Source: Tetrahymena thermophila SB210
Taxonomy: Eukaryota; Ciliophora; Oligohymenophorea; Hymenostomatida; Tetrahymenidae
NCBI RefSeq assembly: GCF_000189635.1
Contig: NW_002476417.1
Coordinates: forward strand, 1-64,000
Length of the DNA stretch: 64,000 bases
Reading direction: 5' to 3'
Each line of letters starts with the position of its first letter. Position 1 is the stretch's first letter. The position numbers and the translations under genes are program-made. Below are positions 1 through 64,000 of the stretch, one piece after another. The notes below the pieces were generated by a model. The model was not told the DNA's origin. It did not search any database and saw only the letters and a program-made list of their open reading frames with translations.

Positions 1-30
1 CCCCAACCCCAAACCCCAACCCCAACCCCT
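1..30. repeat. Macronuclear telomere, C4A2 repeats
   Basis: The window begins with CCCCAA units (C-rich strand), the telomere repeat of Tetrahymena and its relatives. The second unit is CCCCAAA (bases 7-13), one A longer than its neighbours, and the last run of C is followed by T at base 30, where unique sequence starts. Only about four units are present, so the telomere is probably truncated by assembly. The reverse complement is the G-rich 3' strand made by telomerase. This fixes base 1 as a true chromosome end. Confidence 0.97.
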
Positions 31-343
31 ATTTCATATGAATGATTTTTAAATATTAAAATATAATAGGATTAATTCAAAATCTTTATCTATCACCAAT
101 TATTTATTTCTTTATTTTGATTATTTTAAAAGTTAAAATTTTATTTATTCTAAAAATATCACTGTATTCATTAATTCTAAGAATAAAAAATTGTTGGAAT
201 ATTATATTATGAGATTAATACAAAAATACATATTTTAATTAGGTTTTAAAAAAAATAAAATTTTTTATATTCAATATTAAAAAAGAATTTATTTTGTTGA
301 ATTTAATTTAAAAAATTTTAAAGTTAAATTTTATAAAAATTTA

Positions 344-378
344 CTGTCAGATAAACATGAAAAATTATAAAATGCTTC
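344..378 (+). repeat. 35-base direct copy of 45119-45153
   Basis: Read base by base, this stretch is identical to 45119-45153, which lies in exon 2 of the ankyrin-repeat gene and encodes GLSDKHEKLQNAS. It lies four T residues away from a second fragment of the same exon in inverted orientation. A 35-base identity that keeps codon structure is unlikely by chance even at this AT content. Confidence 0.9.
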
Positions 379-382
379 TTTT

Positions 383-432
383 TACATAGATTTTTTCATT
401 TCAATTATATATTTTTAAACAAATGGTAAAAA
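383..432 (-). repeat. 50-base inverted copy of 45392-45441
   Basis: The reverse complement of this stretch is identical to 45392-45441, from the same ankyrin-gene exon; the source encodes FLPFVQKYIIEMKKSM. The two source segments are 238 bases apart and on one strand at 45 kb. Here they are four bases apart and head to head. The copy is not part of an open gene. Confidence 0.9.
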
Positions 433-515
433 TCTAATTACTATTTGGAAGGAACATAAAATAAAAATGTAAATTAATGATTAAATAATTTAAAGATAAA
501 TCTATTTTATAATTT

Positions 516-2291
516 TCAATTTAATTTAACAGTTTTCGGAGAACTCAGGCGTTTGATAAAAATATGCTTTATAGCTTTAATTATGCATTTTAGAAGTTAA
601 AAATCAAAGATTATGAATTTGAACAAGAATAAAATAGTTTCAAATGATATTGATACCATGAGCAGTATAATTGAAGTAATTATTGTAATTAAGACTAATG
701 TAAAATATCTAAAAATTAGAGTTATAGGGTTTATCATCTTTTTACTAGCTTTACCAGTTTTTTTTACAAATGGTTAAAGGTATTTTTAATTGAAATTGTT
801 CCTATTTTACTTGAAAAGGAAGATAGAGACAAAAAATTGTATAAAATTTATAATATTTAAAATAATTTGATCTATTATTGTCTTTGATATTATAAAGCTA
901 TAGTATTTTTATAATTTTACTATTCTCTGATTCACCAATTATTATTAAGCGCTTTCTATCTCAAATTAATTCTTTGATAGAGTTTCAACAACTTCCTAAA
1001 ATTCTTTATTTTTTAAAAATTAAAAGAATTAATAAGATCTTATTAACTCACTTTCTATCAATCCACAATAAGTTAACACATAATATAATAAATTTATGTA
1101 TTTCTAAGTTCCTAGAGCTTTCTCCAATTACATCTACTCATTATGTAAGGAATCTAGAGAGTAAATTTAAATTAGTAGCATTATTACTGCTTAAACTTTG
1201 TAAATATCTTCTTATTTATTTACTCTAATTTAACTTATCTATTATGGTTTTATAAGCAGTTATTTATTGCTTCTAGTTAAATCATTAATGTTTTCCTTTT
1301 GTAAACAATTGTTCTTAATGTACTTTGTAATAAGTAGCTCTAAATTATTATGCTAAGATAACTCTAAGTTAATGTTTTTATTATCAATTAAATCACTAGA
1401 CTAAACAAAAATGGTCTAATTAATTGAAAATTTTTTTTAATTATCCTTATTTTTATTCTGATCTTTAAGAATTTTAGATGCTTTCTGTAGTCTTTTTATT
1501 ATTTAATCAATTTATAACCTAGCTTTTAAATCAACATTTAAACACTAACTAATTATTTTATTCAAGTATTGATATTCTTCTCTCTTTTCGTTTATCTAAT
1601 ACTACTTGAATTCTTTTATTGCTTTATATTCATCATAAATATTTTTACCATAAAATAACGGCCTATCATACAATAATTCATGTAGCAAGCAACCAAAGCT
1701 CCAAACATCTGCCGATTAATCATATTCTTTCATTAAAATTACTTCAGGAGCTAAGTGATTAATAGACTTTAAACAGGTTTTGTTATTCTAAATATAACAA
1801 AAAAGAAAATCTGTTAAAAACAATTAAAATTAATTTTCATGTTGTTAAATTAAAATGCTTTCTAAATTTAAATTCATATGTTTGATGTTGAGACTATGCA
1901 ATTATTGAAGCCCTTTTAATATTTACATGCTAAAATTAATTATAGTATTCAAATCTAAGTCATCATTTCTCTATTAAATAAGAGTCTTTAAAGTCCCATA
2001 AGGATAATATTTACTGACTATATACTAGCAGTCCTATTCATCAAAAATGTTCTCTATTTAAATTATATTTTCAAAACTATTTTCATGTTTTTACTTATTT
2101 ATTATTGCATTTATTATTTAAAATTCTTGAGATCCTTACTAATTATGTTTCAATTGATTCTATTTTATTTGTTTAATAATAACATGCTCGTCTTTTTAAT
2201 TATCTTAATACTTAGCTAAAAGTATTCTTCCATTAGAGTTTATACTTACTTCTTTCTCTATAGAGTACTTATTGCCTAAAACTTAACTCAT
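516..2291 (-). CDS. Pseudokinase with hydrophobic C-terminal extension
   Basis: One intron-free frame of 591 residues in the ciliate code. Residues about 5-300 align by motif to a protein kinase: a degenerate glycine loop (VSINSNGRILL), a beta-3 lysine in VIIK (K40), a catalytic loop reading IKHMNLNLES where HRD and the loop Asn are expected (about 139-148), DFL in place of DFG (164-166), an intact APE (184-186) and DVWSFGCLLHELL for helix F. With HRD and the DFG glycine lost it is probably inactive and may act as a scaffold. The last 200 residues are unlike kinases and very hydrophobic near residues 500-570, perhaps membrane segments, though AT-rich spacer read as codons can look like this. 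The start is the first in-frame ATG before the kinase fold. Its 3' end faces the telomere. Confidence 0.75.
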
Positions 2292-3153
2292 TCCACCTTC
2301 AAAAATAAATTGAGTTGTTTATATTTTTTTATAAAAATTTTAATAGTTTTTATTTAATTTTGATAATTTCCAAATCTTCGAATAATAAATAATTAGATTA
2401 TTGATATAAAGGAAAATATTCAGCAAAAATTAAAAAATTCAATCATTTTAAACCAATATTTTTTAAGAAAAAATATTGATAATAGATAATAATAATTGGA
2501 TTATCAATAGCAAATTTCTCTATTTATTTTTTATGATAGGTAATCGATATTTTATTAAATATTTGAATTTTTTTAAATAACATATCAAAATTATTTAAAA
2601 AATATTTTAACTAAGTTTAATAATCTTACTTAATACATAAACATTATTTATAAAATTTTTTATCCAAAATTATTTTTAAAAAGACAAATATTATTTTAAT
2701 TTCTTTCATAATAACCTTTATAAAAAATGCTTTTTAATAAAATGAATAGGATAGGATCTGGAAATATATTTATCTAATTAAAAAATAAACAATTTTGATG
2801 ATTTTCGTATTTTTATTGATTGGTTTGTAAAAATTAATTAACAAACTAAAATTTATATGATTCTTAAATGCTTTGCTAGAATTTACCAAAGTTAATTTTT
2901 AAAAGATATTATTATTAATAATTTCAAAATTAATTATCCAAAGATATTTTAGAAATAGAATTTGTGATCATAAATATACAAATCTACATAGTTAAATAAG
3001 TGATTTATAAAATTGAAAAAAATAAACATGATATAGGTATTAAGCAAGAATTAAGCCACATATGCTCTTTTAAAATATAGAAGCATTAAACCATTCAACG
3101 CAGTTTATAGCAACCAAATTTTTGCATTTTCATCTAATAGCGATTACAACAAA
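2292..3153. other. AT-rich intergenic spacer
   Basis: This divergent spacer lies between the pseudokinase (minus) and the 300-residue gene (plus), so both promoters should lie here. It holds homopolymer runs and many TGA codons in all frames. I see no gene, RNA or repeat. Confidence 0.6.
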
Positions 3154-4056
3154 ATGATTAAAAGTTTATAAGAAAAAAACATTCTAATAGGGAAAGCTCA
3201 ATTTAGATAACTCTATTTCCCTATAAAGAGAATACACTTTGAAGAAAACAATCCATTTTAAAAGATATATTAAAACCCTTAACAATCTCTTCCAAACATC
3301 AGAAAAAAAGGTAGATTAATGAGGTTCTTTTATCACATTCCCTTCTTCACCTATTTGCTTAATTATGTTTTCTTTTTACCACCAAGCTAATTAGTCCACG
3401 AAGCTATACTAGCATCACTTTTTATAAGTGCTAATTTAAAGAGTTTTACTGATACATTTAAATATTCCAGAGAAATTGGAGAGCTATACATTAACAATGA
3501 TGCATAAAAGTATATAGCTATCTTTCCCAAATACTAAATATTGAGAAATATAAATGAGCTATAAGGAAAGATTAAAGGCAGTTAATATGAACCTAATTAA
3601 GCATTAGGATTTTAATTTACATTGGATGATATTGAATAAATTTCTTTGGTTTCTAATGATCAATAAAAAATTAAAGACTAATTAAATGAAAAGATTGGCA
3701 CTAAGAAAGCTGGATAAGCTGATTCTTAATAAAAATTAAACTAAGCTGAATAAAAATAGCAAATTCTAGAAAAGCTTAAAAATATTGAAGAGAATGATGA
3801 AGCACTTATTATAACAATTTCAAAAGATACTTGGAACTGTGCAAGAACATTTAGGTTAAATTTAAAAGATAACTAACTGCCATAATACAATGATTATATG
3901 ATAGCTTTAGGTTGTAAATAAAGAATAGTTATGAGAGAGTCTATGGCACCAAAAACTGAATAATCTAAAACTGAAACTGCTGACTAAGAAAAGAAAAATG
4001 AAAAAGAATAATAAAATTTTGAATAAAAAATATCTCCTAATCAAGCAGCTTAGTGA
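3154..4056 (+). CDS. Unknown protein, possibly mitochondrial membrane
   Basis: A 300-residue intron-free frame ending in TGA. The first 60 residues are basic (KAQFRQLYFPIKRIHF, then IRKKGRLMR), followed by a hydrophobic stretch (FFYHIPFFTYLLNYVFFLPP, about 65-85) and a second mildly hydrophobic one (EAILASLFISANL). A Gln/Lys-rich segment with coiled-coil character spans about 165-215 and the C-terminal tail is charged. The basic start followed by a hydrophobic helix would suit a mitochondrial membrane protein, but that is inference; I recognise no family. ATG 3154 is the first in-frame ATG: the ATG at 3062 meets TGA after 31 codons. Confidence 0.7.
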
Positions 4057-4965
4057 ATTAGTTTGTATTTAAAATAATATTTTAGTTTTTTATTTTTTTC
4101 TTTCTTAATATACAATCTTAAAATGAATAAAGCTCTTTGTAGAAAAAATATATTTGTAAGAATACTTTATTTTAATTATGAAAAAATCTTTTCAAATTAC
4201 GTTTTATTATTTTTTAATTAACCTAATTTCTCATAAATTAAGATTTATTTTCATTAATTAAATACCAAAAAAAATTATAAATTAAATAGAAATTTATTAA
4301 TTTTTAATATATTTTCATTTGACTAATTTATAACATCTTATATTAGATTTGAATATAAATAATTAAAAATTTTTACAGTGTATTCTCATTAATTAAGGCA
4401 GGCAAGTTGATAAAAATGTTATTTCTCAAAAATTGGAATTATTCTTAATTAAAAACTCTTTATGTTTTAGAAAAATGGACTTTATTAATAATAATTCATA
4501 GTTTCTCACAAGTCAATTTTAATGATTAGTTACTGTAGATTTGATATTTATCTTCATTCAATAGATGAAAAAAAATATTATTTTGTTTGTTTGTATTGTT
4601 TTTGTTATTTTATTGTTAGTATTTTATGATTTTAATTAATTAATATCTGTTTTCTTTTTTTGATATCACTTTTCTGAAATTAAGAAAATTTCTATTGTAA
4701 ATATTATATTTTTTTAGAAAAAATTTGTAACATGAAAATAATATTATTTTGAATAAAAGTGTAGCTGTATATAAAATAGATAGATAGATAATTAGATATA
4801 TCAAAAAAAATTTTATGATAGTTATTATTGATAAAGTTTTATGCATCTTACTTGAAAAATTTAAAAATAATTTTGCAAATATAGTTAATTTCATAAAAAA
4901 AGATTAAAATATTGCGAATTTGCTGACATGATAATTTATTTATATTATTAGTTTGTTTCGATTTA
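4057..4965. other. AT-rich spacer between convergent genes
   Basis: This lies downstream of both the 300-residue gene and the kinase that ends at 4966, so it should contain only 3' UTRs and polyadenylation sites. I see no coding sequence beyond short random frames. Confidence 0.6.
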
Positions 4966-7116
4966 TCAATCCGTCTGAGCGATGATGCTTATATTATTTT
5001 ATTCACAAAAGTTTAATAAATCTAGTGATTTACTGTTTGAAATTTCTATTTACTCTAATCTAAACTAAAGTTATATAGAGCTGAATTTATCTTATTTGTA
5101 GTAAAGTTAATTATTTATTTCATGCTTATAAGCTTCGGTCAGATATAAAAGCGTCTTTTAGAATTCAAAATAATTATTTTATTCTAAAAATCCGAATTCT
5201 TCTATACCTTGCTTGATAAGCTTAAATATAAACTCTTTAAATTATTCTTTTACTACAACAATAGAGCTGGCAATTTATTAGTAAGATTGCTAAATAGATT
5301 TAAACTAATTTTGTTGCATTAGATTATTTAAAAGGTCTTATATTTCATAAAGGTCATTCTCTAAAATTTTGAAAAATATTTTCTTTTCATCTGATTTTTG
5401 ATAAATTTCTACTTCTTCATCAGTAATTATTATAATGTCTTCTAATTGTTATTTAGGATCACCTAAATTGAAAAACTAATCTAATTTACTTTTAAAGCTA
5501 TTTTTCAGATTTTAAATCTCATCTTTAATGATTAGAAGAGATAGCAGCACAGTATTGTCAAAAAGATTTGTAAAATTAGTTTGGGTAAGTTAACTAGTTG
5601 ATTTAACTATGTGATAAGATTTTATTAATTACGATGCAATTTTTTTATAGCTCATATAAATCTATCTGAAATATTGAAGGATATCTTCTATCTTTTGTAT
5701 TGCTTTTTATTTGTTCTGTCTGGATTCACTTAGCTTGATGATGATTTCTAAGTCTTATAATTATGAATCTTCTAATTCTTTATTTTTTAACTAGTCATTT
5801 TAAATTTATTATTGAACATCATCCATAATAATATCCTTATTTTCATTTTCTTTTTATTGAACTTAAGCCATCTAAAGCTATAAATAATTATATTTTTCTT
5901 GAAAGTATTACAATTGAGGACAATCTATATTGAGTTCTTACTTTATATTTTCACATATTTCTAATTTTTACTAAATTAAACATTTTTTGAGTTCCTCGAG
6001 ATTTAGAATTTTTGAGTCTTACAAATCTTGATAATCTTCATTCTTTAATTCTTCTTCCTTAGGGGGAGAAAGCGAATCATATGAAAGTAAGTCTATATAA
6101 TTATTTATTAAGTACTATTTATTGTCAATTTTATTTAAATGTTCCTTCAGGAGTGGATGTTAAAAAAGCTGATCAAATGTAATGCGCTTTTTTTGATTAA
6201 TATCTAACATAGATTTGAGAAGATCTATCATAATATTGCTTCGCTTTATTTTTGAAGACTATATATAACTATCCAAATATTGAAAAGCATCATGTTGCTC
6301 AAGGTTTTTCAAAGAATTTTTAAACTTAAAAAAGATCTTTTCTTCTTTTTCCTAGTATATTTTATTCATATCAATAAGAGGGTGAATTTAAACATTTTTA
6401 TTTTATTATTTGTTTAGTTAAGTCTAACAGTCTTTTAAATTTGGACTCACATAAAGCATCTAAAACAATATTACTCCCAAAGAAAAGACATCAGTATCCT
6501 TCGTTAATTATGAATCTTACATTAAGTTCTCAAATTGATAAAATGGACTATTCATAGTACTGTATTAGAGATGTTCAACATCAAAATTTTCTATAATTTT
6601 GCTCTATCCAAAATCACAAATTTTATACGTATCATTATGGATCATAATATTTTAAGGCTTCATATCTCTATGAATTATGTTATTCTTAAGTAATTCCTTA
6701 TATCCATTTAAGAATTAAACCAAAAATTTAATGATTTCTTACTCAGATAATATTTTAAAATCTTTAAAAAGTAAATCCTAAAGTGACCCGCCATTGCAGT
6801 ATTCCATAACAAAATAGTAATTATTATTACTCTCAAGACAAAATTTTTGATAATTCACTAAATTTATACAATATGGTAGCTTTTCAAGAACGCTTTTTTC
6901 TTTTTCAATAGATATCTACATATTTTTGAGTTTATTTTTTGGAATTATTTTAACAGCTAGATCTAATTGTTTTCTATTTAAATCATAAGCTTTCATTACT
7001 TTTCCAAATTATCCTTAACCTAGAGGAGCATCTTAATAGTTAATTATATATGTAGTACCGCTTAATTTCTTTACTCCTTTCTTTAGTGTAAAAGATTAAA
7101 TTCTTTAATTTTCCAT
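4966..7116 (-). CDS. Ser/Thr protein kinase with C-terminal coiled coil
   Basis: An intron-free gene of 716 residues that phosphorylates Ser/Thr on unknown substrates. All catalytic elements are present: glycine loop LGQGQFGKV (about 32-40), beta-3 lysine in LAVKII (K56), catalytic loop HRDMKPQN (H149-N156), DFG (168-170), and the end of the C-lobe at DQLFQHPLLKEHL (about 310-330). APE is weak: the activation segment reads SPFYQFENLM. The overall look is closest to the ULK/NEK-like kinases that are expanded in ciliates; I do not assign a subfamily. Residues about 350-600 are Gln/Glu/Lys-rich with coiled-coil character. The ATG is the first in frame. Confidence 0.9.
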
Positions 7117-7992
7117 CTTGCTATAAATGAATGATATTTGTTTAAGTTATCAAATATTAATTAGGTATCTGATAAAAATTAATTATTTTTTTTACTTTAA
7201 TAAATAGAATTCAAGTGGAATAAATAAGCCAAACCTTTTTAAAATTAAATATTCTAAAATTATTATTAGAATATTAAAATTTTTAAAATAATATATTCTA
7301 AACAATAAAAATAATTATTTAGTCTTAGATATTAAACATGTAACAAATTTTAAAGAAATTCATAAGTGTAATATTTTTATTAGGAATCAATTTCAGGATA
7401 AAAGAAATAGATCTTTATTATGAATAGAGCATGGTCGAGATATAAAGGCAGATAATAAATATACTTGATTAAGTCATATGATTATAATAAAAGATAATAA
7501 ATAGGTGTTAGGAAAAAAATATAAAAATAAAAAGTATTTTTAAAGAATGTAATAATTTACTTTTAATAAAATTATATATTATCAAATAATTTATACATTT
7601 TTATGGGTTTTATATATTTCATGATAAGTGGGTAGTGGTTATAAATAAAATTACTCTATTTTACAAATTTTTTTAAAAGTTTTATAAAAAATGTCAATTA
7701 AGTCTTAAAGAGTATGAAAAGTTATTAGAAAATTGCTTGAAATTGAATTATTAACAAAAATTTTTTATTAAAGCTGACAAATTACTTAAAAATTTTTATA
7801 ATCTGATCACAACAATTAGACAAAATTCAAAAATAAAATAAAATGTTTTTGTTAATCAACATGTTTACAAAGTTAACAAAAGTGTTATAATTTATATACT
7901 GAATCAGTTACTATAGATAAATTAATTAATTGATATTTGCATAAATATCTCTCTCTAGCCTATTTTTTTACTTAAAAAACTTATATTTATGA
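7117..7992. other. AT-rich spacer
   Basis: This spacer lies upstream of the kinase gene and downstream of the LRR gene, both on the minus strand. I see no gene or structured element. Confidence 0.55.
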
Positions 7993-10095
7993 TCAAAGAA
8001 TTAGTCTAATTTTAATACAATGAGTCATTTATTTTTTCATAGCTTATTTTAGGTGTTGAGCATAAGTCTAATCATTATAATAACCTCGCTAAAGATATGC
8101 TCTAAAATATAATACTTTAATATTTTTACACTTCAGAAGGCCCTTTCCCAAAATTTAAATTAATTATTCTCTACATTAATTATCTCTTATATAAAAGTAG
8201 AAATCAAAGACAGATATTTTTTGAAATTTTTATAAGGTTGTTACAAGAATATTCATTTATTCTAAGTCGACCTTTGAATGAGAAACACTGAGGCACAAAT
8301 GAGTGATATTTTAACAATTCTCTAGACACATTCCAATAAATTTAGCTTCATTTAGACCAAATATGTCAGAATATATTTTAAGATTTAAATAAGTGATACT
8401 CTTATTAATGAGAATAACATCATTTGCTTCACTTTTAAGAAATTAATTGAAATTCATATCCAAGCTCAAAGAAGTTAAATTTTGAAATTTTGATAATGTT
8501 TTTAGTAGATTTTTAAACAATTCCGTTTCCATTCTAACACCACAAAGATTTAAATTTAATTTAGACAATTATAAATGATTTTCTAAATAGATTCTAATAT
8601 TTTCTATTCCTTCTAAAAATTCTAAGCATAAAGAAGATAGACTTAAAGAAGTTATCTTTTAAAGTTTTTCTAAGCTCTTTACAATTATTTTATTACCTTC
8701 TTTTTTTTATTTAATGCCAATTTTATAGGAAGCTAAAGAAAAATCTAAATCAGAAATATTTTGACACTTTTATAAGCTTTAAGCAATATTTTTTATTCCT
8801 TATATTCTAATATCGTGAGAAGATAAATCAAGATGCAATGAAGTAAGATTTGGAGAATTTTCAAAACCCATTCCAATACTCTTGACTCCTTCATCATCAA
8901 GTTTGCAACCAGATAATTGAAGCTTTAATTTTTCAATATTTTGACATTTTTGCAAGCTTAATCCAAGACTTTTTGCATCTAAATCTATAACGCTAATCAT
9001 GATTAGTGTCAAAGAAATAATATTTTAGCATTTAATTAACTTATTATAAAACGGCATTCCTCTAATATCTTCAATATATAAACCATACTTTTTTTTGACC
9101 AAATTTATTTGTAAACTGTCGTAATTTACTGCTTCAACAATATCTTAAATATAATCTAAAGAAAGATTTTTCAGCTTAGAAGATTTGTATTTCAATTCTC
9201 TTAGACAATCCTCATTTATATTATACAAAGCATTTAAGTTTTTGATAAGATTTAAAGGTTGTAGTCTTTAATTCTGATTTGGGTTTACCATTTTAGAAAG
9301 TATTTTTTAGATAAATTATATTTGCTCAGAGTTATGTAAAAATTGCAATACAGATAGTAAATCTTTTTCCTTCAAATCATCCAACTCAGCTTTTGTAAGT
9401 TTTCTTTATATAAAAGCTTCAGTTAAAAGTAATCCTATTGAGTATATATCTACAGAAATATTGAATTATATCTTTAATCCATTAATAACTTCAGGTGACC
9501 TATAGCATAATTTGCCATCATCGAATGTTTAGATTTTTTCATAAAAAGGGTTAGATTTTATTTTAGATAATCCGTAATTGGCTATCTTGAATTGATTCTT
9601 AGACTTGCTATATAAAATGCTTTCATGCTTAATATCACTATGAATAGTGTCGTATTTCTAAAACAAGAGTAAACAGTGCAACAATTGATATGTTAATGCT
9701 AAGACTTGTTCAAAGCTAAGGGTATTTAAGTCAAGGATAGTAGCTAAATTGCATTAACAAATCTCTGCAACTATTCCAATAAACTTTTATCTCTTATCTT
9801 AAATTGTTTCTATGATTTATAATGCATATTTTTTATTTTCGAAGACTTAAATAACCTAGATTTCTTTGTAAAATTCTTGTAAATAAGCTTTATTTTGTTA
9901 CTTAAGTCTTTAAATAATCTTGATTGCTACTTATTACTGTAATCTGTAAGAATATGCCATAACAATAATAGAGAAATCTCCTTTTACTAATACCTTTTGG
10001 TATTCATACTTATTCTTCTAAAGTAAATCTTTTATAACCTTTTCCTCTTTAGCTTCTTGCGATATTTGCATTTAATTGATTTATTCGTTTTCCAT
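7993..10095 (-). CDS. Kinase-like domain fused to leucine-rich repeats
   Basis: 700 residues without introns. Residues about 25-310 form a kinase fold: beta-3 lysine in VAIKII, catalytic loop IHSDIKHESIL (HRD to HSD, catalytic Asp kept, loop Asn lost), NYG instead of DFG, and SPE for APE followed by VDIYSIGLLL. Loss of the Mg-binding Asp of DFG predicts weak or no activity. From about residue 380 come ribonuclease-inhibitor-type leucine-rich repeats of roughly 25-30 residues, for example NIEKLKLQLSGCKLDDEGVK and NLTSLSLDMN, running almost to the end. The kinase-LRR arrangement is common in Tetrahymena-like genomes. The LRR part probably binds a partner and the kinase part regulates; both are inference. 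ATG 10095 is the first in frame. Confidence 0.87.
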
Positions 10096-10783
10096 TGCTT
10101 TAAAATTTTCTCTTTTCTTTATGATCAGGATAATATAATAGAATATAGCCAATCAATAACAGTATCTATATTTAAAAATAAATGAAAGTGAATAAGTTTA
10201 ATTGTAAATTTATTTTTTGAAAGCATTAAATTTTATAAACAAACTATATGTTTCTAATTTTTTTTTATCTGAAATATTTGAGAACAAATAAATTAATTAT
10301 AATAAGAATTTATTACATATAAATATACAGTCTTCGGATCAGAAATTGTCTATATATTATATAAAGTTATGTTAGCAACTTATTATTATTATTCTTCTTC
10401 TTCTACTAAATATCTTTTATTAAAACACACAAATAAATATCAACTAACAAGTAAAAATATTAAAAAAAAATGTTTAATAGCTCTTACTTATGCTTCCTTA
10501 AATTAATTTAACAATCCTAATATATTATTAATGTTAAAATTATTAAATTTGAACACATTATTATTCAGTTACCTTTATTTTTTAAAGACTTATTTCATAT
10601 TATTTGCTTTCTAAACTGACAAAAAATTTTAAATAAAATGGATTTAATAGCAATTTAAATTAAATTCTTTCATTTAAGATTTCATTTAAAATATTTAGTT
10701 ATATTTTTTCATGAAATTCATTTTTTAAAAATTGTTTTTTACATTTAATTGAAAACGAAAATAAATCCTAAAAATAAAAAGAA
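10096..10783. other. AT-rich spacer with TTA/TTC microsatellite
   Basis: Upstream of the LRR kinase-like gene. It contains a short trinucleotide tract (TTATTATTATTCTTCTTCTTC, about 10380-10401). I see no coding sequence. Confidence 0.55.
10776..10780 (-). terminator. Pol III T5 terminator of tRNA-Glu
   Basis: Five T residues on the minus strand start three bases past the discriminator, the usual RNA polymerase III termination signal; a second T run follows. Confidence 0.85.
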
Positions 10784-10856
10784 TTCCCCCACCGGGACTT
10801 GAACCCGGGTCTGAAGGGTGAAAACCTTCTATCCTAACCTGCTAGACTATAGGGGA
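10784..10856 (-). tRNA. tRNA-Glu (anticodon UUC)
   Basis: A full cloverleaf can be drawn by eye. The acceptor stem pairs TCCCCTA with TGGGGGA, with A as discriminator. The D arm is present. The anticodon stem pairs GAAGG with CCTTC around loop TTTTCAC (anticodon TTC), and the T arm pairs CCGGG with CCCGG around TTCAAGT. There is no intron and no encoded CCA. The internal A and B boxes are intact. It decodes GAA/GAG; it is not one of the suppressor-like Gln tRNAs that read UAA/UAG. Confidence 0.97.
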
Positions 10857-11199
10857 TTTCTAACAATTAAATAAAATTCTAGTCTTATTTTCTCAAAAAT
10901 ATTAAAAAAGAAAGAAATAAAAATAAATCTAAAAAAACATTAATTAATAAAGCATCTTTTTTTTAGAGATTATTTGTTTCATAATTCATTTTTATATTAA
11001 ATAAATTTCATCAAACTATTTTCAAAATTTGCAAGGAAAAAAAATATTGATTCATAATTTTTTTTTTTTTTGAAGTGAAATAAAAAAATTAAAAAGAAAA
11101 AATTATAATTGTATTTTTAAACAAAAAATTAATTATCAGAGGAAATTGAAAAGTAAATAAGTTTTTAAAGAAATAAATTTTTTAAACAGGTAAACGCAA
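10857..11199. other. AT-rich spacer
   Basis: Upstream of the tRNA, with long A and T homopolymers (a T run near 11058-11072). I see no gene. Confidence 0.5.
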
Positions 11200-11569
11200 T
11201 AAACAATAGAATGTTCACCAAATATTATCAAAATTAATATTAAATCTATTGTTTAATGCAAAATAAATACCACACCCTGCGAATACTTTTCAACTCCTTT
11301 GATAATTAAATGCAAAATAATTATTTTGCTTAATTTAATTTCTAGCAGATTGCAGATTTATAATTGAAAGGGTAACCAAAGAACATCAAGCCAAAAGTCC
11401 TAAATTTAATAGTTCTAACATTAAGTGATCGAAATAAAACCAAATAACCTTCTTGGCATAAGTTTTTAACATACCAAATTTCGACGAAGGCTGATGTTTA
11501 TAGATCCAGAAAATTGTAAACTCTTTCTCGCTCTATGTCAAAATAATCCGAACAAAATCAGCTTTTTTT
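11200..11569 (+). ncRNA. Possible structured non-coding RNA region
   Basis: This stretch is visibly richer in G and C than its surroundings yet has TGA in all frames, so it is not simply coding. Paired elements on the plus strand are: an 11-base inverted repeat (11200-11210 with 11245-11255); a perfect 18-base palindrome (11312-11329); and a long-range stem AACATCA-A-GCC (11382-11392) with GGCTGATGTT (11489-11498), which could enclose CCTTC/GAAGG. A seven-T run at 11563-11569 could end a Pol III transcript. ATGCAAAATAA occurs twice (11256, 11310). I could not match it to snRNA, SRP, RNase P/MRP or telomerase RNA; it has no CAACCCCAA template. It could instead be a conserved regulatory region for the kinesin gene. 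Confidence 0.35.
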
Positions 11570-12248
11570 AATATATAATTAGTATTTTTTAAAATTAGGA
11601 AGAACAAGAAGAAACTCAAGAAAAGAACAAAAAATAAAAGATATTTAAAAAGAAAAATAAATAAAAAATAAAATTAATTAATAAAAGAATTAAATAAAAA
11701 CTAATCCTAAAAATAAAGCTTAAAATAAATAAAAGATAGATTAATTAAAAACATAAAAACAAAACAATAAATAATAAAAATAACAAATAAATTATAAACG
11801 CTTTTAACTCACCAAGCAGCATTTAAATTTTCTCATATAGCTTACATGTTTTTAATATAAGGCTTTTCAAATTTATGAATGATATGTTTTAGAATTTTTC
11901 ATTTTAAATTTTATTTTATAATTTATAAAAGTAATAAATAAATATGCTATTTCTTTCAATTTAGACGCAAACAAACAATTAAATATAAAATCATTTTTAA
12001 AGGATTTAAAAATATTAAATTATGGAAACTCTTAAAATTGAAAGATGTTTTTCTATTCTTTTTGAACAGGACACACACAATAAATTTGATACTCTTTAAA
12101 TTGTAATAATTAAATTTGAAATTGTTAAAAAAATAAGTCATTGCTCCTTTAAAAAATAGAACAAAGATAATATTAAAAAAATAATCATTGAAATCACTAA
12201 ATAAATATATTACTTTTTTAATTAATTAGCAATACACACATATAGAAT
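11570..12248. other. Kinesin upstream spacer
   Basis: Bases about 11590-11790 are strongly purine (A) biased on the plus strand and stay open in one frame, but the composition is low-complexity Lys/Gln/Ile and there is no credible ATG. I do not call a gene. Confidence 0.5.
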
Positions 12249-15200
12249 ATGAGTGGAAAGGGTATATTTTTATTAGATAAATCTATTAAGAAAAACATAA
12301 AATTTTTGAAAATTTAATATTGAATTATAAAAAGAATAATAAGGTTCAGGAAATATTTAGGTCGTATGCAGAGTGAGACCATTTAATAAGAGTGAACTTG
12401 AAATGGGTTCTGTTCCATGTGTTGAATTTCTTGATTAGTAAACTATTCGAGTTAAATTGACTAATACTGATGGTAAAGAAAAAGCAGATAATAAATAATT
12501 ATTCAACTTTGATAGAGTATTTAACATGGAAACAACATAAGAATAAATTTATGAAGTAGCTGCTAAACCAGTTGTTTAAAGTGTATTGGAAGGATTTAAT
12601 GGAACTGTTTTTGCATATGGTTAAACTTCTAGTGGTAAAACTTTTACCATGCAAGGAGCAAGTATTGATGATGAAAAGCTCAAAGGTGTTATACCAAGAA
12701 TGGTAAAAACAGTATTTTAGCATATTTCAGATGCACCAGATCACATTGAGTTTAGAATAAAAATAAGCATAGTTGAAATTTACATGGAAAAGATTAGAGA
12801 TTTGTTAGATAATACTAAACAAAATTTAGTTGTTAGAGAAGATAAGCAAAGAGGTATTTACATTTAAGATGTAACTGAGCAGTATGTGTCAAATGAGTAG
12901 GATGTCTTTGATTTACTAAGAATAGGTAATTAGAATAGAGCAGTTACAGCAACAAATATGAATGAAGGCAGTTCAAGGTAAATTTTAACGTTAGGTTTTA
13001 TATAAAAGCAAGTAAAATGTTATCAGAAAAATTAGAGTTTAGTATGTATATTTTAGAATATTTTAAAAATTAATGTTTGATTATACAAAGAAATTTTATG
13101 AAAATTTTATTAGCATTTATTTATTTTTAAAATTAGATCTCATATGTTGTTTATGATGTCAGTATCGTAGAATAATTTAAATGATTTAAGTGCTAAAACT
13201 GGTAAATTAATTCTGGTTGATTTAGCAGGTAGTGAGAAAGTTGCTAAAACTGGTGCTGAAGGTAGAGTTTTAGACGAAGCTAAGACTATCAATTAAAGTT
13301 TAAGTAGTTTGGGTAATGTAATTAATGCTTTAACAGATGGTAAATCTTCTCATATACCTTACAGAAATAGTAAACTCACAAGAGTTTTATAAGAGAGTAT
13401 AGGTGGTAACAGTAAAACAACACTGATTGTTACTTGCTCTCCAAGTCCTTTTAATGATTTGGAAACTCTTTCCACTCTACGTTTTGGTATCAGAGCTAAA
13501 GCTATTAAAAATAAGGCTAAGGTTAACAGAGAAGTTACTGTGGCTGAGCTACAAGTCTTACTTGCAAAGATAGAAAAATAATTAGAAGAGAAAACTAGGA
13601 GAGTGGCTTAGCTTGAAGATTACATTCAGTAGTTAGGTTCACAACTTCCCTCTGAAACTAACTTAAATCAATAGGAAGATTAAACTTAAATTATTGATTC
13701 TTAAGAAGAAATTCCCTAGAATCCTGCTTAGATTTCAAACATAGAAGAAATAGTTCGTTCAAAATTATCAGATGAGGATTTAAAAATGCAACACAATTTA
13801 TAGGAGTAAATTACTTAACTGTAAGAGGTTTTAGAAATTGAAAAAAATAATGTAACAGTTCAAACAGAAAAATTAAGCATATTAAGAAAAGAATTTACAA
13901 AGATTACAGCTAAATGCATGACATTAGAAAAAGTAATGAGCATTAATTAATTTTACTCATAAATTAATACAATTTTTTTAAATAAATTAGGAAAATGAAA
14001 ATTTAGTTTAACGACTTGCAAATTTGAACTTATAGGTAAGTGAAGAGAAACTAGTTAATGAAAATAAAGATAAAGAAATTGACTAAATCCATGAAGAAAA
14101 TTTAAAATAGAGGGAGGAAATGGCTAAGGAAATAGAAAGTTTAAAGTAAATTAAAGATAATTTGCTATTGAAACTAGAAGAACAAATGGAGTAGCTAGAA
14201 GAATATGAAAAGAAAGATTCATAGAAAAAAGCTTAGTTTTTCTTGGAAGAATAAAAGGAAGCTGAGACTTATATTATTGAGCTAAAAAATGAAAATAAAT
14301 TGCTTAGAGAAAACTAAAAAAAGAAAGACGAATTTATTTAGTAATTGATGTCTATGGAAAGCCTAAGTAGTGATGTTAAATAATTTATCAACACATTTAA
14401 CCAAAGCCAAGTAGAAGTTAATGAACCTGAAGGTGAAATATTCTAGGATTTAAAAAAGAAGATTTCTTTCTTAGAGACCTAACTTCTTGGTGAAAAGAGA
14501 TATGGACATGATTTACAAAAACAAATCAGAAGTTTCAGAAAAGAAAAAGAAAACATGATGCAAGAATTCAAATAAGAGTTGGAAAAAGAATAAATAAAGT
14601 AGTAAAAAAAAGTGGAAGAAGTCAAGCTAGAGTACGAAAAGAAGATAATTAAGTTAACTGAAGATTTGCAGAATAGAGTTGATAAAGTGGTAGAACTGGA
14701 AATAAAACTGGATGAAAGTAGGGAACGTGAAGCAAAACTTTAAGATTTTATCACATCAGATGAAAAAACAAGAATGAAAAAGATAACTACCTTAGAGAAT
14801 AATATGTAAGATCTTACAAAAATGTATTATGAATAATAGTCTTAGTCATAAAACTGGAAGGTTGATTCTTAAGTGACTGATAATAAAATACAAAGGAAAA
14901 ATGAGAGGATCATTGAATTAGAAAATGAGCTATCAAAGACCAAAGATGAACTCATTCAAACTAAAGCAAAGCTGGAGTCATTAAAAAAATCTTTCAGCAG
15001 CTCAATAGGCATCGAAAGACTGAAAAACTTAGGCACTCCTATGAATTAACAAGCAAGATCACCCATTTCGTCAAGCAATAATTTCAGTTAAAAACTTTAG
15101 GCTGAAGAATAAGAAGGCAATAATCAATCAGGCAAAGATAACTTTACTTAAAATTTAATGTAAATTCAAGAACTTAACTTTAGCAATAATCTTTTGAGTG

Positions 15201-15289
15201 CTAATAAAGTTGTGAAGCCTCTCCGTGGTGGTAACTAAAAAACATCTCAAACAAGCAGCTTCTAGTTAGAAGAATTAAAATTCAATTGA
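12249..15289 (+). CDS. Conventional kinesin (kinesin-1) heavy chain
   Basis: 913 residues in four exons: 12249-12261, 12344-12977, 13137-13932 and 13991-15289, with introns of 82, 159 and 58 bases. All junctions are GT..AG and the summed exons are in frame. It is a plus-end microtubule motor. The N-terminal motor domain (about 10-340) has P-loop GQTSSGKT (about 97), switch I NEGSSRSH (split by intron 2), switch II DLAGSE (about 243) and [17 protein letters not shown] coiled-coil stalk fills about 365-780. Near residue 887 is [10 protein letters not shown], which resembles the IAK autoinhibitory tail motif (IAKPIRPG) of kinesin-1 heavy chains. Motor placement and tail motif support kinesin-1. 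The first exon has only 13 bases. Confidence 0.95.
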
Positions 15290-15846
15290 TTTTATCAAAA
15301 TTATCGTAAAGAAAAAGTAAAATGTACATAATAAATTAACTATTTATATAAATTTTAATTTTGTTTTGTTTTGATTTGATTTGTATTAAAGTTTTCATAT
15401 ATTAAAAATGCTATGCTTTTATGTTTGTTTAATAATATTCAATCTAGTTTTTCAAAATTTAAACAAAATTTTTTAATTTATAAAAAATTTAATCATTAAA
15501 TTTGAATAAAGAGCTTGAAAATTATGATTTATAGTTGAGATGGTCATAATTAACAAGGATAAAGGGTATAATTTGAATATTTTATTTAACTAAAAAAAAT
15601 ATTAGATTAATTTATCCTTTTAAAATTAAAGGTCTCATAATTAGATTTTAAAAGATTATAGTAATTCTTTAGCTAAATGCATTCTCTCATATTAAAATAG
15701 ATGAATTGAAACTATGATTGATAAGAATTTATTAGATGTGTTAATAAATTAAAAACTAAAATAATTAGTTTAATATAAACCAAGTCAAATATCATAATAA
15801 ATAACAATAAAAACAAAATATTAAATCAATAAAATCACTTAGAAAC
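15290..15846. other. AT-rich spacer
   Basis: 3' region of the kinesin gene and upstream region of the first SNARE. I see no gene. Confidence 0.5.
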
Positions 15847-16254
15847 ATGAATAATTATTAAAAATAAATAAATGATTAAGATAGTATTATTATTGAATTA
15901 AATTATGCTGTTGAAAAGTTAAAAAATTAATAACTTGAAGTGAAAGGTTAGTTAAATCAAATGGATTAGTAATTTTAAATATTTATTTATTTAATTAATT
16001 AAGTAAAACTAATAATTTTTATAAAATTTAGAGGTATTGGAGATTTACAAGAAGGAATTGATAAAAATAGTATTAAAAGCAAAGCACTCTAATAAAAACT
16101 TTCTAATCTTCAAACAACAAATGGTATTATACAATTTTAAAATTTTTTATTTTATAATCTAATAATTAATTAAACAGGTATAAGCTAAATATAAACTATT
16201 TTGGTTCTCTTTGGCATCCTCTGCTTTTTAATTTTCATTTTTATATATATTTGA
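15847..16254 (+). CDS. Small Qc-SNARE, tandem copy 1
   Basis: 96 residues from three exons (15847-15968, 16032-16123, 16178-16254; exon lengths 122, 92 and 77). The protein is one SNARE helix followed by a C-terminal anchor. Heptad hydrophobics run through ELNYAVEKLKNQQLEVKG and GDLQEGIDKN to QQKLSNLQTTN, and the anchor is TILVLFGILCFLIFIFIYI with no lumenal tail. The pattern matches the C-terminal half of Qc-SNAREs (Bet1/Sft1, syntaxin 6/8 types). There is no N-terminal regulatory domain, as in Bet1/Sft1. It should act in membrane fusion on the cytosolic face of the Golgi or endosomes. Copy 2 has the same exon structure. Confidence 0.82.
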
Positions 16255-17016
16255 TAAATTTGAATAAAAAATAAAATGATGAATACAAAATAAGAAATAA
16301 ATTAAGTAATATGTTTATAATTATGATAATTTCTAATTAAATAAATAAAAGTTTGTCTTTGCTATTAATCATTTAATTTTCTAAATAATTCCATATACAA
16401 ATTTAATCTAAATATTTAATTTAAAAAATAAAACATCATTAATAATTATAAAATGTATAATTTAAAAAATCAAGATTAATGATTATATTAGAATAATTTC
16501 TTTGATATACTATTTAAAGTAAATAAATATTTTAAATAAAAGAGATAATTAGCTATATTTTTTCAAGCATTTGTTTAACCATCTATCTTCACCAAATTAT
16601 TTGTTTTAAATTTAAATTAAAAATAATATTTTTTTCATTATTAAGTATTATTTATTATTTGAATAGATTGTCAGATTTATTTATTTATTTACTTATTTTA
16701 CAAAATATTTTTTATTTTAATTTAGTTTTAGTTAAATTTACCAGAATTATATTAATTTAATTTATTATTTAAAGTTTTTTAAATAGGTTTTATAAGTTTT
16801 AATGAGTCTATTTTTTATTTATTTATTTACAATCTATTATTTAAAATAGATAAATTAGACTTTCTTTTGCTTTAATCTATAAGATTTTGGACTTATTTAA
16901 TAAAATTTCTTTAAAAATTTCAAATAGTGGTTTCGATAAAAAATTAATCAAAAATATTAACTAAATTTTACACTTAATATCAATCAATCAACATCTATTA
17001 AACGAATTTTTTTAAA
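16255..17016. other. AT-rich spacer between SNARE copies
   Basis: Very AT-rich, with stretches such as TTTATTTATTTATTTAC. The upstream regions of the two SNARE copies are not obviously similar, so the duplication is old outside the exons. I see no gene. Confidence 0.5.
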
Positions 17017-17470
17017 ATGAACATGTATTAGTAAGAAATCAGTGAGCAAGATAAGCACATTGATGAAATAAATTATGTAGTAGATAAGTTGAAAGATCAA
17101 TAAGGACTAATGAAAGATGGTTTAGATGAAATGGGATAGTAATAATCATATTTAAAAAATATTAGAAATTGAATAATACAATTGTATTAGATTGATAATT
17201 AATTGCTAACTGAATACTTTTTTTCGTTAAAAATTAGAAAGCTTTAGGATTTAGAGGAAGGTATTGATAAAAATGGAGTAAGAATGAATGCAGTTCAAAA
17301 AAAACTATCTAAATTACTATAAACAAATGGTAATTCAGAAATATTTTTAAATAATTTTCTAATAAAAATATTATTTTAACTAAATACATATAGATACAAG
17401 TCAAATATGCACGATTTTGATTCTTTTTGGCATCCTCTGTGTTTTAATTTTCCTTGTTATCTACACATGA
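17017..17470 (+). CDS. Small Qc-SNARE, tandem copy 2
   Basis: 96 residues from exons 17017-17138, 17238-17329 and 17394-17470. Exon lengths (122/92/77) and intron phases equal those of copy 1, while introns differ in length (99 and 64 against 63 and 54). Recognisable parts are EINYVVDKLKDQQGLMKDG, LQDLEEGIDKNGVRMNAVQK, KLSKLLQTN, and the anchor TILILFGILCVLIFLVIYT. The C-terminal helix resembles syntaxin 6 and 8 Qc motifs. The best-preserved block between copies is LFGILC in the anchor together with EGIDKN. The two may act at different compartments or be redundant. Confidence 0.84.
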
Positions 17471-18305
17471 TAACTTTATATAAAAAATCATATTAAAAAG
17501 CTTAAATTATATAAATAATTATAAATAAACTCATAAAAATAACTAAATATTAAAATAATTAATCTTTTATTTGTATACAATTTATAGAATAAACTTTGTT
17601 CTGTACTTAATTGTAAAATTTCAGCTAAAATATTTTCATTATTTTATTAAAAAGATATCGAAATTAAGATATTTTACTAAAATAAATTTAAATTTAAAAG
17701 AAAAATAATCTTTGCTAAACTAAAATCTAAAAAAATATTATAGAGATATTAAAATTTTAAAATAGAAAAATAATTTATTTAGTTTAATGTATTTAATGAA
17801 AAAAAATTACTTAAAATCACTTGTGGATTCAGAGTAAAAATATTCAATGGTTATACTGAAATTTATTTTTATAAATGAGCAAAAAAAAGTAATCATGCAA
17901 CTAAAAAGTAAAAAAAATAAAAGTTTTTTCAATAATGTAAAATTTTATGAAGGTTTTAAAAAATAAGAAATGAAGTTCCAGATAAAACCAACGATAATTC
18001 CAACTGTTTTTATAATATTTAAATTTTTAAAAATTATTTTGATACTAAATTACTAAATAAAAATATTTTTTGCATTTTAAAAAATTATTTAGTCTTTATA
18101 AATGATAAATTGTAATATATTTTTACTACTTTTATATAAATTAATTAATTAAAATAATTTACTTACTAAGTATAGATAGAAATACAAGTAAATATTATGG
18201 TCTTTAATAATATATATATATAATCTTTATTTTATTTTATAAAAACTAATTACTTTTAAATGTTCCATCAGAACACATTTATCAAATCAAATATAGAGTT
18301 TTTTT
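17471..18305. other. AT-rich spacer between convergent genes
   Basis: 3' regions of SNARE copy 2 (plus) and of the LRR gene (minus). I see no gene or repeat apart from a short TA tract near 18210. Confidence 0.5.
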
Positions 18306-21300
18306 TCAGTTTGTCCATTTGTAATCTCTTTATAATGGAAGATTGTGCTAGGTTAGTAACATTTCATCTTCTTCGGAGTAATTTAATGTGTTTTAATGCA
18401 TTACCATTCCACTGCAATCATTTATGGATTAAGATTAATTGTTACACATCTAATTTTGGTCTTTAATTTAGACAAAATTTGCTACATTTTCTTAGCCTGA
18501 TTCAGCAGTAGGTTATTTCTTAATAGAATTTTATGTAATTAAGATTTATAAATTGTTGACATCGTTGTTAGCTAAATTAGGAGAAGATATCTAAGTATGA
18601 AGAGGAGATTAACGTGATATTTAAATATTATTTAGAGAAGAACTACTGCGTGTCTATGAGTGATTTTCTTATTTATTTGAATTTTAAAGTTAACTAAGAG
18701 GAGAAGCTGCTTTTCCCTAAGCAAATTAAGTTGAATTTTTCAAACTTGAATTGTATCTGCTTTATTATTAGGTCTCCTATTAAAGTTGAGGTTATTAAAT
18801 TTTTTATTCTATGGCATTAAATGCTTTTAAATAAAATAGAGACTTGAATGCTTTTTCTTTAAGAGACTTTTAGTAGAAAAAGATAGCTAGTTACTCAATA
18901 TCTGTATCAATATTTTCTATATGCAGATTCAAACGATCGTTATAAAAAACAGAGCTTTTATTTAGAAAAGATAAATTAGAAGATTATCTTAATATGTTTT
19001 ATTAGTTATCTTGTTTTGTCACAGAATTTTAATAATTTTAAGATGAGTTTTAGCATTATTACTTCCCTTAATTTATTATATCAGATATAATTACACTTCT
19101 TCGTTACTAAGGAGGAACACTCAAAAACTAAGTAGATAAGTTATTTGGATTTATGTTATTTGAAACTAGAATATTATTGTCATCTTCGATTTAGAATTGA
19201 CCTTAAGATTCAAGGACACATCCATCAAATTTCATATGAGGAATAGAGATATTCATGAAACTTTTACCATTTATATGAGAAATTCTACTCAAATTGAGAG
19301 AAGCCATCTCATTAAAATTAGATTATAGTTACTGAGAATTTTATGTAAATTAATTTTAAGATGTTACTTGTTAGTTCTATAAATTATTCGTTGAACCTAT
19401 TCCATTAAAGTTTGCATTCTAATTTTAAGAAAAGGCTCTCTTCTTTTGTTTATTTTGATTTTGAAATGGAACTAAATTATTATCGAATGATAAGTCTGTA
19501 TCTAAGGGATTATTTTGAGTGTCCAAAGGATAATTATTGTAGCTTTGTTAAATTTCGTTTTACAAATGCTTTTGGTTTCCAATTATTTACAGATTGCTTT
19601 AACATTTTTTAAAATTGAAAGGACCTCCTTCTTGAGTATTTTCTCTTTATAATTTACCTTAAATGTATTTTTTAAATTTTAGCTAATAAATTTTTTCAAG
19701 TTAAATAAATTACTTTGTTTGGCAAAAGTAGCAGTTGCTTAGTTTACATGATGAACTGGCACGCCTCTTGTAAATAGGCTTTCATTCGAAGTTGAATTTC
19801 TTATCTGTAATTAACTTTATTGCTAATTCTATAAATTAGGGGTAATAGATATGCTAGTGGATATAGGAATTTAATCCACAGAAGTAGTAGAACAAAATGG
19901 CTAAACAGTCTCAGTTTAATTGTCAATTTAATTTGTGACTTAAGATGAACTGTATCCACCATTGTCAATTTCAGTTGAAATAGGTAAAGAGTTGTTCGGA
20001 TTTATCTAATTAGATTCATGTTAATTTGCTACACTTCTTTGAGTCTGTATCTGCTAATCGTTGCTACTATATCTGTTGTTTGCTGCTACAGTATGGCAGT
20101 TTTCATTGCTCAAAAATGATATTGAATGATTTTGTTGGTTTTTTTTAGATTAGGAACTGTAATTTATATTTGTATTATTCAACAACAATCTTTAGTTGTT
20201 GTTCTTTATACTATTGTACTGTTAATAAGATTAATTATCATAAAAATTTTAATCTTATATCTCTTAATTACTTTAGCAAGCTATTTACTTTGTTTATACT
20301 TCCTAAATATCAATTATATTTTTTTATTATTAATTTTTTTGCTAATTAGAATTTATCTACATATTTTTGCTTAAATCTTATTATTGTGAAGACACAAAAT
20401 TGATTTTCATATTTTAATTTTTATAAGACTGATTATTAAATTATTTGTTTTGCAATCCACTCTTTTAATTAAAATTATTTTATATATTATTATTTTCTTT
20501 ACCTAAATCAACCAATTTATTAATTTAACTAATAGGTTATTGTTTCAAACTTTTTGAATTATTATTTTCATCATAAATTACATTTTTTTGATTCAAGGTA
20601 GCATTAATTATTTTTTGATTTTCAACAATATTTAGCATTTCCTACCTATTTGATAAATATTTTGAATTATTCTATTATTAGGATAGAGCTTCTGATTAAT
20701 TCTCAGGAGGAAACAATTTCCTATTCGTGGGTTGTAAGATTTGAGAAGGGTAATCTTTTTAATTATAATTATTACTAATTGAGTTTACATTACATAAGGA
20801 AAGATCACTATTTTATCTAGATTTCTAGTAGCTGTTTTGCTAAACCTATTCTTTTTTAAATGAAAGTTACTAAAACATGTGTACTTTGCTCTAATTAAAG
20901 CTTATAATTGAATTTCCTTCTGTCATAACAGTGCCTTTCTTTTAAGAACTATTTTGACAAGCATCTGCTTAATGAGGGGAAACACTATTGTAGTTTTAAG
21001 CTAAATTTATGTTCTCATTATAATTTTAAATATTATTTGTTAACCCTTAAGTTGAAGAGTTTCTCTTGAAATTTTATTAACTTTAAACATGGCCTTAGTT
21101 TGATCTGATTTAATTACAACTACTCTAGCTAGAGTTATATTGAGATATGCTCCTCTAGCTATTTTGAATATGACCAGCATCTTACTTCAAATTATGAATT
21201 TAGTTACCATCAAAGTTTTTAGTGTTAAGTTATCCATAAGAAGTCTAGTTCCTTAAGCTCTAGACATTTGTTTGTAGCTCTTATGTAATATTAGTGCTGT

Positions 21301-22450
21301 AATTAGATATAGATTTTGGTCTGTGACTCACTGCAGATAAAGCTTAAAGGGACTATTCAAAACCCTATACCTAATTGTTAAATCTTGTCTAAATAGATCC
21401 ATTAAAATTCTAATTAAATTAAGCTTGCTATGATTATTTCTTTGAAGAATCTTACTACTATTAAATTTATTTTTCAATTGAATTAACTCTGGAAGAGTGA
21501 GTGTTTAAAAATTAATTAATTATTCCTATATTTTAACTACTTTTATTCTAATTTAATATTTAATTCACATTGATGCTATTTTGATTAATTGAGTTTGTTT
21601 ACATTTAATTGTTATTAATTAGGCTACTATTATTTTATTGCGAATAGAATGTTTTAAGCATTCTAGAGCTGAGCATTCCATTTAACTAATCTCTACTGCT
21701 TTCATATCCGTTTCTGATATGATTAGTTGTTAGAGTATTTTATAATTATCTATGAGTTGTTTAGGCTTATGTATTGTAATATTCTCTATCAGTGCAAAGA
21801 GAATTAATTTCATTTAGATTAAAATTGTTTCCTGTTTATATATTTTATACTTAGATATATTTATTTGGAGTTCTGTATGATTTAAGCCCACTGCAACTAT
21901 TTTATCTTTAGATGGTATTTTCAAGTACCTAGACAAGTTCCTTAGCATTCGAAATAAGCTTTTGCTTGTTTCTGCTATTAAAATTAGTGTACGAAATAGA
22001 GCGAGTTCCTCTTGAAGAATTAAAATGGTCTTTTAAATACAATCCTGTTCCACTCGCTGAAGAGTTATTATATCTAACATTTTCATTTAACTCGTTTAAA
22101 TTATGGAATGTGCTAATTAAAAAATCAAAGCAGCATTTAGAATTCTTTTCAACAGGATTTCCCTTTAAATTTAATATAGTTAAATACTACTTGTTTTGTA
22201 TTCTTTCCAATTCTTCTAATGAACTTATATAATTAAATTTTATGTGGAGCTCTTCCAAATTTGCAAACTATTCTATCCCTTTCAATGATTCTATCTGATT
22301 GTGATTCAAATATAGCTATTTAATGAATTAGTATCTTTAGTTGATAGGATCTATTGACTTTATGCTTCGATAATTAAAGTTTAGCTTTATTAGCATTCCT
22401 TCTTTGAGCTTAGATTCTTTTTCTAGCTCTGAGACATAATTACTTAGCAT
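18306..22450 (-). CDS. LRR protein with long Asn/Gln/Ser-rich tail
   Basis: About 1,350 residues. The first 130 are SDS22-type leucine-rich repeats: QLYLNHNQIESLKGIEQF, NLEELHIKFNYISSLEELE and QYLTILNLKGNPVEKN, followed by an LRR-cap-like segment. The rest is low-complexity, rich in Asn, Gln and Ser, and probably disordered. It continues in one frame from 22450 to about 19,550 and then in another frame down to TGA 18308-18306, so at least one intron must lie near 19,500-19,650; I could not fix its ends. The start is the first ATG before the repeats; an upstream exon is possible. SDS22-like repeats usually mediate binding, often to phosphatase or cytoskeletal partners; no enzyme domain is visible. 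Confidence 0.8.
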
Positions 22451-23170
22451 GCTTATTTTAAGATATTGCTCTATACCTGTATTTGATTATTGGTAGGAAA
22501 TTTGATATTTCTCTATTGAATTAATTTATTAGTTAACTGATAAAAATCTTAGTATTTTATATTTGATTTACTTAAGCAAAAGTAATTTCAAAATATATGA
22601 TAAATAAATCTGATAAAAAAAGACTATTTGTTTTTGATTTTTAATTTAATTTTACTCAAACCATATTTGAATTAAAAACAATATTTAACAACTACTTTTT
22701 CAAATTGCTTCCCTTATTTATTTCTACATTAATTAGAATAAATATTTAAAAAATATTTTAACAATTTAAAAAAAAATTTTTATGAATTTGTGTTTTAAAA
22801 ATATATAAAATTAAAAATAAAATTATACAAAATTTTAAAATGTATTACTTATTATAAAAACAAAGTTAATAGTATAAATTTGATATAATACTAAGAAGCA
22901 ATCTTCTAGTTTTTTTGTAGTTTTTAATTAAAATATTTTAGTAAGTAGTTAGCTATTATTAATATTATTAATTTAAATATTCAAACAGCTCAAAATTAAT
23001 TTTATTATTTTTTCTATGCTTTTAATATAGTTTTAAGTTGTTTTTGAAGTTATTTATTTTTTAATTGATTGATTGATTGATTTATGTATTTATTTTTTTA
23101 TTATTGTTGTTGAATTGATTAAATGTTTGTGTTTTTGAAAATTTATTATATATTATATGATATTTATAAT
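22451..23170. other. AT-rich spacer with TTGA microsatellite
   Basis: Upstream of the LRR gene. It contains a short (TTGA)n tract near 23063-23080. I see no gene. Confidence 0.5.
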
Positions 23171-24019
23171 TCATTATTAGATTTCTATATCATTTATATT
23201 TCTTATATTAAAATGGTTTTACGATAATTTTAAACATTCATTTTAGACTCTTTATGATTTTACATTCTACTTTTCTGATATTTTTAGCTGCTTTTTTTAG
23301 AATTAAGTATATTTGTATTGTATTGATTATATATTCCTTTTATAATTAGGGTTTACTTTTTTTTCTTCTAAAATTTCTTTACTAACTATATCCTTTTTTA
23401 CTATTTTATTTTAAGATTTTGGTAAATTCAGAGTGTTTATAAATTGATTTTCTTTTTCTAGCTTAAAAAAGGGTCTCTTTAAATTTAATTATTCTCTATT
23501 TACAAGTACATTATGTTAGGAGAGAGGTTAATTGCTATCATCAATCACAAGAATAGGATCAGACTAATAATTTATGCTATTTTAGATTTGGAGTTCTAAT
23601 TCTATTTGGTTCTCTTAATCATTTATATTTTCATCAAACTCTTAACTCATTGTTAAGTATTAACTATCAGAATCCTTAATAAGCTACTAGAATACAATAT
23701 TTTCTTTTTTTATAGATTCGCTAGAATTATTGTTTGAAAATTATTGTAGAAATTACTTTTTTTATTTTTTTTGAGATTTTGAGAAAAAAATTTTAATAAT
23801 GTTATTCTAATTGCTGCTACTATTCATAGTTGTTGTTTCATTATTATTCTCTTCTATTAAATTCTATGAGCAACACTTCTCCTAAATTAGGTAATCTACA
23901 TCTTCTACCAATAAATCATCTTGATCTTTATTTAAATCTTAAAATGTCTTGTAAATATTTAAAGAATGTGAAAACTGTTGGCTTAAAGATTTTTTTGGAA
24001 CAAATAAATCTCTTTCCAT
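23171..24019 (-). CDS. Hypothetical Asn/Gln/Lys-rich protein
   Basis: An intron-free frame of 282 residues from MERDLFVPKKSLSQQF to TGA. It is acidic in the first third (DQDDLLVEDVDYL), has an Asn/Ser-rich stretch near 65-110, and is basic in the last third (KRPFFKLEKENQF, EEKKVNPNYKRN). There are no membrane segments, cysteine motifs or recognisable domain. The even codon use and absence of TGA over 849 bases in this AT-rich DNA support a real gene. Function unknown. Confidence 0.68.
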
Positions 24020-26855
24020 AATAAAGCTTTAATTTAGCTTATTTTTTGGTGTTTTAATTAACTTGTTTTAGAGTACTCTTTATGTTTTTCTGATAATTTA
24101 TAATTAATTAATTTGGTGGAAATAAATATTTTGAATTCAAATTTGATCTGTAATTGATAAAAGTTCGTTTATCACTGATTTATTTTCTTAATGGATTTTA
24201 TTTTGTAAAATACATACTTTTCAATTAATTTTAATAGTTATTGAATATTTAAAATAAAATTTGATACTAGTTTTATTGGCTTTATTAAATATTATTTCAA
24301 TAAATTTTAAATAAAAATAATTTCAGTAACTTCTATAATTAAATAAATACACACTTGTATCATAATAATTTATTGCTATAAAAAAGAATAGTGATATATT
24401 TTATAGTAAATATTTTCTATTAATAATAATATAAAATTTTGCATTTATTTTGATTAACTATATTTTTTGACATACTAATATTTAATCTTAATTATTTTAA
24501 TAATTTAAATTAATTTATTAATAAGATATAGTCTTGTTTAATAAATTTGAAATAATATAAACCTTCATTTATTTAATTAGAAAAATAAAATTAATTTTTA
24601 ATTTTTTAATAAAAAATATAGGCTAAAATTAAAAATTTAATTGAAAAATCATAAAGATAGATATAAATTAAAATTATAAATATTATTAATTGAATTCTAT
24701 AATAAAATTATTTATTTTTATATAAATTATATTCAAATACATAAGCCATTCAAAAAAATAGTGATCTCAAATCACTAAATTTTTGAATGGCATACGGCTA
24801 TATTTTTATCAAGAAAATAGTCTATTTTAAAGATACTTTAAAAATTGATAGACCAAAAATAAGTTAAAGTTATGAAATCTGTTAATAAAATAAAATCAAC
24901 CTTAATAGTTATAACATGCTATTAGATTTTTAATTAATATTTATGATTTTAATACTATATGATTGTAAGTTTGCTTGATAAAAATACAAAATATATATTT
25001 TCAATGCTCTTGAAAAATATCTTTTGATAGTAAAAAGCAATTTAATTGCATAATTACTTATATTTACTTCTGTAAACAAAGAAGATATGTCAATTTAATT
25101 TAATAGAATAGTCGTAAAATAATCAAATAAGTTTTTTTGTTTTGATGTGATAATATTTTTCTTTGTAATTTATGATTCCAATCTCTTCAAATTCTTATTT
25201 ACAATTATTAAATTATGTTTTCAAATTTTCAATATCACAAATTATTTGTTTGATTTGTAATTTAAAAAAAAGGAAGTAAATATAATATAATTTTTGACTT
25301 TTGTTAAGGTTAAAATAAAATTATTTGTTGAAAAATTATGAAAACTAGGATGAAAAAACTATAAGAAAAAATATAAATATACAAAAATCAAGTAAATTAT
25401 AGTTTATAATAATCTGAATTTGAAAAAATAGATATAAATTTATCTTACTATAATTGTTTAGAATAAGATTGTATGGATGTATTTTCAATTAACACAAATA
25501 ACTTTTCTAATCTGTAAGCTATTATTTGAAAGATTTTCATCATTAAAATAAATGTTAAATAAAAATTAGATAAATTAAAAAGTAATCAGTAAGAAATTTT
25601 AGACATTAATGGTTACAGTTTTTCCACTTATTTTATTTGACTACTTAAAATTCTTAAGTAATCTAAAATTCTTATTAGTTTTTAAAAACAGATACTATAC
25701 CAATAGAGAGGTTGCCAATAATTTTATAGATAAAATTTAATCAATAATATTTCTTATTTTGATTAATTTAGTGGTTAATTTAAAACCGAATGAAATATAT
25801 AGAGATGTATTCGAGTACTTTCAATGTTTTTTCTTAATTATGTAAGAATAAAAAAATATTTTTTGAATAGATAATAATAGGAGAAAATATTTATTTAAAA
25901 AACTTATTTTTTGATATGAGATTAATATAAATTAAATAGATATTGAAATTTAAGACAATTTGGATTGAAGAAACAAGAGAAAGGAAATTTATATAATCTT
26001 CTTTATGTAATTTAAATATACTTTAAATATTTTGATAAAGCTATAAAATCTAATTTCAGTTCTAACAATTAAAAGCGAAACAAAAAAAATTTGTTCTCAC
26101 TATCTTCTTAATTACATATTTTTCATAATTTATGTTTTTAATTTTGAAAAATCAAACTGGGTTGGGCTGGCTGATTTTTGTTTTTTATTTTCCTCAAAAA
26201 TGTAAAAATGTGTAAAATAAATTTAAACTTTTGTAATCTGCTTAAGTAAAAGTATTATTAACTAAAATAAAGCACATTTGTAAAATATTTTTATCGAAAG
26301 ATAAATTCAAGAAGAAATTAAAATAACTAAGTAAATATGATTGATAAAAATTGTATTTTTATTTAAAATCTCCCTTAATTTTTTAATGGGTAAACAAAAA
26401 ATTCATTAAAATAACTTGTAATTATGAAAGAAGTAATTAAATAAAGATGTAGGATTTATTGAATTTTAGAGAATACGAAGAAATAATAATAATTCACATT
26501 AAAAAAAGTAGGATAAATCAGTCAATTATAAACACAAATTAATGATGATAAAAGAAGAGAAGAAATAAATACATACAATATATCAAATTGGTTTCAAGTC
26601 AAGTCTAATTTTTTTTACAGTAAAACTTTTGATGAATATAATCAAATCTGCGTACATATAATTAATTCAATCATTAATTAACTCATATAAATAAATAATT
26701 TAAAATTATTACATAAATTAATAAATAGATAGATTAAGAAATAATATTTATCATATACTTTTGCAAGGTTTATTAAACTTTAATATTTTCTTATTGTGAA
26801 AAAGATATAGTATAAGCATTAAATTATTAGCAAACAATAGTATTATAGAGATCTT
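24020..26855. other. Gene-poor 2.8-kb spacer
   Basis: The longest gene-free stretch in the window. TGA interrupts every frame frequently and no spliced gene is evident. It contains the hairpin at 24745-24791 and otherwise only homopolymers. An undetected RNA gene or a regulatory region for the giant downstream gene is possible. Confidence 0.55.
24745..24791. repeat. 47-base near-perfect hairpin
   Basis: The left arm starts GCCATTCAAAAA and continues with TAGTGAT; the right arm is ATCACTA and then TTTTTGAATGGC. The arms pair over about 20 positions with a two-base mismatch zone and a short TCAA-type loop. It stands alone in gene-free DNA and is followed by ATACGGC. It could be a small structured RNA, a protein-binding palindrome, or the remnant of a small inverted-repeat element. 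Confidence 0.75.
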
Positions 26856-29800
26856 ATGGGAAGAGACCTCAGCTTGTTAAATAGGCTTATATTTTCTCTA
26901 ATTTATTTTATAGTAAATATAAATCTTTATAAAGGCGAGCCATGTACTTTTAGGAATACTCCTTTTCCTAAAGAGTATAATTTCATCTCAACATCAATAG
27001 TTAATTAATAAACAAAGGCATATCGCTACTTGAATTCAACATAAAATCCATCAGGAAAGCCATTTTTGTATATTTTAAGAAATAGTGGATAGCAATCAAT
27101 AATAGATGTCACGAGCTCATCTATTTTGAATTCATATTCTATTTCAAACACTGATGTTCTTACTACTTCTTGGGATTTTGGAGTTTAGTAAACTATATTA
27201 TATCATATCCTTGATTAAAGTGGTAATGTTTATGAAGTTGATGGTAGTTACGGAACGCAAGTCAATTTATTTACTACCCCATTCACAAGCACATAAAAAT
27301 CTCTTGTAGCTAGCAATCCTTGCATATCTATGATGCATTCAGTTTATGTCACATTTAGCGGAAACTAAGTAATATTTTTGACTATAACTAAAATAACAAC
27401 AAATTCTTAGATTTAAGTATTTAAGAAATAAATATTTAAGATCCTAATTAAAAAGCTGATTCAAAAGATAAAAGCAAAATAGATTGGCATAAATGAAAAA
27501 AGCGAAATTATGTTTAAAAAAAATATTTTTAGGTTATTATTATTTTTTTTTAATTATAAAGTAGTTACCAAACTTTATATAAATTAATTAATCTATTTAT
27601 TTGTCTATTAATTAAGTAGTAGAAAATAAATTATTGATTTTTAATTTTTTTAAAAAAGCAATTACTACAAATCAGTTTTCTTAAGTTTTCTTAACAAATA
27701 TATTAAATTTATTTTTTTATAAATTAACAGTTATACTTCGTTTATTATAGATTACCCACTTCTTCTCCATAGAGAGTAGTTACAATTAGCTTATCAACTT
27801 TTGGATAGAATCTATCAATACAAGGTTGTATCATTCAAAATTCTGATTTAGATAATGTTGTTATCTTTGCATCTAACCCAGCAACAAGTTTCTTATTTTC
27901 TTTAGCCAATCCTACCTTACCTAGCAACCCTGAGAACCTTTTAAATGGTATTACTGTTAACTTATAGTTTTATGGTGCTTAAGGAGCATACAGATATTTT
28001 AGTTACACTCCAGACACTAAAACATTCTTTATAGTAATAAATTTAAATGGTCAGCAAGTATGCAGTTACTCATAGACAGTAAATTATGTAGCAATTAGAT
28101 TAGATACAAAAAACAGTAGATATATTTTCACTGATACTACATCAGTAGCAAAAATTCTAAAACTAGCAGACAATTCTGTAGTAGCGACTTTAACATTCAA
28201 TGAAATCTCCATAGATTTTTCAGAAAGTAATTTATACGTATTAAATACTTAACAAACTAATTATGTAAGCTCATTGCAAATAAGTTAAATAAATATATAT
28301 TAAGACTAAGTTAATGATTATATTATCTTTAGAGGAAGCCAAACTTTCTTTGTTTATAAATATAGTACACTTACTCCTATTTTGTTTAAGGATATTTCTT
28401 TAGCTTCAAATTTGATTTTAGGTTTCTTTTTATTTAACAACTAAATTATAGCTGTTGGAGATATTTAAGTAACTTTTCTCTCAATTCAAAATAGTAAAAT
28501 TACTTAATTGAATTACAATGGAGTAAATATAATTGTTGATAACAATTCTATGGTATAATCTTAAATAGATTACACAAATGATAGAGTTATTTTTGCAAAT
28601 TATGCTAATTAAGTTTTAATTAATTAATTAAGTACTCTAACTTTTGAAAAAATGGTGTTTACTTCAAGCATACCTGGTGTTAGATTTTAGACTATTATTC
28701 CTAATAATAAGGTAGAAAAATCTTTTTACATTTATTTTCAAAAAAAAAAAAAATTATAAAATAAATAAATAGTTATTTTTTAGTGAAATTATTTATTTTA
28801 TTAATATAGTTACTTGTTTACTATGTATAACTCTCTACAAATGCACAAATTAATGATTCAAGAAAATATCAAGTGCAAGTATATGATTATAAGGCTACTT
28901 CTTTACTTTATACTTTGACTATTCCAAATAGTTAGATGATCTATTAGCTACTGTATGACTAGGATACTTTAGATTGTTTTTTTATATTGCAGAAAGAAGC
29001 TGTAAGCATAGTTCATAGAAGATTTTAATAGAATTCATAAGAACCACCTTTGGGTACTTATACTTTAGGTAGTTGGAGTTCAATATACGCATTTTTAGTA
29101 ACAGCCTTAAAGAAATTAGTAGTTTCAACAAATAATAGTGTATATGTTTTTGATTACAATGATCCTATAAATAATTTTTAAGCATCCCCAACTTTAACTT
29201 ACACAGCTTCTAACGTCTTTAGCACATATGTAATCCAGAATAATATTGTGGTTGGGTATTTTGCCTAATCAAGTGCAAGTTTTGGTGTAAATATGTTTTA
29301 AATAACTTGATAAATAAATAAATAAATTTTTTTTAATAGGTTTATGATGTAACTTAAAAAGTTAATGGAGTTTTAAGTATACCAAATGTAAGCTAAGTTG
29401 ATATAATTTTCGCTGCAGATTTCTCTGGTAATAATTAGATAATGATTGGTTATGTAGTTTTTGGTTAGTACATAGCGAGTGTAGTTAACACTTAATTGTA
29501 GACTATTGTAAAATCGCAAAATTTATCAACAAAAGAATAAGGGTCTAACATGAATTATGATACTAAATTGTAACAAGTTATCTATGTAGGAAGTCAAGGT
29601 ACTGTCTTTGTGTTAAATTATCTTGATCCTACTTATGCTATTTTATAAAAACTTAATTTTTACACTGGAACAGTTAGCTTTGTGTAATTTGATACAAATA
29701 ATTCGATAGTTAATATATTTTATGCAGATACAACATATGTGAAATTAAATTACAAAACAGGGATTTAATTAAAAATTTAATCAACTTAGTAGACCGTTGT

Positions 29801-32800
29801 AGGTGCTTAAATTACTTCAGATGGATAAACCATTACCTTAGTTCTTTATTACTGTCATGTAAAGCTATAATTTTATTTATAAAATTTATGATTTTAACTT
29901 TGAAATTTTAATTAGTAATAAGTTGAAATTAATTTTTATATTTCTTTCCTTAATTTTTTTAAAAAAAATTCAAAATTTATTTTGTTAATTTAAAAGGTAA
30001 TCTAATTAAATTATATAGAACAATAAGCAATACTAAAATAAAAAATACCTCCTAGTTTAAGTGCTCCTAGCTCAATAGAAGTAGATGTTGAAAGAGGTTT
30101 AATATACTAATACTATGGTTTTTCTTTGTATGTTTACAGCTATTGGGAATAAACTAAATTGCTTAAGACTGTGCTTGTAAATCCATAATTAAACATGCCT
30201 TTTTTTATTTATGAAATAAAATATAGCTAGAAAATGAATGCTATTTTTATACTTCTCTATCAAGGTGTTACTTTTTATCATCTAAGCTATACAGATTTTT
30301 CATTAGTCAGTACTTATAATATTCCTTATACTGATACAAATATATAAAGCTCTTATATTACGATAGATGATAATCTAAACAGAGTATTTATTTCTAGTTC
30401 TAAAGGCAGCTGGTGTTACTACACATATGATCCTGTATCAAATAAACTTATAAATCCTAAGACCTACTAGCAATCGCTTGCTTCGAATATAGGACTTATT
30501 AATGCAATATACCTTGACGTAAAAAAAAATCTTATCCTAATTGCAAGCGTAATTTTATTTTTAAATAAATATTTATATTAATACTTTAATTATTTTAATA
30601 ATAGAATTCTTTCTCTAGTTAATTACTCTATTATGATACTCTAAAAGTAGCTGTATTTTCAATCCCAGGGCATTAAGGATCATTTGCGCAAGATTTAAAT
30701 ATCTTTTTTATGTTTTAAGTAAGAAAATAAATTATAATTTATCATAATTTTATTTACCTTGAAAATTAAATTTATTTAAAAGATTAATAACCCAGGAAAT
30801 GTATGGCTCTATAACAGCTAAACATTTAATCTTATATGGTAATAACAAATAAACTAAAGTGGTATTGGATATATGACAGTATTTTAAGAACCTTAATATT
30901 AGTAGCCTTCCATAATAGTAACAGGGTAATTTAAATTCAATTAAATTTAAGTTTTTTAAATATAATTTAACTAAAATATCATTTTTAACATTAAAAGCTT
31001 AGACAAAGTTGTTTACTATTACCCAGGCTTAAGTGTACCTAATTTGTAAATAAATAAATTTTAGAAAGATATTTTTATTTTAAATTGGCTTATTTAATAA
31101 ATAGGAAAACATACCTCCATGATTAACCAATAAAACCAACATTTAAGCCTCTTTTTAATGGATATTTAGATTACTCATCTAGGGTACTGATAACATGTGA
31201 TGCAAAAGGGGCTCTTTAGATTTTTAGCATTCCAGGCATGAATTTAAAATATCAATATATTGCAGGTACATCATCTACTTATTGCTATTACCTTAAATAT
31301 ATTTAAGACTTAAATAGTATAGTATTTATGCAATCCAATAATTAAATATCTGTATTGGATATGTATAGTATCTTAACTCCAGAATACTAAAATAACCTTC
31401 AAGGTTTTTATGGTAAGATTTTAATCATTAATTTAATATAAAGTAATTTTTTTTTTACTTAGGTATAAGCGATATGCTTGTTTAAAATAACAAAGCATAT
31501 ACTACAGATGCTTTAGGCTTAATTCAGGTGTGGGATTAAACGATCAACCAGCAAACATACATTACTTACTAAAAAAGAGGATACTTTGAATACACTAAAG
31601 GGTAGCTTAAATAAATTCCTGGTACTAATTTTGTTTTGGGATTGTATCCGAAGTAAATTTTAAAGATAGACTTAAATGCTCTTAGTGTTGTAGGTACCGT
31701 AAATGTAAATAATTGTACATCTTTACAATATTTCAGTTCTGCTAATCTTATAAGTTGCACTTTTTTTAATTTTGTTTATCTTTATGATTCTACTCCTAAG
31801 TTGATTTAAACATATACGATAACTACTCCAACAGCATCAGCTATTACAAATGTACAAATTAATACTAAATTCAAACACTTGATCTTTAGCCAGACTTCTG
31901 GAGATTTGTAAGTATATACTTACGATACATATTTATCAGTAGGTATTATAAATCCTCCTTCAGCACATGCATTATTAGTTAAAGAAATTATTGATTCTTA
32001 AAATAATTTGATAATTACAACCTATTCAGATGGTTCAATTTTTAGTTTTGCTTATTAATAGGGTTCAATAGGATCTCCTTAAGCTATAACCCTTTAGCCA
32101 TAATCTTACACTGGTTATTAAATTACAATTCTTCAAATTGTCAATAGCAATTATGTAATTTTTTTCACAAATGCATCTAAATTTTAATTTATCATTATTT
32201 TTTCGTAATACCTTAAAAGTTGTTAGTCAAAAGAGTGAATGAAGGTTTTATTTAAGTTCTTAATTATCCTAGTTTATCACTATTTAGGTATCCAAATACT
32301 AATGATAATATTTTAGACGCTAACCCTTAGCGTTTAGGAATTCTCTAAAGTCCATGCACAGGTCCTGACATTCAAATTTAAGAGAATTAATCTTCATCAT
32401 ATTTCGCAATTGTTTGTGCAGGGCATTACAATTTTTACAGTTCAGTAGATTTTTCTAAAATCGGAAGCATTAGATAGTTCTTCAATATAGCAAGCACATT
32501 TACAAACTTTTAAACTTAAAAAGCTTCATCATTTAAATATATAAATGAAAATTATTTTATTAATTCCTACTATTAAAATCTATTTATCTTCTACATAGAT
32601 GCCACAAAAAAAATACTAAATTATCTAGGTTCATACTAAAATACTGACTCAGTGTACTATATTAGTAACTTTAGCATAATTAATAAATCTGATAATTCAG
32701 GAATTTATGGAATTTAGCTAACCATTTATTCATATATAGCTATGGAATAAATTGTTATTCCTTTGGTAAGTATAGATACTTGCTAATTTTCTACTTCAGC

Positions 32801-35800
32801 TTAACTCTTTGCAGGATCGCTAACAAATTTGGAGACAACTTACAAACAGATGAAGCTTTTTTCCGTAGTAAATAATTTTAGATTGCTAATAACATTATCA
32901 GAAGGAATAAGTCTACCACTCTTCCCTTCTTTCAGTTTCAGTTCTCAGTCATAATTAGTATTTACTCCAGTTGGTGTTGACAGCCCTCCATCTACTACTA
33001 ACTAGCAGAGTGTTCGCATCAAAGTTTATGGGTCTACATAATTCTTCTTATCAGCATCAAAATATAGCTAATTAGTAATGAATAATCTAAATCTAATCTT
33101 CATAGTAAATCCATTACAAAGCCCTATTTCAGTTTTGACAACGCCATTAACTTCAGTTAATTTATCATATATTGATATTCAATCCAATGTTCCTGGTTAG
33201 CAAATAATTTTCTAATCTATCTAAAGCGTTCAGCTCTCTCAGATGACTATAAGTTATAGTCCTTAAACAACTAATTCAAGATTACTTCTTGAAAATAGAT
33301 AATTGCAAGTTACAAGTAGCACTTATTCTCAAGCAAGTTACCTGTCTTTCTCAGATATATAATCTATATATCTTTAAGGAATTACGATAAAGGGATAAAC
33401 TCTTACTGATTTGATTTTGTTTGATATCCGTAATAATGTTGAAGACTTTATTCAAAATCCAAATCTAGCAACATCCTCAGTTACATTAGATACATTTACA
33501 ATCTAAGGAAATACAATAATATCAAATATACCTTAAAGTATCCAGCTAAGCTAAGTTAATAGTATAATTAACTTTTCTTTGATTCCAACAGTAACAGTTA
33601 AAAACATTTTAGTAACTGATAATAAAAGTAATCAAAGTAGTATGTAAGGTATAATAAATTCGGAAGCAGTTAAAAATTTCCAGACAACCAATTGTTAATT
33701 TATTAACAATATTAATTTGTTTTTGATTTAAAGTAACACTACATATGCAGCGGTCTCAGCATCTTCTAACTCTGCTTTTAACACCAAAAAATACTATCAA
33801 CTTTAAGGCTCTTCTGTTTCTTTAAATACAATTACTATGACTTCAAATGTCTATAACTGGTACGTATAATCATTACTTTTAATAAATTCAGAATCTTTAT
33901 AAGGTACATCTGTTTATGCGTATACAAACTAATTAGTGGATGCTAGTAGTACATCTTCTAATAATTTAATAAATTAAATTTCGATATTAAATTGCATCTC
34001 AGTAGTTAATATAAATTTATCTGATGTTAAATTCAGCTCAAACACAAATTTTTAGTAAGGTTTATTAAAAATTTAAAACAGTGCCCAAGTTAAAATAGAT
34101 TAATTAAATTTTAGTCTTAACGCACTCTAAAGTGGTGCCTTATATTTAGTTGGAATATCATCTTTGACCATTTCAAATTCAAACTTTTAAAAGAATAAGT
34201 CTTAGACTTAAGGTAGTTCCATATTTTCTTCTTCTTCCACTATCTAGCTTAATACTGTAACATTTACTTCTGAATAAAGTTCTTCTAATGGTGGGTCAAT
34301 ATATATATAAGGAAGTACTCTAGGCTTAGATACTTGCACCTTTACTGGTATCACTTCGTAAGGATAAGGAGGTGCGATATACTCAGATACATCTATATTA
34401 ACTATAAAAGGGTCTACCTTTACTTAATGCTAATCCATAGGATAAGGTGGCACAATCTATGCAACTAAAAGTTAAATTAACTTAGATAGCACAAGTATAG
34501 TTTCAAGTTCATCATAAAATTACGGAGGTGCTATAAGTGCTGTTTCTAACTCAATTTTTACATGCAACAAATGCACTTTTAATTAAAATAAGGCTTTAAA
34601 TGGAGGTGCTTTATATCTAAAAAATTCTTTTTCATCCTCTGATATTGAAAGCTCTACGTTTTCATAAAATACTGCTTATGGGTAAATAATTAATTAACTA
34701 ATTTATTCACTAAATTATTATCATCCGTTTAAAATGTCTACTCTCTTTAATAATTTACAATAAAATTTTTAATTTATTACACTATTTATTATTAATTTTT
34801 TAATGAAAGATCTGGAGGTGCTTTGATGCTAGATTCATCTGATATTTAGGTTTAAGGAACAAAATTTATGCAAAATTAAGCAGGTCATGGTGGAGCTATT
34901 AGATATATAGGATTGGTTCCTAGATTTTTACTTTAAATACACCCATCTGATTTAAGAGCTACGAAGGATGTGAATGGATTTTGGAATATAAAAGGAAATT
35001 ACTACTAAAATAATGTGGGATATATTATCGGACCAGATATTAGTAATGTTTTTACAATTATATCTCCAACTGTTAATACAACAAATTTTAATTTTGAGAC
35101 AATGGTTCCTGATTCTCCTAATGAAAAAAATTATCTTCCTGATCATTTAGTTTATTAATACAGGTTTTCTAACTTTAGGAGTGGAGAATCAAATTTTTAA
35201 TTTGGTATTGTACTATATGATACTCTCAGTTAGACAATTAATCCTTCATATTCTTCAAGTAATTTATTTCATTTTTTTAACAGATTATCAAATTTTATAT
35301 TTAAAATAAAAGTTTTACCTTCAGGATTCAAGCTCTCTTAAGAAGTATTGGATGAAATCAATAGCATAAATGTTAAGATTCAAGAAATTAATTCTATAGC
35401 TAAAATCGAAGAATAAACTATTAGCATCGATGGTTCTACAATTGTTGACTATAGGTAAAGTAAAAACAATTCATTTTATGGTGCATAGCTAGACAGCATT
35501 TCGATATCTGGTGTTCCAGGAAAGACAGGAAGTTTTTGTTTGGCTTTTAATGGCTTAAGTAGGATTAATCCAACTAATTATTTCGTGTAAAGTGAATGCA
35601 TCAATTTCTTTGTTGAATTCAGAAAATGTGTTAGAGGTGAAGTGTATTTACCACGTTGTGGAAATTGTATAATCAATTAGTGTGATATTTGTGCAAATGG
35701 TACTTATTCATTAATTGATCCACAACCTAATTCTGGGCTTCAATGCAAACCTTGCTAAACACAATATTCCTCAAATTGCTATAGTGACTAATTGACTGTT

Positions 35801-38800
35801 CTTCCAGGCTATTGGTAAAATATTTAAATTTAATTTATCAGCAAATATTTTTTGTATTTTAATTTCATTTAATCAACTAAATTTAATTTAGGAGGACAAA
35901 TGCATTATCCGATGAATTTTATCAATGTGACGCTAAATACAATTCTTGCAATGGCAACTAGACATCTAATTATTGTGCAGAGGGATTTATAGGAGCTCTT
36001 TGCTAGTCATGTGATTAAACTGGATCAGTTTGGAATACTAGATATGGATTGACTAGTCTTTATTCTACTCTCACTTGCTAAAAGTGTTCATAAATGGCAA
36101 GCTAAGTATCCTCTTAAATAGTTTTTTTAGCTTTTACTGGTCTCTACATATTTTTTTAGATCTACAGCAATATACAAAGCTCAATTAATTACATCAAAGG
36201 ACAAGTTATTAAATAGCTTAACATATATATGGTCTAAAACTCTCTAGTTAAATATGAATTATCAGTACTTTCTAAATTTCTTATACACTACATGACAGTC
36301 TAAGAAATTATTAGTTAGCTTACCATATCTAATAAGAATTTCAGCGATTAAGTATATTCGGTTCCTAAAGAATTGCTTATTCCTGTTTAAAATCTTTTCT
36401 ATGGATTTGATTGCTATTTAAGCGACCCATCTTCAGCATTTAGCAGTTATCCTATTGAATATGCAAGGCTTCTTTTTACCTTTGTACAGTGCGCCTTCCT
36501 TTTAGCTCTGGTTATAATTTTTTATGCTTCATTTTTATTAGTAAACATCATCAAGAAAGAAAGAATAAATTATTTAATATCATTGTATCTTTTACCTTCA
36601 CCATTGATTTCTTCATGTCTCTTCTTAATGTATTTCTTCTAGCAAACTCTAACTTCAACTTCTCTGCAAGTAATAACTTGTTAAACGGTAGGAAATTAAT
36701 ATTATATGTAAAGCTAAATGAGTAAATAATGCTACACTGATGAATACTTTAGATGGTTCCCTCTTCTTATTTTGACATTTATCTTTTCGACATTTATATA
36801 CCCACTTATTATTTTCCTCGTTCTCTATAGAAACAGAGAAAAAATTTATAATCTTTCTAGATTAGTTAAAGTATAAAACTCAGTCTAAATTCAAAAAGAT
36901 TAATCCCTTCGTGATGGCTCAAAAATGTGTTCTTAGGATGTCCAGAAGGTTGATTTTAACACTAGTGTCAGATCATAAAATCCAAATAATAATTCAAATA
37001 ACTAAAATAATCGAATTATTGATAAGTATCAAAGATTTAAAACGTTCTATTATAAAACTTATAGAAGATATGGATTCCTTTACTTTGAATTCAAACCATA
37101 GTATTGGTGGTGGGAAATCATGAAAATGACCATGCGTTAAGTTATCATTATACTGACATAACTTTCTCTATTCTAAATATTAGAGAAGGTTTCTCTAATC
37201 ATACTAATTCTGTTTTTATACTCGTTATTGTAATTAAGAATACAACCCTACAGAAATAAGAAATTAAATTAAATAGATCATATGCTAAATGCTCTCTCCA
37301 TTATAATAATTATACTTGGTTTATATTCTTAAGGTATTACTAATGATATTCATAAATAAATCTTATCAATAATAATTATTGGTCTAAAGTTCTTCGTTCT
37401 TGGATTTATTATCCTAAGACTTCTTGAGTCATTTACAGCCCAGCAAATTTTCAGTATTAAAAACTCTAAAGCAATTTGTTTGTTTAAGATTTTAGGGGAG
37501 TTCTTTAGAGAAGAAATTTTCTTTAGAAAAGATGGAGTAATGAGAAGAAATTTCCCATCCCTATATCTACTTATGCATAAACCAGAACTGATTGGTATTG
37601 ATAAACATTACAGGTAAAATAAAGTTACATTAATTTATTTAATTAATTATTTGTTATATTGTATTATAAAAAAATCAAAAATATTTATTTAACCAAATTA
37701 AAAGATGGAAATTAATCTAAGTCCATATAATGGATTTCATTAGAGAGAGAAGAGTAAACGGAAATACAGTAGATTTCTTGTAAGTAGCTTAATCAAAGAA
37801 CTCTAAGATACTTGAAGAGAGTTAAGATATAAAAAGCAGATATAAAGTGCTTAAATCTTATTCAAGATATTAAGCTAAAGATAGTATTAACTAACCAACT
37901 ACTAATACACCTAAGACTTCTTAGTTCAGAAACTAATAAGTTAAAAATTACACAAATTCACCTATACAATCTGGAAGAAGCAATAATTTTTTGAAATAAA
38001 TATAATAGCAGCACTCAATAGTAGAATAGTTAGATTTATAAGACTAAACAAACATAAATACTCCAGGAGCTACAAGCAAGTTTTAAACAAGCAGTAAAAA
38101 TAAATGAAAAATATTCTATTTATTTAAATTTTAATTCATATATTTAGGATATAACTAATATGATCAGGATGGTTCTAAAAATTAAATTTATAGTAGTGAG
38201 GGTTTCTAAGTTAAGCAAAGTGAGAACCAACTTATAAAACCAAATTTCTCTTAAACTATCTAAAAAATAAATGCAGAAAATTAAGAAAAGCAAAAAAGCT
38301 TGAATATTATTATTGACAATGATACAGATGTGTCGAATCCAGATATTTTTAATGATCAGAATGAAAGAGAATAAGTAGAAAACAATGAAATTATGCAAAA
38401 AAATTACTTTACTGAATTAAATCCGAAGGGACGCATATGTTGATTTTTATCTTATTGTTTTCAAAAAAAAAATTTTAATATTATTATTAAAAAGCTGAAA
38501 AATTTGATCTGTAAGGATAGACAAGTGCTCCAGGAACTATGAAAAAGTAATATTTAAATGGTAAAATAATTTAAAGAGATCTTCATTTATTAAAGAATTA
38601 AATGATTAATAGGAAGCAATTAAGAAGAAGAAGACGCAATCAATAAAAAATATTATAGGAATGGTGGTTAAGAAGGTAAACAAAACGGTAATGAACTTAT
38701 AGGGCCAAGTTTGCAGAAGGGATTAAAAAGTAGATTTTTTGTCTTTTAATTTAAAAAAACTAGTAATTAAAAAAAAATAAATATATTTATTGTTTTAATA

Positions 38801-39595
38801 TAAATAGAATAGATTGAATTATAAGAGAAAAAAAATGTTAATTCTAAAGGAGTTACCAACAATTTCTAAGCAGCTGGTAAAAAAATTTAAAGTAACGAAT
38901 TTCATTAAGTAAAACTTTAATTATTTTTTAGGGAACAATTATGATGAGAAAGATGTTTTTGAAAATGGATCTAAAAATATGTAGAAAGGTAAAAAAATTA
39001 ATTAGAAAATCATATTTTTTATTGTTTTAAGATCTAAAATTTAACTTTTTACTCTAAATATTTTATGAAAAAAAATCTTCCATTATAAGAATTAAGTAAA
39101 TTTATTAAATAATAAAATAATACAAAAAAGGATACAAAAATGATGAGTAAGATTGAATAAAAGATAAATTTTATAATAGTTCGGCAGGTAAAAACTGTGA
39201 GGCACAAACCTAAAAACTAAATTTAGAATGATAAACATCTTTAAAATACAAAAAATGTTTTCAATCAAGACAAAAATGAATATGAAGAAATCTCATGTGA
39301 TTAAATAATTCCTAAGAAACGATAGAAAATTTTTTTCAGTTTATAAATAAAAATTTTGTTTTGTAAAAAATTAATTTTGTATAATAGCAAATTATATAAA
39401 TAAGATTATATGTAAATATATATATCTATCTAAGTATTTCTTTTTAACTTGTTTTATTTTTAACTAAATATTTATTATTTATTTATTTAATTGAAATTTA
39501 AAAATATCAGAAATAATTTATAAAAAAACTATTTTTGTTTTAAAATGTATAAAATGATTCAATTAAAATTTAAAATTAAGAAAATTAAAAAATGA
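26856..39595 (+). CDS. Giant beta-helix/EGF-like/multi-TM surface protein
   Basis: An intron-rich gene of about 12.7 kb. Introns placed with confidence are 27369-27730, 28712-28809, 29287-29339, 29859-29996, 30549-30604, 34682-34809 and 35815-35891; another begins at 37614 and several follow. The order is: hydrophobic leader (LIFSLIYFIVNINLY); a repeat region with recurring SIPG/SIPN strands that looks like a beta-propeller; a parallel beta-helix with GGAIY-type turns (34.3-34.9 kb); Cys-rich EGF-like knots (35.6-36.1 kb); several transmembrane helices with a YWWWE motif (36.1-37.5 kb); and a hydrophilic cytoplasmic tail of small exons. This is the large ciliate transmembrane protein type, resembling bacterial Pmp-like helices. 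A surface adhesion or sensing role is inferred. The formal stop is 39593-39595; coding-like composition fades after 39,345, so the end is uncertain. Confidence 0.8.
34290..34900 (+). repeat. GG(A/S)I/LY beta-helix turns in the giant gene
   Basis: Seven turns spaced roughly 25-40 codons apart: NGGSIYI, GGAIYSD, GGTIYAT, YGGAISA, NGGALYL, SGGALML and HGGAIRY. This is the signature of Pmp-like right-handed parallel beta-helices. Intron 34682-34809 falls between the fifth and sixth turn. Confidence 0.8.
35640..37613 (+). other. EGF-like knots and transmembrane block of giant protein
   Basis: This sub-region of the giant gene reads CVRGEVYLPRCGNCIINQCD, then CANGTYSLIDP and, after the 35815-35891 intron, CDAKYNSCNGN and CAEGFIGALCQSC. 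Hydrophobic helices follow: VFLAFTGLYIFFQIY, LLFTFVQCAFLLALVIIFY, FPLLILTFIFSTFIYPLIIF and further ones up to about 37,440. The motif PQYWWWEIMKMTMRQ precedes the last helices. It defines the extracellular-to-membrane boundary of the protein. Confidence 0.8.
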
Positions 39596-40276
39596 TTTTT
39601 AACGACAATTATATTCAATTTAGTACAAATTTACTTTTGCAAAATTATTTTAAAATTTAAAAATTAATTATTTAAATGTAAAAACTTTTTAATAAAATAT
39701 AACAATTTATGATAAATAATAAAGTTTAAACAAATTAAAAGATATAAATTGCTTAAATACTTCAATTAATTTATTTGTTTATTCAACTTTATTATTCAAC
39801 AAAAAAAGATGAATAAAATTAAAGATATCACTTTCAAATTTTTGCATTGCCTATTTCATAATCAAATCAAATTTTTCATTTCAATCTCATAAGATGTAGA
39901 TATTATAATTAATTATTAGAAAATCTTGTTAAATTTTGTAGATTTTAAACCCTTTTAATTAAAATTGGTAATTACACATAAGTTGTACTAATTTATAATT
40001 GAAAACCATGATCAAATACTCATATTTCTTTTTTTCTTAATTTTTATGTTAACATTTTCTAATTTAAAAATGAATAAATTCCTCTATATCTTTTATTAAT
40101 TTTACTTTTAAATTTTGTAATTATTTTAATAAAGAAGAGTAAATTACTACTTATTTATAAAATATTAAACTAAAGAGATTTCTTAAATACTCATTAATCT
40201 TTTTAAGATATTCTATTGTAAATTGAAACGATATTTAAAGGGTAGAGGTGATTAAGGATAACAAATAAATAATATA
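39596..40276. other. AT-rich spacer
   Basis: Spacer between the giant gene and the 927-residue gene, both plus strand. I see no gene or structured element. Confidence 0.5.
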
Positions 40277-43191
40277 ATGGATACAATTTAAAGTATATCC
40301 TAATAAAATTTGTAGCCATAAAACTAGGATTAAGATGATTTCATCCTTTTTAGAGAGATTAGTTAAGGAATTAATTAATAGTGTTTGGAATAAATAAAAA
40401 CAAACTAAAATGATTTTCAGCAGCAGAAGTAATTATCACTTTAAATTTATATCCTCAATTATACCAACTTATTTAAGTTTTACAATCATTTTTTCTATGA
40501 TATAAAATTCTCAAAAAATGCCATTTTAATTATTCATTTAATTATCAATCATTCAATAGATTTGAAAAAAAATTGTGGATGCTTGGTGACAGAGCGATAG
40601 TATAGAAATAGCTTGAATTATTTAGAAATTTTATGAAAAGATTTTAAAAGATTAGCAAATTTTAGCATATTAGCTAAAGTATCAGTAAATAAGATATTTA
40701 AAATTGCACAAGCGAATAATAGCTGAATAGCTTATCAACATACTGGAAAATGATATTTTCTATTTTTGAAATAATTACTGATCACTTGTTGAATTACTTT
40801 AGAAATTCGTTTTTATTTCTTGATAGTGAAACAGACTTTAAATACTTAAAAAATGGTTCAAATGTATCTTATTCAATAAATAATTTTTCTGTATAGACTG
40901 CTTTAGGTTTAAATTGTAGCTTGAGCTATATATAAAAGCTTAGATTGAAATATAATATAAATGTTCCTAAAATAACTTATCTAAGAATAGAGAAATCTAT
41001 AAATAGTTAATTGAATTAAGATATATACCAAATACTAAACGATGGAATATATAATTAAAGTTATGAAGAAGAATTTTAAGACTAGATTTAGTTTATATGT
41101 TTATCAGATGTTGATTTAGAAACAAGCAATAAAAATTAAAAATATTATAAATTAGATAGAAATAATAAATTTAAAAATGAAGATAGTTTTTAAATTATAA
41201 TAAATAATGTGTTGGAAGATATCAAACTCTTTTAAAGTTAATATGTGATTATTACTTATCCTTTTGATTTAGAAGAGGGGTTAGGTAGCAATATTTAAAA
41301 ACCATTTTTTTAGAATAAATTATTTAAATATTTACTTTTAGAGCTATAAAAGATTACAAATGATAAAATAATGGTAATAACTACTTCAGATAATTATTCG
41401 ATGAGTAACAATTAAGCAATAGTTAATTATTAAAAATTAAACATCTAAAAAAAGCTCGCTAGAACAATTAAAATATTAAAAAATGAATATTAAAATGAAA
41501 TTGATCTTACTAATTCTTTCATTAGATCCGTTTAATAAGATCAATATGATTTTACTTCTTACAGAAACTGCAATATTACTGATAAAATTCTTGAAGATGA
41601 TTTCAAAGATAATAAATAAATAAAAAAATTATATAATTAAAATCAGTGGGTTTCCTCTAATAATAATCATTAAAATTCTAACTTCATCATTCAACTTTAA
41701 AATGATATGAACAAAAAGATCAAATTCAGAACTACTCTAAATAGTAGTGCACTAAAATTAGAATAAAATTAACTAAACATGGAAATTTATGATAATAAAG
41801 ATATTTTCATAGATAAATTAGTGTAGTTATTTCCTCTACATATTTAAATTTAACCAAAAATATAGAAAATATAGGACGATAAAATTAATATTTAATCTAA
41901 TCAAAATCCTAAATTTTAATAAAAATAATGTTAACAAGAAGATTAACAACAAGAAATAAAATAAATTATATAAATTAAAGAAGAAGATAAGTAACAGGAG
42001 TAAAAGAACGATTAGTAATAACAAAATTAACATTCTCTAAATTTAAATCATTTTGGATAATAGTTTTTAGAAGAAGCATAAGATGAATTCGAATAAGTAA
42101 AGTAATAAAAAAATATGGAATAGAAATAAATTGAATAGTAAACTGAATAAAATAAAGTAGAATAAGAAGAAGAAGAATAAGATGAATAATTAAAAAGATA
42201 ATAATTAGATCATGAAAAATAAATTAATATTTAAAAAGAAATGTATTTGCTTAATATTAAAAACAGCAGTGATAATGGAAAAATCATGTATTTTAATTCT
42301 AATTTATAGTTAGAAAAGTCAGAATTCATAAAATTTAGATTATAAATTGATGACCGTTCAATAATTTTAAGTCAAACAAGTACATTTTCTTGTGTGAGAT
42401 AAGTTGGGCAGCAGATAGAAATTTATTTAAGTATTTCTTAGGAGTGTAAGTAAGCAAACAAAGAAATTAAGGAATTTAACCCACAAATGTTATTTTACTG
42501 CTAAATCAGTTAAAATCTCGTCTAACTCGATACAATTAACTTTGCTGAATATATAGATGTCGACTATTTATAAGATGAGTTACAACAAAGGTCAATCACT
42601 TGCGATGAATAGTTTTTATATCTTTTAAATGGTGTATTTTAGTAGAGAGATTCTACTATTTTAGAAATGTAAACTTGTAAAAAAATTGATTTAGTAAATA
42701 AAAAATTGATCTAAATGGATTAATGCCAATTTTTAATATAAGATGAAGAAACAACACCAATTTATTTATTTAATACCTAAGACAACATATTTTATGGAGG
42801 CATCCCAATCTTTGGTAACGGAGATGATTCAAATTAAAATTTGTTGATGCAGGTATATGATAAGCAAGAAAACCGCTGGTACTCACATCAAACAAAAATA
42901 AAAGAAGATTGCAAGTACATTTTTTGCAGTGGCAAATAAAAAAATTCTTTTTATTAATTAGTATTCAAATAAAAATTGAAATAAAAGAACAAATAAGTTT
43001 AAAATTATATATACACAGTCAATTTGTATAAATTGGAAGGTGAAGCCTTTAAATAAACTCAATTACCTGAAATAACTCTAGAGCTAAGCTAGAGATAATT
43101 TATAGTAACAAACAATAATATTCCAGGTAAGGTAATGATATCATCATGGGAACATAGCATTGAATTAAAAGATATTCATGTAGAATAATGA
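40277..43191 (+). CDS. Unknown 927-residue Gln-rich protein
   Basis: Two exons, 40277-40428 and 40560-43191, with a 131-base intron; the summed length is in frame and ends in TGA. The N-terminal 50 residues are Gln-rich. A predicted helical block (KLWMLGDRAIVQKQLELFRN) follows the junction. Residues about 150-490 are mixed, with strand-like stretches (YVIITYPFDLEEGLG, KIMVITTSDNYSM). Residues about 540-650 are a Gln/Glu/Lys low-complexity coiled-coil segment. The C-terminal 280 residues are globular with scattered cysteines (FSCVRQVGQQIEIYLS, DNIFYGGIPIFGNGDD). I recognise no family. There are no membrane helices. Confidence 0.75.
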
Positions 43192-43685
43192 AAATATTAA
43201 CTAAATTAAATTAACTTAATTAATAAAAACTGTTTATATTTTTAAAAATTACTATTTTGAGCAATTATTGAAGTTAATTTGCCTATTAATTTGTCATTAA
43301 ATTAATAGATAATTAATTTATTTTAATAAAATAATTTATTTATTTTTCTTAAAAAATATTTAAATCAAATCAAATATAAAAAAAAAAATAGTGTTAAATT
43401 AGATATTTTATAATATTTTAAAAAACAAACTATTAGTTAGAGTTTAATTATAATATAAATAGAATTTCTTTAATGAGTTATTCTTTTGAATGAAATGTAA
43501 AAAAATAAATATATATATCTTAATTAGTTGAATCAATCAAAAGTTATAAAAATAACTATAATAATTATTAAACAGTTTAACAAAGAAATTATTATTTACT
43601 TTTTATTTTTTCTCTTTAATATTCAAATAAGCTAAGCAAACAAAGTAGAATTCATTAGATAGCTAGGTTTCTACCTATTTTACCC
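43192..43685. other. AT-rich spacer
   Basis: Upstream of the 278-residue gene. I see no gene. Confidence 0.5.
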
Positions 43686-44613
43686 ATGATTAAGTATAAA
43701 AGCCTTAAAACTTATGAGAGATTAAAATAAATTTAAATAGAAAATCCTGTTTTTGAGTTATCTGAAAGGGATGAAATTGATTAAAAATTGCAGCTATATT
43801 GCAATTAATTCAAACAAAAAGTATTTCCTGACGGGTTTATTAAAGACACTTAAAAGCAAGCAGGTTAATAAGAAAAGGCGCCCTCCTAGGAGAACTAGAA
43901 AAAAGTTTATTTTAAAGAATAGCTACCAACAACAGCTTAAAATATCCCTTCTGTAGTTGAATTTGGAGAAAATTTTTAAAGTTTCATCGATAATAAATTT
44001 AAATTGCAATTATAAAGAAATATGAACAAAGAGAATTCTGTAGTGAAGATGTTTGGTAATGCTCTAATAGCAACTGTATTTTAATCTTTAGTCATTAAAA
44101 CGATTGAATCTCTTTATAAAATTCACATCAACATTGAGACTGATATTCCAATATCTTCTAAGTACTTTATTCTTTGGTTATTTATATCTCATCTACTAAG
44201 AAAAATTAAAATAAAACATTTTACAAAGATAAAAATAAACACTTACTTATAGTAATCCATTTTCTAATTATAGTGTTTTAAAAGCATTTGATATATCAAC
44301 TATAGTCCTGAGCTCCTTTAAAACTTAGCAAGAAAAAGCTGATTACATTCTTAGTTGTATGGACAAAACCATATCATAAATGTTTAACAGTTTCAAAGAA
44401 AAGTAGGAGGTAAAAGAAAAGAAGCAAGAAGAATAGGATAAAAAAGATGCCAAGAAATAAAATTAGAAAGCTAAAGATGATCATTTTCCCTGGCTGAGAG
44501 TTAAAACTAAATATGAAAGTTTAAGGAAAAAGTTAAATACTTCAATTATAGAAAAGCTAAATGATGTAAATATCATTTATATTATTTTCAAATTTACTGG
44601 CGCTTTTTTATGA
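43686..44613 (+). CDS. Unknown 278-residue protein
   Basis: Exons 43686-44161 and 44253-44613 with a 91-base phase-2 intron join in frame (837 bases with stop). The N-terminus is hydrophilic and Gln-rich with a globular stretch FELSERDEIDQKLQLYCNQF. The middle reads VVKMFGNALIATVFQSLVIK, moderately hydrophobic. After the junction comes FSNYSVLKAFDISTIVLSSF, a Lys/Gln/Glu-rich segment with coiled-coil character, and a mildly hydrophobic C-terminus (IIYIIFKFTGAFL). The ATG at 43753 that a standard-code search would choose is in another frame and is not used. Function unknown. Confidence 0.72.
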
Positions 44614-44811
44614 AATAGCAAATTAATTCCTAAACTAATTTTTAAATTACTTAAAATCTTCAATAAATAAATTAATATTCTAAACATACACAAAATTATT
44701 ATTTTTTAAAATTATTTGAATGTTTTAAGAATAGAGATTTTAAAAATGTAATTAAGTAAATTTATTTGAAATAAAAAAATAATTCAATATCACTACACAA
44801 TATAATTTGAA

Positions 44812-47800
44812 ATGTTTTTTGATAAATTATCAATATATTTTGATTAAATTCTATTATCCGTTAAGAAATTAATAATTATTTTTTTTATTATCTATTTTTA
44901 ATTTAATTATTGTTTTATAATAAAAGTATGAGAATTTAGTTTTAGTTTTAGAGAAATTAAAGGAAAAACAAGAATTAAAAAAGTAAGGTAAGGATACACA
45001 AGCATCTAATGTGAAATATGTGTTGAAAAATATAACACCTACAAGCACAAAAGATATTTTTTAGAACATGAGCAAATATGGAAATCCAAGGACTTAGTAG
45101 TTTTTATCAAGACTTGGGCTGTCAGATAAACATGAAAAATTATAAAATGCTTCATAGCTGATGAAAAAACAAAAATAGTCCCTAGATGAAATTAGAATGG
45201 ATGATGCTTAGTTAGATGATGAGTAGGAATAGATTTCCACAGATTCAAAAAATATAAATTCAGAAGAACCTTTGAGTAAAGTTTAAAACTTTTGGGATTA
45301 GAATAAAGAAAAAGCATTTAAATAATGCAGATAAGAAAAGAAGTAGCTCTATTCTAACGAAGTTGCTAGCTCATCATGGAACGAAGTTGGGTTTTTACCA
45401 TTTGTTTAAAAATATATAATTGAAATGAAAAAATCTATGTAGAGAGGTAAATACAACATTTTTAAAATAATATTACAATTTAGTTTTAAAACATAGATCA
45501 TTTACTTGATAGATACGCTGATGGTGAGTGGTTAACTGCTGAAGAACTTAAACTGTTAGCCAACACTAGTGAGCTACTAAACTCTTGCATAGATAGAAAG
45601 TTTATGTAAAGTGCAGTAGATGTGATTGATAAGGATATAATATAAAATGTAAATATTAAAAATCTTCAAATAAAAATCATAATCTTTTCATTTTAAAATT
45701 TAGCTCGAACTAGGGTTAGCTGAAGACATTTTAAAAAACTACGAGGAAATATAAATAGCAATAAAGAAAAGCAGACAGGAATTCATTAAAAATTCTCTTT
45801 AGAAATCATATGAAAAACTTCGTCAGTATGATTAGAAAAAATAAAAATAATGGGAATAGTATTAAAACAAAGAATATCATGCTAAAAAGCAGAAGATGTT
45901 TACAGCAGTTTGTTATAAGTTAGAGAGAGAAGGGAAATTCAAAGAAAAACCTCCTGAAAACTTATAAGGAGCAGAGTCTTTAAAGCTCTTCTTAGAAGGA
46001 AAAATAGATCAAGATGAAGTTATCAAAGATCTCAAAAACATAAATTATTATGCAGAAGAGCTTGAGAGTGAAATTAATAATAAAAAAAAAGAAAGAGAGT
46101 AGAAAAAACAACAAGAGGAATAATGGAAAAAGTATTTAACTTCTATATCAGAGCCCAAGCAGTAGCTAAATGACAAATTCTATAAAAGTGTAACAAGGCA
46201 CTATTATCATCCTCCTTCAAAGATCTTTATCTAAGATGAACACAATGCACAAGATTATACTCCTGAAGAGATGGAAAAATACTCAGAGCTAAGTAATTTA
46301 TTTAGAAATAGTCATTTATTTTTATATATATTAGTAAAATTAACTTGAAGAAGCTTTTACCTTTTCTTCAAATTTTGTTTATTTTCAAATAATTCTTTTT
46401 GCTTAGAATTAATTGAATAAACATCTAAATATTTTTATTTAGTTGATTTGTTAGCTAATTAACTAGTTTTGTTATTAACACTAAAATAAATTTATCAAAA
46501 TATATTTTTTCAATTTTATATTTAGATAATGCTATGAAGGTTTTGAATAAAAACGAGTAAGAAAAATATAAAATTAATCTAAAAGCTCACATTGCTTTCA
46601 AGAACCCATACACTTTTAAAAATTTCTACTCAGGAGGACCAGCTAAACCTATTAGAGAAGAACCTCTCTATGTAAAAATATAATTTCAAAAATCTCATAA
46701 ATAATTCTTAATTAAAAAATGTAATTAGAAACCTTTAGATAATTAAGAAACTAAAGTAAATCCTCGAGAGCTAAGGTATATAATTATGATCTAAAAAAAA
46801 TTTAGGTAGCATAGATAGTAGAAAAAAATGAAGGAAGTACTTGAAACAAAAGAAAAAGATAAATATTATGAATATAAGTTTAAGATTGAATAAATTAGAC
46901 ATCTTACAAAATAAAACATTAAAATTTAGCAAACATCTGATAAGGCTAAAGATATCTAAATTATTAATTTAGATGAAGAACCTTAAGTCAACACCCCAAT
47001 GACATAATAGCACAAGGATTACAATAATGAAAATTTAAGTGGTAATATGTTCAAAGAAAGAAAATAGACTCGTTCAGGTACTTTGAATTAAGGCTAAAAA
47101 CTGAAAAGACCACTTACAGGAATTTCTACAAATGATCAAGAGCTTATAGAATAAGGTAAAAAAATAGACACGATGGCAAATAAAAGTACTGATTTTTTTT
47201 AAAATAATAATAATAATAACAACAACAATAAATCAACATTTGCCAATACTACAAGACCTAGAACAGCTTTAAGCCAAGGAGGCAAATTATTTTAATCTAC
47301 TAAATCTCTTTCTCAGTCAAAAGTTCCTTAAAGCTTTACTCATTCTACTCATTATACTTCCATATTTAATATTGATGAAAACTACAGCACTTCAGAGTTT
47401 AAAAGAAATGTTGACTAACTTGCTACGAAGCCTATCGAGCAGCAGCTTAGAAATGTAAAATTAATTGAAGCTGCTAAAAATAATAGATTTTGGGCTGTGA
47501 ATACTGGTAAATTTATCTTTTGCAGAAGAGACTTTTATTTGGCAAGAGATAAAATAGGATAGACTGCTCTACACTGGGCGGTTTATCATCGTAATACAGA
47601 ATTCATATAATGGCTTATCGATTAAGGATCAGATCCAAATGCCCCTGATTGTAATGGAAATACACCAGTTCATGTTGCTTTCTAATCAGATAAAATGGAG
47701 GTATTAACTATTAAATAAAATATAATAATAGTTTATATATTTATTTATTTATTTATTTATTTATTTATTTGTAAATAAGGTTATTATGATGATAATTAAC

Positions 47801-48124
47801 TAAGGAGGTGATTTAAATAATTTAAATGTGAAAGGTGAAACTCCTTTGGTATTTGGATCATAAAGTATGCTTAAATTGCTAAATCTCACTAAAGGAGTCA
47901 CATAAGTAGGATAACACACCTCAGAAACAAACTTCGATAATAACAAGCTTTTGAAATTTTTTACACAAGAAGATTTTAATTAAATGAGAATAGCCTCTTA
48001 TGGTAACCGCTTCAATGGAAAAAAGAGCTAAAAGTACTTGGGTATTGACAAAGAAAACGATTAAAAAATATCTGAATCTAAATCTTTAAAAAAATCTGAG
48101 AGTCTTGCACAGTTAATTAACTGA
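44812..48124 (+). CDS. Ankyrin-repeat protein
   Basis: 942 residues in six proposed exons: 44812-44859, 44927-45446, 45497-45648, 45704-46292, 46526-47700 and 47780-48124. All junctions are GT..AG and the frame closes. Exon 1 (16 codons) is the weakest; an internal start in exon 2 is possible. The N-terminal two thirds are charged and helical, with one EF-hand-like segment that lacks a full loop (LLDRYADGEWLTAEELKLL) and a Lys/Glu-rich coiled coil. The C-terminus carries about three ankyrin repeats: GQTALHWAVYHRNTEFIQWL, then GNTPVHVAFQSDKMEVIMMI, then GETPLVFGSQSMLKLLNL. Ankyrin repeats bind partner proteins; no enzyme domain is visible. Exon 2 is the source of both subtelomeric copies at 344-432. 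Confidence 0.85.
47738..47770. repeat. (ATTT)n microsatellite in an intron
   Basis: About eight TTTA units inside intron 5 (47701-47779) of the ankyrin gene. Length variation here would be tolerated by splicing within limits and could serve as a strain marker. Confidence 0.9.
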
Positions 48125-48834
48125 TTTTCAAAATGTTTATTTAAACAGCTAACTAACTAACTTACTTACTAAAAAAAATTACCTTATTATATTTTTTTAA
48201 TTGGTTTGAATTTAAAATTAATGAGCATCAAATAAAAGTAAAAATGTTTTCTATTTTAATTTTTTAATTTATAAATGCTAAAAAATATTAAAATTGAGTT
48301 GTTTATTTTCTAAAACATTTTATATCACTAATTGATTATTTAATTTTAATTACTCTTAATATTAAGATTATTGTCTTTTAGTACATAATTCAATAATAAA
48401 TCTAGCTTAAACTTCTAAAACACCTAAAAAAAACATTAAAAATAAATAATAATAATTAAAATATTTTAGAATTATTTTTTTGCTAATTTACACAAGAATT
48501 TATAGTTTTTTTTTTAATTTTGAATTATATACATATAATTTAGATAAAATGAAGATAAATATTTTTTTATATTTTTTTTAGCTAATATTAAAGTTATTCT
48601 ATTATTTTTTAATTATGTTTGATGCTTAAAATTATTAAAATAATATTTAGAATATTACATATTTTTTGGCTTAATATTTCTAAAATATTTAATTTTGTCA
48701 TAAATTGATAAATATTTTTTATTTTATTGATTTTATTTTAAGATAAATAAAATTATTATTTACATTTATTTCTATAGGTTAAAAAAACCCACGATAAAAG
48801 AAATTTTATTATTTATGACAAGGCCTTTAAAAAT
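48125..48834. other. AT-rich spacer
   Basis: Downstream of the ankyrin gene. Long T runs; I see no gene. Confidence 0.5.
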
Positions 48835-49149
48835 ATGTTCAACTTAGAGTAAATAACAATAGAATAAAAAAGAAAGCATAAATAATATATGGATAATATT
48901 GAAGTAATTCTTAATTTACTATTTTTAAATAAAAATACAACTCTTAACAAATAAATGCTTAATAGTAATTTATTGCTTAAATTTAAAAGAGAAGTGGTTG
49001 AAAATAAAAATCGACTAGCGTTTGTTGGTTTCTTAGTGAAAATTTCATTCATGAATTTTATTTTTAATATTTAAAAAAAGAATGTTGTGAATTATTTCTG
49101 TATGGTTTTAAATGAGTAGAATGTATACATACATCAATTATTTTCATGA
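48835..49149 (+). CDS. Weakly supported small protein
   Basis: A 104-residue frame in the ciliate code, MFNLEQITIEQKRKHKQYMD to TGA, mixed charged and hydrophobic (RLAFVGFLVKISFMNFIFNI). The opposite strand also has a 79-codon frame, but its composition looks like the antisense shadow of this one. With TGA as the only stop, frames of this length arise by chance in AT-rich DNA, so this is a low-confidence call. Confidence 0.3.
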
Positions 49150-49265
49150 TTTTGCATATGTTATTTTTTTAATCTTAAAAACAAAATTTTTTAACTAAAC
49201 ATTAAATTATATTATTAAGAAAATAAATTTTTATAAAACAAGATAAGTAGAGATTTTTTTTTGCT

Positions 49266-52200
49266 ATGTAGAGATAACCAAACATTTAGTTCTTTAAAAG
49301 TATTAAAGCAGCCATTTTAGTAGCTTTAATTGCTCTAACTGCCAATATAAAATAATGTTTGAGCTAGGAGACAGATACATTAGGAAATAATGACTATTAA
49401 TTGATAAGAATTAACAATTTATATGAAATTTAACAAAATTAAACAGCTTTGACCATTAAATTAAATTTAACATTAGACAATTTTTTTATCTAAAACTACA
49501 TTGTTATCGATGTAATCTTAGTTTCAGAATTAGAACAACCATCTAAATTTGTAGCCTGTTTAAATTTCGCTGAGGATCCTCTATTAAAAGATTAATATAT
49601 AAATGGAGGATATTATACATGCGATCAGACTGATATTTTTTCAACAGAAAAGTAGAAATAACAGCATCTTTTGGTTATAAGCATCGAAGATCCATTGTAT
49701 TAAACAAATAGGTTTCCATTTCTGACTTTTTTTTATTAATAAAATACCCCTCAAAGAAATAACACCATAATTTCGTAGAATAAATTAGTTAGGTATGATG
49801 TTTTTGCATATAATTTTAATCAATTTCCTTGCCATAATAATTGCAATGGTAAGAATGGGTACTGTAATGGAAAGGACGGAACTTGCACTTGTAAGGAAAA
49901 CTATATGGATGAAGATTGCGGAATCTTTTTATAACCTCTTACTTTATTTGATAACAATGATTCTAATAATCTAATGATTTAATCATATAAGGCTTACTTC
50001 TATAAGATTTAAATGAATAACTTATTAAAAAAAGCACAGAATAACCATATCTATTTTCATTTTAAAAAATATAATTTGAGATCTGTACTGGATATTTAAA
50101 TTTTTAATAACACTAAAGAATTACCATCTAATGAAGACAAATATGCTAAATTTAAAATGCAAATAGATGAATTTTCTATTAAAAATGTTGAATATTTTTG
50201 TTAAAATTTACCACTTAACCAAAATTTGACATCACTAGAATAAAATAACTAAACGATGGTTTAAGACGATTAAAATATGACTTAAGAATGTTTTATCATT
50301 TTAAAGGTAAGGCAAATCAGGAAACTTGAGTCCACTATTCTTTAAGTTTCTGTATAAATTTAATAAGATTAAATTACAGATTAAAAAAATGAATAAAATA
50401 AAGAAAAGCAGGTTGAAAAAGAAAGTGCGAGTATGTAAGTTAATAGCAATTTTATTATAGGAATTTTTATAGCAATAATAGTTTCTACAGTTCTTCTTAT
50501 TTTAGGTATAATAAAAATTATTTTAAAAGCATATTCTAATAAGAATATTAAAGATTAGAATAAAAATATCCCAAAAATTATTGTTTAAACATAAGTGCCA
50601 CCAAAGAAAAAATCTGTATCTTAAATAATAAAAGAAGTTAATAACAAAATACAAATAGAATAAAAAAAGAAGACTATTTTTTACAAAAAGAGACTTCTAC
50701 AATACTTCTTAATGCCAGTTTAGCAATATGAAAATACTTCTTCTGATAAAGAATTAAAAAATAATTACAATAAAGATTAAAAGGAAAAAGAAAAAAGCAA
50801 TAATTTTGATATTAGCATAGAATTATATATCTAAAAATAATATGAAAACATTGAAAATCTTGATGAAAGCATCGGAAATTCTTGTAAAAATTAAGATAAA
50901 TAGTAAATGATTGATAAAAATAGGCATGAAAAAAAGAAATGCTAATAAAATGAAAAAGAGGATGTAAAGGATTGCTAAAATAATTAGACATCTATCGATT
51001 AAAAATTATAAGATTAGAATATACCTACTACTTTGTAGGTTAATAATAGTAAAAACAAGCAATGTTGTTCTCTTTGCTTAGTGGAATTCGTAAAAGGATA
51101 AAAATTGAGAATAACTATTTGCAGCCATTACTTTCATTCTTAATGCTTAGAAGAATGGCTAGAAAGCAATGAAAATTGTCCTCTCTGCAGATAAAGCTTT
51201 GAGATAATGGATATGATTGATTATATTTCTGTTCAGTTATACTCTAAGGTTAACAATTAATAATCTAAGTAAGCAATTGGTGCATCAAGAAATTATGTAA
51301 ATTCAAGATTACAGTAAGAGTAAGAAAAAATTTCTTAGCTGAGTAACCGAGAGTTCTTGACTATTTTTAAAGAATATATTCCTGATTTTTCTAGTTAAAT
51401 AGAGTATGCAGACTAATATTAACTTCCAAATTTGAATAAAAAATCATGGAATAAAAATAAATTTTAAAAGTATTTGAATAAAAAGACAAACCAAGAAATA
51501 ATAGATTTGCAAGTATAAAATAGTAATTAGAATGAAGAGAAACAGCAAACTGATGATAATGATAATTTCTAGGAAAATTAAGAAAAAATAACTGAAAATG
51601 AAAATAGACCCAGCAATTATTCTCCTGCGAATGTAATATTTTCTAAGCAAAGAGCCTCACTAAATTAAGATAAATTAGGTTAATACTCTGCAAGTTTAGC
51701 AAAAAGCTGCTTAAAAATTGAATCTAAACAAAAGAAGCTATCAAATAGTTAAGGACTCATTCCTTCATCTTCAAATTTATCTGATGTGAATAAAATAAAA
51801 GAAAAACTGAGCAGTTTTAATTTCTAGTAATAAAAATTTATGTATAAGACTAATGTTACTTAAGAATTACTAAAAGAAAATCAAGATAATATTCATACTA
51901 GAATGACAAGTATAGGATTAGAAAGTCAGCCTAATTATTTAATTAAGTAGAGCACCTATTTACTTTAAAACGATGGATCTAGTCAAATAGCAAGTCCTAT
52001 GAGTTAAAACACTATGAATTTTCGTGCTTTCATGAGCAAATAGCCATCTTTTTATGATATAAAAGCTGATACATCTTCGCCAGAATTCTCTGAAGAAGAT
52101 TCAGCTAACAACTTTTAAAATTTCCTAAAAAATCCACAATAAAGTTTTGGAGAGAAATTAATGGATGAAATCGAAGAATCTCCAAACATTATTTAAAAAC

Positions 52201-52343
52201 CTTCAAGTTTGAAAAACATAAATTATTAATTAAGATAAAATTCACCTAAAAACACAACTTCATTAAGGAAAATTGAAATAAATTAAAATAAAATATAGCT
52301 CAATTTTTATAAGAAGCCAAAAGGTTATCAAAACATTGCATGA
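49266..52343 (+). CDS. EGF-like, membrane-anchored RING-H2 E3 ligase
   Basis: 1,025 residues without introns, a likely ubiquitin ligase that recruits E2 enzymes on the cytosolic side of a membrane. In order: a hydrophobic leader (SIKAAILVALIALTANI, about 12-30); a lumenal/extracellular region of about 350 residues with an EGF-like knot (CHNNCNGKNGYCN, then CTCKENYMDEDC, about 188-218); a transmembrane helix (FIIGIFIAIIVSTVLLILGI, about 397-420); then cytosol. The RING-H2 finger at about 600-645 reads CSLC, then ICSHYFHSQCLEEWLE, then CPLC, with all eight zinc ligands present. A Ser/Gln/Asn-rich tail of about 380 residues follows. The layout (signal, extracellular part, one TM, RING-H2) parallels single-pass RING ligases such as the PA-TM-RING type, with an EGF-like module in place of the PA domain. 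Confidence 0.9.
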
Positions 52344-52728
52344 AGTTATTTAAGTAAATATTTAGTAAGCAAGTAAATGAATTTTTAATTATTAATTGAA
52401 TAAATAAATTGTTATTATATAAAATCTATAAGCAATTACTATCTAAGTGAAGAGGTGAATTTTTGTGAAACATTTAATTCAAGCAATATTCATATAAAAT
52501 AGCTTAATTTAAATATATAAATAAATAAAGATTTAAAATATAAAAGTTAGTGTTGATCAATGTTTTTAATGTTTTCTTTTTTACATTTAAAAATAAAATA
52601 TTGTTATAAAATTTATTTAACAGTGTTATATTTTAAGTGTTAATTTGATTAAATATATATTTTAAAATAATTAACTTATAAACAAAAAACCAAAATCATT
52701 TTTCTTTTTCTTTTTTTTTGTAACTCAA
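52344..52728. other. AT-rich spacer between convergent genes
   Basis: 3' regions of the RING ligase gene (plus) and the small coiled-coil gene (minus). I see no gene. Confidence 0.5.
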
Positions 52729-53311
52729 TCAAAACTACTTTTAGTAGCTTAAAGGATTCTCTGCTTGCAGCTTATAATATTTATCTCTAATAACAGATGT
52801 TTCATGATCTAACGCTTAAGAAAGACGCTAAGTAGTTTCTTTAATCTTAGTTATATTTGATATAATTTATTTATAGATTTTGCATTATTCAATAATTATT
52901 ATTAAAGTTTTGTATTTTATAAAAAAAAAGGCTTAAAAATACCAAAAAATGTAAAAAATGTGAAAAAATTTATAAAACATTTTAATAAATGTTTTATCAT
53001 ATTTAAATTATGATTGTTTAATTATTGCATAACCAAGTTTATCTTGATTGAAAATAAATATAATATTTCTAAAATTCATATTTTGTACTAAGTTAAATTA
53101 AAACTATTTAAAAAATAATTACTTTTTGCAAACTATCAATCGATTAGCCTAGCATTCTATCTAAATTTTTAAGCTTTTCTTTTTTAACTTCAGTCTGTCT
53201 TTTTTATTGCATAAATTATAAATTCAATTTAGATTGAGCCATCAACAATCTAGACAAGTCCATTCTATCTTGCTACAAATCTTGCAAAACAATTTATTTT
53301 TCTTACCTCAT
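52729..53311 (-). CDS. Small coiled-coil protein, 101 residues
   Basis: Exons 53123-53311 (63 codons) and 52729-52845 (38 codons plus TGA), joined by a 277-base phase-0 intron. The protein is almost all helix with heptad spacing: IVLQDLQQDRMDLSRLLMAQ and KLKNLDRMLGQSIDSLQK, then RLSQALDHETSVIRDKYYKL and AENPLSYQKQF. It is too short and too broken by in-frame TAA/TAG for a standard-code search. Its size and composition recall small coiled-coil subunits of larger complexes, but I cannot name one. Plus-strand frames across this region are antisense shadows. Confidence 0.65.
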
Positions 53312-53883
53312 GACCATTATGCCTTTTTTGAATTAAAATATAATTATAAAATGTCCTACGCTTTAATTTTCAATAAAAATGTAATCAATTTAGAACTCTT
53401 GATTTCATCAATTACTATTTTTTAAATTTGAGAGTGCTAACTAATCAGAATCCATTTTTCTAATTTTTACAAATAAATAGCAGATTTATATTTATGATTA
53501 TTTAACAACAATTTGCAACTTTAAATTAAATTCACACAATAATAATTTACTTTGCAAACTAAAGTTTTATGCTTAGATCATAGATAAATAGGTATAAATT
53601 ATATAAAAATTTATTAAATAAAAAGCAAGTTTACTATATTTATATATAATATAATCTAAATAATAACGAAATTTACTAATCATCAAACTGTTTTTAAGAA
53701 TGATTGTTAATTATTGGTCATGAATGATGCAAATTATTTTATTTAGTAGAAAAACAAAAAGTGTAAAATTTAAAATAAACAAATAAATAAGAGTTAATAA
53801 TTTAAATTATTTAAAATAATTTATTTTTTTGTTGCCAAATAAATTTTAAATTTTAATTAATTTTTATTAACAATTCTTTTTCT
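53312..53883. other. AT-rich spacer
   Basis: Upstream of the small coiled-coil gene and downstream of the larger one. I see no gene. Confidence 0.5.
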
Positions 53884-56354
53884 TCAATCATTTAATTATT
53901 TTGGCTTGATAGGAGTGTGACCTGTTAAATTGTTTGAATACTTCTCATCTGTTTATTCAGTAAATTATATTAATATTTCTTAATTGTTTATAACATCATT
54001 TAATTCTTTATATTTTTGCTATGAGTGAGACTCTATTTAATCTTAACCAACTTATGTAGTAAAGTTTCTCAAGCCTGCACCTATATCACTTCTGTCAAGG
54101 TTTTGATAATTGCTTTAAATAATCATCTCTTTACCTTAGTCATTCATATAGTCAAGAGGATTACTTAAAGAGCGCTTTAATTTGTACTCGTTTTGTAGGG
54201 TATTTTTTACCTTTGACTTCTTGGGAGATAAATTATTTTGTTGCTGTATTGAATAAAAATAAAAAATTAAAACATATATATATATTTAAGAATTTATTAG
54301 AAATTAAATTACTTTATTGAATATGCCATAGACTTCTTTTGCTATATTAAGTAAGTAATTTTTTGCATATTCTTTTTGAGATTGAGGATCTATTTTGTAT
54401 ATCTCCTCATCTAAATTTATTTCATTATTGTTTAAGTCTAAGATGCTCTTTTAATCTATATTTTTTTGATTTGCTAGTTCTTTACGAGATATCATTTTGG
54501 AGGTAAGTAGCTTATCAGGATCCATGTTTAACTATGAGTCATTAATATTAATATTTTAAGGTAATGTGTTACCATTATATGATAAATATCTATTATGAGT
54601 AGTTGTATAGGAAGAAGAATTCAATATATCTATGCCTATCATGCTTTTGTCTCCTTTATTTTAAGACCTGTTACTTCTTTATATTTATTAATTTTATGCA
54701 TTCTATTAATTCTATTAAATAGTTTTTTTATAGTAATCCCTGTAAAATTAAAATGCTTAAAACACTTTTTGCCACTTTTCCTCATACATTAAACTTGAAG
54801 CAACTAAAGTTTCGTTTCTTGATTCCAATTCTACATTAAATCTTTTTAAATTCTCATTTTCTATCTATAAAGTTTTATTTAAAAGCATTTCTCTCTGCAA
54901 GTTCTTCTTAGCTATAGTTAAGTCTGCCTCAACCCTAAGTAAAATATTTTATTTATTTTTATTTCATAAATGATTTATTACTTTTTAAGTTATTAACAAA
55001 CTGCTCCGATATCTGAACCTTATTGCTTCTAAAGCTATTGCATAGTAGATTTTTTAGCATTTATTTCTTAAATTTTTAAAGCTTTAGCTAAATCAAGTTT
55101 TGGAATAACCAAACCAGGTTTTGGGTTAGTGCTTGTAGTACCAATCTCCGTGTAAAGAGTGGCTTTTTCAGGCAGTATATCAATTTCAGATTCCATATCT
55201 TCTTCATCATCTTAATCTTCTTCATCACTATTATCATTTTTCATCAACTTCTTATGTACTTCAAATTTAGACATAAAAAATATTTTTCAATCATTCAAAT
55301 TTTTTTATTTTGTTTTTAATTTACTTTTAATAAGTTATTTTCCTTTTGCAACTTCATCAATTAAAGCCACATTTGTATTTGTGTTTGCTGTGTAAGCAGA
55401 TCTACCATGAGGTGCTGCTAGAGCTGCTTTTAATCTGAGAATTTCATTACTCATTTACTGTTTAGATATATTAATAAATTTAAACTCTCCTATTTATAAA
55501 AAAAAACTCATACCATATTAATTTTTACTAAGTCCTACTTATCCGCTTTAAGACTATTATTTTCTCTTGTTAATTTTTAAATAATGATATTCAGCTTCTC
55601 ATTTTCATCATGCAGTCTTATAGTTTAGTCATTAATGTTAATAACCTGTTATTTTTAGTAAATGTAAAAAATTAGTTTATGTTTTCTGTCTGCATCATTA
55701 AAATGTTTTTCCTTAAATTAAAACTCATAAAAAGAAAAATATAACTATAATACATCTCTATATTTGATCACAATACCACTGATTTCATCATAGTCAGGAC
55801 GTATTTTTTCATAAGAATATATTTGTTATTCCTATTCTTTCACTTTCTTTGATAAATTCATTACTTTCTCTTCTAAATCCTAAATCAGCTCTTTTTCGTG
55901 TTTTTAAGATGCTTCTGATATTTATTCATTAATGAGAGCCTAATTCAAATTAGAATATTAACTAATAATTTTGTTTTGATATTTTTACTTTGCTTTGAGC
56001 TATATTTCTTTCCTCAGCCAGCTTCTCATTTATTTTGATTAATGCTTCATTTTCTTAATACATTGCATTCAGTATGTGAGTAAGAGCTTTAGAATTGTCA
56101 TTTGTAGATATATTATTTGATTTCTAAAAAGAATTTTCATTATTGAAGTTAGAATTCTAAGTATTGTCTATGTTAGGTTACATTGCAATTTTCAATGCTT
56201 CTTTATTTAGTTTGATAATATTTTATAATTCTTGCACCTACTCCTTTAATTGCTAATTTTCTTAAGATAAAAATTCTATTTTAGTTGTTTTTCTATTGAG
56301 CTTATGCCCTCCTTGGGTATCCTATTTTTATGTTCCATTTACATTCTAAGCCAT
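53884..56354 (-). CDS. Coiled-coil protein
   Basis: Roughly 680 residues. Introns placed in frame are 55940-55988 and 55458-55513; further ones lie near 55,260-55,320, 54,920-55,000 and 54,240-54,310. The N-terminus reads MAQNVNGTQKQDTQGGHKL, then a coil (FLSQENQQLKEQVQELQNII, EALIKINEKLAEERNIAQ). A second coil spans ELIQDLEEKVMNLSKKVKEQ to NEKLNIIIQKLTRENNSL. After the second junction comes RLKAALAAPHGRSAYTANTN, then an acidic stretch (DEEDQDDEEDMESEIDIL) and more coil. The C-terminus is hydrophilic (HTPIKPKQLND). There are no motor or enzyme motifs. A structural or cytoskeletal role, such as basal body or cilium, is plausible but inferred. Confidence 0.75.
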
Positions 56355-57521
56355 TTCTCTCACTATCCTTTTATAATTTACTTTTGTTTATGTTTAAGAA
56401 TGTTAATACCTTTTTTATTTTTGATTTATTTATTAATTTACAGAGGTGTTGTTAATTAATACTAAATTATTAAAAATTTTTGAGATTTTATTATTGCAAA
56501 CAAAGTCAACTGATTATAATTATTATTAAAAATTAAAATTTTACAAATTTATTTAAAATTCTTTTTAAAATTTGCCATCTTAGCTAATATTTGACAAATA
56601 TTTATTTGTTAATAACTTTAATTCACATTTTATTTAATAACTATTTCACCTACTTATATATTATCTTCTTTCTGTCTTGTTAATACCATTATTTTATCTG
56701 GTAAAAAGTCTGCCAAAATTCGAATAACGATTATGATGTGATGATTTTTTTATCTTCCTTCTTTGTTTTTAAGTTTTTTATAATTAATTTATTTTATTGG
56801 TCTATTATGATTGCTTTATATTCCTTATTTAATTTGAGTTAGTAAATATTTAAAAATAAAAAACATTATTTGAAATGAAGTAAATATTGAACTATTTTCA
56901 TAAATACTTGAGATAAATAAATTACAACTAAAAAATTTTAAATGGGATCCAACTGTTAAGAGTAATTCTTTATATTAATATTATATTTCTTCTCTATTTA
57001 AATTCATTTATTTACTTACAAAAGTTCATATTTCTATTTAATATAATTTTCTGAAATTAAAATTGAAAAAATATTTTTAAAAGTTATTAAAAATAGTAAG
57101 TAATTATCTATTAAAAATGATCATTAAACTACAAATGGTTTATAAAAAACCTTTAAACATTTTAAGCAAAATAAAATAAAAATAGTGTAAGAGATTTAAA
57201 ATTTAGCAAAGATTTTAAAGTTTAATTTAATAAATAAAAATAAATTTAAATATGTATTAATATATTAAAATATTAATTATAAATTTTGCATATTATATAA
57301 AAAAATACATAAAAAATATACAGATCATTTAAAACTATTATGCTTTTAAAGAGAAATATTTATATTGAAAATGATAACATTTTACTATAAATTATACAAA
57401 ATATCAAATAGATTAATAAATTTTTAATTGAAGAATAAGAAAGAAGATTGATAGATTGGATTAGCTTTAAATCAAAAAGATTAAAATTTGATTGAAATGA
57501 TCTTTTAGGAAAAGAATTTTA
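56355..57521. other. AT-rich spacer
   Basis: Upstream of the coiled-coil gene. A minus-strand frame of about 110 codons starting MVLTRQKEDNIQVGEIV abuts the gene and could be a 5' UTR frame or an upstream exon, but the rest of it is low complexity and I do not call it. Confidence 0.45.
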
Positions 57522-60500
57522 TCACTTAATTTGATAGTGAGTTTATATTTCAGCAAGTTTAACACAAAGAGCTTTGTAGAATTCGTTAGTTTAGATATTA
57601 GTTTTTACGTTTTTCTACTCAAAATTGTGTTTTATCTCTGAAATAACATCAAACATGTTTGATATCCTAGAGTAGTTAAGGAATAGTTCGTGATAATCGT
57701 CCAAATACATTTACATCTAATTTGGTTTGATAGTTCGGAGTCTTTTCCAGGTTTCTACTTACTCTTTAAATACATTTTAAGCTTCTAAGCTATTACCTAC
57801 TTGAAAAAGGCATTAGCTATACTCGTATAGGTACTTTTAAATTATAATATTTGCATCGTTGCTTTATAATTTAGCTTTTATTTTGAGAGCTTCTCTAAAG
57901 TATGGTTCTGCTTCATAAAATTTTCTTTACTCACTATACAATTTTCCAATTTCAAATGATATTTCTTACAGTTTATTGTTAAATTGGGGATTTTTAGGAG
58001 GAAATTTTTAAATAACATCTCTGTACTCATGAAGACAAACAAGTGATTGATCAACATTTTTTTGTAATTTGTAAATGTTTGCTTCATATTCTAGGGCTTA
58101 AAAGTATTATGTGTTGTAAGTTTTAGTTCTTCTAAGAGTTTTCAGAATATCTTCGAATAAAATTAAGGCTTGTTCATGCATCTCTAATTCATAATATAAA
58201 ATACCAACATTTTAAATGTTCTTAAGAGTGTTTGGTTCGCTTAATCCAAATAATTTTATTTAAATCTTCAAACCTTTTTTGAATTCTTTATGTTAAAAAA
58301 AATATTTTAATTTATAAAATAATAAATGAATTTTAATTACAATTCATAGCTAGCTTTTTATTTCCTTGTTTCCAAATCAAGTCAGCATATTCATTATAGT
58401 CTTCAACAGTTTGAATGCTGAAATTTGGATCTTTTTAGGCCTCTATTATTTTAAAATACTCTTGATACTATAAGATAGCTTCATTTAATTAACCTTCTTA
58501 AATGAGTTTTTCAATGTTAGTTTTCAATGACTACAAATACAACTTAGCTTCTTCGGAATCTGGGATTTTACTAATTAGACTTAAGCTATAAGTTTGAATA
58601 TTTTAAAGTGTGGAAAAATCTTTCAATTTTTCTGCAAGCTTTTTTGCTAGCTCGTTAAATTGAAAACCATCTGTAAGATTAGCTACCTCTATGTTCATTT
58701 TAGTAATATTAGTTAAAACTTTAAGTTATTCTTGCTCGTTTTTCAGTTTTGACAATATTGTCTTCTATATTATTATGTATACATAATTATATTTTAACCT
58801 TAGAGAGCATTTGCTGATCTAGTTTAAGTTGTTAAAATATAATTCATCATATTAGCGATTATTGTTAAGATCCTAAATTCTGATTTAAATGCAAACCAAA
58901 AACCACATTAAAGCAAGTAAATCTTAGTCTTATTCAAAACTATAAAGGCCTATTTTTTCATATATATCTAATTTCATAGTTTTTAGTTCTTCTTAGCTAT
59001 AATTTTCTGATTAAAATAACTTTTCTAAAGCTTTAAGAAGATATTTTTAAGCCTTTTATGGCTACTTTAGTTAATTACCTCCAACAATAGATGATGCTTA
59101 AGTTAATTCAGAAATAAATTGCTCATCAGTTTATATGTTATTAGTAATAACGTAATTAAAATATTATTCAAATATATCATAGTAAGATAAATAATCAGGT
59201 GAGGCAGGGTTGAGCGAATGAGTTAATTTATTTCTAAATTCTTCGATTTTTTCAAAAACTTTATCATTTACCTAAGTTAATTTTAAATTCAATAAAATTA
59301 AATAAATATATTTTCAATTTTACTTTTTCTATTTAAGCTATTTCTCTGGCTTCTTAAAGAATTTAAGACTGCTTAGAAGCAATTTTCTCTAAGCCCTAAT
59401 CATTTTCTGCAAATACAACGCATTTTTCTAGAATCTTAGCTGCTTCTTTTAAGTTAGAGCATTCCTAATAACAATCAGCAGACTTGATATAATAATCAAC
59501 AATTGTATTACTTTTTACTAAAATAGATTACTACTCAAGCTTTATTCTCATTGAATTTATAATCTAATCATAAAAAAATGGCTAAACTTCATAGATATTT
59601 AGCTTTGATGCAAGCATAGAAAGTAATTCTAATATTTAGGTAATCAAATTAAATTCCCATTAAATCTATGACTCTTCACCAAGCAATTAAGCAAAGTATA
59701 GTTCCAATAGATAGCTTGCAGCAGATTCACAGTTTACTTAGTTTTCATAAATCAAATCTAATTTAGCTAATTCGATTATAATCATAACACAATCTGAAGC
59801 ATATCTTTAATTAAGAGAATTATAAATGGCTAAACCCTCTAACAAGTAATTTCTGCCTTATTCATATTTTTACATCACAATTTTTACTCCTCCTTACTTA
59901 GAAAATATTTTAGCTAATTTAAGTTTTTATTTTTCATTCATTTCTTCTTAATCTACATTCTAAATATAATAATCTCCATATTTTTCACATGATTCAAACT
60001 CCTAAAATAAAATAATTAATAAAATTTTTATTTTTTCTTTAAAATTAAATATCAAAAGAAGCAAAATTAAATATTTTTTTTGAGAAAATAAGTTTAGTTA
60101 GGTATTAATATAAAGCAAAAAGAAGTACAACAATCATTAAATAAATAAAATTTTCTCTTTAATAATTGTTTTAATTTACTTTATTTTTCAGGTGAATTTT
60201 CCAATTTTCAAGACAAGCTTTTAACTCAGATAACTTTTCTTGTGGTGTCTTGATTTTTTTATAAGCAAGAGATTTTGTTGGTTGAAGTGTTTTTTCATAG
60301 TACAAAGAAAATGTTTGGTTGTCTTTCAAGATTCTTGCATTCATGAAAATATCCAAATTTTTAAAATCTAGATCAATAACTTCTAATTAATAATCTTTTA
60401 TTTGTTTTTCAAAGATGTAATTTATTCTTCTAAATGGATCATATTCTGATCTTTGATTTTCTGCCTCTGATGATATCTTCTGTATTTTAAGCAGTTCAAG

Positions 60501-60707
60501 TATTATCTCAGAGCTGAATTGGTCTTTTTTATCTTCTAATTCATGGATTGATTCTATTTGATGGTTATCTGATTTTTCATTCATTCTTTCTTGAGTCATT
60601 AAATTTTTTAACATGAAAAAGCATTAGCCAAGCTCTTAACAATCTTTCATTAAAGAGCTACTGTTCCAAAATTAGCTCATTTTTCTTTTTTATTAGATTT
60701 ATTTCAT
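57522..60707 (-). CDS. TPR (tetratricopeptide repeat) protein
   Basis: A long helical-repeat protein, about 950 residues, with introns including one near 60,004-60,173 (AAA|GTAAAT to TTTTAG|GAG) and others near 59,270-59,330, 58,740-58,800 and 58,290-58,345. TPR-like helix pairs recur: GGVKIVMQKYEQGRNYLLEG, then YIKSADCYQECSNLKEAAKI; near the C-terminus LYYELEMHEQALILFEDIL and REALKIKAKL, with the last helix NEFYKALCVKLAEIQ before TGA. TPR arrays bind peptide tails of partner proteins. The 5' end is unsettled: the first in-frame ATG is 60707, others follow at 60680 and 60614, and the gene may be joined by an intron to the kinase-like gene just upstream. Confidence 0.72.
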
Positions 60708-60743
60708 TATTTAATGTTACCATAATCAAAATAAAGTAAATAT

Positions 60744-61442
60744 TCAAGAATAAGTTATTGTTTACGTTGGTAAGATGTGGATAGAAGCTGATGATAAATT
60801 GAAAAATTTTAATTAATAGTCTTAACAATCTAAAAATATGCTTTCTGTGTTGATTTGACCAACTGATAATCTATAATTCTCATATAAATATTTAATTTAG
60901 AATATCATAGTTTTCATCATTGTTAATAGCTGTTTTTCAGGGAAAGGCTTTTTAGCAAAATACCTAAAGTGAATAATACTTTCCAATGGAATAAGTATAG
61001 GAAAAACACTTATGATAATTACTTTATTTGAATTAGTGTTATTAGACAAAGCAAAATTAGGAATTAAAGAATTTGGAGTTATTCCTTTATTTTGTAAAAG
61101 AAATCTTAATATTAAATTTTTGAAATAGTAAAGATGAGAATTAATATTTTAGCACTCAAACAGCTCAATAATTTCCTCTCTATTTTTCTAATTGTTAAAG
61201 CATTTTATATATTTTATATTTGGACTTTCTGTTAATTCGTAAACTTCCTTAAATTCTAAAGACTAAAATTCTAAAGGACACTCTTTAAAAATTTAAATTT
61301 GCATACTAACAATTTCTGGTTTTTCAACTTTGCCAAGTTCAGCCTCTATATTAATCAACTCATGTTCCATCTTAACGTTAACCTTAATTTCTTTCATATA
61401 CTCTTCATAGTACTCAGGTTATGCTTTATCTTTTTCAGTCAT
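60744..61442 (-). CDS. Short degenerate kinase-like protein
   Basis: 232 residues in one exon to TGA. The fold pattern of a kinase is visible but the motifs are gone. The hinge-like segment is IIISVFPILIPLESIIHF, followed by helix E (LLTMMKTMIFQIKYLYENYR). The catalytic loop reads LSVGQINTESIFLD where HRDxKxxN is expected, and FNLSSA replaces DFG. The chain stops there, without an activation segment or C-lobe helices. It is therefore a truncated pseudokinase, or the first part of a larger protein if a phase-2 intron (ACC AAC followed by GTAAAC) skips this TGA and joins the TPR gene 36 bases away. The N-terminal 60 residues are charged helix. Confidence 0.6.
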
Positions 61443-61622
61443 TTAAATTTTGTGAAATTTAATTTTCTACACTTTATCTAATAATAAATGAATAAATTAT
61501 TTGATTATTCGAATGCTTATTTTAAAATGATCAATCAATCATACCTTTAATTGAAGATTCCATTTCGAAACTATTCTCTTCTGATATTTATGATTATTAA
61601 TCTAAATTATTATCATTTAATC

Positions 61623-62720
61623 TCAAAACTTGCACTTATGTTTATTTTGGTTATGTCTACTCAAATTTATAAAATCAAAGATTTATATTAAAATATGGTT
61701 TAGTTAAAATATGATAATGATTACATTCATTTTGAAAGATTCTGTTTAATAATTTTATTGTATTTATTTCTAATTTTATTTAGCCTTTATGGAATTCAAT
61801 AATTATTCTTCCTCTTATTTTTATTCTTAGAAAACTTTCTCATAAATTTAATCCAATGAAGGTTATCTGGAAGGTAAAGCATAATTATTCTCCTATCCTA
61901 TCAAATTTTTGTTATTTTTTTCATTCCTTTGCTGTACATATTTGTAATAATCTTCTGCACTGCTAACTGCCTTTTTCTATTAAAGTGTAAGTGGCTGGAT
62001 TTTTTAATTTTTAATATGCGTTAGACTTGTCAAGTAAGCTTTCTATACATTCAAAACTCCTCTATTTTAGTAAGGCTACTGTAATTATTGTTGTTATGGC
62101 TACGATTAATAATTTAATACTGTTTATTGCTATGCCTTAGGTTTTTATTAATTTTGCATCTATGTTTAGTTTTATTGCTAAGTTTATTATGATGAGAGTA
62201 TTTATAGCTTAGTCTTTTCAAGAAAATCTTCAAAATTGTAAAATTTCATAAATTTTACATCATTACCTGATGTTCCAGCAGTACTTAGTCCTCTTAAATA
62301 AGAAGTTTAGACTCTTGTTGTTTGATATGTAGTATTATTATTGCTTCTAGAATTTAAACTCCTTTCAGTTTAAGCTGGATTTTTTGCATAATCTCTAACA
62401 ATGCTGTTTGATATTAAATTTCTTGTTTTTTATATATTTTTTTCTTCATCTTCTTTTACTTTTGCATTCAACTTCAGTATATCATTTAATGATTTATTTT
62501 AACTTTATATTGGCTATTTATGAACGATTGATTAACTTTTGCGAGAATCAAAAAAATTTCCTTTAGGCATCGCAATAAAGGAGCTAGTATTCAAATAAGA
62601 TTTCTAATTATCCTAATAGGAAGGATCTTCCTATTGATTTTAGTATCTATGATTTTATTTTTAAAATGACTATTCAGAAATAGAGCGAACTGCTCTTCTT
62701 TTACTCTCCAACAAATTCAT
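61623..62720 (-). CDS. Hypothetical Gln-rich protein
   Basis: 365 residues in one exon from MNLLESKRRAVRSISEQSF to TGA. It is hydrophilic and Ser/Asn/Gln-rich; a stretch at about residues 190-240 is mostly Gln encoded chiefly by TAA/TAG. It has no domain I recognise. One globular-looking piece is NDVKFMKFYNFEDFLEKTKL. The last 40 residues turn hydrophobic (MNVIIIIFQLNHILIQIF) and may be spacer read through, because the next TGA in frame is simply far away; the true end could be reached by splicing. Function unknown. Confidence 0.65.
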
Positions 62721-64000
62721 ACAATAAATAGATTAGTAATATATTTGTTTTTATTATTAATTAATTAAAGTGATTAGTCCCTACAAGGATTCTATGGTTA
62801 TAATAAATCATAATAATTTTCCTTTACTTAACATTTATACAATGTATTTTCAGAAATCAAGATTTCTATATTAAAATTATAATATTTATCTTAAATTAGC
62901 TCAAATTCTATGGAATTAGTCAATCAAATTTATTGTTGAGGAAATTATTAAAATTTATTATGAGTCCAAGAGCTTGAGTGATGTAATTGATATGCAAATT
63001 AGTTCTAATTTTTACCATAAATTGTCATTTGATTTTGATTGAAATATATTTAATAACTATCCAAATTTTTTATTAAAAATATTTGTCAAATGTGGTTAAA
63101 AATTAATTATTAAATATTGCCTTATTGTCTATCTTTAATAAAACTAAAACAAATATAATTTAGCTGTAAATTAGTTATCTAATGAATTTATATAAACAAA
63201 CAATCACTTACTGAAAATTATAAAGAAATATATTCAGATAGTTTAAAGATGTCATCCAACTATCAAGATATTGCATAAATAAATTGATTTTTATTACAAA
63301 AATTAAAATGTTAGAAAAATAATTTATAAAAAGAGTTAAAATTTAAAGAAATAAAATAAATTTTTATATAATTAAATTTTTTATCTATTATTACAAGATA
63401 AATAGTATTAGTAATATAAAATATTTATCAGATTAAAATAAGATTTAAATTGATAGATACTTTTCTATAAAATGATCTCCAAATTAAAATATTTATTAAA
63501 AATTGATAATTAAATTATTTTACTGATCAGAAATGTATTCAAAATTTATTTAAATAAATAAATAAAAAAATTAACAAAATGAAATTTTTCATCTGCTAAT
63601 ACTAGAGCAGTTTAAATAATATTATGGCATTTAAATTTATAAAAAGACAGTTGGTAAATATTGATTGATAACATTTGTAATATAAAATATTTATCACATT
63701 AAAAAAAGTTTCAAATACATATAAATTTTTCTATAAAAAAATATCTTAATTAAATAAAAAATTGATATCAAGACAATTTAGTTTCTTTTTTGACCAAAAA
63801 TGTATTTAAAATTTATTTAAATGAAAATAAATATAATGACCAAATAATTTAAGTTAGTAACCTAATGAAGATATATTTATAAATAATTAATATCACTTTT
63901 TATCTAAAATTCTCTCTTTTTACAAGAATAGTTTTAAAATTAAATGTATGAGTTTAGTTAACTAATTTGAACTTTTCTATAATTAAAAATCCATTAAATA
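62721..64000. other. AT-rich spacer to window edge
   Basis: Upstream of the Gln-rich gene. I see no gene. Two diverged copies of a non-coding segment lie at 63411-63570 and 63677-63834. The right edge is not telomeric, so the chromosome continues. Confidence 0.5.
63411..63834. repeat. Diverged non-coding direct repeat
   Basis: Copy 1 (63411-63570) and copy 2 (63677-63834) share order and sequence: GTAATATAAAATATTTATCA, then ATTAAAA, then TTTTCTATAAAA, then AAATGTATT and AAAATTTATTTAAAT. The offset is 266 bases. Between the matches the copies differ by substitutions and small gaps. A duplication this degraded is old; shared blocks may be functional or may just reflect AT-rich composition. Confidence 0.65.

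Follow-up and report, generated by a model that had tools for sequence, protein, structure and literature searches.

The left end of contig C130 of Tetrahymena thermophila carried an insert of 89 bases in total, composed of two short exact copies of sequence from one exon placed in opposite orientations. The insert is most probably a two-fragment, inverted, templated (copy-and-paste) insertion made during the repair of a double-strand break in the subtelomeric spacer. The window (the whole stretch of DNA that was analysed, 64,000 nucleotides) represented the left end of C130 in an assembly of 101.0 Mb and 445 contigs. C130 was 819,503 bp long with a telomere junction at its other end too, and it looks like a complete, telomere-to-telomere macronuclear chromosome. 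The G+C content was 22.6%, and the genes read open when TAA and TAG were taken as glutamine. This genetic code and the telomere type are in line with Tetrahymena. The base composition agrees with that genus as well (PMC6564038). The relevant features were as follows:

1..29, + strand: C4A2 telomere repeats with one CCCCAAA variant, left end of C130
30..343, no strand: subtelomeric DNA, very AT-rich (11% G+C), with genome matches inside it solely at 70-77% identity
344..378, + strand: piece 1, 35 nt, direct exact copy of donor 1 (45119-45153)
379..382, + strand: TTTT between the pieces, continuing neither source; untemplated or imperfectly templated
383..432, - strand: piece 2, 50 nt, exact reverse complement of donor 2 (45392-45441)
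516..2438, - strand: outermost gene, a protein-kinase open frame (code 6; Pfam Pkinase, 1.5e-32)
45119..45153, + strand: donor 1, within the open frame of the donor exon, LSDKHEKLQNA
45392..45441, + strand: donor 2, sharing exon and frame with donor 1, FLPFVQKYIIEMKKSM; 5 bases before the putative exon end at 45446
46447..47700, + strand: downstream open frame with ankyrin repeats (Ank_4, 2.2e-12), probably part of the donor gene

Copied pieces, borders and donor exon

The alignments confirmed both copies described in the earlier note, with identity at 35/35 positions for piece 1 in direct orientation and at 50/50 positions for piece 2 as a reverse complement. The spacing given there was also correct, namely 238 nt between the donors at the source and 4 nt between the pieces at the copy. 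The arrangement had been called head to head and was corrected; relative to the sense strand of the gene, pieces 1 and 2 converged with their 3' ends facing each other and were therefore tail to tail. The similarity between the two pieces was limited to one inverted match of 13 nt at 85%.

In the 64-kb window, a search for exact repeats of 24 nt or more yielded pieces 1 and 2 and a TTTA microsatellite. At a threshold of 18 nt with at least 4 G/C, the pieces accounted for two of the three window matches, and the third was an 18-nt palindrome. When the first 1.3 kb was compared with the rest of the window, the longest match was 50 nt, whereas order-3 Markov trials (n = 60) gave 15-20 nt; with both pieces masked, the observed value was 17 nt. 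A chance origin of the two matches is excluded.

Outward from the four borders, 11, 10, 15, and 17 of 40 bases matched the donor (random mean 13.3, sd 3.1, 95% point 18). A longer, decayed duplication was rejected, since the similarity dropped to background at all four borders; a continuation of piece 1 as far as 329, at 88%, was a gapped AT-rich tail. No direct repeat flanking the insert was found that could represent a target-site duplication, and the microhomology with the flanks amounted by eye to at most 1 base, assuming an empty site at 343/433. The lack of a flanking direct repeat and a sharing of at most one base are as expected for end joining. At the internal junction, no clean microhomology was visible, and the extra bases TTTT separated the pieces there. 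A CATAG match lay near both donor breakpoints; matches of at least 5 nt occurred in 1544 of 3000 random pairs at equal spacing, so this match was not significant.

The donor stretches were still in place and in one open frame; therefore, the insert is a copy and was not cut from the gene. According to the earlier note, both sources lay in one exon of an ankyrin gene. One coding exon and one frame were borne out, and the assignment to ankyrin repeats came through the downstream frame, which probably forms one gene with the donor exon. The donor exon itself matched no family in Pfam. Removal of a 50-nt intron (45447-45496) kept the frame open, which was true for one of the four acceptors tried (45496). 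Because the intron-free reading was open as well, to 45625, the exon end at 45446 is regarded as putative. Further downstream, a long open frame at 49116-52343 (1075 aa, code 6) contained a RING-type zinc finger (zf-RING_2, 3.1e-11), and its predicted product is perhaps a membrane ubiquitin ligase.

Copy number in the genome and at other chromosome ends

Genome searches were performed with the copy and with the donor. Among the matches listed, no third copy of the pieces was observed, and the sole exact matches of the copy and the donor were each other. Because scoring was limited to the best candidates and very common words were passed over, this result is strong but not absolute. The earlier note had recognised that the pieces might belong to a dispersed repeat instead of to this gene; the search listed only the copy and the donor as exact. 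The other matches to positions 30-1500 were AT-rich alignments at 70-84%, and a dispersed repeat was rejected; the remaining matches listed for the donor side likewise had 70-84% identity. An 8-kb interior query (36/36 candidates scored) recovered both pieces, together with a 45-nt match at 91% elsewhere in the query and two 30-nt exact matches to an AAT/AAC microsatellite at 47203-47232 of the window. For a 7-kb interior control (34/34 candidates scored), the best non-self identity was 90%.

Forty chromosome ends were fetched, and the genome-wide searches covered 10 + 8 of them. A comparable patch was present at 0/10 of the first group (320 nt each; best 40 of 59 candidates). All of these ends, one of which was the right end of C130, found themselves, and the non-self identity was at most 86% among the matches listed. 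The search with the 8 further ends was dominated by a dispersed repeat (best 40 of 172 candidates), which makes it a weak test, and the listed non-self matches above 73% lay within that repeat. The 40 ends were also compared among themselves and against the window; of the exact matches of at least 18 nt, the 40 longest rows comprised telomere, simple repeats, and AT-rich words no longer than 21 nt. As a separate observation, a 63-nt core of the dispersed repeat was located at the right end of C39, about 355-417 nt from the telomere junction. This core was matched at 92-97% by 13 of the 32 main non-self places listed (best 40 of 172 candidates), including C130:149322-149384, and it had no match in Rfam.

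The insert was positioned 314 bases inside the telomere, and that stretch had no close copy elsewhere. No known RNA family was detected in the first 3 kb up to an E value of 1. A tRNA gene at 10784-10856 on the minus strand (62.7 bits) was the sole Rfam match in the window at gathering thresholds.

Origin of the insert

The preferred explanation would involve the following steps. A double-strand break would have occurred in the subtelomeric spacer, and a short single strand would have been produced or extended from one exon of the ankyrin gene. A template switch may then have allowed a second stretch to be copied from the opposite strand, and end joining would have inserted the resulting strand at the break, leaving TTTT at the internal junction. 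In a variant of the same account, two short fragments of one locus would have been joined separately. In either form, the insertion probably entered a former empty site in which 343 was joined to 433. The origin of both pieces from one exon, the retained donor, the inverted order, and the sharp borders argue for this account, and the internal junction without clean microhomology and the distance of 238 nt between the donor pieces argue against it. Of the readings in the earlier note, templated filler DNA from end-joining repair was the best, and the portions of the yeast study considered here describe a class that matches it closely (PMC11724301). The same note had attributed the identity of the copies to a recent event or to selection; judged from the sequence, the exact identity fits a recent copy, and selection would be unnecessary.

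An assembly or library artefact, in which a chimeric or fold-back molecule near the contig end entered the consensus, appears improbable. The contig end is 344 bases from the start of the insert, and libraries are known to generate inverted chimeras. Coverage of the left end may be poor, given that the left telomere was assembled to only 29 bases, compared with about 400 bases past the right telomere junction of C130. However, the contig runs on past the insert into sequence without a close copy elsewhere and then into the telomere, and several false joins would therefore be needed. Short assembled telomeres were also ordinary; the telomere-junction match started at base 1 to 749 among the 51 left ends listed, which suggests that assembly ends were trimmed, and it fell within the first 50 bases in 17 of them.

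The position of the insert at a macronuclear chromosome end agrees with the suggestion that it is a direct scar left in the developing macronucleus when programmed breakage of the chromosome was followed by the addition of a new telomere. This origin is nevertheless very unlikely, and the corresponding proposal of the earlier note was unsupported as stated: the telomere stops at base 29, 314 bases without a close copy intervene, and none of the 10 other ends carried such a patch (best 40 of 59 candidates). The breakage-site motif, with up to 3 mismatches allowed, had 5 matches in the window against 4.96 expected. The insert lies at most in a breakage-prone neighbourhood.

It is hardly plausible that the insert is a selected regulatory element whose copies would target the ankyrin gene through small or antisense RNAs, derived for example from the kinase transcript's 3' untranslated region; a source of small RNAs had been suggested in the earlier note. 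Both copies are exactly identical to the donor, and the kinase gene, whose stop codon lies 83 bases from the insert, is transcribed towards the telomere and hence towards the insert. A kinase transcript read past the stop would, as a matter of anatomy only, contain 50 nt in sense and 35 nt in antisense orientation relative to the ankyrin mRNA. However, the identity is accounted for by recent copying. The two pieces derive from separate donor stretches and do not duplicate one another, and hence by construction they form no long hairpin.

The chance that the insert is a remnant of a Helitron- or Pack-TIR-like mobile element that captured gene fragments is next to negligible: such elements can hold several short gene pieces in mixed orientation, and imperfect AT-rich inverted repeats were found nearby (25 pairs in 1-700, one of which, 21 nt at 76%, pairs 323-343, adjoining the left insert border, with 510-530), but none of these 25 pairs framed the insert at both borders, a target duplication was absent, and the flanks had no close copy elsewhere.

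Comparison with known systems

The templated insertion proposed here was compared with insertions and rearrangements described in people, Tetrahymena, and yeast. A target-site duplication and an added poly(A), which characterize Class 1 (LINE-type) templated insertions, were both absent from the insert; the run of AAAAA at 428-432 belongs to the donor sequence. The present case, with its two inverted fragments, differs from the Class 2 templated sequence insertion polymorphisms described in people, as presented in the sections of PMC5110952 considered here. Human template switching at sub-telomeric breaks, in the part of PMC13065848 drawn on here, is alike in that complex rearrangement near chromosome ends is attributed to template switching. 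By that description, the human events are ultra-complex and can amplify loci, whereas the Tetrahymena insert has just 89 bases.

Germline regions of T. thermophila at Cbs sites have been reported as rearrangement-prone, and 49 of 225 Cbs segments have a duplicate; in the part of the report used here, the authors suggest that some factor raises rearrangement near Cbs sites (PMC5182062). These events resemble the present insert in being close to a future macronuclear chromosome end. According to the same part of that report, they duplicate the breakage-site region itself, whereas here short pieces of a coding exon were placed inside the end (PMC5182062). The Cbs-linked proneness to rearrangement may explain the place of the insert near a chromosome end, which one case cannot show. 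Among the papers found that mention both templated inserts and Tetrahymena, no title concerned Tetrahymena genomes. More broadly, the macronuclear ends of Tetrahymena might record germline breaks near breakage sites that were repaired by template-switching insertion, with the patches as natural scars; we consider this generalization speculative and rather unlikely. Stray breakage machinery is one possible source of such germline breaks.

The closest likeness was to the distant inverted templated insertions of yeast (Yu et al. 2024, PMC11724301), and the following statements apply to the portions of that study considered here. In certain repair mutants, 5-7% of insertions are complex, and in rad27-delta and RPA mutants the common pattern consists of two inverted fragments of one locus. 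These inverted pairs are explained by a template switch followed by end-joining capture. The form is not universal, as in Dna2-deficient yeast it accounts for only 9 of the 144 complex insertions, and the insertion data come mainly from repair mutants. Nearly all rad27-delta insertions are shorter than 100 bp, and about 40% are shorter than 50 bp. At the junction between the inverted fragments, microhomology of 2-11 bp is reported, with junction distances of about 2-20 or 30-119 bp, and the rad27-delta fragments overlap.

The Tetrahymena insert is alike in its two short inverted fragments from one distant locus, in the sizes of the pieces, in copy-and-paste with a retained donor, and in near-blunt outer junctions, where the microhomology with the break ends lay within the 0-4 bp range of the yeast class (PMC11724301). 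It differs in having a TTTT junction, in having non-overlapping donors 238 nt apart, and in being found in a natural assembly as opposed to an induced break. Because the 2-11 bp of microhomology between the inverted fragments was lacking here, we regard the insert as one that works like a yeast distant inverted templated insertion, short of a full member of that class. It appears to represent, as a natural example from a ciliate, a type of insertion that was elucidated in repair mutants of yeast. As a lone case it changes little; if confirmed by reads, it would supply a searchable signature and would show that two-fragment inverted capture occurs in an organism with scheduled breakage of its genome.
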